Below, piece after piece: positions 1 to 64,000 of a stretch of DNA of 64,000 bases. The translations under genes were made by a program, and so were the position numbers. Every line of letters begins with the position of its first letter. Within the stretch, counting starts at the first letter, position 1. Below the pieces are notes generated by a model. The model did no database searches. It saw only the letters and a program-made list of their open reading frames with translations, and was not told the DNA's origin. Origin of the DNA: Flavobacterium sp. CECT 9288 (GTDB lineage: Bacteria > Bacteroidota > Bacteroidia > Flavobacteriales > Flavobacteriaceae); NCBI RefSeq assembly GCF_918731615.1, contig NZ_OU957226.1:3039501-3103500 (forward strand), written 5' to 3'.

Positions 1-3000
1 GCTAGACATGTCTTTGGCTAATTTTGTTGCCATTGCAAATGCTTTTTGCTTTTGCCCAAGCAATAACAAAGTTTCTAGAGCCATGGCACGATTCCTATCA
101 GCAGAACCATAATAGTAATAATTATAGTTGGAATTGTCATCAATTGAAGTATTCAGCAACAACGATAAACCTGCCGATTTTTGCCCTGCCAATACATACG
201 CCGAAGCCAAACGCAATTTACTTTCGTTCGAAATTCCTTTGGTTTCACGCAATCTGTTCATCGAAGACAAATCGGGAGCTCCTGCCAACGCTAATGTGTA
301 TAAACGATACGATTGTGCCAAATCATTTCCATAACTCGGCATAAATCGCCATTGTTTGGCTTCTTTTTGTTGATACGAAATCCATTTTGATTTGAAATTG
401 ATCGGCAAGAAATACCCTTTTTTCTCTGCTTCAATCATAAAATGTCCCGCATACGAAGTACCCCAATCATCGGCGACGGTTCCTCCTTGCCAGTATGCCA
501 TTCCCCCATTCGATAATTGAAAACCTCCCAAACGAGTAATTCCAGCGGTCACATTTTTTTGAATTAATTGCTGACGCGTAGCATCCAAATCGACAATATC
601 ATTTAAATACAATTGTGGAAAAACTGACGAAGTCGTTTGCTCGACACAACCGTGAGGATATTGAATCAGATATTGTAATCGCCCGTTTAAATTGATCGTT
701 GGCATTGAGGAAACCTCCAGTTTTGCCTTATTACTTCCCGAAACACCAAATGTTTTCCACGAAATAGTTTTAGTACTATTCGGTTCCAAAATCACATCAG
801 TAAATGTATTGGTCACTGGATTCGGATTGGTCATATCGATCTCTACATCATACACTGATTTTTCCTTACCCGAAGTTGCGACGATCTGCACTTTCCCAAT
901 TCCGGTGACAGAACCTACGGCCAAATTGAAATAGGCCATTTTTTCGTCAGGCTGAGCAAATGACAATTTTTGAGTGGCGCTGCCTATAACTTTTAATCCG
1001 TTGTTCGTTTTAATCTGAACGGTAACATTTTTGATGTTTTTTTCCATGGCAAAAACAGTCACCGGAATTGTCACTTTCTCGGATGGAGAGATTTTTCTTG
1101 GCAACGAAGCCAAAACCATCAAAGGACTGCGAACCGGAGTCGCTTTTTCGGCACTTCCGTACGCACTTGAAGTTGCATCGCCAGCCACGATCATTGTTTT
1201 TACGGAGCCAATGTACTTCGGTAATTTTACCTGATGGGTTTTGGTTTGTCCTTTTTCTAATTTAAAAGGTCCCATATAAATTACAACCGGTTTGAAACGA
1301 TTGGCTTTTTTGGCTTTTCCACCACCCAGATCTTGGTCACCACCAATACTGAAAATCTGATTTACTTTTCCGCCGTACGCTCCAATCACATCATCATAAA
1401 TATCCCATGTTTTTACACCCAAAGCTTCACGAACATAGAAACTATCCCAAGCATTTGGCGCTTTGAAACGAGTTAAATCCAATAATCCTTCATCAACAAT
1501 AGCAATGGTGTAGGTCATTGCTTTTCCAGATTGTTCGCTCACTTTTATAGCGAATGATTGCTCCGGACGCAAGACATCAGGCATTACTAATTTGGGAGCA
1601 AGAATGGTGTTTTTATCAACCACTTCAATGGGCACAATTCCATACATTCGGATTGGCGAATCATTTTTGGTTGAAGCATGTGGTTGCAAAAGCGTAATAT
1701 TAAAATACACATTTGGAGCCATAGCAGCCGTAATGGGAATAGTAACTTTGGTTTCTCCTTTTTGGGTCTTCGCCCAAAGAGTCTGCACTACTTTTGAACC
1801 ATTTTCAATAGAGATAAAAGCTCGTCCTCCTGCACTAGATGGAAACGAAATTTGAGCATTTTCACCCACTGCATACTTCTCCTTATCCGTAGAAAACACT
1901 AACATATTCGCCGTAGCAGCATCTGTATTTCTAGTTTTTCCAGACCATGTTGGCCAATCGATATTTACCGTCAAAGCCGTTGCGTGTCCGCCAACAGCAT
2001 CAGAAACCCGAATCATATAACGTCCCCACTCTTCATCACTCAAGGCAAAACGGACATTCCCTTTTCCGCTAGCATCGGTGTTGATTATAAAAGTTTTGTA
2101 TGAAGTCGTTGCATTATCAGCGTTATAATTCGATAAATTATCGCTAGATGCATCCCACCACCAGCGCCATTCTACCTTGTAAACTTTTACTTCCAGGTTT
2201 TTAACCGACTTTGGTCTTCCGTTTTCATCGACCGTAACCACATCAAATTGGTTCATGGTTCGAGTTTCTAGCATTCCGTATTTGTTAGGCTCAGGTGACT
2301 TAATCCCCACATAAGTAGGGTACGGCGAGTAGGTCGTAGCTATAACATCGGTGCTAAAATCACCGCCTTCTTCATACACTTTGGTAATAAACGACGCTTT
2401 CAACATTCCAGGTGCTTCTCCTTGTATTTTCGGGTCAATCGTAGCATTCGCTTTTCCACTAGCATCTAATTTACCTGAGAAAACGGTAACTTCTTCGGTG
2501 CTGAATTTTCGAACCAAATCATCAAAAATATACTTGTCATAATTCTTGAAAGTCGTTATTTGTTGCGAAAATTTGGCTTGCATTTCCACATTCAAATTTT
2601 TGGCCACAGCGCCATGAAGCCATGCCACTTCCAGGTTGCTAGTGTTTGGATAAGCCGAAGAAAGTATAGCTCGTTTGAACGTGTTTTTGATTTTCAAACG
2701 ATTGGGTTTAATCGTTTCAATTTTGATACTTTTATAAAACTTCGCACCACCCACGCTAACCATTGCTTCCCAATTTCCTGTAGGAGCATCATTTGCTGTT
2801 GGAACTGTAAATGCATAATGATTCCATTCATTCGATTTTTGAACCGTTTGATACGTAACTTTCCCATTTGGATCGGCTAGTCTAAATTTGATAGGGTGTC
2901 CTAGTGGAATTTTATTCGAAGCATTATTCAAAATAAAAGACAGATACAAATTATCTCCAGGACGCCAAACGCCTCGTTCCCCATAAATGAATCCTTTAAG

Positions 3001-4986
3001 TCCTTTTTGCAAAGTCTCACCAGACACATTAAAATTACTCACTGACAATGAATTCCCGTCGTCTAATTTAACATAAGTAGACTCCGTGCCTTGCGTTACA
3101 ATAGCAAAATAGGCAAATTTATCCAACTGAAAAGTCGCAATTCCATCGCTATTGGTGGTTCCTGTAGTTATTTTTTGCTGCTGAAAAGTATACAAATCTA
3201 CTCTTGCATTTGTAACTGGCTCCGTGGTGACAATATTATTTACGGCAAACAAATACGATTTGTTTTCGCCTCTTTTTGCAATTACACCCAAATCAGTAGC
3301 CAGAATATTAGTTGCTATTTTGGCATTATAAAAATAAGAACTCGAGCAAGGATCCTGACTTTCTCTCCATTCGTAATCATCGTAGTAATAATCATCATAA
3401 GAGTTTCCGCTGTAATTAACATCATTCTCATCAACCTCTTCTTCCTCTTCGGTTGTATCCTCATCAGCAGTTTCGCATTTGTACAAAGAATATTTTTTCT
3501 TGTAAACAAACTCTACCCTATAAATCGCACCTGGTTCAGGAGTAATAATTTTAGATAAATCGAGAGCAAAAGTGTTCCACTTACTTAGATTTAGTAATGT
3601 ATTTTCTTTTAAATTCAGAGTTGATTTGGCAATAGGCTGCGCCACTCTTTTCAGGTTTTGGCTGCCATTGAGCTCGTTGTATTGCAAAAATTGCATGATG
3701 TTGTTTTTGTAAATCTTATACACTTTTACATCAACAGCACTTAGGTTTACCGCTTCAAAATTGAGTTTTAAGTTATTAGAACTTGGCAGAATTGTTCCGT
3801 TTTTGATAAACCGAACGCTTGGCTTTATTTCATCAAAGGATATTTTCTCGGTGTAATTTTCATTTAACTTTCTACCGTATTCGCTTTCTATTCCCTGAAA
3901 AACTTCTAACAAGAGTTCTCCGGTAAGCTTTTGCAAATCCACAACTGGTTCAGGCTCAACAAAAGCAACTTCTTCCGGTTCTTCAACCACTGCACTATCA
4001 ACAGCCACAGCCGAAGTATCAATATTTACAACTGATTCAACCGCTTCCACTGGCTCTGGAGCCACTTCAACTGGTTGTTGAACGGGTACTTCATTACTAA
4101 AATAAACTTTCAATACATTTCCTTGTGCAGAAAATTTTAAATTATTGGTATTTTGAATAGCGACTAATCCTTTAAAATCTTGTCCTTTTTCTAAGGGTTC
4201 CGAAAAATTAATAGACAAGGTTTGATTATCTCCTTCTTGAATTTCTGTCTTAACTACTTTAAACTCTTTCAATGCCGTGATCGGGAAATCGATAGTCCCT
4301 TTTTGATCGATATCAAAATCACTTCCGTCGTATTTTATCTCCAAATTACTTTTAGATTCCAATCGTTGAATGCTGTCAATTCTGAACTTGAATTCTTTTC
4401 CAACTGCAGTGGTTTTTTCGAAAACAATTTTCAAATCGCTTCCGTTATGCTCCGCTTCAATCAATTTTTTAGCGGTTTCCAAATCCATATTATCAGCTGT
4501 TTTGAGTACCGCATTCAAGTATTGGTATTCTGGGCTGTAGGACTGCAAATCCAGCGTATTGACCACAAAATCTTGCTTAATCGTTTTTACCGTAAAGTTA
4601 AAATTGGATAATGTTTTATCTTTTTCAGCAACCTTTGGATTCAGTTGATCCAAATGCAAAGTCACTTGATATTCCATACCTGATTCCAGCTTTTTTTCAG
4701 GAATAAAAGCAATCGTATTGGTTGAAAGCGCAATTACTTTACCGTCTACACTTGGAGAAATGGTGAACAAATCGTTATCTAAAACCTCATTGACTTTCCA
4801 TTCTTTTTTATCAAAAGCCAAAACTACCCTAATATCCGATTCTGAAGAGACAATTCCTCCCGTAAAACTGACGATAAACTCTTTGAATAAGGAGAAATCT
4901 GAATTAAAATCGGCGGCAGATTTTCTACCACAGGCTTGAAACAAAAAAAACACACATAACACGTAAATTAATCCTTTTGTTTTCAC
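1..4986 (-). CDS. Alpha-2-macroglobulin family lipoprotein (5' part, runs off left edge)
   Basis: A large bacterial alpha-2-macroglobulin, thought to trap proteases at the cell surface or in the periplasm and usually paired with a peptidoglycan repair enzyme (PbpC), which would lie beyond the left edge. 1662 codons are visible and no stop is reached. No ATG exists at the front, so translation probably begins at GTG 4986. The N-terminus is Lys-rich, then hydrophobic, ending in FQAC with the lipid-accepting Cys at residue 19. MG-type beta-domains follow, including the family signature YGERGVWRPGD. The thioester motif CVEQ is complete (Cys1447, Gln1450; near 637-648), so the protein should be of the covalent-trapping type. 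Two oddities are a Val/Glu/Pro-rich linker around residues 300-350 and an acidic, Tyr/Asp-rich stretch near residues 505-540. Family assignment is secure; the start codon is less so. Confidence 0.9.
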   Translation of the reverse strand, partial: MKTKGLIYVLCVFFLFQACGRKSAADFNSDFSLFKEFIVSFTGGIVSSESDIRVVLAFDKKEWKVNEVLDNDLFTISPSVDGKVIALSTNTIAFIPEKKLESGMEYQVTLHLDQLNPKVAEKDKTLSNFNFTVKTIKQDFVVNTLDLQSYSPEYQYLNAVLKTADNMDLETAKKLIEAEHNGSDLKIVFEKTTAVGKEFKFRIDSIQRLESKSNLEIKYDGSDFDIDQKGTIDFPITALKEFKVVKTEIQEGDNQTLSINFSEPLEKGQDFKGLVAIQNTNNLKFSAQGNVLKVYFSNEVPVQQPVEVAPEPVEAVESVVNIDTSAVAVDSAVVEEPEEVAFVEPEPVVDLQKLTGELLLEVFQGIESEYGRKLNENYTEKISFDEIKPSVRFIKNGTILPSSNNLKLNFEAVNLSAVDVKVYKIYKNNIMQFLQYNELNGSQNLKRVAQPIAKSTLNLKENTLLNLSKWNTFALDLSKIITPEPGAIYRVEFVYKKKYSLYKCETADEDTTEEEEEVDENDVNYSGNSYDDYYYDDYEWRESQDPCSSSYFYNAKIATNILATDLGVIAKRGENKSYLFAVNNIVTTEPVTNARVDLYTFQQQKITTGTTNSDGIATFQLDKFAYFAIVTQGTESTYVKLDDGNSLSVSNFNVSGETLQKGLKGFIYGERGVWRPGDNLYLSFILNNASNKIPLGHPIKFRLADPNGKVTYQTVQKSNEWNHYAFTVPTANDAPTGNWEAMVSVGGAKFYKSIKIETIKPNRLKIKNTFKRAILSSAYPNTSNLEVAWLHGAVAKNLNVEMQAKFSQQITTFKNYDKYIFDDLVRKFSTEEVTVFSGKLDASGKANATIDPKIQGEAPGMLKASFITKVYEEGGDFSTDVIATTYSPYPTYVGIKSPEPNKYGMLETRTMNQFDVVTVDENGRPKSVKNLEVKVYKVEWRWWWDASSDNLSNYNADNATTSYKTFIINTDASGKGNVRFALSDEEWGRYMIRVSDAVGGHATALTVNIDWPTWSGKTRNTDAATANMLVFSTDKEKYAVGENAQISFPSSAGGRAFISIENGSKVVQTLWAKTQKGETKVTIPITAAMAPNVYFNITLLQPHASTKNDSPIRMYGIVPIEVVDKNTILAPKLVMPDVLRPEQSFAIKVSEQSGKAMTYTIAIVDEGLLDLTRFKAPNAWDSFYVREALGVKTWDIYDDVIGAYGGKVNQIFSIGGDQDLGGGKAKKANRFKPVVIYMGPFKLEKGQTKTHQVKLPKYIGSVKTMIVAGDATSSAYGSAEKATPVRSPLMVLASLPRKISPSEKVTIPVTVFAMEKNIKNVTVQIKTNNGLKVIGSATQKLSFAQPDEKMAYFNLAVGSVTGIGKVQIVATSGKEKSVYDVEIDMTNPNPVTNTFTDVILEPNSTKTISWKTFGVSGSNKAKLEVSSMPTINLNGRLQYLIQYPHGCVEQTTSSVFPQLYLNDIVDLDATRQQLIQKNVTAGITRLGGFQLSNGGMAYWQGGTVADDWGTSYAGHFMIEAEKKGYFLPINFKSKWISYQQKEAKQWRFMPSYGNDLAQSYRLYTLALAGAPDLSSMNRLRETKGISNESKLRLASAYVLAGQKSAGLSLLLNTSIDDNSNYNYYYYGSADRNRAMALETLLLLGQKQKAFAMATKLAKDMSS

Positions 4987-5150
4987 TTTTTGCTAGAGTT
5001 AATGGGTTATAAATTAAATTATTGCACATCTCACAAGTAACACAATAACTAGATAGTTACCGTAATATTGTAGTAAATGTAGAATAATTAATTTATTATT
5101 TTAAGAAGAAAATTCTTTGAGAGGAAATTATTTTTTAAAGGTCTTTTTTA

Positions 5151-5227
5151 GGAGCTAATCCAGCTATTCGTTACAATCTTATATGCCGAACACCGGCACA
5201 TAAGGATTTCCACTGCTATCTGGGCTA
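5151..5227 (+). repeat. Intergenic hairpin element, copy A
   Basis: A 77-bp copy of an element seen three times in this window. It starts GGAGCT, has an inner CAATCTT ... AAGGATTT frame around a hairpin (TGCCG/CGGCA), and ends GGGCTA. It lies between tadA and the alpha-2-macroglobulin gene, in the orientation opposite to those genes. A T-run (TCTTTTTTA) directly precedes it. See copies B and C. Confidence 0.8.
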
Positions 5228-5245
5228 AAGAACATCTTGAATAGT

Positions 5246-5689
5246 CTACTTCCTTCTCTCAGCAAAAAATCGTTTCATCAAATCAGCGGCTTCATTGGCC
5301 ATGATTCCTTGCACTACAGAAGTTTTAGGATGCAATTTTGTTCCAAGAGTGATAAAACCGCGTTGTTCATCACGAGCTCCAAAAACAATTTTAGAAATTT
5401 GGCTCCAATACAAAGCGCCAGCGCACATCTGGCAAGGCTCGAGTGTTACATAAAGCGTGCAACCAGTTAAATATTTTCCACCTAGATAATTTGCAGCAGC
5501 AGTGATGGATTGCATTTCGGCATGAGCTGTCACATCATGAAGTAATTCGGTTAAATTATGACTTCGAGCAATGACTTTGTTATCAATGACAATTAGCGCA
5601 CCAACAGGAATTTCGCCTTTTTCAAAAGCCATTTCTGCTTCCTGCAAAGCTTTTTTCATGAAATATTCGTCGGTGAATGGGTTTATCAT
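5246..5689 (-). CDS. tadA: tRNA-specific adenosine deaminase
   Basis: Deaminates adenosine 34 to inosine in tRNA-Arg(ACG), a cytoplasmic zinc enzyme essential for decoding CGN codons. The 147-residue product has the cytidine-deaminase fold signatures HAE (residues 56-58, zinc ligand and proton shuttle) and PCQMC (Cys86 and Cys89, zinc ligands), followed by the AGALYWSQI segment typical of TadA. Length is normal for the family. It is transcribed divergently from dxs. A TAnnTTTG-type box at 5730-5737 on the minus strand is a plausible promoter. The enzyme could be confused with guanine deaminase, but the motif set fits TadA best. Confidence 0.93.
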   Translation of the reverse strand: MINPFTDEYFMKKALQEAEMAFEKGEIPVGALIVIDNKVIARSHNLTELLHDVTAHAEMQSITAAANYLGGKYLTGCTLYVTLEPCQMCAGALYWSQISKIVFGARDEQRGFITLGTKLHPKTSVVQGIMANEAADLMKRFFAERRK

Positions 5690-5729
5690 ATGATCCCTAA
5701 CCCCAAAAGGGGAATAATTAAGTTAAACA

Positions 5730-5737
5730 CAAAAATA
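5730..5737 (-). promoter_or_regulatory. Bacteroidota -7 promoter box (TATTTTTG) for tadA
   Basis: Reads TATTTTTG on the minus strand, matching the Bacteroidota -7 consensus TAnnTTTG, 41 bases before the tadA ATG. A -33 box was not convincing. Assigned by motif and position only. Confidence 0.45.
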
Positions 5738-5772
5738 GAAAACAAAATCGTAAATTCGCTTTTTATAAAACA

Positions 5773-7554
5773 ATGAAAAACAGTTTACTTTCAAACATTA
5801 ATAACCCAACCGATTTACGCTTGCTTGACGAAGCGCAACTTCCTCAAGTTGCACAAGAATTACGTGATTTTATAATCGATATTGTGGCCGTAAAAGAAGG
5901 TCATCTTGGTGCAAGCCTTGGTGTTATTGAATTGACAATTGCCTTGCATTATGTTTTTGACACCCCAAATGATTTATTGATTTGGGATGTGGGCCATCAA
6001 GCCTATGGCCATAAAATACTGACCGGCCGAAGAGAAAATTTTCATACTAATCGTCAACTCGGAGGAATTTCTGGTTTCCCAAAAAGAAGCGAAAGCAATT
6101 ACGACACCTTTGGCGTAGGCCATTCTTCCACTTCTATTTCGGCGGCACTCGGAATGGCAATAGTATCTAATTTGAAAGGCGATTTCAACAAACAACACAT
6201 AGCTATTATTGGGGATGCTTCTATTGCCTCAGGTATGGCTTTTGAAGGATTGAATCACGCTGGAGTTACTGATGCTAATTTACTCGTAATTCTCAATGAT
6301 AACGCTATTGGGATTGACCCAAGCGTAGGTGCTTTGAAACAATACCTCACTGCGGTCAAAGAAGGGAAAAATCCAAGGCAAAACAACATGATTAAGTCCT
6401 TGAATTTTGATTATTCGGGGCCTATTGATGGTCATGATGTTTTTGCGGTGATCAAAGAATTAAAGCGTTTACAAAAAATAAAAGGTCCTAAATTTTTACA
6501 TTTAATTACCACCAAAGGAAAAGGCCTGCAACAAGCCGAAGAGGATCAAGTAAAGTACCACGCTCCGGGAAAATTTGATGCCGCAACGGGCGAAATCATA
6601 ACAAAACAAGAAGATAATTTACCTCCAAAATACCAAGATGTTTTTGGCTTGACCGTTTTAGACTTGGCTCGAAAAAATGAAAAGATAATAGGAATAACAC
6701 CTGCAATGCCCTCCGGTAGTTCGTTGAAATTTATGATGGATGCGTTTCCAGAACGTGCTTTTGACGTTGGTATTGCAGAGCAACACGCTGTGACTTTAGC
6801 CGCCGGAATGGCAACACAAGGCATGATCGTTTATTGCAACATTTACTCGACATTTTTACAAAGAGCTTATGACCAAATCATTCATGATGTGGCTTTGCAA
6901 AATCTTCCGGTAATTTTTTGCCTGGACAGAGCTGGATTGGTTGGCGAAGATGGAGCTACACATCACGGTGTTTTTGATATAGCGTACCTGCGTTGCATTC
7001 CTAATCTAATTGTTTATGCTCCGAGGAACGAAATTGAACTTCAAAATATTTTATATACCGCGCAATTAGGACTTGCAAACCCGATTGCTATTCGGTATCC
7101 TAGAGGTCGGGGTATAATAAACAACTGGAAAGAAAAATATCTGGGTCATTATAATGCTATAGCCATTGGTGCCAGCAGCTGTCTTATAGCCGGTTCAAAA
7201 GTGGCTGTTTTATCGAATGGTACTATTGGAAATAATGTTACTTTGGCTCTAGCCAAAATAAAAAAAACCACTACTATTGCCCACTATGATTTTCCTTTTG
7301 TAAAACCATTAGACGAAAAAAGTTTACACCAAATTTTCAGTCAATTTGACTCTATCATTACCCTTGAGGACGGTACCGTAAAAGGAGGATTTGGTAGTGC
7401 CATCACAGAGTTTGCAGTCTCTTATAAATACCAATCACAAATTACTGTTCTAGGAATTCCAGATGAATTTATAGAACACGGAACTGTAAACGAGTTACAA
7501 CAATATTGCAAAATTGACGTTTCTAGTCTAGAAAAAGTTTTTTTGAGTTACTAA
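5773..7554 (+). CDS. dxs: 1-deoxy-D-xylulose-5-phosphate synthase
   Basis: Catalyses the first step of the MEP isoprenoid pathway, condensing pyruvate and glyceraldehyde 3-phosphate with thiamine diphosphate. The 593-residue protein shows the expected order. The N-terminal TPP-binding domain has GHQAYGHK and a GDASIASGMAFEGLNHAG / NDN diphosphate-binding motif. The pyrimidine-binding domain has GIAEQHAVTLAAGMA and DRAGLVGEDGATHHG. A C-terminal transketolase domain follows. The length is slightly short compared with proteobacterial DXS (about 620), which is common in Bacteroidota. A DUF3078 gene follows after 9 bases, so the two are probably co-transcribed. Confidence 0.97.
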   Translation: MKNSLLSNINNPTDLRLLDEAQLPQVAQELRDFIIDIVAVKEGHLGASLGVIELTIALHYVFDTPNDLLIWDVGHQAYGHKILTGRRENFHTNRQLGGISGFPKRSESNYDTFGVGHSSTSISAALGMAIVSNLKGDFNKQHIAIIGDASIASGMAFEGLNHAGVTDANLLVILNDNAIGIDPSVGALKQYLTAVKEGKNPRQNNMIKSLNFDYSGPIDGHDVFAVIKELKRLQKIKGPKFLHLITTKGKGLQQAEEDQVKYHAPGKFDAATGEIITKQEDNLPPKYQDVFGLTVLDLARKNEKIIGITPAMPSGSSLKFMMDAFPERAFDVGIAEQHAVTLAAGMATQGMIVYCNIYSTFLQRAYDQIIHDVALQNLPVIFCLDRAGLVGEDGATHHGVFDIAYLRCIPNLIVYAPRNEIELQNILYTAQLGLANPIAIRYPRGRGIINNWKEKYLGHYNAIAIGASSCLIAGSKVAVLSNGTIGNNVTLALAKIKKTTTIAHYDFPFVKPLDEKSLHQIFSQFDSIITLEDGTVKGGFGSAITEFAVSYKYQSQITVLGIPDEFIEHGTVNELQQYCKIDVSSLEKVFLSY

Positions 7555-7563
7555 TTTTTATCA

Positions 7564-8604
7564 ATGTTCTACATGAAATCAAGAGTTTACTTAATCCTAT
7601 TTATACTTACTATCCCACTATGTGGATTTGCACAAGATACCATTCAAAATAATTATGTGAATGCTTTACAGACTGTAAATACTTTGACTAAAACACACAA
7701 GTTGACCCGAATTCCTTTACGTATAAGAACCAAAACACATTTGTTACCTTTTTCATATTGGACAAATAAAAACAGTTTAGGTTTTGATATTTCAGAGGTA
7801 GCCTTTGTAAACTGGTCTGCTGGAGGAACAAGTTCTATATCCGGTTTATTGAAAGGAAAATTTCTTCGAAATTATGCTCGAGATAACTACAATTGGTCTA
7901 ATGAATTAATATTTAGATACGGTTTAAACAAACAAGATGGTATTGAAGTACGAAAAACCGAGGATGCTATTCAATTAAACTCCACATTTGGTTATAGAAA
8001 AGACACTCTTTCTAACTGGTTTCATTCAGCAAAATTCAACTTTAATACACAGTTTACCAATGGATTTGCATACCCTAATACCGAAATAGCAATATCAAAA
8101 CCATTTGCTCCAGCCTATATCTTTATGGGAATAGGAGCTGAATACATTGATCCTGACAAAAAGAAAAACCTGTACATTTCACCGTTTACCTTTAAAACTA
8201 CTCTAGTCTTAGACCAACGTCTAGCAAATCAAGGTGCTTTTGGGGTTGTAAAAGCTACCTATGACGCAGATGGAAACTTACTTACCGAAGGTGAAACCTA
8301 TAAAATGGAACTTGGTTTTCTGGTCACCAATAAATATAAAAAAGAGATTTATAAGAACGTTAATTTAGAAAACAGATTGACCTTATACTCTGATTATATC
8401 AACCGTTTTGGAAATATTGATGTAGAATGTGACTTGCAAGTACAGCTCGTAGTAAATCAATATGTAAAGGCAAATATTGGCGCTCACGTTATTTATGACG
8501 ACGATATCAAATCAAAAAGAGAAATAGATGGCAATCAAGTAACCGAAGGACCAAAAATACAATTGAGACAAGCTATTGGAGTAGGAATTGAGTATGCATT
8601 TTAA
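7564..8604 (+). CDS. DUF3078 domain outer-membrane-type protein
   Basis: A 346-residue exported protein with a clear N-terminal signal peptide (hydrophobic run ending CGFAQD) and repeated short amphipathic strands ending in aromatic residues. That pattern, and the C-terminal ending EYAF, suggest an outer-membrane beta-barrel. The central block containing NWSAGGTSSISG is the recognisable DUF3078 signature. Function is unknown. An in-frame ATG three codons downstream (7573) would give a more typical signal peptide and may be the true start. It follows dxs closely and ends at a strong hairpin, so it is the last gene of that unit. Confidence 0.8.
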   Translation: MFYMKSRVYLILFILTIPLCGFAQDTIQNNYVNALQTVNTLTKTHKLTRIPLRIRTKTHLLPFSYWTNKNSLGFDISEVAFVNWSAGGTSSISGLLKGKFLRNYARDNYNWSNELIFRYGLNKQDGIEVRKTEDAIQLNSTFGYRKDTLSNWFHSAKFNFNTQFTNGFAYPNTEIAISKPFAPAYIFMGIGAEYIDPDKKKNLYISPFTFKTTLVLDQRLANQGAFGVVKATYDADGNLLTEGETYKMELGFLVTNKYKKEIYKNVNLENRLTLYSDYINRFGNIDVECDLQVQLVVNQYVKANIGAHVIYDDDIKSKREIDGNQVTEGPKIQLRQAIGVGIEYAF

Positions 8605-8610
8605 ATAAAA

Positions 8611-8642
8611 AGTCCTGATAAAGATATCTTTATCAGGACTTC
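8611..8642. terminator. Bidirectional terminator between DUF3078 gene and M36 protease
   Basis: A perfect 30-bp palindrome (AGTCCTGATAAAGAT and its complement, 8611-8640) with flanking A/T runs lies between two convergent genes, so it can stop transcription from both sides. Confidence 0.85.
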
Positions 8643-8663
8643 TTCTTATTCAAGTAATTACTT

Positions 8664-11324
8664 TTAATTTATTATTATTTTCTCAACATACTTTAACCCT
8701 TCTCCAGTAATATCAATCATATATATACCGGCGCTTAATTGAGTTAAATCGAATGATTTTTCATTACTAAAAGTAACTTTATCAGCTGTATAAACTAATC
8801 TACCATTGATATCGACCACCTTTACATCAACTTGTCCATTATAATTATTGATTCTTACTGTGACATTTCCGGTAGAAGGATTAGGATAAACTCGCATAAC
8901 ATTTTCATCCTCAATATCTAATGTACTTAATGTACAATTAGCACCCGCCGGTGGAACTGTAAAATCTTCTCTTTGGTCATTTCCAATATTTCTATCTCCT
9001 CCTGATGCATTAGCTCCTAATCCTCTGGCAGCAAATACCTCCCAGATCATGCAAAAATCTTTACCTCCTGTCAGAGCTTGGTCAGCAGCAATTATTGCAT
9101 CTCTTGCATCTACAAATGTTGGACTACAAGGTTGCAACTTTATACCATCTAAAACGATACGCATCAACTTATTATTTCCTCCAGTACCAGAATACTTATT
9201 GTCATCATAGCCATATTTAGCGATGTAAGCCCACGTTAAATCCCATAACATTGTAGCCCATACTGAACCTACACCATGAACAGAAGTTTGCTCAATTCCA
9301 TTTGCATCTACAGACTGAAAGAAATTAGTAGATGTATAAGTCATAGGGTTGGTATCTTTATCAGTAGAATAAGGGTAACTTCTAATACCCACTCCATTAT
9401 TGGGTTGAGAAGAAACAAAAGTACCAATCCCTCTATTAGCTGCACCAACATCCCCGGGCTTTAATTGCATCATTAAAGCAAACCAGTCAGACCAACCCTC
9501 GCCCATTTGATCTTTATTTTGAAGGCAACTTGAATTATTTCTACCTCCTGCCAATCGAGTAGAAATACCATGCCCATATTCGTGTGCAATAATGCCGTTA
9601 TCAAAATCACCATCTGAATTTACAAATGGCTCAGATTGGGATTGAATTTTTACATTTACTGTTCCTGTACTCATCTCAGCCAATAATATATCCCCATTTG
9701 AACTACTTATACTGATGGCCGGAATTGTTATGGAATCATCTGCACCTGACATTGAAATTTCAGCATCATCATTATTGATAACAATTACAGCAATAGCGCC
9801 AGCATTTTGCGCTGCTTTGACCTTTACTGCAAAATTACAATTTCCACGTTTAACTACTACAATTTTTCCATTTAATGCACTTCTATTTAAAGGGGCTGAA
9901 CAAGCTTGAGATGTACCACCAGAGTTATCTAAATATAACACTAAATCCGATTGCAAAAATTCAGGGAAAACAGGTAATGCAACCCGTCCAGGGTTAAAAG
10001 AATTTTGAGTTGCTATGTAACTTCCAGCAATACTTTCAGGAGAAGTTACTATTAATGGTTTTATAACTGGACCTCTATTCCATAAAAACATTTGCATCCT
10101 AGGTCTAGTGCCATCAACAGGAGTAGAAAAATTTGCATTATTTAAACTCATTGGTGTTGCCAATGAACCGTCCTGAGCCTCAGCATTTACATAATCACTT
10201 GCTGAGCCTCCACGATCATAATTACTTTCTTGAAAATTACCACTTGGTTCATTAAATCCATATTGGTACCATACGTCATGCATGATGTTATTCATGTAAA
10301 ACAAATTAGTGGTAGCTGCATCAATGTAAATATTAGCGTTAATATTCGTTCCAGCATATGGAAAATCAAAAAATAAAGACGGTCCTCCATCAGGACTTAG
10401 ACCTGTATCTTGATTTGTAGCGGAAACATCATCTTTGGCCCAAACATTATTTCCCCTTGTAATGGTATATTCAGGACCAACTGCCCCATCAGTGTCATGC
10501 CATCCAAATGGCGAGGCAATGTTGTTCGCAGGATTTGTAATCAATTGAAATGCTCCATGACTTGGACTTTCAATATTATAGGGTATCACCCTGTAAGAAC
10601 CACCTGAAAATGAAGGTATCGTAGGAGAATATAATTGCAATGGTAATTTTTCCGTTTTGGACAAAATAGTATTATATTCAGTTTTAGAAACTAACTCTTT
10701 ATGAAAATTACAAGAAATAACCAAATTATTTTTTTCTAATAATTTACCATTTAATGCATCTATCCTAACGCTCCATAAATGATCATGGGTACTTGTATGA
10801 ATATTAAAATCCCAAGCTAACTTTAAGTTTCCAACTTTATCCTGATGGTATACTAAGTTTGCTGTAACAGGTTCTGACACCCCAATACCATTGCTTAAAG
10901 TATACTTATTTACAGAAGTTCTTTCTAAAATGTTGATTTTATCTTTAGCCAATATTCCCAATTGAAAATAAGCTTTGTCTAGTGCATCAGAAACTTGTAG
11001 TTTAGGCGATGTAGCATTAACTTTTCTGGCTACATTTTCAACAATCCTACTTTTAACATCGATCACTTGCTTGTCTTTAATTGAAAAATTAGAAACAGCA
11101 CGAAATATTTCAATTCCGTTGTAACGCTGCACCACATAACAATTCTCTATTCCAGAAGTTGTAGTACCTCCTTCACTTTGAATGGCCCAGTCATTAAAAT
11201 CTGCATTAGACAAAGTTGTTCGAGAGGCGGGATTTTTTAAGTAATTTTGAATTATTTGGTTGTTTGATTGTGAAAAACCAACAAAAGACACCAAACATAT
11301 TAAATAAAGTAAATTTTTTTTCAT
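8664..11324 (-). CDS. T9SS-secreted M36 (fungalysin-type) metallopeptidase
   Basis: A secreted zinc endopeptidase of 886 residues. In order it has a signal peptide, an FTP-like propeptide region (about residues 25-200), the M36 catalytic domain with HEYGH (His581, Glu582, His585), and a PA (protease-associated) insert near residues 470-545. The final 75 residues form a type A T9SS sorting domain (VYPNPSTGNV ... LSAGIYMIDI ... EKIIIN), which is removed on export across the outer membrane. The catalytic His-Glu pair and the downstream Glu-rich segment are intact, so it should be active. It likely degrades external protein for nutrition. It stands alone, with a long gap and no operon partner. 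Confidence 0.93.
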   Translation of the reverse strand: MKKNLLYLICLVSFVGFSQSNNQIIQNYLKNPASRTTLSNADFNDWAIQSEGGTTTSGIENCYVVQRYNGIEIFRAVSNFSIKDKQVIDVKSRIVENVARKVNATSPKLQVSDALDKAYFQLGILAKDKINILERTSVNKYTLSNGIGVSEPVTANLVYHQDKVGNLKLAWDFNIHTSTHDHLWSVRIDALNGKLLEKNNLVISCNFHKELVSKTEYNTILSKTEKLPLQLYSPTIPSFSGGSYRVIPYNIESPSHGAFQLITNPANNIASPFGWHDTDGAVGPEYTITRGNNVWAKDDVSATNQDTGLSPDGGPSLFFDFPYAGTNINANIYIDAATTNLFYMNNIMHDVWYQYGFNEPSGNFQESNYDRGGSASDYVNAEAQDGSLATPMSLNNANFSTPVDGTRPRMQMFLWNRGPVIKPLIVTSPESIAGSYIATQNSFNPGRVALPVFPEFLQSDLVLYLDNSGGTSQACSAPLNRSALNGKIVVVKRGNCNFAVKVKAAQNAGAIAVIVINNDDAEISMSGADDSITIPAISISSSNGDILLAEMSTGTVNVKIQSQSEPFVNSDGDFDNGIIAHEYGHGISTRLAGGRNNSSCLQNKDQMGEGWSDWFALMMQLKPGDVGAANRGIGTFVSSQPNNGVGIRSYPYSTDKDTNPMTYTSTNFFQSVDANGIEQTSVHGVGSVWATMLWDLTWAYIAKYGYDDNKYSGTGGNNKLMRIVLDGIKLQPCSPTFVDARDAIIAADQALTGGKDFCMIWEVFAARGLGANASGGDRNIGNDQREDFTVPPAGANCTLSTLDIEDENVMRVYPNPSTGNVTVRINNYNGQVDVKVVDINGRLVYTADKVTFSNEKSFDLTQLSAGIYMIDITGEGLKYVEKIIIN

Positions 11325-11405
11325 AAAATCACGTAATTAGTTATAAATGCAAAACTAAATATTATAATTTAAATTTCAACAATTAAACCCTTTATTCTTT
11401 GAATT

Positions 11406-12752
11406 TTAACTTTTAGCAGCGGTTATTGTTTTATAGAACAACAATGCATTACCATCAGTTAACAAGGAAATAAAATGACAAATATGCAACAAACGACCGT
11501 ATAAATTGTCTTTTTCTAATTGATGCTTTTCTGGCAACATTTTTAAAATTAAGGTATCATAATTAGAGGCTACACCATTATAATTATTATCAAATGCGGT
11601 AATAAATTTATCCAATAAGGTTTGTATAATTTGATAGCCTACAATTTCTTTTTCGATCACTTCACGACTTTGATAGATTTTCTCGACACTGATCTTGATA
11701 ATATCATCCATCTGAGCTTTGTACTTGCTTTTATCCATTAAGGCATAAGGAAAATTTCCTTGCAAAATGAGCTCTTCGTTTTCAATAAAAACTTTTACGG
11801 CATCGCTGATTAAACTGCCAATAGCTAATGCGCGCAAATAGCTTATTCGGTCTTCTTTAGTTTCAAGTGTTTTGTACTTGGAAGTATCAATACTGTCTTT
11901 TACTAATTTTATAAGGTATTCTAATGCGAAATCCTCCGAAACCAAACCAAGATTCATTCCGTCCTCAAAATCGATAATGGTATAACAAATATCATCAGCA
12001 GCTTCAACGAGATAGGCCAAAGGATGGCGTTCAAAACCAACATCTTCTCCGGATTTATTCGGAATCAAACCCATGTCATGTGCTACTTCTTGAAAAAAAG
12101 CTTTGTCAGTTTGAAAAAAACCATATTTTTTATCAGCGATATTTTTGGTTGGTTTTTTAGGCAAACTCTCTTTGGGATATTTCATAAAAGCACCAAGAGT
12201 AGCATACGAAATCCGAAGTCCTCCTTCTATTCCTGGTCTGCTTGCTGTAAGTACCGAAAAACCATTAGCATTACCTTCAAAATCTATTAAATCTTGCCAC
12301 TCTTTTGCAGTAAGTTGATCTTTGTATTTTTGTCCGTTTCCTATCGAAAAATATTCTCCAATGGCTTTTTCACCCGAATGTCCAAAAGGCGGATTCCCAA
12401 TATCATGCGCCAATGAAGCTGCAGCCACAATTGCCCCAAAATCATTCATGTGATAACCGTGTACTTCTTTTAAATGCGGGTATTTTGCGATGATTTTTTT
12501 TCCTACCAAACGACCCAAAGAACGCCCAACAACGGATACTTCCAGACTATGTGTTAATCTGGTATGCACAAAATCAGTTTTGGATAATGGAATAACTTGT
12601 GTTTTATCTTGTAAACTTCTGAACGCCGAAGAAAAAATGATTCGATCATAATCTACTTCAAAACCCAAACGGGTATCGTCTTGTTCTACACGCAATCGTT
12701 TGCCTTTGTCGCCTTGACGTTTAAGTGATAAAAGTTGTTCCCAGTTCATCAT
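11406..12752 (-). CDS. dgt: Deoxyguanosinetriphosphate triphosphohydrolase (dGTPase)
   Basis: A cytoplasmic HD-domain hydrolase of 448 residues that cleaves dGTP to deoxyguanosine and triphosphate, helping to balance dNTP pools. The metal-binding HD signature is complete: His68 in RLTHSLEV, His116-Asp117 in LAHDIGNPPFGHSGE, and a downstream Asp in AADDICYTIID. Length fits the dgt family. Two adjacent Met codons make the start ambiguous by one residue. It lies downstream of an RDD membrane-protein gene but is separated from it by a terminator. Ribonucleotide reductase is encoded nearby on the same strand, in keeping with a dNTP role. Confidence 0.92.
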   Translation of the reverse strand: MMNWEQLLSLKRQGDKGKRLRVEQDDTRLGFEVDYDRIIFSSAFRSLQDKTQVIPLSKTDFVHTRLTHSLEVSVVGRSLGRLVGKKIIAKYPHLKEVHGYHMNDFGAIVAAASLAHDIGNPPFGHSGEKAIGEYFSIGNGQKYKDQLTAKEWQDLIDFEGNANGFSVLTASRPGIEGGLRISYATLGAFMKYPKESLPKKPTKNIADKKYGFFQTDKAFFQEVAHDMGLIPNKSGEDVGFERHPLAYLVEAADDICYTIIDFEDGMNLGLVSEDFALEYLIKLVKDSIDTSKYKTLETKEDRISYLRALAIGSLISDAVKVFIENEELILQGNFPYALMDKSKYKAQMDDIIKISVEKIYQSREVIEKEIVGYQIIQTLLDKFITAFDNNYNGVASNYDTLILKMLPEKHQLEKDNLYGRLLHICHFISLLTDGNALLFYKTITAAKS

Positions 12753-12812
12753 TGCTAATCTAATTTTCTAGTTTTAAAGGAGCGAATATAAAGAAAAAGA
12801 ACCCAGCAGAAA

Positions 12813-12842
12813 CAAAAAAAGCGGTCTAAAATGACCGCTTAT
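12813..12842 (-). terminator. Terminator after the RDD gene
   Basis: Stem AAGCGGTC/GACCGCTT with, on the minus strand, a following run of seven T. It separates the RDD gene from dgt. Confidence 0.8.
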
Positions 12843-12867
12843 AGGAACCAAAAACAAGATTAGCCGT

Positions 12868-13335
12868 TTACAATCTCGCTTTTGCTAAAAATTCATGCTT
12901 ATTGACCACATAGCTTACTGATAATGTATCATGCCAACCTCTTGAATTGTTGTTTAAAAAGGAAACTATCTCAATAGGAATGAATCGTACTAAGGTTCTA
13001 ATGAGTATACTTTTTAGGTTTGGTTTGCTGCCATTAGGTTTTACAACTAGCGTTTTAGTGAAGTATTTCCCAAAAGTTCTAGACAAATAAAACTCCATAA
13101 TGAAATAGTAAAAAAACATCACTATCATCCCAAACAAGGCGTTTTCTGTGGGTGATAAATTGATAATCCAATCTGCTACTTTATAATTCTCTGTTATAAC
13201 TCCTATCCCGTTAATGAGTACTCCAATTCCGATAGTGAACAAATAAACAATAAACAAATCAATGAGCAGGTTAAAAAATCGCTTGGTTTTAGAAGCTAAT
13301 AAATCCGCCGAAATAGTTAATGCTGTAGTTTCCAT
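12868..13335 (-). CDS. RDD family integral membrane protein
   Basis: A 155-residue membrane protein with the RDD-type layout. After a short polar N-terminus comes KRFFNLLIDLFIVYLF, in which Arg and Asp lie in the first membrane helix. A second helix follows near residues 78-100, then FGKYFTKTLVV and an amphipathic C-terminal segment. RDD proteins have been linked to ion (Na+/H+) transport and osmotic stress in a few cases, but no specific job can be read here. It is a single gene preceded by the repeat-containing gap 13336-13713. Confidence 0.75.
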   Translation of the reverse strand: METTALTISADLLASKTKRFFNLLIDLFIVYLFTIGIGVLINGIGVITENYKVADWIINLSPTENALFGMIVMFFYYFIMEFYLSRTFGKYFTKTLVVKPNGSKPNLKSILIRTLVRFIPIEIVSFLNNNSRGWHDTLSVSYVVNKHEFLAKARL

Positions 13336-13572
13336 TGTAGTTTTTTTAAAGGGTGGTTTGCTACATTGTAGAGTAAAGTAGCAGTCTTGCAGTTATTTGC
13401 ATCTTCAATACATACAAAGATACACCCACATACGCCTCCTAGAGTTACACTATTTAGGGAGAGTGTTTCGAAATTCTCACTTTAAGGCTCTAAAACGAAC
13501 CCTCTCAAGTTAGTGCAACTCAGTATACATATCACTGAAACTAGCAAATATCTTTTCAAGATGCTTAATTCG

Positions 13573-13650
13573 TAGCCCTGATAGCAGTGGAAATCCTTAT
13601 AAGCCGGGGTTCGGCGTATAAGATTGTAACGAATAGCAGGAAATAGCTCC
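13573..13650 (-). repeat. Intergenic hairpin element, copy B
   Basis: A 78-bp copy on the minus strand, close to copy A along most of its length (shared GCTATTCGTTACAATCTTAT and AAGGATTTCCACTGCTATC). Its central hairpin (GCCG/CGGC) differs from that of copy A. It begins right after the T-run of the nrdA terminator and runs in the same direction as nrdA. Confidence 0.8.
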
Positions 13651-13651
13651 T

Positions 13652-13686
13652 AAAAAAAACAGCTACCAAAAATGATAGCTGTTTTT
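13652..13686. terminator. nrdA terminator
   Basis: Hairpin AACAGCTA ... TAGCTGTT with A/T runs on both sides, 28 bases past the nrdA stop. On the minus strand its T-run leads straight into hairpin element copy B. Confidence 0.8.
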
Positions 13687-13713
13687 ATAAATATTAAATA
13701 CTCTTTTTTTTAT

Positions 13714-16134
13714 TTACGATCCACACATTTCACAATCTTCTGGACCAGCATTTTTGGCTAGTTCGATCATGGCTCTGTATTCAGCTGCTGTCATTTCTAC
13801 AGGTTCAGCTACAACCGGAATTGCAATGGGTTGTTCTTTAATAACAATAGGCTCTGCTTTTTTATCGTTGTTTAATGTAAATTTAATTGCATCAACGGCA
13901 GCTTTTGTTCTTAAATAATACATTCCGGTTTTAAGACCTGATTGCCAAGCGTAAAAGTGCATGGAAGTTAATTTAGCATAATTAGCATTTTGCATGAACA
14001 AGTTCAACGATTGCGACTGATCTACAAAATACCCGCGCTGGCGAGACATGTCAATGATATCCTTCATAGACATTTCCCAAACAGTTTTGTAAAGATCTTT
14101 CAAATCCTGAGGGATATCAAGCGCTTGTACCGATCCGTTATTACGCATTAACTCTTGCTTCAAGTTTTCGTTCCACAAGCCACGCTCTACAAGATCGTGA
14201 AGCAAGTGTTTGTTTACCACGATAAACTCACCCGAAAGTACACGTCTGGTATAAATATTTGAAGTGTACGGCTCGAATGCTTCGTTGTTCCCCAAAATTT
14301 GAGAAGTAGATGCGGTAGGCATTGGCGCCACCAATAAAGAGTTACGAACACCGTGCTCCATTACTTCTTTGCGAAGCGACGACCAGTCCCAACGACCTGA
14401 TAAATCAGCATCGGTTAATCCCCATAAATTGTATTGGAATTCCCCTTGTGAAATTGGCGATCCAGCAAAACTTGAATACGGTCCTTCTTCTTTAGCCATT
14501 TCCATCGATGCTGTTACGGCTGCAAAGTACATGGTTTCAAAAATTTCTTGATTCAGTTTTTTAGCTTCGTCACTTGTAAACGGCAAACGCAGCATGATAA
14601 ATGCATCTGCAAGTCCTTGCACACCAAGACCAATTGGACGGTGGCGTTTATTAGAGTTTTCTCCTTCTTTAACCGGATAATAATTTCTATCAATTACTTT
14701 ATTTAGGTTGCGCGTTACACGCTTAGTTACCGTATAAAACAAATCGTGATTGAACGCTCCGTTTTCAACAAACATTGGCAATGACAACGAAGCCAAGTTA
14801 CATACAGCAATTTCATCTTTTGAAGTAAACTCCATAATCTCAGTACACAAATTCGACGAGCGAATAGTACCTAGATTTTTTTGGTTCGATTTGCGGTTGG
14901 CTGCATCTTTGTACAACATGTAAGGTGTTCCAGTCTCAATTTGAGACTCTAGGATTTTCTCCCACAATTCATGCGCTTTGATGGTTTTTCTACCTTTACC
15001 TGCTTTTTCATAATCAGTGTACATTTTTTCAAACTCTTCTCCATGCACATCATACAAGCCAGGACATTCGTTAGGACACATTAAAGTCCACAATCCATCT
15101 TCTTGCACACGTTTCATGAATAAATCCGAAGTCCACATCGCAAAAAACAAATCTCTTGCACGCATTTCTTCTTTTCCTGTATTCTTTTTCAAGTCAAGGA
15201 AATCAAAGATATCAGCATGCCAAGTTTCTATGTAAATGGCAAAACTTCCTTTACGTTTTCCACCACCTTGATCTACATAACGCGCCGTATCATTGAACAC
15301 ACGCAACATCGGAACAATTCCGTTTGATGTTCCGTTTGTTCCACGAATATACGATCCTGTAGCTCTCACGTTGTGAATTGATAATCCAATTCCTCCTGCT
15401 GATTGCGAGATTTTAGCTGTTTGTTTCAACGTATCGTAAATCCCATCAATACTGTCATCTTGCATCGCCAATAGGAAACAACTTGACATCTGAGGTTTTG
15501 GCGTACCGGCATTAAATAAGGTAGGCGTAGCATGGGTAAAGAATTTTTTCGACATCAAGTCGTACGTTTCAATAACCGATTTCAAATCACCTAAGTGAAT
15601 CCCCACAGATACACGCATCAACATGTGCTGCGGACGCTCTACAATTTTACCGTTTATTTTAAGCAAATACGATCTTTCTAGCGTTTTAAAACCAAAATAA
15701 TCGTAGTTGAAATCTCTATTGTATATAATGTGTGAGTCTAAAAACTCAGCGTTATCCATAATCACTTTGTGTACTTCCTCAGATAACAAAGGAGCGTACT
15801 GACCGTTTCTAGGGTTCACATAATTGAACATGTCATTCATCGTTTCTGAGAACGATTTTTTAGTGTTCTTGTGCAAATTCGAAATTGCAATACGGGCAGC
15901 CAATTGTGCATAATCCGGGTGTGCAATGGTCATTGAGGCAGCTGTTTCAGCCGCAAGATTATCCAATTCTGAGGTAGTAACCCCATCATAAAGTCCTTCA
16001 ATAACACGCATCGCCACTTTTACAGCGTCTACTAAATCATTCAAACCATAGCATAGTTTTTTAATTCTATCAGTGATTTTGTCAAACATTACAGGCTCTT
16101 TGTGCCCGTCTCTTTTTACTACATACATACGCAA
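13714..16134 (-). CDS. nrdA: Ribonucleoside-diphosphate reductase, alpha (large) subunit
   Basis: Catalytic subunit of class I ribonucleotide reductase, which makes deoxyribonucleotides together with NrdB. The 806-residue protein has an N-terminal ATP-cone (about residues 1-90) for allosteric control, then the ten-stranded barrel. The barrel includes the active-site Cys in MSSCFLLAM, and the region with [11 protein letters not shown] carries a second active-site Cys. The redox-active tail ends in CEMC (Cys801, Cys804), which receives electrons from thioredoxin or glutaredoxin. A linker of about 40 residues rich in Val, Pro and Glu precedes the tail. It lies downstream of nrdB on the same strand, across a 253-bp gap. 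Confidence 0.97.
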
Positions 16135-16185
16135 AGTGGTTTTAAAAAACAGAAAATCCCTTCTCTGTTTTAAGTTATTTGTTGA

Positions 16186-16281
16186 TTATTTCGCAGCATA
16201 ACCACCACAACTCTTGTGGCAGCAACTACTATTGATGGTTACTGATTTAGAATAAAGTTCAGTTTCTTTATTTTCGGGAGC
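16186..16281 (-). pseudogene. Cysteine-rich mini-ORF without a start, between nrdB and nrdA
   Basis: An open frame of about 31 codons ends at TAA 16188-16186 and reads ...SKSVTINSSCCHKSCGGYAAK. The Cys and Gly clustering, and a codon pattern like that of a real gene, suggest a small protein. It has no ATG, GTG or TTG. Its upstream end coincides with the border of hairpin element copy C (16277). The simplest reading is a small gene whose start was displaced by that element. It may equally be a chance frame, and I do not recognise the family. Confidence 0.35.
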
Positions 16282-16359
16282 TTATCCCGCTGTCATTCCA
16301 ATCTTTTTAGTCCTGAGAAAAATCAGGACTAAAAAGGATTTTCCCTTCCATCGGGGCTA
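16277..16359 (+). repeat. Intergenic hairpin element, copy C
   Basis: An 83-bp divergent copy with the same ends (GGAGCT ... GGGCTA) and the same inner CAATCTT/AAGGATTT frame. The central hairpin is entirely different, a 14-bp stem (TTTTTAGTCCTGA and its complement). It lies between nrdB and nrdA, opposite to their direction. Confidence 0.75.
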
Positions 16360-16387
16360 GGAAGGTAGTAGGTATATTCAAAACCGA

Positions 16388-17365
16388 TTAAAAATCAGCG
16401 TCGAAGGTAATTTTTTGTGCTTCTTCATCGGTGTTCATCACACCTGCTTTTTGGTATTCAGCTACTTTTTTCTCGAAGAAGTTGGTTTTTCCTTGCAATG
16501 AAATCATGTCCATAAAATCAAAAGGATTAGCCGTATTGTATTCTCTGTCACAACCTAATTCTACTAACAAACGATCTGCAACAAACTCCAAATACTGTGT
16601 CATCAATCCTGCATTCATTCCAATTAAAGATACTGGCAAGGACTCGGTGATGAACTCTCTTTCAATGTTCAAAGCATCCACAATAATTTCTCTAATTCTA
16701 TCTTTTGGTACTTTGTTAACCAAGTGGTGGTTGTGCAAGTGAACCGCAAAATCACAGTGAACTCCTTCGTCACGAGAAATCAATTCGTTTGAAAAAGTAA
16801 GTCCTGGCATTAAGCCACGTTTTTTCAACCAGTAGATAGAACAAAATGCTCCTGAGAAAAAGATTCCTTCAACAGCTGCAAAAGCAATCAAACGCTCCGC
16901 AAACGAATCTGATTCAATCCATTTCAAAGCCCAGTCTGCTTTTTTCTTAATAGCAGGAAAAACTTCAAGTGCATTGAACAACTCGTCTTTCTCCGCTTCG
17001 TCTTTCACATAAGTATCAATCAATAACGAATAGGTTTCGCTGTGAATGTTTTCCATCATGATTTGAAAGCCATAAAAAAACTTTGCCTCAGCATACTGTA
17101 CCTCATTTACAAAATTTTCTGCTAAATTTTCGTTTACAATCCCATCTGAAGCAGCAAAAAATGCTAAAATATGCTTCACAAAATAACGCTCTTCATCAGA
17201 AAGTTTGTTATTCCAGTCATTTAAATCCTGCGATAAATCAATTTCTTCAGCAGTCCAAAAACTAGCTTCCATTTTCTTGTACCATTCCCAAATATCATGG
17301 TGCTTGATAGGAAAAATTACGAAGCGATTTTTGTTTTCTTGTAAAATAGGTTCCACTTGTGTCAT
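16388..17365 (-). CDS. nrdB: Ribonucleoside-diphosphate reductase, beta (small) subunit
   Basis: Radical-generating subunit of class I ribonucleotide reductase, 325 residues. The diiron ligands are recognisable: Asp43 in EEIDLSQD, then Glu105 and His108 in ENIHSETY, with later ligands in the [11 protein letters not shown] and [15 protein letters not shown] segments. Tyr112 is spaced four residues after His108, as in the E. coli radical tyrosine, which indicates class Ia rather than a tyrosine-less class Ic enzyme. The C-terminus ends in acidic/aromatic residues (ITFDADF), as expected for binding to NrdA. It lies upstream of nrdA; the gap contains hairpin element copy C. Confidence 0.97.
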
Positions 17366-17545
17366 TGTATTGTTTTATTTTGTTGTGATTTTAACGAAAT
17401 TCTATTCGATCTGGGGAGTACAAAGGTTGTGAAATATTGCTGGATTTAAAAGCCAAACTTATTCACAATCGGCCCTAGTTTTTAACAACGAAAAGAAAAA
17501 TTCTCGTTTATAGCTTTAATTGTAAAAATTTGAAAATCAATAGTT

Positions 17546-17583
17546 TATATTTTACAAAATGGCGTTAGCCACTGTAAAATATA
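17546..17583. other. Nested inverted repeat upstream of nrdB
   Basis: An 11-bp perfect inverted repeat (TATATTTTACA/TGTAAAATATA) encloses a second one, TGGC-gtta-GCCA. It lies 36 bp past the DUF3109 stop and about 180 bp before the nrdB ATG, both on the minus strand. It has no T-run on the minus strand, so it is a weak terminator candidate and may be an operator or structured leader. Confidence 0.5.
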
Positions 17584-17619
17584 GGATTTAAGAAATTGAA
17601 ATTGTGGGGTAGTTTTGTG

Positions 17620-18195
17620 CTATTTTGAATTGTTTAAGTGCTCTTGAGCAACAGTCTCTAGTTCTGCATACCAGTCTTCACCAAACTTGCGTACCAAAGC
17701 TTCTTTGACAAACTTATAAACTGGAACCTCTAACTCTTGTCCTAGTGAACAGGCAGCATCACAAATGTCCCATTTATCATAATTTACAGCTGCAAACTCT
17801 GTAAAATCTTTTACCCGAACTGGATATAAATGACAAGAAACGGGTTTTTTCCAGTCGATTATTCCTTGATTGTAGGCTTGCTCAATCCCACATAATGCAG
17901 TTTTGCCGTCAAAGATGACATAAGCACAATCTTTATTGTCAATAAGTGGTGTTTCCAGTTCACCATCTGTTCCAGTTACCCAAGTTCCCTGCGCTTCAAT
18001 AGCCTCAATACCTTGCTTGCGCAAAAAAGGTTTTACTTTTGGATAAATAGATTCTAGGATTTTTGTTTCTTCCTCACTTAATGGCGCACCAGCGTCACCA
18101 TCTACACAACAAGCTCCCTTGCAGGCAGTTAGATTACAAACAAAATCTTTTTCGAGTAAGTCTTCTGAGACGATGGTTTTTCCTAGTTGAAACAT
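17620..18195 (-). CDS. DUF3109 family cysteine-rich protein
   Basis: A 191-residue soluble protein with the conserved Cys pattern of DUF3109: CNLTACKGACC near the N-terminus, single Cys in DCAYVIF and ALCGIEQ, CHLYPVRV, and CDAACSLG. The pattern resembles the YkgJ-type Zn/Fe-binding Cys cluster, so metal binding is likely. The reaction is unknown. A longer frame opens at 18243, but the added 16 residues are hydrophobic and poorly coding, so the Met at 18195 (MFQLGKTIV) is preferred. It is divergent from the MarC-family gene. Confidence 0.85.
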   Translation of the reverse strand: MFQLGKTIVSEDLLEKDFVCNLTACKGACCVDGDAGAPLSEEETKILESIYPKVKPFLRKQGIEAIEAQGTWVTGTDGELETPLIDNKDCAYVIFDGKTALCGIEQAYNQGIIDWKKPVSCHLYPVRVKDFTEFAAVNYDKWDICDAACSLGQELEVPVYKFVKEALVRKFGEDWYAELETVAQEHLNNSK

Positions 18196-18354
18196 GCTGC
18201 AAAGGTATTCAAAGAAATTTAAAAATGAAGCACTGAAAATCAAAAAAAGAATTTAGCAAAAACGGAAGGCTTGCCTTCTACATTATAAATCAAAATATTT
18301 TTAACTTGACCTTAAAATAATACAAGATTGAACCCGCTAACCATCAAAAATGAA

Positions 18355-18362
18355 TACTTTTG
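18355..18362 (+). promoter_or_regulatory. Bacteroidota -7 promoter box (TACTTTTG) for the MarC-family gene
   Basis: Exact TAnnTTTG match 20 bases before the ATG at 18382, with a TTG at 18328-18330 near the expected -33 position. Confidence 0.6.
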
Positions 18363-18381
18363 TACCATTAAAACCAACATT

Positions 18382-18957
18382 ATGCAGTTAGACATCAGAG
18401 AAATAATTACCGTTAGTATGGTTCTTTTTGCCGTAATTGACATTGTGGGATCTATACCTATTATTGTAGATCTCCGTACTAAACACGGCCACATCGAATC
18501 TGAGAAAGCCTCCATCGTAGCTGGAGTCATTATGATTGTTTTCCTTTTTGCAGGAGAAGAACTTTTAAATTTAATTGGTATCGATGTGAATTCATTTGCA
18601 GTTGCAGGTTCATTTGTTCTTTTTTTCCTAGCCTTAGAGATGATATTAGGCATTCGTATTTATCGTGACGAAGAAGCGAGTTCAGCATCTATTGTTCCAC
18701 TAGCCTTTCCACTTATTGCTGGTGCTGGAACCATGACTACCTTACTTTCCTTACGTTCTCAATTTTTTACTATTAATATTGTCATAGCCATATTCTTGAA
18801 CATCATTTTAGTATACATCGTTTTAAAATCTTCTTCTAAAATTGAAAAGATGTTAGGCGAAAACGGACTTGGAGTGATCCGAAAGACTTTTGGAGTAGTA
18901 TTATTAGCAATTGCTGTTAAATTATTTGCTGCTAATGTTAAAGGTTTGTTTCTTTAA
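18382..18957 (+). CDS. MarC family integral membrane protein
   Basis: A 191-residue inner-membrane protein with about six hydrophobic segments and the family signatures VLFAVIDIVGSIPI near the front and PLAFPLIAGAGTMTTLL in the middle. MarC/YhgN proteins have no settled function; the old link to multiple antibiotic resistance is not supported. The start at 18382 is chosen because an exact promoter box at 18355-18362 lies inside the longer frame that opens at 18328. It is probably monocistronic or shares a transcript with the small membrane protein that follows 98 bp later. Confidence 0.85.
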   Translation: MQLDIREIITVSMVLFAVIDIVGSIPIIVDLRTKHGHIESEKASIVAGVIMIVFLFAGEELLNLIGIDVNSFAVAGSFVLFFLALEMILGIRIYRDEEASSASIVPLAFPLIAGAGTMTTLLSLRSQFFTINIVIAIFLNIILVYIVLKSSSKIEKMLGENGLGVIRKTFGVVLLAIAVKLFAANVKGLFL

Positions 18958-19055
18958 TATAAAATTTAATAATTTTACACCCTAATTTTAATTGGTTACA
19001 TAGAATTTACTTCTATCTTTTTCAGTACACTAAGATTTAAACAACAAACTCATTT

Positions 19056-19259
19056 ATGAAAATTTTCACTAACATATTGGTATTTTTGGCACTAGCTTTA
19101 ATCGTCTTTAATGTTACATTACTAGATTTTAAAAACCCCTTTCAAGGAGAAAGCATTGTTGCGTTTATTGGTATTGCAGCCTCATTATGTGCTGTATTGA
19201 TTCTTCTTATTTTTAGAGTTTCCAAAAAGATTGAAGAAAAATCAAATCCAAAAACATAA
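19056..19259 (+). CDS. Small two-helix membrane protein
   Basis: A 67-residue protein with two hydrophobic segments (about residues 4-24 and 34-54) separated by a short polar loop, and a Lys/Glu-rich tail. I do not recognise a named family. It looks like the small hypothetical membrane proteins often seen in Flavobacterium. A hairpin terminator lies 31 bp past its stop. Confidence 0.65.
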   Translation: MKIFTNILVFLALALIVFNVTLLDFKNPFQGESIVAFIGIAASLCAVLILLIFRVSKKIEEKSNPKT

Positions 19260-19290
19260 TAAAGTATAGTTAATTTTGAAATATATTTAA

Positions 19291-19324
19291 GGATGCGCTA
19301 GACTTTTAGCGCATCCTTTTTTTA
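19291..19324 (+). terminator. Terminator after the small membrane protein
   Basis: Stem GGATGCGCTA/TAGCGCATCC with a six-base loop and a run of seven T on the plus strand. Confidence 0.9.
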
Positions 19325-19432
19325 TTAGAAAAAATAATTCAGTAATAAACTTCTTAAAGCATACTTTAAAAGGAAAAGTATCATTCGATAGAAAATTAGA
19401 GTAATACGATCTAAAACTTATTGATTTTTGAA

Positions 19433-21007
19433 TCATTTCAATTTCAATGCTTCTTTAAGCATAGAATCTTCTTTAAGAATAATTTCATAATACTTGTTCT
19501 CGCCAAACAATTGTCTTGCGTACTCTGCAGTTAGAAATCTTTTTACAAGCGACTTACTTTTAGAAAACTGAATGTCGAGACCGTTATCAAGAATGAATCT
19601 TTGAAATTTATTAAAATAATTATCAGACGTATTAATTTTTTCTTGTAACGCTGTGTATGCAATTCCTTTGAACTCCTTGTTATGAGAATCTAAATCCTCA
19701 AAAACATAATTCCCCATAATACCAGATTGCAATATATAACCCGCACTTTGGCTACTGTGCTCTAACTCAATAGGAACAAAAACATCAGGAACTATTCCAC
19801 CACCGCCGTAGACTATTCGTCCTTTCTTGGTTTTATATTTTAGAGTATCCGCAACTTTAATACTGTCTTTTTCATACAGCTCTCCATTTTCAAATCGGGT
19901 TTCCGACTCTTTAAAATAGGCTTCTTTGCCTTTAGCATACGGTTTTTGAATGGATCGTCCTGTAGGTGTGTAGTAGCGCGCTATGGTAAGACGCACTGAT
20001 GATCCGTCAGCAAAAGGCATTTCTCGTTGAACCAATCCTTTACCAAAAGAACGTCGGCCTACAATAAGACCTCTATCGTTGTCTTGAATGGCTCCAGCAA
20101 GAATTTCACTGGCCGATGCACTATTTTCGTTGATAAGAATAGTTAGTTTTCCTGTTTCGAATTGCCCGTTTGCTGTTGCAAAGGTTTTGGTCACTTTTCC
20201 GTTTTTGTTTTTGGTAAAAACAATGAGTTGCTTATCTGGCAGTAACTCATCTATGATAGCGATGGCTTCCTCCATATAACCACCTCCATTATCTCTCACA
20301 TCAATTACTAAGGATTTTGCACCTTGTTTTTTTAGTTTCCCTAAACCTCTCATAAACTCATCATAAGTAGTCTCTGAAAATCTATTTATTTTGATATAAC
20401 CTGTAGTGGCATTGATGAGCATAGCCACATCAATACTGTTTAACGGGATAACATCTCTTTTTATTTTAAATTTTAGTTTTTGCTTGGTGGTCTTTCTGTA
20501 CACAGTAAGCTCTACTTGAGAGCCAACTGTTCCTTTGAGTTGAGAAAACAAGCTATCAGAAGGGAGTTTTCTACCATAAAGCTTTGTCTTTCCGGCGTAT
20601 AAAATTCTGTCTCCTGCTTGAATTCCAGCTTTTGCCGAAGGGCCATTTTCAACAGGTTTTATAACCGCAACAGAATCTTTATACATGTAAAAATTAACGC
20701 CAATACCCACAAAATTCCCTTGCATACTTTCAACTACTTCTTGCTGGTCACTTGGTGAAATGTATACAGAATGTGGATCAAGCTGCGCGAGAATATTATC
20801 TACAGTAAGGTTGACAATAGAGTCTGTATTCACTTCATCTACATATTCTTTGTCAATAAAATCTATGAGTTTATTTAGTTTGTTTTTAGCATTATTATCG
20901 CCCATTAAACGGGAGGCATTGGGAAAATTCAATAAGCCACCCAGCAGCACACCAAAAGCTAGTGTGGCAAATAAAATAAGAGGCAAATATTTTGTGTTGA
21001 ATTTCAT
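19433..21007 (-). CDS. S41 family C-terminal processing peptidase
   Basis: A periplasmic serine protease of the CtpA/Prc type, 524 residues. It has an N-terminal signal anchor, a region with DPHSVYISP (about residues 77-85), and a PDZ domain near residues 98-175. The catalytic domain carries the Ser-Lys dyad, Ser298 in NSASASEILAGAIQD and Lys323 in SFGKG, 25 residues apart as in plant D1 protease. A C-terminal tail of about 130 residues follows. The ATG comes immediately after the stop of the dCMP deaminase gene, so the two are translationally coupled. The protease probably trims or degrades envelope proteins; its substrate is unknown. Confidence 0.93.
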   Translation of the reverse strand: MKFNTKYLPLILFATLAFGVLLGGLLNFPNASRLMGDNNAKNKLNKLIDFIDKEYVDEVNTDSIVNLTVDNILAQLDPHSVYISPSDQQEVVESMQGNFVGIGVNFYMYKDSVAVIKPVENGPSAKAGIQAGDRILYAGKTKLYGRKLPSDSLFSQLKGTVGSQVELTVYRKTTKQKLKFKIKRDVIPLNSIDVAMLINATTGYIKINRFSETTYDEFMRGLGKLKKQGAKSLVIDVRDNGGGYMEEAIAIIDELLPDKQLIVFTKNKNGKVTKTFATANGQFETGKLTILINENSASASEILAGAIQDNDRGLIVGRRSFGKGLVQREMPFADGSSVRLTIARYYTPTGRSIQKPYAKGKEAYFKESETRFENGELYEKDSIKVADTLKYKTKKGRIVYGGGGIVPDVFVPIELEHSSQSAGYILQSGIMGNYVFEDLDSHNKEFKGIAYTALQEKINTSDNYFNKFQRFILDNGLDIQFSKSKSLVKRFLTAEYARQLFGENKYYEIILKEDSMLKEALKLK

Positions 21008-21439
21008 TTATTCTTCCATTATAGGTATGTGCTCCACCTCTACACCTGCTTTCATCAAAAATTGTATTCCAGAATCATCTCTATATCCAGCGTGATACAC
21101 TACTCTTTTTATACCCGACTGGTGAATTAACTTACTGCATTCTTTACATGGAGAAAGGGTAATGTACAACGTAGCACCCTCACAAGATTGCGTAGAACGT
21201 GCAACTTTAAGAATCGCATTCGCCTCAGCGTGCAATACATCCCAGCGCGTAAGTCCTTCCTCATCTTCGCAGCAATTATCAAAACCGCTTGGCGTACCAT
21301 TGTACCCATCAGAAATAATCATTCGATCCCTAACTATAATGGCTCCTACTTGTTTGCGCTTGCAATAAGATAATAAACTCCACTCTTTTGCAATTCGTAA
21401 GTAGGCTTTGTCGTATTTATTTAATTTTTTTTCGCTCAT
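21008..21439 (-). CDS. dCMP deaminase family protein
   Basis: A 143-residue zinc deaminase of the ComEB/dCMP deaminase type, converting dCMP to dUMP on the path to dTTP. Zinc-site motifs are complete: HAE at residues 70-72 and PCKEC with Cys98 and Cys101. The substrate-binding block GYNGTPSG and the Cys pair in DNCCED are typical of the family. The start at 21439 is one base after the stop of the HupE-like gene; a longer frame from 21466 would overlap that gene. The stop abuts the next ATG, so all three genes form a compact operon. Confidence 0.92.
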   Translation of the reverse strand: MSEKKLNKYDKAYLRIAKEWSLLSYCKRKQVGAIIVRDRMIISDGYNGTPSGFDNCCEDEEGLTRWDVLHAEANAILKVARSTQSCEGATLYITLSPCKECSKLIHQSGIKRVVYHAGYRDDSGIQFLMKAGVEVEHIPIMEE

Positions 21440-21440
21440 T

Positions 21441-22034
21441 TTATCGTATCCAAAGTTCACTTTCAACTAATAACGGAATCACAACCCCTATGACAAAAGC
21501 CGACATGACTAAGGTCCAATCTCTTTTAGAAAATCTAAAAACGGTTTGTACCAAATAAGAAATAATTAGAAGTACAAAAACAACTATAATTTGAGCAGCT
21601 TCGATGCCCAAGGCAAACTCAGCAAGAGGTAAAACTTTTGAAGCAGCATCTCCACCCAAGATAGATTTAAAATAATTTGAAAAACCTAAACCGTGGATAA
21701 TCCCAAAAAACAAAGTTGTAAAAAACACAAGGTTGATACTTTCTTTTTTACCAGATTTACCTGCTGTAAAAAGATTAAACGAAGCCGTTATTAATATGGT
21801 TACTGGAATCATAAACTCTACAACATTTACTTTAATAGCTACAATACCAAAAACAGATAACATTAACGCCATAGTGTGACCAATTGTAAATAAAGTTACT
21901 AATAGCGCTACACGTTTCCAATCCTTGAAAGAATAAGGAATAGTTAGGGCTATTAAAAACAAAACGTGATCATAGGCATGTATATCTAAAACATGTTTTA
22001 AACCTATTTGAAAGTAAATCCAAAATTCTTGCAT
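21441..22034 (-). CDS. HupE/UreJ-like membrane protein
   Basis: A 197-residue polytopic membrane protein with the conserved segment GLKHVLDIHAYDHVLFLIAL and the following TLFTIGHTMAL. Both are His/Asp-rich helices typical of the HupE/UreJ_2 family, in which these residues are thought to bind a transition metal such as nickel or cobalt. No hydrogenase or urease gene is nearby, so its role here cannot be taken from context. It is the first gene of a tight operon with the dCMP deaminase and the S41 peptidase. Confidence 0.8.
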   Translation of the reverse strand: MQEFWIYFQIGLKHVLDIHAYDHVLFLIALTIPYSFKDWKRVALLVTLFTIGHTMALMLSVFGIVAIKVNVVEFMIPVTILITASFNLFTAGKSGKKESINLVFFTTLFFGIIHGLGFSNYFKSILGGDAASKVLPLAEFALGIEAAQIIVVFVLLIISYLVQTVFRFSKRDWTLVMSAFVIGVVIPLLVESELWIR

Positions 22035-22490
22035 TACTACTAATTTAAGTTGCTAAAAGGGTTGTAAACTTACAATAAATTTTGAAAATCCTTCCCTAGA
22101 ATATCTAATAAATTCAATGAAAACAATACGTTCAATATCTTGAAAAACGAATATAGCAACTCGAATAAAGTCATTTGGCACACGCTCAAAAAGTAACATT
22201 CATAACTGCTGCACGATCAACAACACTTACTTACATTATAATATAACTTGGCAACAAAAAAAGAAAAGCATAAAATCCTCAATGCTTTAAAACGCAATTT
22301 TAAAAGACAGCTATTAGAATGTATAAATCTTACAAATCATGCAAATAATCTTAACTTTACTTTAAATTAACAGGTTTACAATGTGTTAATCTTGGAGTAA
22401 CATTTTAATGATAAATCAACAATATTGACCTAAACTAAGATTCAGTTTCTTGCGATAGTTTTGCATTCAAACGAACTAAACACAATTATC
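22035..22490. other. 456-bp regulatory gap upstream of the PhoX-like gene
   Basis: Contains no credible ORF. The segment at roughly 22350-22410 is rich in TTAAC/TTAAA/GTAAC pentamers spaced by about 11 bp (for example TTAAC and TTAAA 11 bp apart), similar to the repeats near the PhoBR-like genes. An exact TAnnTTTG box lies at 22456-22463. Confidence 0.5.
22456..22463 (+). promoter_or_regulatory. Bacteroidota -7 promoter box (TAGTTTTG) for the PhoX-like gene
   Basis: Exact TAnnTTTG match 28 bases before the ATG at 22491. The nearest upstream TTG (22426-22428) is slightly too far for an ideal -33 element. Confidence 0.5.
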
Positions 22491-23969
22491 ATGAATCAGA
22501 ATTATTTAAAAAAAATAGCATTATCATCGCTTTTGTTAGCTGCAGCGGTAGGGTGTCAAGACGACAAAAATGAAACCCCTAGCGAAAACAAAGCTATTAA
22601 TTTTTCAAATGTTTCTTCAGTTCCTGCATTGGCTGTAGCCAAAGAAGGATTCGAAAACTTACAAATCACTTCATTATTAAGCAGTTCAGATGTCTTAACA
22701 CAATCACCAGGATTTATTTACGGTGCTCAACCTGATGGTGCTGGATTTATGAAAGATCCTGCAGGTGATGGTTACATTATGATTACCAACCACGAAATAT
22801 TAAAATCTGTATCCAGAGTATATTTTGACAAAACTCTTAAGCCAGTAAAAGGAGATTATATTGTTGATGCAGTGGGCGGGATGACTCGTTTGTGCTCGGC
22901 TACACTTGCCGTACCAGCAATTCACGGGTTTGGTCCTTTGTTTTTGACTGCTGGAGAAAGTGGTGAAGAAAGTATGGTACACGGTATTGATCCATTAGGC
23001 CTTACAAGTATGAAAACTAGAACGGACCGCGTTTTACCAGCTTTAGGAAAAGCGAGTATGGAAAATGCAGTACCATTGACCAAGCAAGCCTATCCTGGAA
23101 AAACAGTTATTGTAATTGGTGAAGATCAATCTTACTCTACCTCTCACGCCAGTGCAGGACAAGTTATCATGTACATGAGCGAAACTGTTGGAGATTTAAA
23201 CAACGGAAAATTATACGCCTTAAAAAGAAATGATGGTAACCAAGTAGAGACTAGCATGAATGTAGGAACCTCATTTGATGTATCTTTTGTAGAAATTCCA
23301 AATGCTAAAAACTTAACTGGTGCAGTAATCAATACTACTGTAAACAACTTGGGAGCCATTCGTTTTTCTAGAGTTGAAGATGTAGATTACAGAAAAGGAT
23401 CAGCAAAAAACAACCGTGAATTGTATTTTACAGCTACTGGACAAGCTAGCGCAAATGCTCCAGTTGCAGGTTATACCATGTGGGGACGTGTTTACAAGCT
23501 TATTTTAGACGATGCTAATCCATTAAAAGGAAAATTAGAATTGGTAATTGAAGGTGACTCAACTCCTGGAACAGGAATTATCAATCCAGATAACATTACC
23601 GTGACTGAGAATTATGTGTACACACAAGAAGATGGAGATTCATTCTATCCTGCTGCAAAACACGATTCTTATATCTGGCAATACAACATTGCATCTAAGG
23701 TTAACAAACCTTGGTTGACAATGAATCACAAAAGAACTGATGCTGCCTGGAATACAACTTACAACCCAGCTAATGAAATGCGTTTTGGAAGTTGGGAATA
23801 TGGTGCAATGGAAGATATTTCAGATGTAATTGGTGTTCCGAATACATTTATCGTAAACATACATCCACATACATGGCAAAAAGATGCTTTTTCAAATGCT
23901 GATGGTAGTGGATTAAACACAAACAAAGAAGGTGGTCAAACCATCATCATCCGAAACGTACAACGATAA
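22491..23969 (+). CDS. PhoX-like (DUF839) lipoprotein, putative phosphatase
   Basis: A 492-residue lipoprotein: the signal peptide ends LLAAAVGCQDD, with Cys as the lipidation site. The body resembles the PhoX/DUF839 beta-propeller phosphatases, with DGYIMITNHE near the front, EDVDYRKG, GRVYKLIL, and INPDNITVTENYVYTQEDGD, where PhoX places metal-binding acidic residues. The classic TCEE metal motif is not obvious; the matching area reads AGESGEES, so activity and metal use may differ from known PhoX. The Met at 22491 is preferred over the upstream frame at 22461 because a promoter box lies between them. Pho-type control is an inference from the upstream repeats. Confidence 0.65.
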   Translation: MNQNYLKKIALSSLLLAAAVGCQDDKNETPSENKAINFSNVSSVPALAVAKEGFENLQITSLLSSSDVLTQSPGFIYGAQPDGAGFMKDPAGDGYIMITNHEILKSVSRVYFDKTLKPVKGDYIVDAVGGMTRLCSATLAVPAIHGFGPLFLTAGESGEESMVHGIDPLGLTSMKTRTDRVLPALGKASMENAVPLTKQAYPGKTVIVIGEDQSYSTSHASAGQVIMYMSETVGDLNNGKLYALKRNDGNQVETSMNVGTSFDVSFVEIPNAKNLTGAVINTTVNNLGAIRFSRVEDVDYRKGSAKNNRELYFTATGQASANAPVAGYTMWGRVYKLILDDANPLKGKLELVIEGDSTPGTGIINPDNITVTENYVYTQEDGDSFYPAAKHDSYIWQYNIASKVNKPWLTMNHKRTDAAWNTTYNPANEMRFGSWEYGAMEDISDVIGVPNTFIVNIHPHTWQKDAFSNADGSGLNTNKEGGQTIIIRNVQR

Positions 23970-23989
23970 TTACCTCAACTATTGATATG

Positions 23990-24018
23990 AAAACAGCCCA
24001 AAATTTTGGGTTGTTTTT
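23990..24018 (+). terminator. Terminator between PhoX-like and cytochrome peroxidase genes
   Basis: Stem AACAGCCCAAAA paired with TTTTGGGTTGTT (one G-T pair) followed by T-rich sequence. It suggests only part of the transcript reads on into the next gene. Confidence 0.75.
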
Positions 24019-24039
24019 GTATTTAAGACAATCCACAAC

Positions 24040-25812
24040 ATGAAACCGCTATTAAAACTGCTGCCTCTATTACTCCTATTTTTTTCTTGTCAAAAGCAAT
24101 ACACTAGTTTGACCATTCAAGAAGAACTGTTATCGAATTTAGAGGAACTCAATCAAGAATTACTTGCTTTTGAAAAAGTAGCCGCCAAAAATCCAACTCA
24201 AAAACAACTACAAAAATCATTTGTAACAAGCCGCATTGCATATAAAAAAATAGAATGGGCTGTCGAATATTTTACGCCAGACCCAGCACGATTTATTAAC
24301 GGACCAGCACTTGATGAATTAGAAGTAGAAGAAAACAAGTTCTTATCACCAAGTGGTTTTCAAGTCATTGAAGAACTAATTTACCCACAATATTCTGCCA
24401 ATAATTCCAGTACTTTAAAAAGAGAAATTGCCGTTTTAAAAGGTTTAATTGCGCAAGTCAAAGAGCATTTATCCGTAATTACCATCAGCCCTGATTATGT
24501 TATTGATGCCAGCAAAATGGAAGTGTACCGAATCTTAACACTTGGCATCACCGGTTTCGATTCGCCAATTGCCAATCAATCCATCCCTGAAACTAAGGCC
24601 AGTTTATCTTCTTTAAAAATTGTACTTGAAAAATTAAATACCAATAATTCAAAAACAAAAGTCCTACTTTTTGATTTGATAGACCAAGCAAACACCTTTT
24701 GTGATGCGAGTACCAATTTCAACTCCTTTGATCGCGCTTCCTTTATTAAAAAATATTTAAATCCAATATCTCAAAAGCTAGTTCAATTTCAAAAAGACAA
24801 TAGTATTAAAAACGTAGCGAAGACAAATGCCATCAATCCAGATGCAAAATCGCTTTTTGAAAAAAACACCTTTAATGTAAACGCTTTTATTCCGTCAAAA
24901 GAATATGCGTATTCTAAAATAAAAGCTGATCTTGGCAAAAAATTATTTTACGATTCGTCCCTTTCCAAAGATGGAAGACGTAATTGCGCCACATGTCACA
25001 ATCCGGAATTGGCTTTTACTGACGGACTAAAAACCAACTTGTCATTAAACGGAAGTCAACTACTGAGAAACACACCTACATTAACCTACGCCGGACTTCA
25101 AAATGCGCAATTTTGGGATATGCGTCAAACGGATTTAGAGAAACAAAGTTTAGATGTCATTCAAAACAAAGATGAAATGCATGGGGATTTAAAAGACAAT
25201 TTAACTCGAATACAAAGCAATACTGGATATAAAAAATTGATTAAGAATGCTTTTCCTAAAACTATTAAACTAGAAGAATGGCAATTGCAAAACGCAATTG
25301 CGAGTTACGTTCGTTCTTTAAATAAATTCAACTCTAGGTTTGATCAGTACTTTTCGGGCTCTTCAAATACTTTTTCGGATGAGGAAAAACTAGGATTTAA
25401 TCTCTTTGCAGGAAAAGGAAAATGTGCTACTTGTCATTTCATCCCATTGTTTAATGGGACAGTCCCTCCTATTTACAAAAAAACAGAGCAAGAAGTGATA
25501 GGAACACCTCAAACTAAAAACGGAAAAATCATAGATCAAGACTTAGGGCGATTTACACAATACAAAATGGCACAACTGAAAAACGCCTTTAAAACACCTA
25601 CACTAAGAAACATTGCACAAACAGGTCCGTACATGCATAATGGTGTTTTTAAATCGTTAGAAGAAGTTGTTGTTTTCTATAATGAAGGTGGTGGCGCAGG
25701 AAATGGTATTACTGTAGAAAATCAAACCTTACCGTCAGACAAACTCAACTTGACTTTGGCAGAGCAAAAAGCGTTAGTTGCCTTTATGAAAACACTTTCA
25801 GATACTAAATAA
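24040..25812 (+). CDS. Imelysin-like / di-heme cytochrome c peroxidase fusion lipoprotein
   Basis: A 590-residue exported protein with an SPII signal (LLLLFFSCQKQ). The first 230 or so residues are helical and resemble an imelysin-like domain (AYKKIEWAVEYF, FQVIEELIY). The rest is a MauG/CcpA-type di-heme peroxidase with two CxxCH heme sites, CATCH at 316-320 and CATCH at 462-466. It also has the family segments LGKKLFYDSSLSKDGRRNCATCHNPELAF and TPTLRNIAQTGPYMHNGVF split around them. Such enzymes reduce H2O2 in the periplasm using cytochrome electrons. Fusion to an imelysin-like domain suggests a link to iron or heme uptake. It follows the PhoX-like gene. Confidence 0.88.
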   Translation: MKPLLKLLPLLLLFFSCQKQYTSLTIQEELLSNLEELNQELLAFEKVAAKNPTQKQLQKSFVTSRIAYKKIEWAVEYFTPDPARFINGPALDELEVEENKFLSPSGFQVIEELIYPQYSANNSSTLKREIAVLKGLIAQVKEHLSVITISPDYVIDASKMEVYRILTLGITGFDSPIANQSIPETKASLSSLKIVLEKLNTNNSKTKVLLFDLIDQANTFCDASTNFNSFDRASFIKKYLNPISQKLVQFQKDNSIKNVAKTNAINPDAKSLFEKNTFNVNAFIPSKEYAYSKIKADLGKKLFYDSSLSKDGRRNCATCHNPELAFTDGLKTNLSLNGSQLLRNTPTLTYAGLQNAQFWDMRQTDLEKQSLDVIQNKDEMHGDLKDNLTRIQSNTGYKKLIKNAFPKTIKLEEWQLQNAIASYVRSLNKFNSRFDQYFSGSSNTFSDEEKLGFNLFAGKGKCATCHFIPLFNGTVPPIYKKTEQEVIGTPQTKNGKIIDQDLGRFTQYKMAQLKNAFKTPTLRNIAQTGPYMHNGVFKSLEEVVVFYNEGGGAGNGITVENQTLPSDKLNLTLAEQKALVAFMKTLSDTK

Positions 25813-25923
25813 GCTATATAAACGTATTTTTAGATTACATTTTTACCTAAAAACAAGCGCAATTGACTCTTGCATCTGAAAAAAATTAAACAAAAATTAA
25901 AATTATTAATTTAAAAATAGATA

Positions 25924-25931
25924 TATCTTTG
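25924..25931 (+). promoter_or_regulatory. Bacteroidota -7 promoter box (TATCTTTG) for the TerB-like gene
   Basis: Exact TAnnTTTG match 21 bases before the ATG at 25952. Confidence 0.55.
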
Positions 25932-25951
25932 TAGTATAAAAAACAACAACT

Positions 25952-26383
25952 ATGTCATTTTCAGATTTATTTGATAGCGAATTTAAGCAAAGAAACAAAG
26001 GTCATTTTGCGTCAATTGTTCGCGTAGCGCTTACTGATGGGAAATTTTCACCAGAAGAAAAAGCATTTTTAGACAAACTAGCACTTCGCCTAGAAATATC
26101 AGCAGTAGAGTATGAGGAAATTTTAGAAAATCCTTTGAATTACCCTATCAATCCACCGTATTTACACGAGCAAAGATTAGAGCGTTTGTATGATTTAGCC
26201 AGAATCGTTCACGTTGATCATCATTTAGGAGATCAACAAGAAGTTTTGTTGAGAAAAATAGGTGTAGCATTAGGGTTCAATACTGATAATGTAAATTACA
26301 TCATTGACAAAGCCTTAAAACTTGTTGACAAAGAGGTAGACTCTGACACTTTCCTTGAGGAAATGCAAAACATGCACAAATAG
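25952..26383 (+). CDS. TerB-like (DjlA N-terminal-type) protein
   Basis: A 143-residue all-helical acidic protein. The motif VRVALTDGKFSPEEKAFL (Asp and Glu positions) and the later DLARIVHVDHHLGDQQEVLLRKI match the two-part TerB fold, which is thought to bind a metal near the membrane. TerB is named after tellurite resistance, but lone TerB proteins in Bacteroidota have no proven role. It stands alone, with its own promoter box and terminator. Confidence 0.85.
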   Translation: MSFSDLFDSEFKQRNKGHFASIVRVALTDGKFSPEEKAFLDKLALRLEISAVEYEEILENPLNYPINPPYLHEQRLERLYDLARIVHVDHHLGDQQEVLLRKIGVALGFNTDNVNYIIDKALKLVDKEVDSDTFLEEMQNMHK

Positions 26384-26403
26384 ATTGCACTTGCATTTAA
26401 ATA

Positions 26404-26434
26404 AAAAAGCTTCCAGTAATCCTGGAAGCTTTTT
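26404..26434. terminator. Bidirectional terminator between TerB-like gene and fbp
   Basis: Perfect stem AAAAAGCTTCCAG/CTGGAAGCTTTTT with a five-base loop, between convergent genes. Confidence 0.92.
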
Positions 26435-26439
26435 GCTTT

Positions 26440-27459
26440 TTAGTATTTGCTCAATTTTGCTTTATGCATGAACTCTTCGGCTTTTTCAACCATGTTATAA
26501 CTTCCGCAAAAGAAAGGAACACGCTGATGCAATTCGGTTGGAGTAATCTCCATGATGCTTCCAAAACCATCTGAAGCTTTACCTCCAGCTTGCTCCACAA
26601 TAAACGCCATAGGATTACATTCATATAATAAACGTAATTTACCATTAGGTGCTTTTGAACTAGTTGGGTAGATATAAATTCCGCCTTTGATAATATTTCT
26701 ATGAATATCCGAAACTAAGCTACCGATATATCTGGAAGTATAAGGTCTATCTTCCTCTTCAGTCTGACAGTATTTGATATAATCTTTAACCCCTTGTGGA
26801 AAATGAATGTAGTTCCCTTCATTGATAGAGTAAATATGACCGTCTTTTGCAAACTTCATATTAGGGTGTGACAAATAGAAAGTCCCAATAGCAGGATTCA
26901 ATGTAAACCCATTTACACCATGACCCGTTGTGTACACTAGCATGGTTGATGTTCCATAAATTACATATCCTGCGGCTACTTGATTGATTCCTGGTTGCAA
27001 GAAATCCTCCATTGTAACTGGAGTTCCTATTGGCGTAATTCTTCTGTACACTGAGAATATAGTCCCCACAGATACGTTTACATCAATATTTGAAGAGCCA
27101 TCAAGAGGATCCATCAATACCACATATTTATTGTTGTGGCTGTTATCACTACCTTCAACAGTGATGAATTCATCGTTCTCTTCAGAGGCAATACCGCATA
27201 CAATTTCACGGTTAATTAAGGTTTGAATAAAAACGTCATTGGCATAAACATCCAGTTTTTGTTGGTCTTCTCCTTGTATATTTTGCTCGCCTGCAGCACC
27301 CACAATATCAACTAATCCGGCTTTGTTTACCTTATAGTTTACTACTTTGGCGGCAAGCCTAATTGAGTTAATAATTCGGGATAATTCACCAGACGAATAT
27401 TGAAAAGCATTTTGATTCTCTATAATAAATTCTCCTAAAGTCTTGTTGCGTTCTTCCAT
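26440..27459 (-). CDS. fbp: Fructose-1,6-bisphosphatase, class 1
   Basis: Hydrolyses fructose 1,6-bisphosphate to fructose 6-phosphate, the committed step of gluconeogenesis. The 339-residue protein has the class 1 metal-binding block [22 protein letters not shown], the upstream ASEEND acidic segment, and substrate-binding [23 protein letters not shown]. Length is typical. It is a single gene, convergent with the TerB-like gene and divergent from the GNAT gene. Confidence 0.96.
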
Positions 27460-27715
27460 TTCGAAATCGTTGTAGTTATTTTGAAGTCACAAATATCGTT
27501 TTTTTTGTGAAAATGATTTCAATAATATGAACTTAGTTTACCACTATTGTATATTTGCTAAATAAACTATATTTTTTTTAGTTTTAAAGCTAATTTAATT
27601 GTGATTTCAAGCAATTTAATTAAAATAACACAATGGAATCTTTGTAAGATTTTAAAAACAAGAAATAGAAAAATATCCATTAAATAATCCAATAATTAAT
27701 AGATACAACTACGCC

Positions 27716-28222
27716 ATGATAATAAGAAAAGGTACTCCGGCAGATATGCCTTCCGTTTTAGGTTTAATCAAAGAACTAGCATTGTTTGAAAAAGAACCAG
27801 ATGCAGTCCTTATTACCGTTGAAGATTTAGTACGAGATGGTTTTGGAGCTGTGCCGCTGTTTTATGTTTTTGTTGCAGAGATTGATTCAGACTCGCCAGA
27901 AAGTACTTCAGAAAAGGAAATTGTAGGTATCGCCTTGTGGTACTACCGGTATTCAACTTGGAAAGGCAAAATCATTCACTTAGAGGATTTAGTGGTAAAG
28001 GAAAGCATGCGAGGAACGGGATTAGGTTATGCCTTATATTCTGAAATTTTAAAGCAAGGTAAGAAAGACCAAGTGCGAAGAGTAGAATGGAATGTTCTGG
28101 ACTGGAATACACCAGCAATTGATTTTTACGAAAAATCAGGAGCCAAAGTATTGCGAGATTGGCATGTAGTACAAATGGATGAAATAGGTATACACCAATT
28201 TGTATCTGACAAATTGAAATAA
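27716..28222 (+). CDS. GNAT family N-acetyltransferase
   Basis: A 168-residue acetyl-CoA-dependent transferase. The core has IIHLEDLVVKESMRGTGLGYALYSEI, with the pyrophosphate-binding RxxGxG loop, and the C-terminal WNTPAIDFYEKSGA typical of diamine or spermidine-type GNAT enzymes. The substrate cannot be fixed from sequence. It precedes aspartate kinase by 99 bp on the same strand and may share its transcript. Confidence 0.85.
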   Translation: MIIRKGTPADMPSVLGLIKELALFEKEPDAVLITVEDLVRDGFGAVPLFYVFVAEIDSDSPESTSEKEIVGIALWYYRYSTWKGKIIHLEDLVVKESMRGTGLGYALYSEILKQGKKDQVRRVEWNVLDWNTPAIDFYEKSGAKVLRDWHVVQMDEIGIHQFVSDKLK

Positions 28223-28321
28223 AATATTCAAATTCAGAGACACAAATAGGGAATTAAAAAATTAAAGATAAATAGAATTCTGATTTCAATTTAGAATTTA
28301 AAAATTGTGATTTAAGAAAAT

Positions 28322-29578
28322 ATGAGAGTATTCAAATTTGGAGGTGCATCAGTAAAAGATGCGGCAGGAATCAAAAACGTGTACAGCGTTTTACAAACAG
28401 TGGGTTATGAGGATGTATTATTAGTCGTGTCTGCAATGGGCAAAACTACTAATGCATTGGAACTTGTCATAAAAAATTATTTTGACAAATCAACTGAATT
28501 AAATTCATCCGTTCAAGAAGTAAAAAAATACCACAATCAAATCTTGATCGATTTGTTTGAAGATGAAAAAAACGAAGTATTTGCTGCCGTAAATGCACAA
28601 TTTAGTGATTTAGAATATTTTTTGGCACACAATAAATCTCCTAATTACAATTTTGTTTACGACCAGATTGTAAGCTTTGGCGAATTGATATCAACCACTA
28701 TTCTGAGTCATTTCATGAATTTTATGGGCATTCAAACACAATGGCTCGATGTTCGTAATTTTGTAAAAACTGATGCTACGTATCGAGATGCTGAAGTAGA
28801 CTGGGACTTGACACAAGCTAATATTGCCAAAAATGTAAAACGACAAATCCTGAATATTACACAAGGTTTCTTAGGTTCTGACCCCAATAATTTTACAACA
28901 ACACTAGGTCGTGAAGGATCTGATTATACTGCTGCCATTTTTGCCTATTGCCTAAATGCTGAAAGCGTAACCATCTGGAAAGACGTACCTGGGGTTATGA
29001 ATGCTGACCCAAGGTATTTTGAGAATGCTAGTTTATTAAACCAGATTTCATATCGAGAAGCTATTGAACTTGCGTTTTATGGCGCTACTGTCATTCACCC
29101 AAAAACGTTACAACCTTTACAGAAAAAGGAAATTCCTTTATTTGTAAAATCATTTATTAACCCATTACTAAAAGGGACTAGTGTTTCAAAAGGAGTGGAT
29201 CTAGAGCCCTATTTACCTTGTTTTATTGTAAAAAGAAACCAATTATTAATTTCGCTCTCCTCTATAGATTTCTCTTTTATTATGGAAGAAAACATCAGTG
29301 AGATTTTTGCGTTGTTTCATCAATTCAAAATAAAAGTAAATTTAATCCAAAACTCGGCCATCAGTTTCTCTGTATGTGTTGAAGATAAATTTGATAATTT
29401 TAATGCGCTCAATGCCATTTTATCAAAAAAATTCAAAGTAGATTACGAGCAAAATGTAACCTTGTACACCATTAGACATTTTAATGACAATGCTGCAAAA
29501 ACAGTTGAAGAAAACAAAATTGTTTTACTCAAACAAGTAAGCCGCGAGACCATGCAAGTGGTTACAAAAGAAGTTTAA
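28322..29578 (+). CDS. Aspartate kinase (monofunctional)
   Basis: Phosphorylates aspartate in the first step towards lysine, threonine, methionine and diaminopimelate. The 418-residue protein has the N-terminal KFGGASVKDA motif, the nucleotide-binding region with TTLGREGSDYTAAIFA, and ITIWKDVPGVMNADPR-like residues (in VTIWKDVPGVMNADP). A C-terminal ACT-type regulatory segment runs from about residue 300, so feedback control is likely. It is not fused to homoserine dehydrogenase. Its natural terminator was split by the IS3 element that follows. Confidence 0.93.
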   Translation: MRVFKFGGASVKDAAGIKNVYSVLQTVGYEDVLLVVSAMGKTTNALELVIKNYFDKSTELNSSVQEVKKYHNQILIDLFEDEKNEVFAAVNAQFSDLEYFLAHNKSPNYNFVYDQIVSFGELISTTILSHFMNFMGIQTQWLDVRNFVKTDATYRDAEVDWDLTQANIAKNVKRQILNITQGFLGSDPNNFTTTLGREGSDYTAAIFAYCLNAESVTIWKDVPGVMNADPRYFENASLLNQISYREAIELAFYGATVIHPKTLQPLQKKEIPLFVKSFINPLLKGTSVSKGVDLEPYLPCFIVKRNQLLISLSSIDFSFIMEENISEIFALFHQFKIKVNLIQNSAISFSVCVEDKFDNFNALNAILSKKFKVDYEQNVTLYTIRHFNDNAAKTVEENKIVLLKQVSRETMQVVTKEV

Positions 29579-29586
29579 GAATAGAA

Positions 29587-29604
29587 AAAAAGGGAAATAA
29601 CATG
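29587..29604 (+). terminator. Left half of the aspartate kinase terminator, split by the IS
   Basis: AAAAAGGGAA here pairs with TTCCCTTTTT at 31059-31068 on the far side of the IS. Joining the flanks at the duplicated octamer restores a hairpin (10-bp outer stem plus TAAC/GTTA) with a T-run. Confidence 0.6.
29597..29604 (+). repeat. Target-site duplication, left copy (ATAACATG)
   Basis: The octamer ATAACATG is repeated exactly at 31044-31051, directly flanking the IS ends. Eight bases is longer than the 3-5 usual for the IS3 family, so part of the match could be chance. Confidence 0.6.
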
Positions 29605-29607
29605 AAC

Positions 29608-29645
29608 TGCCCCCAAAAAGTTAGACGCTATTTGGGGGCATTTTT
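29608..29645 (+). terminator. Hairpin terminator inside the IS left end, just before orfA
   Basis: Stem TGCCCCCAAA (29608-29617) and TTTGGGGGCA (29631-29640), followed by TTTTT, which ends one base before the orfA ATG. The left half is part of the inverted repeat. It would block transcripts entering from outside or hide the ribosome-binding site. Confidence 0.75.
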
Positions 29646-30179
29646 ATGGAAAGAAAAGTCAAGTACAATTATGAATTTAAACTTCGCTGTGTGGCAGAAG
29701 TTCTAAGAAAACATCGTTCGGTTTATTCGGTAGCCTATGAAAATGGTATATCAAGTTCTAATCTTGATCGCTGGATTAAGTTTTATATTGAATTTGGAAA
29801 TGAGGGTCTTTTACCAAGACAGAAAAACAAAAACTATAGTATAAACTTTAAACTGAAAGTACTACGAGCTATTGAAAATAAGTCAATATCTTTGAGTAAA
29901 GCTTGTTTAACTTTTAATATTCCAAGAGAGTCAACTATAACAAGTTGGCAAAGAAAATACGAAATTGAAGGAGCAGCAGGTTTACAAGATAAACCTAAAG
30001 GCAGACCTGTAACTATGAATTTTAAGAGAAAGCAACGAAAAACAGATAAACCATTAACCAGAGAAGAAGAACTTCTAAAAGAACTTGAATATTTACGAGC
30101 AGAGAACGAAATTTTAAAAAAGTTCAATGCCTTAGTTCAAGCCGAACAAGCCAAGCAAAACAAAAGGCTCAAACCATAA
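29646..30179 (+). CDS. IS3-family transposase OrfA (helix-turn-helix)
   Basis: A 177-residue basic protein with two helix-turn-helix units (about residues 15-45 and 63-95; second unit SLSKACLTFNIPRESTITSWQRKYE) and a C-terminal leucine-zipper-like coiled coil (about residues 137-165). This is the DNA-binding partner that recognises the IS ends. Its TAA overlaps the orfB ATG in TAATG. orfB lies in the -1 frame, so expression may use either coupling or frameshifting. No classical slippery A6G heptamer is seen. Confidence 0.9.
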   Translation: MERKVKYNYEFKLRCVAEVLRKHRSVYSVAYENGISSSNLDRWIKFYIEFGNEGLLPRQKNKNYSINFKLKVLRAIENKSISLSKACLTFNIPRESTITSWQRKYEIEGAAGLQDKPKGRPVTMNFKRKQRKTDKPLTREEELLKELEYLRAENEILKKFNALVQAEQAKQNKRLKP

Positions 30180-31012
30180 TGGAATTAAGGCATAAATACG
30201 ATTTAGAGGTTCTACTCAATTGTATGAAAATGGTCAGAAGTAGTTATTATTACTATGAAAAAAGAAGTCAATTAGTTGACAAATACAAGGATATTAAAGA
30301 ATTGATTAAGCAGATTTACAATCACCATAAAGGCAGATTGGGTTATCGTCGTATTACTTTAGTAATCAGACAAAAGGGAATTATAATTAATCACAAAACA
30401 GTATTACGATTGATGAAAAGTTTAGGATTGAAAAGTTTAATACGAGTTAAAAAATACAAATCCTACAAAGGCGAACAAGGAAAAATAACTCCAAATATTT
30501 TACAACGCAATTTTAAAGCAGCAAATCCCTATGAAAAATGGGCAACTGATGTAACAGAGTTTAATGTTTCAGGCAACAAATTATATCTATCACCTATTAT
30601 TGATTTATATAATGGAGAAATAATAAGTTACGAATTATCTGAAAGACCTAATTTTAATCAAATAACCAACATGCTTAAAAAGTCTTTTAAACGAATACCT
30701 AATAATACCAATCTAATACTGCACTCAGATCAGGGCTGGCAATATCAAATGAAACAATATCAAACACTATTGAAAGAAAAAGGATTAGTACAAAGTATGT
30801 CTAGAAAAGGAAACTGTTTGGATAATGCAATTATTGAAAACTTCTTTGGAATATTAAAATCAGAACTGTTTTATATTATGAAATTTAGAGACATAAACCA
30901 CTTAAAAACTGAAATTATACAATATATCAAATATTACAATAATGAAAGAATAAAACTCAATTTAAAAGGAATGAGCCCGATACAATATCGAGCTCATTAT
31001 TATCAAAATTAA
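30179..31012 (+). CDS. IS3-family transposase OrfB (DDE integrase core)
   Basis: A 277-residue transposase with an HTH_21-like N-terminal part (GRLGYRRITLVIR) and a retroviral-integrase-type catalytic domain. The acidic triad is Asp124 (WATDVTEF), Asp184 (LHSDQGWQY) and Glu220 (DNAIIENFFG), with the D-35-E spacing of the IS3 family. The protein looks full length and undamaged. Initiation at the overlapping ATG gives a free OrfB; a -1 frameshift would give an OrfAB fusion, the usual active transposase. Confidence 0.92.
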   Translation: MELRHKYDLEVLLNCMKMVRSSYYYYEKRSQLVDKYKDIKELIKQIYNHHKGRLGYRRITLVIRQKGIIINHKTVLRLMKSLGLKSLIRVKKYKSYKGEQGKITPNILQRNFKAANPYEKWATDVTEFNVSGNKLYLSPIIDLYNGEIISYELSERPNFNQITNMLKKSFKRIPNNTNLILHSDQGWQYQMKQYQTLLKEKGLVQSMSRKGNCLDNAIIENFFGILKSELFYIMKFRDINHLKTEIIQYIKYYNNERIKLNLKGMSPIQYRAHYYQN

Positions 31013-31043
31013 TTATAAATTTGTCTAAACTTTGGGGTGCAGT

Positions 31044-31051
31044 ATAACATG
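31044..31051 (+). repeat. Target-site duplication, right copy (ATAACATG)
   Basis: Exact copy of 29597-29604. The right half of the split terminator (TTCCCTTTTT, 31059-31068) follows. Confidence 0.6.
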
Positions 31052-31170
31052 CAGTTACTTCCCTTTTTATTTAGGAGTAGCAGGATAATACCACTACATA
31101 CTACCCGTTTTTTGGATACTTATTATCAAATTATAAATACTACTTTTGATTCCTGTGAGTTATAGTATTT

Positions 31171-34100
31171 ATGCTAAAAAAAATCTTGTTTCTCTTTCTT
31201 TTGATTTTCTTTTCTGGTCTACAGGCGCAGGAAATCAACTCCTTGTACAAAACAAAAAAAATAGCTAGAACTCAGGATACTCTTTATATTGAAAAAGAAA
31301 GTCTTAACCCGCACTTTTTTAAACTGCTTGACGCCAATGGTAAAAAAATAGACAGCACTTTTTTTGAAATTAATTTCACAAAAGGAATTTTACTATTGAA
31401 ATCCCCTTTGCTAATAGAGCGGGATTCCTTGACCGTGCAGTATTTAAAATTTCCCGAGATACTCACTAAGGTATACCAAGTTTTTGATTCGAATAAAATT
31501 GTGAGCAATACGGCGTTACAGGGAACCTTATACACCATAGATAAAAAAAACAATAACAAAACAGTTCCTTTTGATGGACTAAATACCTCTGGAAGTATCA
31601 CCCGAGGAATTACCATAGGGAACAATCAAAATGCAGTATTTGGATCGAACCTTGACTTACAAATAACAGGCAAAATATCCGACAAAGTAAGCTTGAGAGC
31701 CTCCATTCAAGATAGTAATATTCCGCTTCAAGACGGTGGGTATTCTCAAAAATTAGATCAGTTTGATAATGTTTTCATGGAGCTGTATAGCAAAGATTGG
31801 AACATTAGAGCGGGTGATATTTTCTTGGAAAACAAAAACACCCAATTCCTAAACTTTAATAAAAAAGTGCAAGGACTTTCTACAAAAATCCAGTTTGGAA
31901 ATAAAAATTACAAAACCGATCTCTTTGCATCAGCAGCATTAGTAAGAGGACAATATGCAAAAAGTGATATCGTAGGACAAGAAGGCAACCAAGGTCCTTA
32001 TAAATTAAAAGGACAAAACGGAGAGTTATATGTACTAGTAGTTTCTGGATCGGAGCGCGTATATGTAAATGGCACTTTATTAAAACGAGGTGAGAATAAT
32101 GACTACACCATTGATTACAATGCGGGAGAGATTGTATTTACACCCTTGTTTACCATAACCTCTGAAATGAGAATTGCTATTGAATACCAATACTCTGATC
32201 AAAACTACACCCGATTTGTAACCTATGCAAGGGCAACACACGAGAATAAAAAATGGCGTTTAAAAGGCTATTTGTACTCTGAGAATGATTTGAAAAACCA
32301 ACCCTTACAACAAAACCTTACTCAAGAACAAGCACAAATTTTGACTCAGGCAGGTGACAATCCTCAATTGATGATAGCACCATCTGAGTATGTTGATAGC
32401 TTTGATGAAAATAAAGTACTCTATAAAAAAGTAATTGCAAATGGAGTAACTTTCTTTGAATATTCAAATAAGGATCAGCAAGAATTATTTAATGTCCGTT
32501 TTACACAAGTTGGCCCAAATAACGGAAATTATATAGTTGCAAATACCGCCACCATCACCCGTGTGTTTGAATATGTAGCCCCAATAAACGGAATCCCACA
32601 AGGTAATTACGAAGCTACTATTCAACTTGTTGCTCCCACAAAAACGCAAGTAGCTACATTCATAAGTGAATACAACCCTAGTGATAAAACAATGATAGCA
32701 GCAGAAATGGGGGTAAGTAATACTGATAAAAATTTATTTTCTTCACTTCAAGACAATGACAACAAAGGAATTGCAGGAAAATTAAATGGACAGCAACGTC
32801 TTTTTTCAAAAAAATGGCAAATGGATGTTTTTGCAAACTATCAATTTATACAGCGCAATTTTAAATCTGTGGAGCGCATTTACAATATTGAATTTGATAG
32901 AGACTGGAATATTGGAACTAATGGAACTGGAAATCAAAGTTTACTAGTTAGCGGTGTGAAACTAAATTTAAATCCTAAAAAACTGACTTCAAAAAAAGGC
33001 TTTTTGGTGTACCAATACGAGAAACTAGATTTTTCAGATAGTTTTTCAGGAGGAAAACATGTTGTAAATGGTGCTTTCCAACTAAAAAAATGGAGTTTTA
33101 AAAATAGGGGAAGTTTTCTTAAAAGTGAGTCGAACAAATCGCAATCTGAATTTTTTAGAAATCAATTCCAAATGCGTTATGATCACAAAAAAAACTGGAT
33201 AGGCACAACCCTTCGAACAGAAGACAATAAGGAAAAAGACACTAATACGCTCCAGTTTTCGGCCTTGAGCCAAAAATTTAAAGAATACGGCTTTTTTGCT
33301 GGTCGCGGTGATAGTACTAAAGTTTTTGTAGAGCTAGGCTATTTAAAGCGTAGCAATGACAGTTTACAAAACAACTTGATTCAAAGAGTAAATACCTCTC
33401 AAACCTTTGCACTAAAAACAAAACTAATTCAAACCGCAAAAAGTGACTTGTCAATTGTATCTCAATATAGAGTGTTAGACTTTGAAACAAATACACAAAA
33501 AAAAGAATCTACACTCAACTCAAGGATTATTTACACAGATCGGTTTTTGAAACAATTATTGGTAAGCAACACTGTATTTGAGACTAATTCTGGTACGATT
33601 CCGCAACAAGAATTCACCTACTTAGAGGTTGCGGCAGGACAAGGAGTTTACACCTGGAACGATTACAATAACAATGGTATTCAAGAGCTACAGGAATTTG
33701 AAGTGGCGCCTTTTGTTGATCAAGCACAGTTTATAAGAGTGTTTTTACCTAACCGCATTTTTATAAAAACCCATCAAAATAAATTTTCTCAATCCATTAC
33801 GTGGAACCCTACAATATGGCAAAATAATAAAGGATTTAGAAAATTCCTCTCTAATTTTTACAACCAAACTACCTTTTTATTAGATCGAAAAGTGAAAAAC
33901 GATGGTGCAAATTTTGAATTAAATCCGTTTTCTAATGCTACTAAAAATGTTTTGGGTTTAAACTATAATTTTAGAAATAGTTTGTTTTACAACAGAGGTA
34001 AACAAAAACATTCCGTTACCTATTCCTATCTAGAAAGTAAAACTACAAACCTATCATCCATTGGCTCACAGGAAGTTTCAAACTATTCACATCAGTTGCA

Positions 34101-34602
34101 ATACAATCATTTATACCAAAAAAATTGGCTTTTTGGTGTTTTTACAAAAACAATACAATCTGCTTTAAAATCTGAAAATTTCCCAGAAAAAAACTTCAAT
34201 CTTTCGGGTTACCAATGGACACCAAAAATTAGTTACTTATTTTCAAAAAATACCAGTTGGGAATTATTTTATGAATTGCAAAAAAAAGAAAATACAATCG
34301 GCGCGCAGGAAACGCTCACTCAAAGTAGATTTGGGACATCCTTTTCATTTGCTGGAGCAAAAAAAATAACAATGAATGGAGAATTATCTTTATATCAAAA
34401 TAAATTTATAGGAAACGAACTTTCTGCAGTAGGATTTCAAATGCTTGAGGGACTACAAACGGGACAAAACTTAACATGGAGATTGCTTTTGCAAAAAAAT
34501 ATTACTCAGTTTTTAGACATAAACATCAATTATCAAGGCCGAAAAAGTGAAAAAAGCAATGCCATACACACTGGAAACGTTCAACTAAGAGCCTATTTTT
34601 AA
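31171..34602 (+). CDS. Large putative outer-membrane beta-barrel protein, unknown function
   Basis: An 1143-residue exported protein with a signal peptide ending in FSGLQAQ. The first 200 residues or so look like a globular periplasmic part, followed by many alternating short strands with aromatic ends typical of a beta-barrel, and the C-terminus ends RAYF. The segment YTIDYNAGEIVFTPLFTI resembles a motif found in SprA, the T9SS translocon, but the protein is less than half of SprA's length and should not be called SprA. No enzymatic motif is visible. It lies downstream of the IS3 element; its own promoter must be in 31069-31170. Confidence 0.7.
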   Translation: MLKKILFLFLLIFFSGLQAQEINSLYKTKKIARTQDTLYIEKESLNPHFFKLLDANGKKIDSTFFEINFTKGILLLKSPLLIERDSLTVQYLKFPEILTKVYQVFDSNKIVSNTALQGTLYTIDKKNNNKTVPFDGLNTSGSITRGITIGNNQNAVFGSNLDLQITGKISDKVSLRASIQDSNIPLQDGGYSQKLDQFDNVFMELYSKDWNIRAGDIFLENKNTQFLNFNKKVQGLSTKIQFGNKNYKTDLFASAALVRGQYAKSDIVGQEGNQGPYKLKGQNGELYVLVVSGSERVYVNGTLLKRGENNDYTIDYNAGEIVFTPLFTITSEMRIAIEYQYSDQNYTRFVTYARATHENKKWRLKGYLYSENDLKNQPLQQNLTQEQAQILTQAGDNPQLMIAPSEYVDSFDENKVLYKKVIANGVTFFEYSNKDQQELFNVRFTQVGPNNGNYIVANTATITRVFEYVAPINGIPQGNYEATIQLVAPTKTQVATFISEYNPSDKTMIAAEMGVSNTDKNLFSSLQDNDNKGIAGKLNGQQRLFSKKWQMDVFANYQFIQRNFKSVERIYNIEFDRDWNIGTNGTGNQSLLVSGVKLNLNPKKLTSKKGFLVYQYEKLDFSDSFSGGKHVVNGAFQLKKWSFKNRGSFLKSESNKSQSEFFRNQFQMRYDHKKNWIGTTLRTEDNKEKDTNTLQFSALSQKFKEYGFFAGRGDSTKVFVELGYLKRSNDSLQNNLIQRVNTSQTFALKTKLIQTAKSDLSIVSQYRVLDFETNTQKKESTLNSRIIYTDRFLKQLLVSNTVFETNSGTIPQQEFTYLEVAAGQGVYTWNDYNNNGIQELQEFEVAPFVDQAQFIRVFLPNRIFIKTHQNKFSQSITWNPTIWQNNKGFRKFLSNFYNQTTFLLDRKVKNDGANFELNPFSNATKNVLGLNYNFRNSLFYNRGKQKHSVTYSYLESKTTNLSSIGSQEVSNYSHQLQYNHLYQKNWLFGVFTKTIQSALKSENFPEKNFNLSGYQWTPKISYLFSKNTSWELFYELQKKENTIGAQETLTQSRFGTSFSFAGAKKITMNGELSLYQNKFIGNELSAVGFQMLEGLQTGQNLTWRLLLQKNITQFLDININYQGRKSEKSNAIHTGNVQLRAYF

Positions 34603-34687
34603 GCAATTATACGATATTGAATTACGAATTGATTTTAAAACATTTTTTTCGCTATTTTTATATTATTAAACAAAAAACAAAACCCCT

Positions 34688-35308
34688 ATGAAAAAGTTAT
34701 TAATGTTGTGTATGGCTTTTATTTTCTCTTTAAGTACTTACGCACAAGAAACAGCAACTGAGAAAAAAGCAACAAAAGCAGCTACAGAAAAAGCAAGTAA
34801 AGCGAAAGCTAAAGCAGAAGCAGCCAAAGAAAAAAAGGAAGCTGCTAAGGAAAAAGCTACTAAAGCTAAAGAAAAAGCCGCTGCAAGCAAAGAAAAAACA
34901 GAAGCAGTAAAAGAGAAAGCTACAAAGGCTAAAGCCAAAGCTGATGCTGCTAAAGAAAAAACGGAAGCAGTAAAAGAGAAAGCTACAAAGGCTAAAACCA
35001 AAGCTGATGCCACTAAAGAAAAAACAGAAGCGGTAAAAGAGAAAGTTACAAAGACTAAAGCCAAAGCTGACGTTACCAAAGAAAAAACAGAAGCAGTAAA
35101 AGAAAAAGTTACAAAGGCTAAAGCCAAAGCTGATGCTACTAAAGAAAAAGTTGCTACTGCTAAAAAAGTAAAAGAAACCACTGAAAAAGCACCAAAAGTA
35201 GCTGACAAAGTAACTGGCGAATACAATGGTAAAAAAGTATATACTGGTCCTAGAGGTGGTAAATACTACATCAATTCTAACGGAAATAAAACTTATATAC
35301 AAGAATAA
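34688..35308 (+). CDS. Secreted Lys/Ala/Glu repeat protein with PBCV basic-adaptor tail
   Basis: A 206-residue protein with a signal peptide ending STYAQE. The centre is a highly charged helical region of Lys, Ala, Glu and Thr. It includes four near-identical 21-residue units (residues 68-151, each starting KEKTEAVKEK) with degenerate copies before and after. It probably forms one long single helix or coiled coil. The last 28 residues, containing KKVYTGPRGGKYYI, match the PBCV-specific basic-adaptor domain, known from large DNA viruses and scattered bacteria. The function is unknown; nucleic-acid or cell-wall contact through the basic tail is a guess. It is a single gene with its own terminator. 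Confidence 0.8.
   Translation: MKKLLMLCMAFIFSLSTYAQETATEKKATKAATEKASKAKAKAEAAKEKKEAAKEKATKAKEKAAASKEKTEAVKEKATKAKAKADAAKEKTEAVKEKATKAKTKADATKEKTEAVKEKVTKTKAKADVTKEKTEAVKEKVTKAKAKADATKEKVATAKKVKETTEKAPKVADKVTGEYNGKKVYTGPRGGKYYINSNGNKTYIQE
34889..35140 (+). repeat. Four tandem 63-bp repeats in the Lys/Ala/Glu protein
   Basis: Units begin at 34889, 34952, 35015 and 35078. Each encodes 21 residues and keeps the reading frame, so gain or loss of a unit would change the protein's length without disrupting it. Confidence 0.9.
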
Positions 35309-35327
35309 GTAATAGTAAAACTATATA

Positions 35328-35357
35328 AAAAAAGCTATCTCTTGGGATAGCTTTTGC
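35328..35357 (+). terminator. Terminator after the Lys/Ala/Glu repeat gene
   Basis: Stem AAAAGCTATC/GATAGCTTTT with a six-base loop. Confidence 0.85.
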
Positions 35358-35533
35358 TTTTAGTAAACGTTTTAAATTTGCTAATCTCCATTTTTAAAAT
35401 GATTTTGATGATGCGTTTTAAAGCTAAATATAGCGTATTACCTTAATTTAATAGTTTGGTAATGTTTTACAAATACAAAAAAGAAGTGTTTCAATGTATC
35501 TTACACTTACAAAACATTTGATACAATTTTGAA

Positions 35534-36601
35534 ATGAATAACAATAACAGCACTAAAACTATCTTAATTGCACCGCTTAATTGGGGTTTAGGACACGCCA
35601 CTAGATGTATTCCGATCATAAAGGCATTAATGGAAAACAATTTTACTCCCATAATAGCATCTGATGGAGTTGCTCTAGCATTACTTAGAAAAGAATTTCC
35701 GGATTTGAAAACGTTAGAGCTGCCATCGTACGAAATTGAATATGCAAAAAAAGGGAAGAATTTCAAGTGGAAATTAATTCAAAATAGTTTCAAGACATTA
35801 AAAGCAATCCGTACCGAAAGAAAAATTGTTCGGGGCTGGATTGAACAATATCAAATTGATGGTATACTATCGGATAATCGCCTTGGAGTTTTTGATAAAA
35901 AAGTACCATCAGTTTATATCACACATCAATTAAATGTTTTAACTGGAAATACGACTTGGATAACCAGTAAAATTCACCAATACATCTTTAATAAATATAA
36001 GCAATGCTGGGTACCAGATTATGAAGGAACAATAAACCTTACGGGAAATTTAGGTCATCTTGAGGTTCTTAATCCAAAAATAAAATACATAGGCCCCATA
36101 AGCCGCTTACAAAAAAAACTGGTTCCCAAAAAATATGATTTATTAATTATTCTCTCAGGTCCAGAACCGCAACGAGGATTATTAGAAAACTATTTGAAAA
36201 AAGAAATTTTAAATTATCAAGGTAAAGCCATTTTTATTGAAGGAAATATTGCCCCACAACAAACTAAAGTTATAAAAGATAATGTTACCTACTTTAATTT
36301 CATGAATTCTGTAGAACTTGAAAACGTTTTTAACGAAAGTGAAATAGTACTTTGTAGATCTGGTTACACTACCATAATGGACTTAGCGGTGCTTCGTAAA
36401 AAAGCTTTTTTTATTCCTACACCCGGTCAATATGAGCAAGAATATTTAGCAAAAAAATTAATGAAAGAAGGACTTGTCCCTTATGCGACTCAGGATAATT
36501 TTAAAATTAGTGATTTAGAAATGGTCCATGATTACAAAGGATTACCAAGGTCTGAATCTAGAATAGAATGGGCAACTTTATTTGAAATTTTTAACCCGTA
36601 A
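35534..36601 (+). CDS. MurG-like (GT28-type) glycosyltransferase
   Basis: A 355-residue GT-B-fold glycosyltransferase-like protein. The N-terminal loop NWGLGHATRCIPI is the acceptor/nucleotide-site signature seen in this group. The C-terminal half has the GT28-type segments LIILSGPEPQRG and ILCRSGYTTIMDLAVLRKKAFFIPTPGQYEQEYLAKKL (here split), which bind the UDP-sugar. No membrane helix is visible, so it is likely peripheral. Acceptor and sugar are unknown; it is not MurG itself because no cell-wall cluster is near and the N-terminal motif differs. Confidence 0.8.
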   Translation: MNNNNSTKTILIAPLNWGLGHATRCIPIIKALMENNFTPIIASDGVALALLRKEFPDLKTLELPSYEIEYAKKGKNFKWKLIQNSFKTLKAIRTERKIVRGWIEQYQIDGILSDNRLGVFDKKVPSVYITHQLNVLTGNTTWITSKIHQYIFNKYKQCWVPDYEGTINLTGNLGHLEVLNPKIKYIGPISRLQKKLVPKKYDLLIILSGPEPQRGLLENYLKKEILNYQGKAIFIEGNIAPQQTKVIKDNVTYFNFMNSVELENVFNESEIVLCRSGYTTIMDLAVLRKKAFFIPTPGQYEQEYLAKKLMKEGLVPYATQDNFKISDLEMVHDYKGLPRSESRIEWATLFEIFNP

Positions 36602-36616
36602 TTTATACGTTAACCA

Positions 36617-36645
36617 AAAAAACCGACACAAGTGTCGGTTTTCTT
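36617..36645. terminator. Bidirectional terminator between glycosyltransferase and histidine kinase genes
   Basis: Stem AAAACCGACAC/GTGTCGGTTTT between convergent genes. Confidence 0.88.
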
Positions 36646-36666
36646 TATCTATTGAACATCATATAT

Positions 36667-37716
36667 CTATTTAGCTTTAGCCTTTTCAATTGTAAATGAA
36701 AATTCAGATCCCACTCCATAGGTACTATCAACATAGATTCTCTCTTCATGTGCCTCTATAATGTGTTTTACTATAGACAAACCTAGGCCAGATCCACCTT
36801 CGGTTCTTGCACCACTTTTATCCACTCTATAAAAACGTTCAAAAAGTCTCGGGATATTTTTCTTCTCGATTCCTTCACCGTTATCTGTGACCCTTACAAT
36901 CACTTTTTCATCCGTTAAATCTTCAATACTTACTTCAGTTGAACCCTTTATTTTACCGTATTTTATAGAATTCACCACAAGATTCATGACAACTTGCTGA
37001 ATTTTGTCTTGATCACCATAAACCATTATGGGTCTATTATAGCGCATATCAAACATAAGTAAAATATCTTTTTTGGATGCTTTCATTTCCAGCAAATCAA
37101 AAACATTTTGAACCAGTTTTACAATGTCAAATTCTCCCATTTCAAGATTCAAATCTCCTATTTCTAGTTTTGAAATCATGTCAAGATCCTGTACGATATA
37201 GATTAATCTTTCTACCCCTTTCTCGGCACGCTCTAGATATTTCTTTCTAATTGTTTTATCATTCATGGCACCATCTAACAAGGTAGATAAGTACCCTTGT
37301 ACAGTAAATAAAGGAGTTTTTAACTCATGAGAAACGTTCCCTAAAAATTCTCTTCGATACTCTTCACGAACTTTCAAAGTTTCTATTTCTAATTTTTTAT
37401 CTGTTGCAAACTTTTTAACCTCACGCGTGAGCGTAGCCATGTCTGTGGTTATAGGCTGGTTTCTAAAAGTACTAGACTCTAATAAAGAAACATCATCATA
37501 TATTTTCTTTACTTTCTTGTAAATAAAACGTTCTACTCTATATTGTATTACCAAAAAAGAAAAAGTAGCAATTGAAAAAGCAAAAAGCAATATGAATTGT
37601 ACTGAAAATCTAAAGAAAAGATGAGTCAAAAAACTAACTAAAATAGTAGAAAATAAAGTAATGTACAGCGCTGATTTTACAGCAAAACGGTATGTTTTTT
37701 TAAAATTGATTGTCAT
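36667..37716 (-). CDS. PhoR-like sensor histidine kinase
   Basis: A 349-residue inner-membrane kinase. Two transmembrane helices (about residues 13-30 and 38-57) are joined by a very short loop, so there is no real periplasmic sensor domain. The dimerisation segment has the phosphorylated His130 in NVSHELKTPL. The ATPase domain carries the N box (VVNSIKYG), G1 (VTDNGEGI) and G2 (GGSGLGLSIVK). The gene starts directly after the response-regulator stop (no gap). The pair resembles the PhoR of Bacteroidota; phosphate sensing is inferred from similarity and neighbours. Confidence 0.85.
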   Translation of the reverse strand: MTINFKKTYRFAVKSALYITLFSTILVSFLTHLFFRFSVQFILLFAFSIATFSFLVIQYRVERFIYKKVKKIYDDVSLLESSTFRNQPITTDMATLTREVKKFATDKKLEIETLKVREEYRREFLGNVSHELKTPLFTVQGYLSTLLDGAMNDKTIRKKYLERAEKGVERLIYIVQDLDMISKLEIGDLNLEMGEFDIVKLVQNVFDLLEMKASKKDILLMFDMRYNRPIMVYGDQDKIQQVVMNLVVNSIKYGKIKGSTEVSIEDLTDEKVIVRVTDNGEGIEKKNIPRLFERFYRVDKSGARTEGGSGLGLSIVKHIIEAHEERIYVDSTYGVGSEFSFTIEKAKAK

Positions 37717-38400
37717 TTACACCTCAAACTTATATCCAACACCTTTAATGGTTTTAAACAAATCTTCACCTATTTTTTCGCGTAGTTTTCTAATATGAAC
37801 ATCTATAGTTCTTCCCCCTACTACTACCTCGTTACCCCATACTTTATCAAGAATTTCATCTCTTTTAAAAACCTTGCCCGGTTTTGAGGCAAGAAGGTAA
37901 AACAATTCAAATTCTTTTCTTGGCAAAGCAATTTCAATATTATCCTTTACAATTTTGTATTCCTCTCTGTTAATTTCAATACCGCCCACGTTTAGCGTTT
38001 CGCTATTAACTTCTTGTTCTTTTAACCTTCTTAACAATGCCTTTACCTTACTTACAAGCAACTTTGGCTTAATCGGTTTGTTAATATAGTCATCAGCTCC
38101 TGCATCAAAACCAGCAACTTGAGAGTAATCTTCGCTACGCGCAGTCAAGAAAGTAATTAATACATTATTTAATTCAGGTATTTTTCTAATGTTTTCGCAA
38201 GCTTCCATTCCATCCATTTCTGGCATCATCACATCCATGATAATTAAATCTGGAATTTCTTTTTTGGCCACAGCAATAGCCTCTTTACCATTTGTAGCTG
38301 TAACAATTTGATACCCCTCTTGTGAGAGGTTGTATCCTACAATCTCGATAATATCTGGTTCGTCATCAACCAGTAGAATCTTGGTGTTTTTTTTCTTCAT
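37717..38400 (-). CDS. PhoB-like response regulator (OmpR family)
   Basis: A 227-residue regulator with a receiver domain (DDE pocket at Asp12-Asp13, phospho-acceptor Asp56 in LIIMDVMMPEMDG, Lys in INKPIKP). A winged-helix DNA-binding domain ends RTIDVHIRKLREKIGEDLFKTIKGVGYKF-like (here split by position). The residues around the receiver and DNA recognition helix are close to PhoB. It is divergently oriented to the TonB receptor gene, and 11-bp-spaced direct repeats lie in the 176 bp between them. This suggests that it regulates both itself and the receptor. Confidence 0.87.
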   Translation of the reverse strand: MKKKNTKILLVDDEPDIIEIVGYNLSQEGYQIVTATNGKEAIAVAKKEIPDLIIMDVMMPEMDGMEACENIRKIPELNNVLITFLTARSEDYSQVAGFDAGADDYINKPIKPKLLVSKVKALLRRLKEQEVNSETLNVGGIEINREEYKIVKDNIEIALPRKEFELFYLLASKPGKVFKRDEILDKVWGNEVVVGGRTIDVHIRKLREKIGEDLFKTIKGVGYKFEV

Positions 38401-38461
38401 AAGGGTTCAAAAATTATTTTTGAGATGTAAATGTAAACATAAAACCAGCATACGAAAGCTG

Positions 38462-38530
38462 TTAACTATAATTTAATATTAGATGAATTTTGCAAACATA
38501 AACACAACATAAGGTTAACAAATGAGTAAC
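38462..38530. promoter_or_regulatory. Pho-box-like direct repeats between phoB-like and TonB receptor genes
   Basis: Two pairs of pentamers with exactly 11-bp spacing: TTAAC (38462) with TTAAT (38473), and TTAAC (38515) with GTAAC (38526). Spacing of 11 bp is the hallmark of PhoB-type tandem half-sites. Binding is inferred. Confidence 0.45.
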
Positions 38531-38576
38531 TCAAGTTTTGCGTTATGACCGTTACTTTGCAAAAAATTTAAACAAA

Positions 38577-41357
38577 ATGAAATTCAAGTTATTATTTCTC
38601 ACGTTATTACTTACAGCAATCTCTTACTCACAAAGTAAAGGTACCATTACTGGAACGTTAACAGACAAAGATGCTAATAATCAATCGTTACCATTTGCTA
38701 ATGTTCTCATCAAAGGAACAACAATAGGAACCAATACCGACGTAGATGGTAAATATACCATAAAAATCCAACCTGGAAGCTACACCTTACAACTAAGTTT
38801 TGTGGGTTATGAATCCATAGAAGTTCCTGTAACAGTAGTTGCAGATCAAACAGTAACAATCAATAAAGCCCTAGGTTCTGGAAGTTACAAACTTGAGGAT
38901 GTTATTGTAAAATCTACCGTAAACAGAGAAAAAGAAACAGCAATACTTTTAGATCAAAAAAAAGCTATTGTATTCAAACAAAGTATTGGGGCGCAGGAAA
39001 TGGCTCGTAAGGGAGTAAGTGACGTAGAAGAAGGTTTAACAAAAATCACCGGAATTACAAAAGTAGAATCTAGAGGTTTATTCGTAAGAGGTTTGGAAGA
39101 TCGTTACAATAATTTATTGATTAACGAATTACAAGCTCCGTCTAACAGCCCCTTTACTAAAATCATCCCATTAGATTTATTCCCAACAGATATCGTAGGG
39201 GTTTTAAATGTTTACAAAACATTTAATCCAAACATTTCTGGAGATTTTGCTGGCGCAACTGTAAATATAGAAACCGTTCAGGCTAAAAGTATTACTAAAG
39301 TTTCTATAGGCGCTGGATTTACTACTGAAAACAACGGTTCTGACTTTTTGATTCACAGTGAAGCAAACAACTCTCAAGGTTATTTTGGATTAAATGGAAA
39401 AGATCGTCAATTGAGTTCAGCATTTGGCAGTGTACCATCAGGTAAAAAACTTACTCCAGATGAGTACAATGCAACTTACAAAAAAAATACTTGGAACGTT
39501 GATGAAACTTCTAGTCCTTTGAATACTAGTTTCGGATTTATCCATTCTGAAAAATTCAATCTAGATAATGGCAACAAAATTAATTACACCTTCTCTATCA
39601 ATGGAGATAATAAATATGTGGTACGTAAAGGAGTTGACCGCACTTTTATTCTTGGCGCAGGTGATTATGACAATAATTTACAAAAAGAAAGTTATAGTTA
39701 TCAAACTAATGCATCGGCTTTGGCAGCGATCAACTATAAAGCAAAACGTTTTGACATTGGTTTAAACTCTTTCTACTTGCGTTCAACAGATAGCAGAATA
39801 ATCGATCAATTAGGTTACACTAACAATCAAGCGAGCAACCCAAACATTTTGATTCGTACAAACCAATTTGACCAATCTGATTACATTAACACTCAATTGT
39901 TAGGAAATGTAAAACTTACTTCTGACGAAAAACACACTTTGAAATTAGGCGGGTCATTTGTGAGAACTGGTTATGAACAACCTGATCGTAAATTTATAAT
40001 TGGTGAGAAAGTATCTCCAACTGAAATAAACACCTCTTATGGTGGAAATCATTTGAACAGACAATACTTAGACATCAAAGGAAATTACTATTTCTCTGGT
40101 TTGGCAGAATACAATCTTAAATTTGATGAGAAAGAAAACGGGAAATCAAATCGTTTAACAGTAGGGTATAATGTTTTCGAAAATGACTTGAGATCAACAT
40201 ATCGTATTTTCTCAGGATTACGCTCTGTAAACAAAAACTACACCGCTCCTGTTAATAGCATTAACTCTTTCATAGTTGATGATATTAATAACGGTATTAT
40301 TTCAGTTCGTGAGGAATCAAATGCAGATTACAAAGTAAAATTAAACCAAATTGTAAATGCTGGGTATGTTAATTACTTACATAATTTTGGTGAAAAATTA
40401 GAAGTTAATGCAGGTGTTCGTTTAGAAAATTCAGATAGAACAATCAAATTCAGATCTATAGGTCAAATAATAAATGGTCCATACAAAAACATTAATGATC
40501 AAAAATTGGATTTCTTACCAGTTGTTAATGCTAAATATGAGCTTACTGAAAATAGTAATTTGCGTTTTAATGGTTCTAAAACCATCACTAGACCAGTTAC
40601 AATGGAGTTATTGCCACTTCAATATATAAGTCCAGATGGAAAATCTCTTTTAGGTAATCCAAATTTAAAAAATAGCGACAATTACAATTTTGATGCAAAA
40701 TATGAATTGTTCCCAAAAAGCACTGAATTGTTTGCTGTTGGTTTATTTGGTAAACAAATTCAAAACCCAATAGAAAGAATATTCATTGCAGGAGCAGGAG
40801 GTAGTGGTCAATTAATGACTTACCAAAACTCTAAAGAAGCTTTATTATATGGAGCAGAAATTGAAATGCTATTACAATTAAACAGATTGTCTCGAACACT
40901 AGCTAATTTTTCATTTGGATTGAATACATCATTAATGAAGACCGATGTAAAAGTTAACTTTGGTAACACATCATTAGAGAACAATCCAAGCCGTAAATTG
41001 CAAGGAGCTTCTGAGTGGATTATCAATTCGGATTTAAAATATGACTTTGAATTCAATGAAATTATGAAAAACTCAATGTCTTTAGTTTATGGAGTGTATG
41101 GCCCACGAATTTTTGCAGTAGGTTCTGCAGGAATGGATAACATTTACGAAAAGCCATTTCATAAATTAGATTTTGTTTGGACAAGTAAAATAACTAAAAA
41201 TATTGATGCTAAATTTGCTGTAGATAATTTACTAAATCCATTGTATAAAATGGAATTGGGTAAAGAAAACCGATTTACTATCAACGAAAATTCATTGTTG
41301 TTAGAGAGCTTTAAAAGAGGTAGGGGAATTTCTCTAAATCTATCTTATACATTTTAA
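38577..41357 (+). CDS. TonB-dependent receptor with carboxypeptidase-like N-terminal domain
   Basis: A 926-residue outer-membrane transporter. The signal peptide ends ISYSQ. Next come a CarboxypepD_reg-like beta-sandwich (about residues 20-110, DVDGKYTIKIQPGSYTLQLSF region) and a plug domain (residues about 125-235, with GLFVRGLEDRYNNLLIN). A large 22-stranded barrel follows, ending in GISLNLSYTF. The start is placed at 38577 because the extra residues of the upstream frame (38538) are polar and precede the signal peptide. It lies next to the PhoBR-like genes with an extracytoplasmic lipoprotein downstream; the substrate may be a phosphorus compound, but this is inference. Confidence 0.9.
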   Translation: MKFKLLFLTLLLTAISYSQSKGTITGTLTDKDANNQSLPFANVLIKGTTIGTNTDVDGKYTIKIQPGSYTLQLSFVGYESIEVPVTVVADQTVTINKALGSGSYKLEDVIVKSTVNREKETAILLDQKKAIVFKQSIGAQEMARKGVSDVEEGLTKITGITKVESRGLFVRGLEDRYNNLLINELQAPSNSPFTKIIPLDLFPTDIVGVLNVYKTFNPNISGDFAGATVNIETVQAKSITKVSIGAGFTTENNGSDFLIHSEANNSQGYFGLNGKDRQLSSAFGSVPSGKKLTPDEYNATYKKNTWNVDETSSPLNTSFGFIHSEKFNLDNGNKINYTFSINGDNKYVVRKGVDRTFILGAGDYDNNLQKESYSYQTNASALAAINYKAKRFDIGLNSFYLRSTDSRIIDQLGYTNNQASNPNILIRTNQFDQSDYINTQLLGNVKLTSDEKHTLKLGGSFVRTGYEQPDRKFIIGEKVSPTEINTSYGGNHLNRQYLDIKGNYYFSGLAEYNLKFDEKENGKSNRLTVGYNVFENDLRSTYRIFSGLRSVNKNYTAPVNSINSFIVDDINNGIISVREESNADYKVKLNQIVNAGYVNYLHNFGEKLEVNAGVRLENSDRTIKFRSIGQIINGPYKNINDQKLDFLPVVNAKYELTENSNLRFNGSKTITRPVTMELLPLQYISPDGKSLLGNPNLKNSDNYNFDAKYELFPKSTELFAVGLFGKQIQNPIERIFIAGAGGSGQLMTYQNSKEALLYGAEIEMLLQLNRLSRTLANFSFGLNTSLMKTDVKVNFGNTSLENNPSRKLQGASEWIINSDLKYDFEFNEIMKNSMSLVYGVYGPRIFAVGSAGMDNIYEKPFHKLDFVWTSKITKNIDAKFAVDNLLNPLYKMELGKENRFTINENSLLLESFKRGRGISLNLSYTF

Positions 41358-41360
41358 TTC

Positions 41361-41389
41361 AAAACTGCCTTTTAAGGCAGTTTTTTTTT
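41361..41389 (+). terminator. Terminator after the TonB receptor gene
   Basis: Stem AAAACTGCC/GGCAGTTTT with a six-base loop and a long T-run. Confidence 0.9.
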
Positions 41390-41420
41390 GAATACAAATT
41401 CCTCAAATTAAAAAAATGGC

Positions 41421-41449
41421 TTTACATAAAATTTACATAATGTTCAAAT
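41421..41449 (+). promoter_or_regulatory. Pho-box-like direct repeats upstream of the lipoprotein gene
   Basis: TTTACAT at 41421 and again at 41432, then a weaker TTCAAAT at 41443: 7-bp units every 11 bp with 4-bp spacers, the layout of a PhoB box. It lies about 55 bp upstream of the -7 box at 41502. Confidence 0.55.
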
Positions 41450-41501
41450 TTTGGCAATAGTATTATAATGTTACGTTAACTTTCTTATCCAATGTCGTCG
41501 C

Positions 41502-41509
41502 TACATTTG
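41502..41509 (+). promoter_or_regulatory. Bacteroidota -7 promoter box (TACATTTG) for the lipoprotein gene
   Basis: Exact TAnnTTTG match 36 bases before the ATG at 41545. Confidence 0.6.
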
Positions 41510-41544
41510 TATCAAATAATCACAACAACAAAATAATAAAAAAA

Positions 41545-42714
41545 ATGAAAAAATTAGTATTAAGCTTATCAATCGTAGCTTTGTCTTTAGGTAGTTGTTC
41601 ATCGGATAATGAAGAAATCACTACACAACCAATACCTACTGGAACTATAACTGGAGACATTACTACTGCAAAAACATATCCATTAGGAAACTACACTATA
41701 CAAGGAACTGTAAAAATTAAAAGTGGAGGTTCTTTAACAATAGAGGCGGGTTCTACAATTACTGCTAGTATTGCTGACGGAACGGCTGATGCTCTTTTAG
41801 TAGAAAATGGTGGTAAATTATTCTTAAACGGAACTTCTGCATTACCAGTTGTATTTACAGAAACTTCTAAAACTCCTGGATCTTGGGGAGGAATCATCAT
41901 GTTTGGAGACGCTCCAATTGTAGGTGCAAATGGTGTAACAACTGCTACTTCTGAAGACGGAAACAACTTAGCTTACGGTGGAACAAACACTGCTCACAAT
42001 GGTGGTTCTTTGAAATATGTAAGAGTAGAATATGCTGGAAAAAAATTAACTGACAACACTAGTGAAATGAACGGATTCTCATTCTATTCAGTTGGTTCAG
42101 GAACTGTGCTAGAAAACTTAGTAGCTTACAAAGGTGCTGATGATGGTTTTGAATTTTACGGTGGAACTGTAAGTGCTAAAAACTTAATTTCATACGGTAA
42201 CTTTGATGATTCTTTTGACTGGCAAGATGGCTGGAGAGGTGATGCAAATACAAACTGGTTGGCTTACCAAGTTGCAACTGGAAACTACGGAATGGAAATT
42301 GAAGCAAAATCTGTAAACAATGCTTTTGGACCAAAAGTAAGCAACATCACATTAACTAGAGCTGCAGGTACTGTAACTGAAGGAGGATCTTCAGCTGCTG
42401 AATACGATGCGATCCAATTCAAAAAAGACGGAAATGGTGAATACTCAAATGTAGTTATCTCAGGATATACTACTGCTAATTCTACCGCAGTGAGAATACA
42501 AGATAAAGCAACATTTGATAACCAAGTTACCGGTGGTAAAATCAAATTATTAAATGTAAAAATCAATGATGGCACTTCTCAGTTCGCTGGGGTAGGAACT
42601 ACTTTTACAGTTGCTTTCCCTACAGGAAACTACACAACAAGTACTACATCTACTGGCGCTACTTTAACTGCAGGAGCATGGGCAATTGTTGATGGAGTAA
42701 GCTTGATCAAATAA
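41545..42714 (+). CDS. Surface lipoprotein, probable parallel beta-helix, TonB receptor partner
   Basis: A 389-residue lipoprotein (signal ends LSLGSCSSDNEE). The mature part is rich in Gly, Thr, Asn and Ser, with repeated short strands. The run GTVKIKSGGSLTIEAGSTI followed by SWGGIIMFGDAPI is typical of right-handed beta-helix proteins. Later segments such as GADDGFEFYGGTVSAKN and DDSFDWQDGW are strongly acidic and could bind calcium or a ligand. No catalytic motif is clear. The gene follows a TonB receptor but has its own promoter box and Pho-box-like repeats, so it probably works with the receptor as a surface binding protein. Confidence 0.7.
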   Translation: MKKLVLSLSIVALSLGSCSSDNEEITTQPIPTGTITGDITTAKTYPLGNYTIQGTVKIKSGGSLTIEAGSTITASIADGTADALLVENGGKLFLNGTSALPVVFTETSKTPGSWGGIIMFGDAPIVGANGVTTATSEDGNNLAYGGTNTAHNGGSLKYVRVEYAGKKLTDNTSEMNGFSFYSVGSGTVLENLVAYKGADDGFEFYGGTVSAKNLISYGNFDDSFDWQDGWRGDANTNWLAYQVATGNYGMEIEAKSVNNAFGPKVSNITLTRAAGTVTEGGSSAAEYDAIQFKKDGNGEYSNVVISGYTTANSTAVRIQDKATFDNQVTGGKIKLLNVKINDGTSQFAGVGTTFTVAFPTGNYTTSTTSTGATLTAGAWAIVDGVSLIK

Positions 42715-42733
42715 TCACCTCTTAAACTAATTC

Positions 42734-42766
42734 AAAATGCCTTTCATAACGAAAGGCATTTTTTTT
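42734..42766 (+). terminator. Terminator after the beta-helix lipoprotein gene
   Basis: Stem AAAATGCCTTTC/GAAAGGCATTTT with a five-base loop and a T-run. Confidence 0.92.
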
Positions 42767-42817
42767 GGTACACTATTTGAAATATATTTTGTATATTTAC
42801 AAATCAAATTAGTAAGA

Positions 42818-43159
42818 ATGGCAAAAAACTACTTTTATACCCTGATTTTATTGGTCTTTTTATTCTCTGCAAGCACTTATGCGCAAGACAATAAACAGCA
42901 ACCAAAATTGCAAGAAACTGCCTCTACTATTGAGGGATTGAGTTTGTACCCAAATCCTGTGAGTAATGGTAAAGTTTACATTACCACTAAGAATGACCTT
43001 GATAAAGAAATCATAATTTTTGATGTACTTGGTAAAAAAGTTTTACAAACGGTGCTAAGCTCTAAAGAACTGAATGTGTCTAATTTGTCTTCTGGAGTAT
43101 ACATTATAAAAATTAACGAAAAAGAAAGTTCTGCCACTAGAAAATTAATAATTCGGTAA
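42818..43159 (+). CDS. Short T9SS type A sorting-domain protein
   Basis: A 113-residue protein consisting of little more than a signal peptide (ending STYAQD), a linker of about 20 residues, and a complete type A T9SS sorting domain (LYPNPVSNGKVYI ... VLGKKVL ... LSSGVYIIKINE ... RKLIIR). No passenger domain exists between them, so its export cargo, if any, is tiny. The start at 42818 is chosen because the longer frame from 42737 runs through the terminator of the previous gene. Function is unknown; it could be a remnant of a larger secreted protein. Confidence 0.8.
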   Translation: MAKNYFYTLILLVFLFSASTYAQDNKQQPKLQETASTIEGLSLYPNPVSNGKVYITTKNDLDKEIIIFDVLGKKVLQTVLSSKELNVSNLSSGVYIIKINEKESSATRKLIIR

Positions 43160-43179
43160 TTCATTCGAAATATAAAATT

Positions 43180-43208
43180 ACAGCTCCATTTTTTGGAGCT
43201 TTTTTTTT
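43180..43208 (+). terminator. Terminator after the T9SS-tail gene
   Basis: Stem AGCTCC/GGAGCT with a seven-base loop and a run of nine T. Confidence 0.8.
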
Positions 43209-43269
43209 AATACCAAACAGCATACGTTTTCTAAAGACAGATAAACAAACGACCTTTTTAAATTTTTCA

Positions 43270-43277
43270 TACTTTTG
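43270..43277 (+). promoter_or_regulatory. Bacteroidota -7 promoter box (TACTTTTG) overlapping the LuxE-like frame
   Basis: Exact TAnnTTTG match. It overlaps the first possible TTG of the frame (43275), which therefore cannot be the start if this promoter is used. Confidence 0.55.
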
Positions 43278-44291
43278 CAAAAAAAATTCTTGATCACAAC
43301 CACTGATATATTTACTATTTCTAGTCAAAAACAATTTGAAAAAATTGCTTTAAAAGTTTTTCGTTACCAATACGAAAACAACAAAGTTTATCATGAGTTT
43401 TGTAATTTTCTTAAAACAGATCCTCACAAAGTAAAATCTATACAACAAATTCCGTTTTTGCCTATACAATTTTTCAAGAGTCATGAAGTAATTTCTAATA
43501 CCCATGAAATTCAAGAAACCTTTACCAGCAGTGGAACAACAGGAATGATCACCAGCAAACATCTTGTTACTGATGTTACATTGTATGAAGAAAGCTACCG
43601 CAAAGGATTTTCAGAATTTTATGGCAACATTGAAGATTATGTTGTTTTAGCTTTGCTTCCCTCCTATCTGGAAAGAGAAGGCTCATCCTTAATTTACATG
43701 GTCAAGGATTTAATTGAACTTTCCAATCATCCTGAAAGCGGTTTTTACCTCAACAATCATGATGAGTTGATTACGCAACTTATCACTTTAGAGAAAGCTG
43801 GTCAAAATGTAATTCTGATTGGTGTTACTTTTGCACTATTAGATTTGATAGAATATTCAAAATCTATTTCATTCCCTCTTTGGGGGTTAGGGGGCTCTAC
43901 CATCATCATGGAAACCGGTGGTATGAAAGGACGAAGAAAGGAAATGATTCGGGAAGAACTGCACGATCAACTCTGTGAAGGTTTTGGCGTTTCAGCCATA
44001 CATTCAGAATATGGTATGACCGAATTACTATCACAAGCCTACTCCTTGGGAAATGGTGTGTTTGAGTGCCCTGCTTGGATGCAAATACTGGTTCGCGATA
44101 CAGAAGATGCTTTGACTTATATTCCAGACGGTAAAACAGGTGGAATCAACGTGATTGATTTGGCTAACATTAATTCTTGTTCGTTTATCGCTACTCAGGA
44201 TTTGGGCAAAAAAAATCCCAACAACTCTTTTGAAGTATTGGGACGTTTTGATAATTCAGATATTCGTGGGTGTAACTTGATGGTTCTTTAA
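43275..44291 (+). CDS. LuxE/PaaK-like acyl-protein synthetase
   Basis: A 338-residue member of the adenylate-forming superfamily, close to the LuxE acyl-protein synthetase group. It has the nucleotide-binding loop TFTSSGTTGMITSKHLV, the middle motif ALLPSYLEREGSSLIYMV, and EYGMTELLSQAY, where the acyl-adenylate forms. Unlike full acyl-CoA ligases it lacks a large C-terminal domain. The frame has no ATG near its front; TTG at 43275 lies inside a promoter box, so TTG 43290 or a nearby non-ATG codon is more likely. In Bacteroidota such genes often occur singly; the substrate is unknown. Confidence 0.82.
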   Translation: MQKKFLITTTDIFTISSQKQFEKIALKVFRYQYENNKVYHEFCNFLKTDPHKVKSIQQIPFLPIQFFKSHEVISNTHEIQETFTSSGTTGMITSKHLVTDVTLYEESYRKGFSEFYGNIEDYVVLALLPSYLEREGSSLIYMVKDLIELSNHPESGFYLNNHDELITQLITLEKAGQNVILIGVTFALLDLIEYSKSISFPLWGLGGSTIIMETGGMKGRRKEMIREELHDQLCEGFGVSAIHSEYGMTELLSQAYSLGNGVFECPAWMQILVRDTEDALTYIPDGKTGGINVIDLANINSCSFIATQDLGKKNPNNSFEVLGRFDNSDIRGCNLMVL

Positions 44292-44312
44292 TCTTTATTA
44301 CTTATTGCGAGC

Positions 44313-44990
44313 ATGCGAACTATATTCTTGACATTTTTTTTACTCGTTGGTTTATGTACCAATGCGCAAAACACCGATATAGAAGTTCAAATAGATTCTA
44401 TAACACATCACGATACATCTACTAGCGAACGAATCTTTACGGTACATTACCACATCAAAAACAAAGCAAAAAGTCTTATTTCATTAGTTTTAAATACTAA
44501 AGAGCTACGATCTAACATGTACAACTATTCGTCTTGGATTCCCTCGTACAGGCTGTTTCAAGAAAAAAAAATGATAGAAACGAATACTGTATTCGATTCT
44601 AAAAAAAGTGATGCGGTATTAAAAAAAATAATGCAAGACCTAGAAAATAATCGCAAAGGTTTAGCTGATTATTTACTGAAACAGCAACAAGAATTAACAA
44701 TTAAAACCAGTAAAAAAATCATAGAAAGTATTGTTACGTTTCAACCTAATGAAACAAAAAACTTTTCTGCAACATTGTCTTGGGATAAAAACCGGTATCA
44801 CAAATTTGAAGACAATGAATATTTTTTAGATCAAAAAACCACTCATTATCTTGATTTGTTTTTGTATCTCAATAAAGAAGAATTAACCTCAACTCTGCTC
44901 CCAGAGGATTTAAAAATCATACTTAATGACCCAACAATCATTACTGGATGGATATATACTAACAAAGTAGAAATCAATTTTAGAGATTAA
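44313..44990 (+). CDS. Exported protein of unknown function
   Basis: A 225-residue protein with a signal peptide (ending LCTNAQN) and no further membrane segment. The centre is charged and partly helical (residues about 85-150, with NRKGLADYLLKQQQEL), and the flanks look beta-rich. I do not recognise a family. It starts 21 bp after the LuxE-like gene and probably shares its transcript. Confidence 0.65.
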   Translation: MRTIFLTFFLLVGLCTNAQNTDIEVQIDSITHHDTSTSERIFTVHYHIKNKAKSLISLVLNTKELRSNMYNYSSWIPSYRLFQEKKMIETNTVFDSKKSDAVLKKIMQDLENNRKGLADYLLKQQQELTIKTSKKIIESIVTFQPNETKNFSATLSWDKNRYHKFEDNEYFLDQKTTHYLDLFLYLNKEELTSTLLPEDLKIILNDPTIITGWIYTNKVEINFRD

Positions 44991-44997
44991 ACCACAT

Positions 44998-45038
44998 AAA
45001 AATTCCCAACAACTCTTTGAGTTATTGGGAATTTTTTA
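44998..45038. terminator. Bidirectional terminator between the unknown exported protein and tyrS
   Basis: Stem AAAAATTCCCAA/TTGGGAATTTTT with an inner AACTC/GAGTT stem, between convergent genes. Confidence 0.88.
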
Positions 45039-45070
45039 TAATTAGAATAGAGAATAATTTGTTTATCTCC

Positions 45071-46363
45071 TTAAACAACTCTCACTACAAAATAATTTTT
45101 CTTTCCGCTTTGCAACAATACAAATTGATTGTTGATTAAGTCTTTGCTAGAAAGCACAAATTCTTCAGTAACTTTTTCACGGTTTACAGAAATAGAATTA
45201 GCTGTTAAAGCTCGTCTTGCTTCACCATTCGATTTTAGAAATCCTGTTTTTTCGTTTAAAACGTCAACAATATTGATTCCCGCTTCGATTTCGTTTCTGC
45301 TGATTTCTGCCTGAGGGACTCCGTCAAAAACATCTAAGAATGTTGCTTGATCCAATTGTTTTAAATCATCTGAAGTTGAATTTCCGAACAAAATATTCGA
45401 TGCTTTAATAGCATTTTCTAAATCATCTGCTGAATGTACCATCACGGTAATTTCTTCGGCCAAACGTTTTTGTAACAAACGCATGTGTGGCGCCTCTCTG
45501 TGTTTTACGGTTAAATCTTCAATTTCTTCTTTCGATAAAAAAGTAAAAATTTTGATGTATTTCTCAGCATCCACATCTGAGGTATTCAACCAATATTGGT
45601 AAAATTTATATGGAGAAGTTCTAACTGAATCCAACCAAATATTACCTCCTTCAGATTTTCCAAACTTGGTTCCATCTGCTTTAGTAATCAATGGACAGGT
45701 TAATGCATAAGCTTTTCCGCTAGCAATTCTTCGCACTAATTCGGTTCCCGTAGTGATATTTCCCCACTGGTCACTTCCTCCCATTTGCAACGTACAACTC
45801 TTTTCTCTGTACAAATGCAAGAAGTCATATCCTTGAACCAATTGGTACGTAAACTCCGTGAACGACATTCCTTCAGCAGCTTCTGAAGACAAACGTTTTT
45901 TCACAGAATCCTTTGCCATCATATAATTAACAGTGATATGTTTCCCTACATCACGAATAAAATCTAGAAAAGAAAAATTCTTCATCCAGTCGTAATTATT
46001 TACTAGTTCAGCAGCATTTGGCGCAGCCGAAGTAAAATCTAGAAAACGAGCCAATTGTCCTTTTATGGCTTCTTGATTGTGACGCAAAGTAGCTTCGTCT
46101 AATAAATTTCTTTCATTAGATTTACCAGATGGATCACCAATCATTCCTGTTGCACCACCTACTAATGCAAGAGGTTTGTGTCCTGCAAGTTGAAAATGTT
46201 TCAATAACATTACACCTACTAAATGTCCTATATGCAATGAATCGGCAGTTGGGTCAATTCCCACATATGCCACGCGCATTTGTTCCATCAAATGTTCTTC
46301 TGTGCCCGGCATAACATCGTGGAGCATTCCTCTCCAAGTTACTTCTTCAATAAAATTCTTCAT
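45071..46363 (-). CDS. tyrS: Tyrosine--tRNA ligase
   Basis: Charges tRNA-Tyr. The 430-residue class Ic synthetase has the HIGH motif in [10 protein letters not shown], the tyrosine-binding segment [22 protein letters not shown], and the KMSKS-equivalent [10 protein letters not shown]-terminal S4-like RNA-binding domain spans about residues 360-430 ([15 protein letters not shown]). Length and domain order are normal for the long bacterial TyrRS. It is a single gene, convergent with the exported-protein gene. Confidence 0.97.
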
Positions 46364-46561
46364 CTTTATTAATCAATTTACTTTCTTCGGTTCAGCCAAC
46401 ATGGCTTGGTGATTACAAAGATAAGAATTTCAATGGCAATGGCAATTTCAACACTAATTTCTAATTTAAACACAAAAAATAGTTTCAAAAATCACATTCA
46501 GATCTCTAATTTGGCTGAAAAATGGCATTGTCCTTGGCATTGATTTTACTACTTTTACAAT

Positions 46562-47587
46562 ATGATTTTAGTCACAGGAGGAACTGGTTTAGTAGGCGCA
46601 CATCTATTGCTACATATTATTGAATCCCAAAATATCGGGATTGAAAAAGTACGTGCCATTTGTAGAAATAACGCATCAATAGAAAAAACAAAATCTGTAT
46701 TTGCATTTTACAAAAAAGAAAAACTCTTCCAGCAAATAGAATGGGTTCCTGCAGATATTACTGATGTTCCGTCTTTAGAAATTGCCTTTCAAAATATTAA
46801 AACCGTTTACCATTGTGCCGCCTTAATATCCTTTGACCCTGCGGATGAAAATAAACTTAGAAAAATAAACATTGAAGGAACCGCAAACGTGGTAAACTTT
46901 TGTATTGCTTACGGTATAGAAAAATTGTGCTTTATAAGTTCAATAGCAACACTTGGTGATTTATTACCCCACGAAAAATACATTTCAGAAGAAACAGAGT
47001 GGAATCCAGAACAAAATCATAGTGATTATGCCATTTCTAAATATGGTGCCGAAATGGAAGTGTGGCGCGGTCACCAAGAAGGCTTAGATGTTATCATTAT
47101 TAATCCGGGAGTTATTCTGGGACCTGTACTAGATCACAAAGATTGGGAACAAGGAAGTGGTCAATTATTAACTCAAGTAAAAAAAGGACTAAAATATTAT
47201 ACAAAAGGAACGTCTGGCTTTGTTGCCGTTACAGATGTTGTAAAAATTGTTGTAGCATTGATGCAAAGCACTATAAAAAACGAACGTTTTATTGTTATTG
47301 CTGAAAATATTACTTTTCAAGATGTCCTTAATACTATGGCAGATGCATTGCATGTACAAAGACCCAACACACATGCGAGCCCTTTTTTAATGGAACTTTT
47401 ATGGCGTTTAGATTGGATATCATCTGTTGTTTTTAGAACCAAAAGAAGGTTGTCTAAGATTACTGCAAAGGCAACCTACACCCAAAATACCTATTCAAAC
47501 CATAAAATTAAACAGCAACTCAATTTTAATTTTACAGCTGTAAAACCCTATTTAAAATCGATTATTAAACCGGTGAAAAAAGTTTAA
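46562..47587 (+). CDS. NAD-dependent epimerase/dehydratase family protein
   Basis: A 341-residue extended short-chain dehydrogenase. It has the NAD(P)-binding TGGTGLVGAHLL at the N-terminus, a CAALISFDP segment, and the catalytic Tyr-Lys pair in YAISKYGAEME (YxxxK). The C-terminal part carries no known specificity motif. Dihydroflavonol-reductase-like proteins are the nearest general group. Its stop overlaps the stop of the convergent DUF4296 gene by three bases. The substrate is unknown. Confidence 0.85.
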   Translation: MILVTGGTGLVGAHLLLHIIESQNIGIEKVRAICRNNASIEKTKSVFAFYKKEKLFQQIEWVPADITDVPSLEIAFQNIKTVYHCAALISFDPADENKLRKINIEGTANVVNFCIAYGIEKLCFISSIATLGDLLPHEKYISEETEWNPEQNHSDYAISKYGAEMEVWRGHQEGLDVIIINPGVILGPVLDHKDWEQGSGQLLTQVKKGLKYYTKGTSGFVAVTDVVKIVVALMQSTIKNERFIVIAENITFQDVLNTMADALHVQRPNTHASPFLMELLWRLDWISSVVFRTKRRLSKITAKATYTQNTYSNHKIKQQLNFNFTAVKPYLKSIIKPVKKV

Positions 47588-48006
47588 TTTACTGTATCCG
47601 ACTTTGTGGTAGCAACTGGCTTAATTTTATTTTTTTTAGCCTTAGCTTTCTTTTTATCAATAATAGCTAAGGAATCAGCTTTTTTAACATTCGCTTCTAA
47701 ACGCTTTATTACTTTCTCATACATAGTTTTGTAGACCTCATCATCAGCAGCGTAGTACTTGGTGTTTTTTATATACTGGATACTATCAACCTTATACTTT
47801 TTAAAAATAAAAGCACTTGCATTGATTTTAAAAGAATCTAAAGAGGCCGGGTTTTGGTATTTTATGGCTTCTAAAACTGACAACTCATACATGATATCTA
47901 CCATAACATCTTTCTCTATGAGCTTTTCAGGTTCAGGAATGCCATTATGGTCTTTACAACTCAATAAAAGAAGAAAAAATATTACGGAGATACAGTGTTT
48001 AATCAT
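47584..48006 (-). CDS. DUF4296 lipoprotein
   Basis: A 140-residue lipoprotein (signal ends LLLLSCKDHN) with a charged helical body, including the DUF4296 segment around ELSVLEAIKYQNP, and a Lys-rich C-terminus. The role is unknown. It starts 5 bp after the pyrC stop and is the last gene of a three-gene unit (Dpm-like, pyrC, DUF4296), an order common in Flavobacteriaceae. Confidence 0.85.
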   Translation of the reverse strand: MIKHCISVIFFLLLLSCKDHNGIPEPEKLIEKDVMVDIMYELSVLEAIKYQNPASLDSFKINASAFIFKKYKVDSIQYIKNTKYYAADDEVYKTMYEKVIKRLEANVKKADSLAIIDKKKAKAKKNKIKPVATTKSDTVN

Positions 48007-48011
48007 GATAA

Positions 48012-49352
48012 TTATCTTTCAAATTCTAAACGTTTTCCAGCGCGAATGTCCTTTACCTTGAATGCATTGTAAACCAATTGTCCATTAACAAAAGTATGTG
48101 TAATTCTGGATTTAAATGTAAACCCTTCAAAAGGAGACCAACCACATTTAGCCAAAATATTTTCTTTTTTAACACTCCATGGCAAACCTGCATTAACAAT
48201 AACTAAATCAGCATAATAACCTACTTTAATGAAGCCTCTTTTGTGGATTTTGAAAATCTTAGCTGGATTATGACACATTTTTTCAACAATTTTCTCCACG
48301 CTAATTTTACCTTGATGGTGAGCTTCAAACATGGCTACTACTGCGTGTTGTACTAATGGCCCTCCTGATGGTGCATCCAGATATGATTTTTGTTTTTCCT
48401 CTAGTGTATGTGGTGCATGATCTGTTGCAATCACATCAATTCTATCGTCAAGCAAAGCTTCCCACAACACTTTACGGTCTTGAGCTGTTTTTACAGCTGG
48501 GTTCCATTTAATCAAGTTTCCTTTTGTAGCATAATCATCATTGGTAAACCATAAATGATGAATACAAACTTCGGCAGTAATTTTCTTGTCTTCTAACGGA
48601 ATTTTATTGGTAAACAATTCCATTTCTTTTGCCGTAGAAAGATGAAAAATATGCAATCTAGCACCTGTTTTTTTGGCAAGAGCCACTGCTTTTGAAGAGG
48701 AAATGTAACACGCTTCTTCACTTCGGATTAAGTGATGGGCTGATACTGGTATATCTTCTCCATACAATTCTTTATACTGAGCTAAATTATTGCGTATTGT
48801 AGTCTCGTCTTCGCAGTGTACGGCAATTAACATGGAAGTACTTGAAAATATTTTTTCGAGTGTAGCTTCATTATCTACTAACATGTTTCCGGTTGAAGAC
48901 CCTAAAAAGATCTTGATTCCAGCAACATTTTTAGGATTAGTTTTTAAAACTTCTTCTAAATTATCATTTGTAGCTCCCATCATAAAAGAATAATTGGCAA
49001 ATGATTTTTGGGAAGCCAATACATATTTTTGTTCTAATATTTCTTGCGTTACCGCATTAGGTACTGTATTAGGCTGCTCTATATAAGTGGTGATTCCGCC
49101 TGCTACAGCTGCTCGCGACTCTGATTCTATATCGCCTTTGTGCGTAAGACCTGGTTCTCTAAAATGCACTTGATCATCAATTGCTCCAGGAATTAAAAAA
49201 TTCCCTTCGGCATCAATAATTTTACAATCAGAAGATTTAGCGCTAATACTTTCGGCTATTTCAACAATGATTTCGTTTTCAATTAACACATCCCCTTCAA
49301 AAACTACCCCTTCATTTACAATTTTGGCGTTCTTAATTAAAATCTTGTTCAT
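48012..49352 (-). CDS. pyrC: Dihydroorotase
   Basis: Cyclises carbamoyl aspartate to dihydroorotate in pyrimidine synthesis. The 446-residue amidohydrolase has the metal-binding HxH equivalent in DDQVHFREPGLTHK, His residues in AVHCEDE and HIFHLSTA, and the Asp-containing ATDHAPHTLEEK. It is of the longer class I type, without fused carbamoyltransferase. It lies between the Dpm-like glycosyltransferase and the DUF4296 lipoprotein with gaps of 9 and 5 bp, so all three should be co-transcribed. Confidence 0.94.
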   Translation of the reverse strand: MNKILIKNAKIVNEGVVFEGDVLIENEIIVEIAESISAKSSDCKIIDAEGNFLIPGAIDDQVHFREPGLTHKGDIESESRAAVAGGITTYIEQPNTVPNAVTQEILEQKYVLASQKSFANYSFMMGATNDNLEEVLKTNPKNVAGIKIFLGSSTGNMLVDNEATLEKIFSSTSMLIAVHCEDETTIRNNLAQYKELYGEDIPVSAHHLIRSEEACYISSSKAVALAKKTGARLHIFHLSTAKEMELFTNKIPLEDKKITAEVCIHHLWFTNDDYATKGNLIKWNPAVKTAQDRKVLWEALLDDRIDVIATDHAPHTLEEKQKSYLDAPSGGPLVQHAVVAMFEAHHQGKISVEKIVEKMCHNPAKIFKIHKRGFIKVGYYADLVIVNAGLPWSVKKENILAKCGWSPFEGFTFKSRITHTFVNGQLVYNAFKVKDIRAGKRLEFER

Positions 49353-49361
49353 ATTACTGTT

Positions 49362-50096
49362 CTATAATGTGTTAATCATTTTTTTAAATCTCAAAGCAAT
49401 TACACCAAATACGGCTTCAACAATGATGGAATTACTCATCTTAGACTGACCTTTTGTTCGGTCAGTAAAGATAATAGGAACCTCAACAATCTCAAATTTT
49501 TTGCAATAGGTACGGTATTTCATTTCTATTTGAAAAGCGTAGCCCACGAATCGAATTTTATCTAAATTGATTTCCTCAAGTACTTTTCGCTTGTAGCAAA
49601 CAAAACCAGCTGTAGCATCATGAATTTTCATTCCTGTAATCATACGCACATAAACGGATGCAAAATAAGACAATAATACCCTACTCAATGGCCAGTTTAC
49701 CACATTTACACCAGTTACATAGCGAGATCCAATTGCTAAATCAGCATCGCCAAAATGACAAGCGTTGTAGAGTTTTTCTAAGTCTTTTGGGTCATGAGAG
49801 AAATCAGCATCCATTTCAAAAATAAATTCGTATTGATGACGCAATGCCCATTTAAAACCGTGTACATACGCAGTACCTAGGCCTGACTTTTTTTCTCTTT
49901 TTTCAAGAAATAAACGGCCTTCAAATTCTTTTTGGAGAAGCACTACTTTGTCCGCAGTATGATCTGGAGAGTTGTCATCAATTATTAAAACATGAAAAAG
50001 CTTGTGTTGTGATAGCACAACTCTTATGATGCTTTCAATGTTTTCAATTTCGTTATAGGTAGGGATTATAACTATACAATCGTTCATTTTTTTCAA
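49362..50096 (-). CDS. Dpm1-like polyprenol-phosphate glycosyltransferase (GT2)
   Basis: A 244-residue GT-A enzyme that probably transfers mannose or another hexose to polyprenol phosphate. Motifs: VIIPTYNEIENIE, IDDNSPDHTADKV, the metal-binding EMDADFSHDPKDL, and SRYVTGVNVVNWPLSR. It has no C-terminal membrane helices, unlike some Dpm proteins. The first in-frame Met pair (residues 1 and 4) leaves the exact start open. It heads the pyrC-DUF4296 operon and is divergent from the DUF4271 gene. Confidence 0.9.
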   Translation of the reverse strand: MKKMNDCIVIIPTYNEIENIESIIRVVLSQHKLFHVLIIDDNSPDHTADKVVLLQKEFEGRLFLEKREKKSGLGTAYVHGFKWALRHQYEFIFEMDADFSHDPKDLEKLYNACHFGDADLAIGSRYVTGVNVVNWPLSRVLLSYFASVYVRMITGMKIHDATAGFVCYKRKVLEEINLDKIRFVGYAFQIEMKYRTYCKKFEIVEVPIIFTDRTKGQSKMSNSIIVEAVFGVIALRFKKMINTL

Positions 50097-50177
50097 CTAA
50101 ATTCAGTGCAAAAGTAACCATTTTATGCCATTTCAACCTTAATAAAATTATAATAAAAAGAATGATATAAAAATTAG

Positions 50178-50185
50178 TAATTTTG
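50178..50185 (+). promoter_or_regulatory. Bacteroidota -7 promoter box (TAATTTTG) for DUF4271-hemD
   Basis: Exact TAnnTTTG match ending only 7 bases before the ATG at 50193, so the transcript would have almost no leader. Confidence 0.6.
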
Positions 50186-50192
50186 CAAGGCT

Positions 50193-50864
50193 ATGATTGA
50201 AACCGTACTTCATCCAAGAATCATTGAGAACAAAGATTGGGCTACAGCACTATTTGTTCTTTCATTTGCTATAATAGCAATCACTAAATCTGTATTTGAA
50301 AATAGATTTGGTGAGTTTGCTAATCTTATATTTTCTAATAAATACATTAAAATATACCGTGACAGCAGTCATTTAATGAGTAGTTTTACTGTTGCACTAT
50401 TTTTTGTACAAATAATTTCGTTTGCTTTTTTTATCCAGATTGCGTTAAGCCAGTTTGGTTATGCATCAAAAACAGATTGGATTTTATACATCCAAATTGT
50501 GACTTTTTTGATATTTTTTATATTATCGAAATATCTTATTGAAAAAATCATTGCTACATCTTTCAATATAGAGGAATTCATGGAGCAATTTAACCTTCAA
50601 AAAGTTACTTACCGAACCTACATAGGACTCTTAATACTTCCTATTAACATTATTTTATTCTATTACGATACAATTTCAAGAAATTTCCCCCTAGCTGTAA
50701 TTGCTACAATATTGATAGCCAATATACTAACTTATTTGATTTCAATAAAAAATTATCAAAATATAATATTCGGTAAGTTGTTTTATTTTATTTTATATCT
50801 TTGCGCCTTTGAAATAGCACCCTATTATTTTATGTATTATTGGTTTACAAAAGGGGTTGCTTAG
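50193..50864 (+). CDS. DUF4271 membrane protein
   Basis: A 223-residue inner-membrane protein with five or six hydrophobic segments. The front RIIENKDWATALFVL and the middle YRTYIGLLILPINIILFYY are characteristic of DUF4271. The function is unknown, but it is commonly found next to hemD, as here (12 bp apart). A promoter box lies immediately upstream. Confidence 0.85.
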   Translation: MIETVLHPRIIENKDWATALFVLSFAIIAITKSVFENRFGEFANLIFSNKYIKIYRDSSHLMSSFTVALFFVQIISFAFFIQIALSQFGYASKTDWILYIQIVTFLIFFILSKYLIEKIIATSFNIEEFMEQFNLQKVTYRTYIGLLILPINIILFYYDTISRNFPLAVIATILIANILTYLISIKNYQNIIFGKLFYFILYLCAFEIAPYYFMYYWFTKGVA

Positions 50865-50876
50865 AAAACGTTAAAT

Positions 50877-51626
50877 ATGAAAGTGAAAACAATTTTGGTG
50901 TCACAACCCGAGCCTAAAGTGGAAAATTCTCCTTACTTTGAACTTCAACAAAAACACAAAGTAAAAATTGATTTCAGACCTTTTATTCACGTAGAAGGAG
51001 TAAATGCCAAAGAAATTCGACTACAGAAAATCGATCTTAACCATTACACGGCAATTATTTTAACGAGTAAAAATGCGGTTGATCATTTTTTTAGAGTAGC
51101 TGATGAAATGCGCTATAAAGTTCCAGAGGGTTTAAAGTATTTTTGTCAATCTGAAGCTATTGCTTTTTACCTTCAAAAATACGTTGTTTACAGAAAGCGT
51201 AAAATTTATGTTGGGCCAAAAGACTTTGCTGATTTATCCCCATTAATCAAAAAGTACAAAGACGAAAAATTCTTATTACCGGCTTCGGATCAATTAAATG
51301 CTGATGCACCAATAACGCTAAATGCTTTAAAGGTTGATTGGACTCCTGCCGTTTTTTACAAAACTGTAATGAGTGACTTATCTGACCTTGCTGATGTGTA
51401 TTATGATGTATTGGCTTTCTTTAGTCCTACCGGGATAAAATCATTGTTTATGAATTTCCCTGATTTTGAGCAAAACAATACACGCATAGCGGTTTTTGGA
51501 AGTACAACACAAAAAGAAGCACTAGATCATGGTTTAAGAGTAGATATTTTGGCTCCAACTCCAGCAACACCTTCTATGACTATGGCTTTAGAGAAGTACA
51601 TCACAGAGGCTAATAAAGGAAAATAA
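50877..51626 (+). CDS. hemD: Uroporphyrinogen-III synthase
   Basis: Cyclises hydroxymethylbilane to uroporphyrinogen III in heme and siroheme synthesis. The 249-residue protein has the two-domain HemD layout: TAIILTSKNAVDHFF in the first half and ALAFFSPTGIKSLF-type residues (VLAFFSPTGIKSLF) plus VFGSTTQKEALDHGL in the second. HemD sequences diverge strongly, so the call also relies on its position after a DUF4271 gene. It ends at a strong terminator. Confidence 0.88.
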   Translation: MKVKTILVSQPEPKVENSPYFELQQKHKVKIDFRPFIHVEGVNAKEIRLQKIDLNHYTAIILTSKNAVDHFFRVADEMRYKVPEGLKYFCQSEAIAFYLQKYVVYRKRKIYVGPKDFADLSPLIKKYKDEKFLLPASDQLNADAPITLNALKVDWTPAVFYKTVMSDLSDLADVYYDVLAFFSPTGIKSLFMNFPDFEQNNTRIAVFGSTTQKEALDHGLRVDILAPTPATPSMTMALEKYITEANKGK

Positions 51627-51645
51627 TTTTTTTACAACATACACA

Positions 51646-51678
51646 TTAAAGCCATTCGCAATCCGAATGGCTTTTTTT
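51646..51678 (+). terminator. Terminator after hemD
   Basis: Stem AAAGCCATTCG/CGAATGGCTTT with a five-base loop and a run of seven T. Confidence 0.92.
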
Positions 51679-51741
51679 ATATCACTACATTACCCATTAC
51701 ATTTCTTTAATCAACATTGCTCATAATAGTATTTGTTGTAA

Positions 51742-51766
51742 ATTTGGTTTTCAAAATCAACCAAAT
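51742..51766. promoter_or_regulatory. Palindromic operator candidate upstream of the Lrp-type gene
   Basis: ATTTGGTT and its exact complement AACCAAAT, separated by 9 bases, lie 28 bp before the ATG at 51795. A TAnnTTTG box (TAAATTTG, 51739-51746) overlaps its left arm, so a bound regulator would block this promoter, as in Lrp autoregulation. Confidence 0.5.
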
Positions 51767-51794
51767 ACCATCATCTTGTTTAAATTTATAAGCT

Positions 51795-52265
51795 ATGAAA
51801 ATAAATTCCTTAGTCGTAGAAATTGACGGAATCGATAAAGAAATTCTACGTGACCTCATGGAAGATGCTAGAAAACCTATTCTACAAATTGCGAATAAAA
51901 TAGGAATTTCAGGAGCTGCCATTCACCAGCGTTTGCGAAAATTAGAACAATCTGGCGTTATATCTGGATCTAAATTTACAGTCAATAGCAAAATTCTAGG
52001 CTATAACACTATGGCATTTGTGGGTATTTATCTAGACAAAGCAGCCCGAAATGCAGAAGCCGTTAAGGATTTAAAGAAAATTCCAGAAGTTCTAGAATGC
52101 CATTACACCACTGGAAACTGGTCTATTTTAATTAAAATTATCTGTCGCGATAACGAACATTTGATGCAGCTACTCAATACCAAAATTCAAGCTATTGAAG
52201 GCGTTTCTAGAACTGAAACGTTTATTTCACTAGACCAGCAAATTGATAGACAAATTCAACTTTGA
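51795..52265 (+). CDS. Lrp/AsnC family transcriptional regulator
   Basis: A 156-residue regulator with an N-terminal helix-turn-helix (about residues 10-60; ISGAAIHQRLRKLEQSGVI) and a C-terminal RAM/ligand-binding domain (residues about 72-150). It contains the typical VLECHYTTGNWSILIKI. Such proteins sense amino acids and often repress their own gene. A palindrome overlaps the promoter. Its target genes cannot be named from context. Confidence 0.93.
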   Translation: MKINSLVVEIDGIDKEILRDLMEDARKPILQIANKIGISGAAIHQRLRKLEQSGVISGSKFTVNSKILGYNTMAFVGIYLDKAARNAEAVKDLKKIPEVLECHYTTGNWSILIKIICRDNEHLMQLLNTKIQAIEGVSRTETFISLDQQIDRQIQL

Positions 52266-52367
52266 GGAAAGTGAAATGTGAGAGGTAAAATGTGAGCTAT
52301 AAAAAAATCCAAACTCCATTAAAACTGGAATTTGGATTTGATAAGTAGTTATATGAAAGTTGAAGAA

Positions 52368-53054
52368 TTAGTCTCTTCTTCCTCCCATATAAATCGAGAT
52401 GTAATAAAACAAAGTTGCTATAGAGCCTAATGCTGCTACTACATACGTTCTAGCTGCCCATTTTAAAGAATCTTTCGCTCCGGCCTGTTCTTGAGGTGTA
52501 AGCATTCTTTTATTTTCTAACCAAGCCAAAGCACGATTACTAGCATCATATTCTACTGGCAAAGTAACAATTGAAAATAAAGTTGTTGCCGCAAAAATAA
52601 TAATTCCCACTAATAACAAACCCGGAAAAGTCTTGATCATTAAGATTCCAGCCAGTAAAATCCATTGCATATAACTAGAGGCTACGTTTACAACAGGAAC
52701 AAGTTTAGATCTCATGGTAAGCCACTCATACCCCACTGCATGTTGCACTGCGTGTCCACACTCATGAGCGGCTACGGCAGCAGCAGCGGCATTGCGCTGG
52801 TTGTAAACAGCTTCACTTAAATTTACCGTTTTATCAGCAGGATTGTAGTGATCTGTCAAACGCCCTGGAGTTGAAATCACTCTTACATCTCTGATTCCGT
52901 TATCGGCTAGCATTTTCTCTGCAATTTCGGCACCTGTCATTCCGTTTTGCAAATGCAATTTTGAGTAGTGTTCAAATTTGCTTTTAAGTCTTGAACTAAC
53001 TAACCAGCTAAAAAGCATTAATGCTCCAGCTAGAATTAAATAACCCATTCCCAT
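52368..53054 (-). CDS. Membrane zinc metallopeptidase (YugP-like)
   Basis: A 228-residue inner-membrane protein with an N-terminal helix, a soluble domain, and two or three C-terminal helices. The zinc-site motif HECGH (residues 97-101) lies in AAAVAAHECGHAVQHA, typical of the DUF/YugP-type peptidase family. It has a later Glu in EYDASNRAL-like context (PVEYDASNRALAWL). The substrate is unknown. It follows leuS on the same strand but is separated from it by a terminator-like hairpin and a 26-base homopolymer. Confidence 0.9.
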   Translation of the reverse strand: MGMGYLILAGALMLFSWLVSSRLKSKFEHYSKLHLQNGMTGAEIAEKMLADNGIRDVRVISTPGRLTDHYNPADKTVNLSEAVYNQRNAAAAAVAAHECGHAVQHAVGYEWLTMRSKLVPVVNVASSYMQWILLAGILMIKTFPGLLLVGIIIFAATTLFSIVTLPVEYDASNRALAWLENKRMLTPQEQAGAKDSLKWAARTYVVAALGSIATLFYYISIYMGGRRD

Positions 53055-53152
53055 ATTTTTAGTTTTTTTATTTTTATTAAAGTTACTAAAGAAATAGCAA
53101 ATTCTGCACCATTTTTTGTTAATGTCAAATTGGCATCCGTTAAATAAAATTC

Positions 53153-53178
53153 AAAAAAAAAAAAAAAAAAAAAAAAAA
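53153..53178. repeat. 26-base poly(A) tract
   Basis: 26 consecutive A on the plus strand (T on the minus strand). On the minus strand it follows a TTCCAAA.../TTTGGAA hairpin downstream of leuS, so it may act as the T-run of the leuS terminator. A tract this long is prone to slippage and sequencing error. Confidence 0.85.
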
Positions 53179-53197
53179 TTCCAAACCCAATTGTGAA

Positions 53198-53225
53198 TTT
53201 GGAATTTGGAATATGGAATTTTAAA
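53198..53225 (+). repeat. Heptamer repeat downstream of leuS
   Basis: Four 7-bp units in register: TTTGGAA, TTTGGAA, TATGGAA, TTTTAAA. Confidence 0.6.
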
Positions 53226-53241
53226 TATTGAAATTTATAGA

Positions 53242-56200
53242 CTATCCTACCAAGTTAATTATTTTACCTGGAACAATTATCACCTTGTTTGGTGTTTTAC
53301 CATCTAATTGCTTGATGGTTCTTTCGTCTTTCATTATGATTTCCTCGATTTGCGCTGCGGTTAAATCCAAAGGTAAAACTAAGGTAAAACGCATTTTTCC
53401 GTTGAAAGAAACTGGGTATTCTTTCTCACTTTCAACCAAATGTTTTGGATCAAAAACTGGGAAAGGAACTGCTGCTATCGAACCTTCATGACCTAGTAAC
53501 GACCATAATTCTTCTGCAATGTGCGGCGCGTAAGGCGAAATCACAATTGCTAATGGTTCTAAGATGGCACGAGAATGACAGTTTTGAGTAGACAATTCGT
53601 TTACACAAATCATAAATTGCGATACCGAAGTGTTAAAAGAGAATCCTTCAATATCCTCAGCTACTTTCTTGATGGTTTTATGCAATGATTTTAAGTTGTC
53701 TTTCGTTGGTGCTTCATTGGTCACAATCATACCATTTTCATCGAAATACAAACGCCATAGTTTTTTCAAGAAACCAAAAACTCCCGAAATACCTGCACTA
53801 TTCCAAGGCTTCGCTTGCTCTAGTGGCCCTAAAAACATTTCATACAATCGCAAGGTATCCGCACCGTATTCTGAGCAAATAGCATCTGGAGTCACCACAT
53901 TGTATTTAGATTTCGACATTTTTTCAACCTCGCGGCCAACGATATATTTGTTGTTTTCATAAATAACATCTGAATTTACAAAATGAAAATATCTATAATC
54001 TGAAAAAAATCTTTGCAAATCCAAAACATCAGTTTTAGGGTCTACCAAAGCAATATCAACATTAATTTTACTATACGGTAAAAGCTCATCAATTTCAATT
54101 AAGTTTCGATCAATAGAATCAAGGTTAAATAACCTTTTAATCACATCAAGCTCATCATCAGATATATTTTCACGAACAAAATTCTCGATTATTTTATGTA
54201 AATCTTTATTTTTTACACTAGGAACAACTCCTTCATCAATCACATCAAAGTTTTTAAATATTTCAAAACTTATCAGATACGTTTTTTCTCTTAATCTCTG
54301 AGGCAAAGAAGTCCTGTGTCCCATGTAATTAAAAATACTTGGCACAACTCTATAAACAAACGCACTCGTTCCCAAAATCATTCCTTGATTGATCAATTTT
54401 TTGAACGGTTCTTCGGTAGGTGCGAAACCTTTGTCTTTTAGGAATTTGTTCCAAAAACGAGAGTACAACAAGTGACCGGTTGCGTGTTCGCTTCCGCCTA
54501 TGTATAAATCTACGCTTTCCCAATAGGCTAGAGCTTCTTGGCTTGCAAATTCGGTTTCGTTGTGCGCATCCATATAACGCATCCAATAGTATGAACTTCC
54601 TGCCCAACCTGGCATGGTGTTCAATTCAAGAGGAAAAATAGTTGCATCATCAACCAAACTCGTTTCGACCACTTTGTTGTTCACACTGTCCCAAGCCCAA
54701 ACTGCAGCGTTTCCTAAAGGCGGCAAGCCGTCTTCGGTGGGTAAATATTTCTCAACTTCGGGTAAAATGATAGGCAAATGTTGCGCATCAATCATTTGCG
54801 GCAAGCCATTTACATAATAAACTGGGAAAGGCTCACCCCAATAACGCTGGCGAGAGAAAACTGCATCACGCAAACGGTAATTGATTTTCCCTTTTCCTTG
54901 GTTTATTTTTTCTAATTCGGCAATTACTTTTTGAGTTCCTTTTTTATAATCTAATCCATTTAAAAAATCAGAATCGACTAATTGAAACCCTTCTTTGGCG
55001 CCATAAGCTGCCTCAGAAATGTCTTGATCAAAGATGTTTTTAATAGCCGGCATTCCGTTTTGCCCTTTGAAGAAATTCGCAAAAGCATAATCTCTCTCAT
55101 CGCCACAAGGAACCGCCATAACTGCACCTGTTCCGTATCCCGCCAAAACGTAATCACCAATCCAAACTGGAATTGGTTCTTTTGTAAACGGATGTTCTGC
55201 AAAAGCTCCTGTAAACACTCCTGAAATGGTTTTCACATCAGCCATACGCTCACGCTCAGAACGTTTTGAGGTTTTTTCGATATAGGCCTCTACTTCTGCT
55301 TTTTGTTCGGCAGTAGTAATCTCCTGAACCAAAGGATGCTCTGGTGCCAAAGTCATAAAAGTCACCCCGAAGATAGTATCGGGTCTTGTTGTGAATACTT
55401 CAATGAAAGAGTCCTTAGTCCCTAGTTCTAAGTCTGAAATTTGCTTTTCACTTTCGACTTTCGACTTTTGACTTTCGACTTTAAATTTAACCATTGCTCC
55501 AACTGATTTCCCAATCCAGTTTCTTTGACTTTCTTTAATACTTTCGCTCCAGTCGATATCATTTAGACCTTGCAACAAACGTTCTGCATAAGCTGAAATA
55601 CGCATGCTCCACTGGGTCATTTTCTTGCGAACTACTGTAAATCCACCACGTTCCGAAACTCCGTTTACAATTTCATCGTTGGCCAAAACCGTTCCTAATC
55701 CCGGACACCAGTTAACTTCTGTCTCCGCTAAATACGTCAATCGGTATTGCAAAAGGATTTTCTCCTGAGTATCTTTTGCGAAAGCGCTCCATTCTTCGGC
55801 TGAAAAAAGATCTATATTTTCATCGCAAACTGCATTGACAGTTGTATTTCCTTCTTTTTCAAACAAGGCAATTAGGGTTGAAATATCCTCCGCTTTATCG
55901 CTGTTTTTATTGTACCAAGAGTTGAACAATTGAATGAAAATCCATTGTGTATGCTTGTAATAATCAGGATTTGAAGTACGCACTTCGCGACTCCAATCAA
56001 AAGAGAATCCTATTTTGTCTAATTGCTTTCTGTAACCCGCAATTTGGTTTCCTTCTTTATCCACACCACCGTCAATGTTCACACGAGTAGTATCTTCTGG
56101 ACGCTGACCCGTTTGAATAGCGTATTGCTCAGCAGGCAACCCAAAACTGTCGTAACCCATAGGATGCAATACATTAAAACCTTGGTGTCTTTTATATCTA

Positions 56201-56385
56201 GCAAACACATCAGAGGCAATATACCCTAGCGGATGCCCTACGTGTAAGCCCGCTCCAGATGGATAAGGAAACATGTCAAGAACGTAATATTTAGGCTTAT
56301 CAGCGTTGTTTTCGGCTTTGAATGTTTGGTTTTCTTGCCAGTATTTTTGCCATTTGGCATCAATTTCGTTGGGATTGTATTTCAT
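53242..56385 (-). CDS. leuS: Leucine--tRNA ligase, unusually long
   Basis: Charges tRNA-Leu, with editing of mischarged isoleucine or methionine. Class Ia motifs are intact: HVGH at residues 48-51 and KMSKS at 822-826. At 1047 residues it is much longer than E. coli LeuRS (860). The extra length includes an insert in the editing (CP1) domain near residues 300-325, with Lys, Glu and Ser encoded by a heptamer repeat. A second charged insert of more than 100 residues precedes KMSKS, about residues 675-815, in the leucine-specific-domain area. The N-terminal extension around KAEDISTLIALFEKEG is common in Bacteroidota. The frame is open throughout, so it should be functional. Confidence 0.95.
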   Translation of the reverse strand: MKYNPNEIDAKWQKYWQENQTFKAENNADKPKYYVLDMFPYPSGAGLHVGHPLGYIASDVFARYKRHQGFNVLHPMGYDSFGLPAEQYAIQTGQRPEDTTRVNIDGGVDKEGNQIAGYRKQLDKIGFSFDWSREVRTSNPDYYKHTQWIFIQLFNSWYNKNSDKAEDISTLIALFEKEGNTTVNAVCDENIDLFSAEEWSAFAKDTQEKILLQYRLTYLAETEVNWCPGLGTVLANDEIVNGVSERGGFTVVRKKMTQWSMRISAYAERLLQGLNDIDWSESIKESQRNWIGKSVGAMVKFKVESQKSKVESEKQISDLELGTKDSFIEVFTTRPDTIFGVTFMTLAPEHPLVQEITTAEQKAEVEAYIEKTSKRSERERMADVKTISGVFTGAFAEHPFTKEPIPVWIGDYVLAGYGTGAVMAVPCGDERDYAFANFFKGQNGMPAIKNIFDQDISEAAYGAKEGFQLVDSDFLNGLDYKKGTQKVIAELEKINQGKGKINYRLRDAVFSRQRYWGEPFPVYYVNGLPQMIDAQHLPIILPEVEKYLPTEDGLPPLGNAAVWAWDSVNNKVVETSLVDDATIFPLELNTMPGWAGSSYYWMRYMDAHNETEFASQEALAYWESVDLYIGGSEHATGHLLYSRFWNKFLKDKGFAPTEEPFKKLINQGMILGTSAFVYRVVPSIFNYMGHRTSLPQRLREKTYLISFEIFKNFDVIDEGVVPSVKNKDLHKIIENFVRENISDDELDVIKRLFNLDSIDRNLIEIDELLPYSKINVDIALVDPKTDVLDLQRFFSDYRYFHFVNSDVIYENNKYIVGREVEKMSKSKYNVVTPDAICSEYGADTLRLYEMFLGPLEQAKPWNSAGISGVFGFLKKLWRLYFDENGMIVTNEAPTKDNLKSLHKTIKKVAEDIEGFSFNTSVSQFMICVNELSTQNCHSRAILEPLAIVISPYAPHIAEELWSLLGHEGSIAAVPFPVFDPKHLVESEKEYPVSFNGKMRFTLVLPLDLTAAQIEEIIMKDERTIKQLDGKTPNKVIIVPGKIINLVG
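55450..55484 (+). repeat. Heptamer repeat inside leuS
   Basis: Five 7-bp units (ACTTTCG, ACTTTCG, ACTTTTG, ACTTTCG, ACTTTAA). Unit changes other than multiples of three would shift the leuS frame. Confidence 0.8.
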
Positions 56386-56409
56386 TCCTTTTTTTATTGT
56401 TTTTTAATT

Positions 56410-56438
56410 GAGTCATGCTCTCGTAAACTCAAGTCATT
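56410..56438. repeat. 29-bp direct repeat upstream of leuS, copy 1
   Basis: Identical to 56464-56492 with a 54-bp offset. It begins GAGTCATGCTCTCG and ends AACTCAAGTCATT, and holds a GAGT/ACTC inverted pair. Confidence 0.85.
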
Positions 56439-56463
56439 CCTATTTTTTATTTTTGTTTAAATG

Positions 56464-56492
56464 GAGTCATGCTCTCGTAAACTCAAGTCATT
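56464..56492. repeat. 29-bp direct repeat upstream of leuS, copy 2
   Basis: Exact second copy of the repeat at 56410-56438, in the leader or promoter region of leuS. Confidence 0.85.
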
Positions 56493-56658
56493 TTTATAAG
56501 GTTCTGAGCAACTGAGTAACAAAGGTTCTAAGTTTTATTGCGATGACTATTTTTAGGTGCCAAATTTACGTTTATTGTACGAAAGTTAAAACTTTGAGCG
56601 TTATTAACTTTAAATAAAGAATTTCTTTATTATTTTTACCCAATAATTTCAATAAACT

Positions 56659-57534
56659 ATGAGTTCTTCATTTGATAATTTTCAAAAACGCCGTTTAATT
56701 TCCTCTTATTTTTCAGTAGTATTAAGTGTATTTTTAGTCTTATTTCTGCTAGGAATCTTAGGATTATTTATCATTAATTCAAAAAAATTAGCCAATGATT
56801 TTAAAGAAAACATTGCTATGACTGTCTTCTTTAAGAATGAAGCTAATGATACTATTGTAAAACAATTTGGCACGCAATTAAAAGGGAGCCCTTTTGTAAA
56901 AACGTATAAATATGTAACTAAGGAAGCCGCTGCAAAAGAACATACTGATATTATAGGTGAAGATTTTATGACTTTCTTAGGCGAAAATCCATTACAAAAC
57001 TCCTATGATATTCATTTAAAAGGAGATTATGTAGTAAAAGACAGCATCGCAAAAATAGAATCTGGTCTTAGGAAAAATGCTATGATATCTGACATTGTAT
57101 ATGACAAGCAACTTGTTAATTTAGTGAATGACAATATCAAAAAAGTAAGTATGTGGATCTTGATAGTAAGTAGTTTTCTTGCTGTTATTGCCGTTTTATT
57201 AATTAACAGCTCTTTGCGTTTATCCATACATTCGAACCGCTTCATAATTAAAACGATGCAAATGGTGGGTGCAACAAAATCTTTCATCCGTAAACCATTT
57301 GTAATGCGCAGTATTAAACTGGGTATCATAGGTGCGGCACTTGCTGTACTGGCTTTGATAGGTGTTTTGATTTATGTAGAAACCAGTTTTCCTAACTTAG
57401 GAATTCTAGAAGACAAAGGGCTTATTGCACTGGTACTAGTAGCGGTATTAGGCTTTGGAGTTTTAATTACTTGGTTGAGTACTTATTTTGCTACACAACG
57501 ATTTTTAAATTTAAGAACTGACGATCTTTATTAG
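56659..57534 (+). CDS. ftsX: Cell division protein FtsX
   Basis: A 291-residue ABC-transporter-type membrane protein that couples FtsE to peptidoglycan hydrolases at the septum. It has four transmembrane helices (about residues 18-40, 170-190, 220-245, 255-280) and a large periplasmic loop between the first two, as in the family. Near the third helix it has the FtsX segment KTMQMVGATKSFIRKPF. It heads the unit ftsX, DUF3098, uppP, truB, which is conserved in Bacteroidota. ftsE is not in this window. Confidence 0.93.
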   Translation: MSSSFDNFQKRRLISSYFSVVLSVFLVLFLLGILGLFIINSKKLANDFKENIAMTVFFKNEANDTIVKQFGTQLKGSPFVKTYKYVTKEAAAKEHTDIIGEDFMTFLGENPLQNSYDIHLKGDYVVKDSIAKIESGLRKNAMISDIVYDKQLVNLVNDNIKKVSMWILIVSSFLAVIAVLLINSSLRLSIHSNRFIIKTMQMVGATKSFIRKPFVMRSIKLGIIGAALAVLALIGVLIYVETSFPNLGILEDKGLIALVLVAVLGFGVLITWLSTYFATQRFLNLRTDDLY

Positions 57535-57536
57535 TA

Positions 57537-57582
57537 TTCAGAATTCAGTCGCGGTATTCAGTCGCAGTCCTCAGGTACAGAT
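57537..57582 (+). repeat. Short ATTCAG/TCAGTC repeats after ftsX
   Basis: Units such as ATTCAG, ATTCAGTCGC and GTATTCAGTCGC recur in the 76-bp gap between ftsX and the DUF3098 gene. Their sequence (TTCAGTC) resembles the heptamer tract before frr. Confidence 0.5.
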
Positions 57583-57610
57583 TTAACTAAAAAAACAACA
57601 GCATTTACAA

Positions 57611-57853
57611 ATGGAAGATAAAGATAAAAAAAATGAATTTTTGTTTGAGAAAGTAAACTACAAAATTCTATTAATTGGACTTGGAGTTATTGCTTTAGGC
57701 TTTATCCTTATGTCAGGTGGAGGAAGTGAAGATCCAACAGTTTTTAATGAAGAAGTATTCAATTTTAGAAGAATTAGACTAGCGCCAACAACCGTTTTAA
57801 TAGGTTTTGGGATAACCATTTACGCTATTTTAAAAAATCCAAAAAAAGCATAA
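57611..57853 (+). CDS. DUF3098 membrane protein
   Basis: An 80-residue protein with a short charged N-terminus and two transmembrane segments (about residues 18-36 and 57-74), joined by a Gly/Ser/Glu-rich loop (GGGSEDP). This is the DUF3098 pattern. Function is unknown, but its position between ftsX and uppP is conserved in Bacteroidota. The uppP ATG follows its stop directly, so the two are co-translated. Confidence 0.88.
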   Translation: MEDKDKKNEFLFEKVNYKILLIGLGVIALGFILMSGGGSEDPTVFNEEVFNFRRIRLAPTTVLIGFGITIYAILKNPKKA

Positions 57854-58663
57854 ATGAATACATTACAAGCTTTTTTGATAGCTATTATTGAGGGATTGAC
57901 TGAATATCTTCCGGTATCATCTACCGCGCATATGGTTTTTTTGAGTTCTTATTTTGGCATACAAGAAGACGATTTTGTGAAACTGTTTCAAGTTTCTATA
58001 CAATTTGGAGCCATATTGGCTGTAGTAGCATTGTATTGGAAAAAATTCTTTGATTTTTCTAAAGTTAGTTTTTACCTCAAACTTATTTGCGCCGTAATAC
58101 CTGCGCTTGTCTTGGGGAAACTATTTGATGATAAAATAGAAGCAGTTCTTGGAAATCCTATACCAATTGCGATTGTTCTTATTTTAGGCGGTGTTGTTTT
58201 ACTATTTATTGACAGTCGTTTTCAAAACCCAACGGTTTTAAAAGAAGAGGATATTTCTATAAAAAAAGCAGTAACCATAGGTTTCTGGCAATGCTTGGCA
58301 ATGATGCCAGGAACTAGCAGATCTGCCGCATCAATTATAGGTGGAATGCAGCAAGGTTTATCCCGTCATGCTGCTGCAGAATTTTCTTTTTTTCTAGCGG
58401 TTCCTACTATGATGGCAGTGACCTGTTATTCTGTGTTTTTAAAAACGTATGAAAGTTCACAAATGAAAGGCTACGAACTCATTTTGAAATCAGATCAAAA
58501 CATTCAGCTCTTCTTAATTGGTAATGTGGTAGCCTTTATTGTTGCTGTAATTGCCATAAAGTTTTTTATTGAAATCATAAAAAAATATGGATTTAAGCCA
58601 TGGGGCTGGTACCGTATTATTGTGGGTGTGTTTTTATTAATTTACTTTTCGTATTTAAAATAA
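57854..58663 (+). CDS. uppP: Undecaprenyl-diphosphatase
   Basis: An inner-membrane phosphatase that regenerates undecaprenyl phosphate for cell-wall precursor transport. The 269-residue polytopic protein has both conserved motifs: EGLTEYLPVSSTAHM near the N-terminus and PGTSRSAASIIGG in the middle. The latter's Ser-Arg residues form the active site. It has about eight membrane helices. High expression of this family gives bacitracin resistance, hence the old name bacA. It is part of the ftsX operon. Confidence 0.96.
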   Translation: MNTLQAFLIAIIEGLTEYLPVSSTAHMVFLSSYFGIQEDDFVKLFQVSIQFGAILAVVALYWKKFFDFSKVSFYLKLICAVIPALVLGKLFDDKIEAVLGNPIPIAIVLILGGVVLLFIDSRFQNPTVLKEEDISIKKAVTIGFWQCLAMMPGTSRSAASIIGGMQQGLSRHAAAEFSFFLAVPTMMAVTCYSVFLKTYESSQMKGYELILKSDQNIQLFLIGNVVAFIVAVIAIKFFIEIIKKYGFKPWGWYRIIVGVFLLIYFSYLK

Positions 58664-58669
58664 TTTCTA

Positions 58670-59374
58670 TTGAAAACAGCTGATGAATACCTAGAAGGTC
58701 AAATTTTATTGATTGACAAACCTTTGCATTTTACTTCTTTTCAAGCGGTAAATAAGCTTAAATATGCTTTGATTAATAAAGTAGGTTTGCCAAAAAAATT
58801 CAAAATTGGCCATGCCGGAACCTTAGATCCATTAGCAAGTGGTTTATTATTAGTTTGTACCGGAAAATTCACCAAACGAATTACAGAACTTCAAGGTCAA
58901 GCCAAAGAATACACAGGAACTTTTTACATAGGGGCCACAACGCCATCCTATGATTTAGAAACAGAAATTGACCAAACCTTCCCTACTGCACATGTCAACG
59001 AAGAATTAATTCACGAAACAGTAAAACAATTTCTTGGCGAAATTGATCAAGTACCTCCTATTTTTTCGGCAATAAAAAAAGATGGTGTACGCTTATATGA
59101 GCATGCACGTGCCGGAGAAAGCATTGAAATTGCAAGCCGTAAAACTACCATACACGAGTTTGAAATTACTCGAATTGCCCTTCCTGAAATAGATTTTAGA
59201 GTAGTTTGTAGCAAGGGAACTTATATTCGTTCTTTAGCGTTTGATTTTGGAAAAGCCATGCAATCTGGCTCTCACTTAACGGTTTTAAGACGCACAAAAA
59301 TAGGCGATTATGATGTGAAAAACGGCATTAACGTTCTTGATTTTGAAGAAAGTCTTACCTCAAACATCCCTTAA
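58670..59374 (+). CDS. truB: tRNA pseudouridine-55 synthase
   Basis: Makes pseudouridine 55 in the T-loop of tRNAs. The 234-residue protein has the catalytic Asp53 in GHAGTLDPLASGLL, the motif YTGTFYIGATTPSYDLE, and RVVCSKGTYIRSLAFD. It lacks the C-terminal PUA domain of longer TruB proteins, which is common in Bacteroidota. The start is TTG at 58670; no nearby ATG fits better. It follows uppP by six bases. Confidence 0.95.
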   Translation: MKTADEYLEGQILLIDKPLHFTSFQAVNKLKYALINKVGLPKKFKIGHAGTLDPLASGLLLVCTGKFTKRITELQGQAKEYTGTFYIGATTPSYDLETEIDQTFPTAHVNEELIHETVKQFLGEIDQVPPIFSAIKKDGVRLYEHARAGESIEIASRKTTIHEFEITRIALPEIDFRVVCSKGTYIRSLAFDFGKAMQSGSHLTVLRRTKIGDYDVKNGINVLDFEESLTSNIP

Positions 59375-59896
59375 ATGAGGCTATTCATTATTTTATTATT
59401 GTTTCCTTTTTTTGCTTTTTCCCAAAACAAAACACGTTCCTTCATTCAATTTGATGTTTCCATACCCATTAAAGGCAATCAAAACAATGGATCGCAAAAC
59501 AACAATCAACAATCTAATAATAGCTGGTTTCTGCCAGATGGTATTAACAGTAAAATAGGCATTGGTTTAGAACCTAAGAAATGGATAGCACTAGGAATAC
59601 ACTCTGGAATAGACTGGACATGGTCAGAAAAAATTGTTCTAGTACCCGTTTTTGCTAATCTTAGATTGAGTCCAAAAATTAGTGATGAAACTCGTATTGC
59701 ATTACAACTTGGGCTAGGAAAAGGTACTGCTCTTGGAAGAGGAGCATTAAATGGTACTTACAAAAAAATAAGCTTAGGAATTCAAAATGATGATGATTTA
59801 GTTCTATTTATAGAAATGAGCCATTATGACATTGCTTTTAAAGATCAAAAAGAAACTGGGAGCATTAGTTTAGGACTATCCTTGATAACGTTTTAG
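59375..59896 (+). CDS. Exported beta-barrel-like protein, unknown function
   Basis: A 173-residue protein that begins immediately after the truB stop. It has a signal peptide ending FFAFSQNK, an Asn/Gln-rich linker (NNGSQNNNQQSNNS), and short amphipathic strands such as WIALGIHSGIDWTW and LGLSLITF. These suggest a small outer-membrane barrel. I do not recognise a family. It is the last gene of the ftsX operon and is followed by a terminator. Confidence 0.7.
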   Translation: MRLFIILLLFPFFAFSQNKTRSFIQFDVSIPIKGNQNNGSQNNNQQSNNSWFLPDGINSKIGIGLEPKKWIALGIHSGIDWTWSEKIVLVPVFANLRLSPKISDETRIALQLGLGKGTALGRGALNGTYKKISLGIQNDDDLVLFIEMSHYDIAFKDQKETGSISLGLSLITF

Positions 59897-59920
59897 ATAG
59901 CAAAGCTATTTACAATAAAA

Positions 59921-59964
59921 AAAACACATGATAAATACACTATTTGTTTTATCATGTGTTTTCA
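59921..59964 (+). terminator. Terminator at the end of the ftsX operon
   Basis: Perfect 15-bp stem AAAACACATGATAAA with its complement, followed by T-rich sequence. Confidence 0.9.
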
Positions 59965-60267
59965 TTTTCAAGACCTATAGTTTTAAACTAACTTATACTA
60001 AAGGTCACAGTCATTAGTTAATAATTAGGCAAATGTTTTCCACCAAAAAGTGCAAAAGATAGGTAATCATAAACCCTTTCTAATAATTTTTTCATAATAA
60101 TGTTTTTTATTGTTAGACAACATACAAACACCTATAAAAAAAGCAAACTAAAAAGTAGACTTGGTTAGCAATGAGCAAGTTACGATTATTTTTTGATTTA
60201 AAAATAAAAAAAATAAAAAAATTTTAAAACCGTTTAATGTAGCCCGCTACACGTTGATTTCATTAAA
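59965..60267. other. Gap between the ftsX operon and the thioredoxin-like gene
   Basis: Very AT-rich. It holds a possible 25-codon ORF (60018-60095) and a small hairpin terminator near 60243-60258, past the thioredoxin-like gene. Nothing else was seen. Confidence 0.5.
60018..60095 (-). CDS. Possible 25-residue small protein
   Basis: A short frame beginning ATG (60095) and ending TAA, encoding a basic start MKKLLERVYDYL followed by SFALFGGKHLPNY. It could form an amphipathic helix. No family is recognised, the ribosome-binding site is not clear, and it may be chance. Confidence 0.3.
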   Translation of the reverse strand: MKKLLERVYDYLSFALFGGKHLPNY

Positions 60268-60882
60268 CTAAAAAATACTTTTATCCAGTTCGCGCATTAA
60301 ATTTATCAATTCATTTTGAGTAGATAGTCCCTTATCGTGGTGGTACCAGAGTTGTAAATTTGTTTTTAGGGTTTCATCAATTACGCCAAACTCTTTTTTG
60401 TACTCTAAAACTAAGTTGGTTGCTGCTTGTGGTCTTGGTCCCCAATGTCCTAAAACTCCACCCGTTTCTTTTTTGATAATTACTAGAATTGGTATGGAAC
60501 GTGCTTTATTTGTTAAGAAACAATCCATAAACTCTAGGTTTTCATCTCTAAGTACAATTTTTAAATCAATCTTGTCCGTTGCTTCGGCCATTTTATGATA
60601 TATGGGTAAAAGTTGAGCAGCATCACCACACCAACCCTCAGAGATCACTAACCAAATGTACTCCTCTTGTAATGCTTGTAGCTCTTGAATGGTCCTTTCA
60701 GTAAGTACAATGGTTTTATCAAGGCGTTTCATTCGAGTCTCATTAAGTTCGCTATAATGTGTTAAATCAATAGACTGCGTGAGTCCAGTAGACTTTTTTT
60801 CTAATAATAAATCGGTAATCTTTTTTCTATATTCGGCATAAGAAAGACTGTTAAACAAGGCTTTAGCTACAGGGATTTTCAT
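60268..60882 (-). CDS. Thioredoxin-like protein with a single active-site Cys
   Basis: A 204-residue thioredoxin-fold protein of the Thioredoxin_9 type. The active-site loop reads WCGDA (Trp84, Cys85), so the second Cys of CxxC is replaced by Ala. The conserved cis-Pro region SIPILVII follows. An N-terminal helical extension of about 70 residues comes before the fold. A one-Cys site suits thiol relay or peroxide handling rather than classical disulfide reduction. No signal peptide is seen, so it is cytoplasmic. It is a single gene, divergent from the patatin gene. Confidence 0.85.
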   Translation of the reverse strand: MKIPVAKALFNSLSYAEYRKKITDLLLEKKSTGLTQSIDLTHYSELNETRMKRLDKTIVLTERTIQELQALQEEYIWLVISEGWCGDAAQLLPIYHKMAEATDKIDLKIVLRDENLEFMDCFLTNKARSIPILVIIKKETGGVLGHWGPRPQAATNLVLEYKKEFGVIDETLKTNLQLWYHHDKGLSTQNELINLMRELDKSIF

Positions 60883-60989
60883 GATATATAATTTATTTTT
60901 ACAAAGCTACCACAAAAAATGATGGTATAAATTGATATATGTCATTCTCTTGTAGCTAAAAAAGAGTAATTTTAGCACAAATAGTGAAT

Positions 60990-61769
60990 ATGGATCTTAA
61001 AACAAAATCAATAGGACTTGTTCTTTCTGGAGGAGGTTCAAAAGGTTTAGCGCATGCAGGCGTGATTAAATTTCTAGAAGAGCAAGATATAAAACCCAGC
61101 CAAATAGCAGGTACTAGTGCGGGCTCTATTGTAGGCGCTCTTTATGCTTGGGGTAAAACCCCCGAAGAAATTTTAGAGTTTTTTAAATCTATTTACCTTT
61201 TCCATTGGAAACACTTAACTTTTAAAAAAGCGGGATTGATAGACTCAGAGTCGTTTAGAGTTTATTTTGAATCTATTTTTAAAGATGCCACATTAGGTGA
61301 TATGAAAATTCCAGTACAAATTACAGCCACAGATATGGTACGAGGCAAACTCAAAATTTTTGGACCGAGTACAAAGATTGTAGATGCCATATTAGCCTCA
61401 TCAGCATTTCCTGGTATTTTATCCCCATATGAAATTGATGGTAATATTTACAGTGATGGCGGCATTCTCAACCATTTCCCTACAGATGTTTTACAAGGAC
61501 AATGTGAAACCATTATTGGAATTTATGTGAGTCCCATTCAAAAAATTGAAGCTAAGGATTTACGTTCTATCAAAGCAGTAACTACACGCGCCTTTGACAT
61601 TCTTTCGGCTAACTCAAACATTCATAAATTTAATATGTGTGATTGGGTAATTGAACCTAAGGATTTATGTCTTTACAGCACCTTTGAAACTAGTAAAATT
61701 AAGATGGACCAAGTATTTAATATTGGCTACCAAGCTGCAAAAAAATCCTTTGAAAAACTTAGTTTATAA
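60990..61769 (+). CDS. Patatin-like phospholipase
   Basis: A 259-residue acyl hydrolase of the RssA/patatin group. It has the oxyanion loop SGGGSKGLAHAG, the nucleophile Ser43 in GTSAGS (GxSxG), and the catalytic Asp in SDGGILNHFP. The ATG at 60990 is preferred over the GTG two codons upstream because GLVLSGGG then starts at the usual distance. No signal peptide is present. It may act on membrane lipids from the cytoplasmic side; its substrate is not known. It precedes pyrH but has a separate promoter region. Confidence 0.92.
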   Translation: MDLKTKSIGLVLSGGGSKGLAHAGVIKFLEEQDIKPSQIAGTSAGSIVGALYAWGKTPEEILEFFKSIYLFHWKHLTFKKAGLIDSESFRVYFESIFKDATLGDMKIPVQITATDMVRGKLKIFGPSTKIVDAILASSAFPGILSPYEIDGNIYSDGGILNHFPTDVLQGQCETIIGIYVSPIQKIEAKDLRSIKAVTTRAFDILSANSNIHKFNMCDWVIEPKDLCLYSTFETSKIKMDQVFNIGYQAAKKSFEKLSL

Positions 61770-61806
61770 ATTACAATCAAGATTATATTAAAAAAAAAGA
61801 AAATTC

Positions 61807-61814
61807 TATATTTG
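61807..61814 (+). promoter_or_regulatory. Bacteroidota -7 promoter box (TATATTTG) for pyrH-frr
   Basis: Exact TAnnTTTG match 23 bases before the pyrH ATG at 61837. Confidence 0.6.
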
Positions 61815-61836
61815 CACCAATCAACGCAACACACAC

Positions 61837-62544
61837 ATGAAATACAAAAGAATTCTACTGAAATTAAGTGGGGAAGCTTTAATGGGCGACTTACAATACG
61901 GAATTGACCCAAAAAGACTTGCTGAATATGCTGACGAAATCAAGCAAATTCATAACAAAGGAGTAGAAATTGCCATTGTAATAGGTGGTGGAAACATTTT
62001 TAGAGGAGTAGCTGGTGCCAGTGCAGGAATGGACAGAGTACAAGGAGATTACATGGGAATGCTTGCAACGGTAATAAACGGAATGGCCTTACAAGGCGCT
62101 CTTGAAGAAAAAGGAATGAAAACCCGTTTGCAAACAGCCTTAAAAATGGAATCTATTGCAGAGCCTTACATTAAGAGAAGAGCCGACAGACACCTTGAAA
62201 AAGGAAGAATTGTAATTTTTGGAGCTGGAACAGGAAACCCGTATTTCACAACAGATACTGCAGCTGTTCTAAGAGGAATTGAAATCAATGCTGATGTCAT
62301 CCTAAAAGGAACTCGTGTTGATGGTGTTTATGATTGTGATCCAGAAAAAAATGCTTCGGCAATAAAATTTGATTTTATTTCTTTTGAAGATGTGTTGAAA
62401 AAAGGATTGAATGTAATGGACACAACGGCTTTTACACTAAGTCAAGAAAATAAATTGCCTATTGTAGTTTTTGACATGAACAAAGTAGGGAACTTGCTCA
62501 AAATTTGCGAAGGAGACAATATAGGAACCGTAGTTAATATATAA
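61837..62544 (+). CDS. pyrH: Uridylate kinase
   Basis: Phosphorylates UMP to UDP. The 235-residue hexameric-type enzyme belongs to the amino acid kinase fold: [14 protein letters not shown] at the N-terminus, [10 protein letters not shown] for phosphate binding, and [13 protein letters not shown] as the UMP-binding region, followed by [13 protein letters not shown]. All family motifs are present. It is followed by frr, the pyrH-frr order common in many bacteria. Confidence 0.97.
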
Positions 62545-62584
62545 TAAACAGTCATAAGGAACAACTGCTACAATGGCAAAACTG

Positions 62585-62612
62585 TACTGAGACTGAAAAC
62601 TGAAAACTGAAA
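62585..62612 (+). repeat. ACTGAAA heptamer repeat before frr
   Basis: Three units, ACTGAAA, ACTGAAA, ACTGAAA (preceded by GAG), lie in the pyrH-frr gap and end just before the frr ATG. They therefore form part of the frr ribosome-binding region. Confidence 0.7.
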
Positions 62613-62614
62613 TT

Positions 62615-63178
62615 ATGACTGAAGAAATTGATTTTATATTAGATAGTACACAAGAATCCATGATAGGATCTATTGCTCATTTAGAAAAAGAATTCTTAAA
62701 CATTCGTGCCGGAAAAGCATCTCCTGCTATGTTAGGAAGTGTTTTTGTGGATTATTACGGATCAGCAACACCATTATCTCAAGTATCAAAAATCAGTGTT
62801 CCTGATGCTAGAACCATCACGTTACAACCGTTTGAAAAAAACATGTTACACCCTATTGAAAAAGCAATTATGATTGCTAATCTTGGGTTTAACCCAATGA
62901 ATAATGGGGATGTAGTAATTATTAGCGTTCCTCCCTTAACAGAAGATCGTCGTAGAGATTTAGCCAAACAAGCAAAATCAGAGGCCGAGGATGCAAAAAT
63001 AGGAATTCGTAATGCACGTAAAGATGCCAATACCGAAATCAAAAAATTAGAAAAAGATGGCACCTCAGAAGACATTTGTAAAAGTGCCGAAGAAGAGGTT
63101 CAAAACTTAACCAACAGTTTTATCAAAAAAATTGATGAACTTTTAGTGGTAAAAGAAGCCGAAATTATGAAGGTGTAA
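62615..63178 (+). CDS. frr: Ribosome recycling factor
   Basis: Splits post-termination ribosomes together with EF-G. The 187-residue protein shows the typical three-helix and beta-domain layout: RAGKASPAMLGSVFVDYYG, SVPDARTITLQPFEKNM, IEKAIMIANLGFNP, and the C-terminal helix with Lys/Glu-rich DGTSEDICKSAEEEVQNL. Length is normal. It is co-transcribed with pyrH. A heptamer tract lies directly in front of its start. Confidence 0.97.
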   Translation: MTEEIDFILDSTQESMIGSIAHLEKEFLNIRAGKASPAMLGSVFVDYYGSATPLSQVSKISVPDARTITLQPFEKNMLHPIEKAIMIANLGFNPMNNGDVVIISVPPLTEDRRRDLAKQAKSEAEDAKIGIRNARKDANTEIKKLEKDGTSEDICKSAEEEVQNLTNSFIKKIDELLVVKEAEIMKV

Positions 63179-63198
63179 ACCTTTCTTACTAATATTTT

Positions 63199-63234
63199 AA
63201 AACCGCCTTGTTTATTGATAAGGCGGTTTTTTTT
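63199..63234 (+). terminator. Terminator after frr
   Basis: Stem AAAACCGCCTT/AAGGCGGTTTT with a ten-base loop and a run of eight T. Confidence 0.93.
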
Positions 63235-63315
63235 ATGGTTAAATATCACCAAAAGTGGGTATTGTAGCTTGTGTACTATTTCTTATTTTTATACAATGAA
63301 AACTAACTAAAAAAT

Positions 63316-64000
63316 ATGAAAACAAACAAACAAACAAACAAACAAACAAACAAAGCGAATCGAGAGATACAAAAATTTGATCAGCCACTATGCCTTTTTG
63401 AGGGTACTGTTGATAAGCCTGATTTTATGTAGTAGTTGCAGCAAGGATAATTATGATAATTATGACACAATAAAAGGAGCTAATAACGTTATTTATGAAA
63501 TTCCAATTGCAGAATTAAATACTGACAACGTTTTCAAAGCTATTTTTTCTAAAAAATTCAATAACAGGTCATTCGAAAATTTCCTTGTTAATAAAAATGA
63601 TTACAAACTTAAATCCACTAATGAGTTTTTCATTCCAGAAAAAAATGCTGTTGTTTCCAAAACAGATTCTTTGATATCATATACCATGTTGATTAAAAGA
63701 AATAGTGAAAAAGTTAATTATTTTGAAAATTTAGTGATTCAAATAAATTCAAAAAACCAATATTCTGCAAATATAATAAGGTATTATCCTAAAAGTTTTG
63801 AAATAAATAAAGATCACAACTCCTTTTCATTAATCGCTGACAAACAACTAGTACCCCTTAATCAAGAGGCTGGAAAAAAAATAAAAAATTCGATGCGCTC
63901 AGATAATCAAACCTGTATATCCGTTAGTTATTCTGTTTGTAATCAAGGTGGCAAAGACCACATTGCAGGAGAAAACTGCACAAAAATTTACAGGGATGTA
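63316..64000 (+). CDS. Probable phase-variable lipoprotein, out of frame here (partial, runs off right edge)
   Basis: A lipoprotein frame opens at 63320 and runs to the right edge without a stop. Its N-terminal part reads HYAFLRVLLISLILCSSCSKD, a signal peptide with a lipobox-type Cys. The best ATG (63316-63318) is followed by eight AAAC units and lies one base out of frame; its own frame stops at TAG 63430 after 38 codons. Loss of one unit, or gain of two, would join ATG to the lipoprotein. A second ATG at 63296 is in frame but meets TAA after four codons. No family is recognised. A sequencing error in the tract would look the same. Confidence 0.6.
63320..63354 (+). repeat. AAAC tetranucleotide repeat (8 units)
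   Basis: Eight AAAC units (63320-63351) plus AAA, right after the ATG. The unit is not a multiple of three, so slippage changes the frame. Compare contingency loci such as the CAAT tracts of Haemophilus influenzae. Confidence 0.9.

What the first reader, a model, noticed from the sequence alone, without database searches (positions are those of the whole stretch)
63296..63480. AAAC tract puts a lipoprotein out of frame: likely phase-variable surface gene
Eight AAAC units follow an ATG directly. The ATG frame ends after 38 codons, while the frame offset by one encodes a convincing lipoprotein signal and a long body. Removing 4 bp restores the fusion exactly. Another ATG in the correct frame (63296) is stopped after four codons, so no other start fits well.
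Basis: partly seen in the sequence, partly recalled or inferred. Interest (0 to 1): 0.75.

Follow-up and report, generated by a model that had tools for sequence, protein, structure and literature searches.

The report
Repeat-switched lipoprotein toxin in Flavobacterium
A Flavobacterium seems to carry weapon genes for fighting other bacteria whose first codons are a stuttering DNA repeat (AAAC) that probably slips to switch each weapon on or off; in the sequenced copy studied here the switch stands at off.

The parts
62615..63178 (+). frr (ribosome recycling factor); its 3' end is the left border of the toxin hotspot
   Evidence: ORF 187 aa, named by recognising its sequence; 91-93% identical in G007, G200, G105; its 3' end recurs further inside the island
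63200..63234 (+). terminator-like hairpin after frr, also present in two further frr-end copies of the island
   Evidence: sequence; copies at L006 4387-4482 and 9764-9856
63246..63292 (+). conserved upstream block TCACCAAAAGTGGGTATTGT ... TATTTTTAT, promoter/operator-like
   Evidence: variants of it in 9 of 9 aligned ATG-type tract loci of 6 genomes, TCAC and TGGGTATT invariant; exact two-part pattern once in the genome
63296..63310 (+). in-frame ATG that stops after four codons, not a usable start
   Evidence: sequence
63316..63432 (+). reading frame from the probable start ATG 63316: 38 codons, closed in this assembly
63320..63354 (+). (AAAC)8.75 tract, the proposed slippage switch; reads as KQTN in every frame, so only the register of the start matters
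63320..64000 (+). open body frame: lipoprotein signal (lipobox Cys codon 63437-63439) and N-terminal carrier; continues outside the window to G000:C1:3104556 with the C-terminal Tae4 domain
63398..63454 (+). hydrophobic segment, lipobox and following residues SKDNY
   Evidence: compared with the LES description of PMC5080379 section 11

Best explanation
The gene most likely encodes a lipid-anchored, modular antibacterial toxin: signal peptide with lipobox, a conserved N-terminal carrier of about 330 residues, and a C-terminal Tae4 peptidoglycan amidase. A putative secreted immunity ORF follows and overlaps its end. The AAAC tract lies between the start codon and the hydrophobic part of the signal peptide. 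Slippage of whole 4-bp units during replication would change the register of the start codon against the body, so that in any cell the toxin is translated (one register in three) or translation ends after a few codons (two in three). In the assembled genome this copy is closed. Because the tract reads KQTN in all three frames, an open copy of any length keeps a charged n-region. Shown: tract, registers, domain, modularity, spread over loci. Inferred: slippage within a population, export to the cell surface, killing of neighbours, and immunity.
Against: No reads or second isolate of the species: slippage itself is unseen. Two tract loci carry a further frame break (L030, L021) and L042 is a fragment, so part of the closed set is decaying. 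L045 in G200 has the same upstream block but an interrupted tract and is closed. One near-identical pair, L021/L023 (94%), has the same number of whole units, 8. Two closed-closed dN/dS values are high (0.66 for G200b/G007, 0.81 for L008a/L008b) and several dS values are near saturation. The window gene has an in-frame TTG 20 residues before the Cys that could give a short signal peptide. The small gene after Tae4 matched no Pfam family above its cut-off, so immunity is by position only. No toxicity data.
Confidence: 0.77

Rival explanations
1. Silent cassettes: the closed copies are permanently off and serve as stores or remnants for recombination between toxin genes; the tract is only the debris of past duplication.
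For: Islands hold orphan C-parts and duplicated immunity-like genes; frr 3' ends recur inside them; L030, L021 and L042 have further damage and L045 has a broken tract.
Against: Body frames are open from the tract onward in 9 of 11 anchored loci; closed-closed orthologues show dN/dS 0.26 and 0.36; two open copies exist, L022 and L028; perfect tracts of over four units occur at this spot and nowhere else in the genome.
Confidence: 0.13
2. The protein is made regardless of the tract, from an internal start (TTG 63377 here, internal ATGs in the other N-part family) or by ribosomal frameshifting on the A-rich tract.
For: TTG 63377 lies 20 residues before the Cys and leaves one Arg before the hydrophobic segment; gene callers put starts at internal codons (P0001, P0129-P0131); members of the second family have an internal ATG about 10 residues before the Cys.
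Against: The internal ATGs of the second family leave almost no charged n-region; L021 and L023 have no internal ATG or TTG in that range; both wrong registers occur, so no single frameshift serves all; tract-less orthologous proteins are predicted to start further upstream; in 10 more tract-less relatives the ATG lies 19-26 residues before the Cys.
Confidence: 0.08
3. A T6SS effector that only looks like a lipoprotein.
For: Several database relatives are named 'T6SS effector amidase Tae4 family protein'; the domain is Tae4.
Against: Lipobox signal peptide; no TssC (PF17541) in any of the 6 tract genomes, while the same model finds 19 of 121 genomes of the genus. No other T6SS component was searched.
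Confidence: 0.02

Closest known systems
Tetranucleotide contingency loci of Haemophilus influenzae (licA CAAT, hgp CCAA, mod)
   Same: 4-bp repeat within the ORF at or just after the start codon, register decides translation; interrupted repeats seen among paralogues (PMC2651432, passages)
   Different: The genes in those passages are haem receptors, LPS enzymes, autotransporters and a methylase; here the genes look like antibacterial modular toxins, in another phylum
SitA lipoprotein toxins of Myxococcus (outer membrane exchange)
   Same: Lipoprotein toxins with several non-homologous N-terminal escort families, variable C-terminal toxins, cognate immunity genes (PMC5562445 abstract; PMC8546572 passages)
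   Different: SitA C-termini are described as nucleases; in PMC8546572 'phase variation' occurs only in a reference title; N-parts and TraA were not compared here
Tae4/Tai4 amidase effector-immunity pairs
   Same: Catalytic domain fold and Cys/His/Asp
   Different: Fused to a lipoprotein carrier in genomes without detected TssC; the neighbouring small gene is not recognised as Tai4 by Pfam
MafB toxins of Neisseria; TANFOR toxins and Amoebophilus lipobox APD proteins of Bacteroidetes
   Same: Conserved N-part and variable toxin C-part; for MafB also orphan C-parts with immunity genes (PMC9263626, PMC7073777, PMC3482391, passages)
   Different: No repeat switch on the toxin start in the passages seen; the N-terminal domains were not compared

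Membership tests
Repeat-mediated phase-variable (contingency) locus | Perfect short-unit repeat not divisible by three within or next to the start of an ORF | tested here: met
   35 nt of AAAC after ATG 63316
Repeat-mediated phase-variable (contingency) locus | Repeat number varies between copies and changes the register | tested here: met
   12 loci, about 4.5-16 units, all three registers; paralogue pairs
Repeat-mediated phase-variable (contingency) locus | Reversible switching within a clone | not testable with these tools
   one genome per species, no reads
Polymorphic toxin system | Conserved N-part with exchanged C-terminal toxin domains | tested here: met
   95.8% over 333 aa, then Tae4 versus metallopeptidase-like C-part, the latter below the Pfam cut-off
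Polymorphic toxin system | Cognate immunity gene downstream, orphan C-parts | tested here: inconclusive
   small secreted ORFs follow; C-part/small-gene pairs 90/90 and 74/80% identical between species; protection untested
Tae4 amidase | Pfam PF14113 above cut-off, fold, conserved Cys and His | tested here: met
T6SS effector | Sheath gene TssC (PF17541) in the genome | tested here: not met
   0 of 6 tract genomes (none of its 14 control genomes rang), 19 of 121 in the genus; other T6SS components not searched
Surface lipoprotein with Bacteroidetes LES | Polar residue then acidic residues at +2 to +5 after the Cys | tested here: inconclusive
   CSKDNYD here (1 acidic in +2..+5); 2 acidic in the nine other tract loci listed, L030 and L042 not listed; F. 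johnsoniae consensus SDDFE
SitA/outer-membrane-exchange toxins | Homologous escort domain and TraA-dependent transfer | not tested
   no SitA or TraA sequences were compared

The most novel reading that the evidence does not exclude
A contingency arsenal: several antibacterial lipoprotein toxins in one genome (four tract loci here, one of them damaged) are switched independently by AAAC slippage, so that a clonal population is a mosaic of cells carrying different subsets of weapons while presumably all stay immune; T6SS-type amidases are delivered by a lipoprotein route in species in which no TssC was found.
Probability: 0.55. Interest if true: 0.78.

Novelty: new variant of a known kind. Interest (0 to 1): 0.66.

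Why it matters
Phase variation is known (recalled) mainly for structures exposed to host immunity or phages. Here it would act on weapons against other bacteria, which makes the cost of carrying and showing a toxin, and division of labour within a clone, directly testable by counting repeat units. It also points to a lipoprotein route for amidase toxins in Flavobacterium species without a detected T6SS sheath gene, and may explain why database gene calls start many of these genes too late.

Full report
Observation. The window holds (AAAC)8.75 at 63320-63354 right after ATG 63316. The ATG frame closes after 38 codons and the body frame is offset by one. Every element of the finding is there. 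Five perfect units are not reached in any of 100 dinucleotide shuffles of the window.

Modularity. A second gene 3.4 kb downstream (L006:4762-6627) shares 95.8% over 333 residues and then turns into a metallopeptidase-like end (HECIH; SprT-like, below the cut-off). That end and the small gene after it are each 90% identical to a pair in genome G007. An orphan C-part with its own small gene (L006:7898-8239, 8244-8717) is 74% and 80% identical to the corresponding pair in G200. The island starts at frr; further copies of the frr 3' end, in some cases with the terminator, lie inside or at the end of the islands of G000, G007, G200 and G105. The other tract loci of the genome (L007, L008) carry a different N-part that shows no profile homology to the first.

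The tract. A 17-base pattern of the repeat gives 14 overlapping matches in the genome, that is 4 tracts, all at such genes. Start plus tract occurs in 6 of 249 Flavobacterium genomes, 11 times; with ATG only as start it occurs in 1 of 299 genomes from 236 genera of the family, namely the window's own. For comparison, relatives of the window protein by profile were found in 39 of the 249. With L042, 12 loci: about 4.5 to 16 units, 2 in frame (L022 with ATG, L028 with TTG), 10 not, with both wrong registers. Of these, L030 and L021 have another frame break and L042 is a fragment. Among the tract-less relatives examined 35 of 37 have an in-frame ATG 14-45 residues before the lipobox Cys (25 of 27 after correction, 10 of 10), against 2 of 12 tract loci with an in-frame ATG or TTG at the tract; Fisher 5e-7, or 3e-5 without the damaged and weak rows. 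Of the two exceptions, L045 has the same upstream block with an interrupted tract and is closed; L088 has no ATG there but an in-frame TTG. L028 and L031 are 98% identical in the 200 nt after the tract with 4 and 9 whole units; L025 and L029 93% with 10 and 16; L025/L026 and L029/L026 81% with 10, 16 and 5; L021 and L023 94% with 8 each.

Start site. Tract-less orthologous proteins P0004 and P0005 are predicted to begin about 33 residues before the Cys with a charged n-region. Of 38 database relatives of the second N-part family (3 of them from the window's own genome) 16 have a full signal peptide, 11 of them with a KQTN-type n-region; 17 start under 14 residues before the Cys and 5 after it, as expected if gene callers meet closed registers, though contig ends may add to this. 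A weaker alternative for the window gene is TTG 63377, 20 residues before the Cys. Variants of a block TCACYAAAAGTGGGTATTGT...TATTTTTAT precede all 9 aligned ATG-type loci, with TCAC and TGGGTATT invariant; the three TTG-type loci have another leader.

Constraint. dN/dS (Nei-Gojobori, own script, 11 pairs, all below 1): closed copies 0.26 (G105a/G208), 0.36 (G105b/G208), 0.47 (G105a/G105b), 0.66 (G200b/G007), 0.81 (L008a/L008b), 0.29 (L008b/G208), 0.13 (G105b/L008a); pairs with an open or tract-less copy 0.30, 0.36, 0.53, 0.37. Most values suggest that the bodies are under constraint; the two highest and the large dS values (up to 2.5) weaken this.

Delivery. The lipobox and acidic residues after the Cys recall the Bacteroidetes surface-export signal (PMC5080379 abstract and section 11), but the window's own sequence (SKDNY) fits less well than the others. 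TssC was found in 0 of 6 tract genomes and in 19 of 121 of the genus. So a lipoprotein route is likelier than a T6SS; how the toxin would enter a neighbour is unknown.

Literature. Tetranucleotide repeats at starts are classical in H. influenzae (PMC2651432, passages). Lipoprotein toxins with several N-terminal families are known as SitA in myxobacteria (PMC5562445 abstract, PMC8546572 passages). The searches listed no paper that joins the two.

Verdict. Probably a repeat-switched modular lipoprotein toxin, new variant of a known kind; switching within a clone remains to be shown.

Noticed in passing
G000:C1 253399, 962597, 2514831 (loci L091, L092, L094) and window 63246: The block TCACNNAAAGTGGGTATT has 7 sites in the genome with up to 2 mismatches (3 exact, one with 1); the control pattern gave 1. 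The sites shown stand before different genes, perhaps an operator of a small unknown regulon that includes this toxin.
   Followed up: partly
L006 1137-1233, 4387-4482, 9764-9856; L032, L034, L035: Partial copies of the frr 3' end lie inside or at the end of the islands in four genomes; frr looks like an insertion hotspot.
   Followed up: partly
window 53153-53178: Run of 26 A in the gap between two minus-strand ORFs (53242-56385, synthetase-like by eye, and 52368-53054).
   Followed up: no
window 34688-35308: 206-aa ORF with signal-like start and about six 63-bp repeats rich in A, K and E codons.
   Followed up: no
window 55446-55482: (TTTCGAC)5.4 heptanucleotide array inside the 1047-aa synthetase-like ORF, in a stretch that reads VESQKSKVESEK; 7-bp units could also shift the frame.
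   Followed up: no
L008:5085-6475: Tract copy with an extra frame break after the lipobox, apparently decaying.
   Followed up: partly
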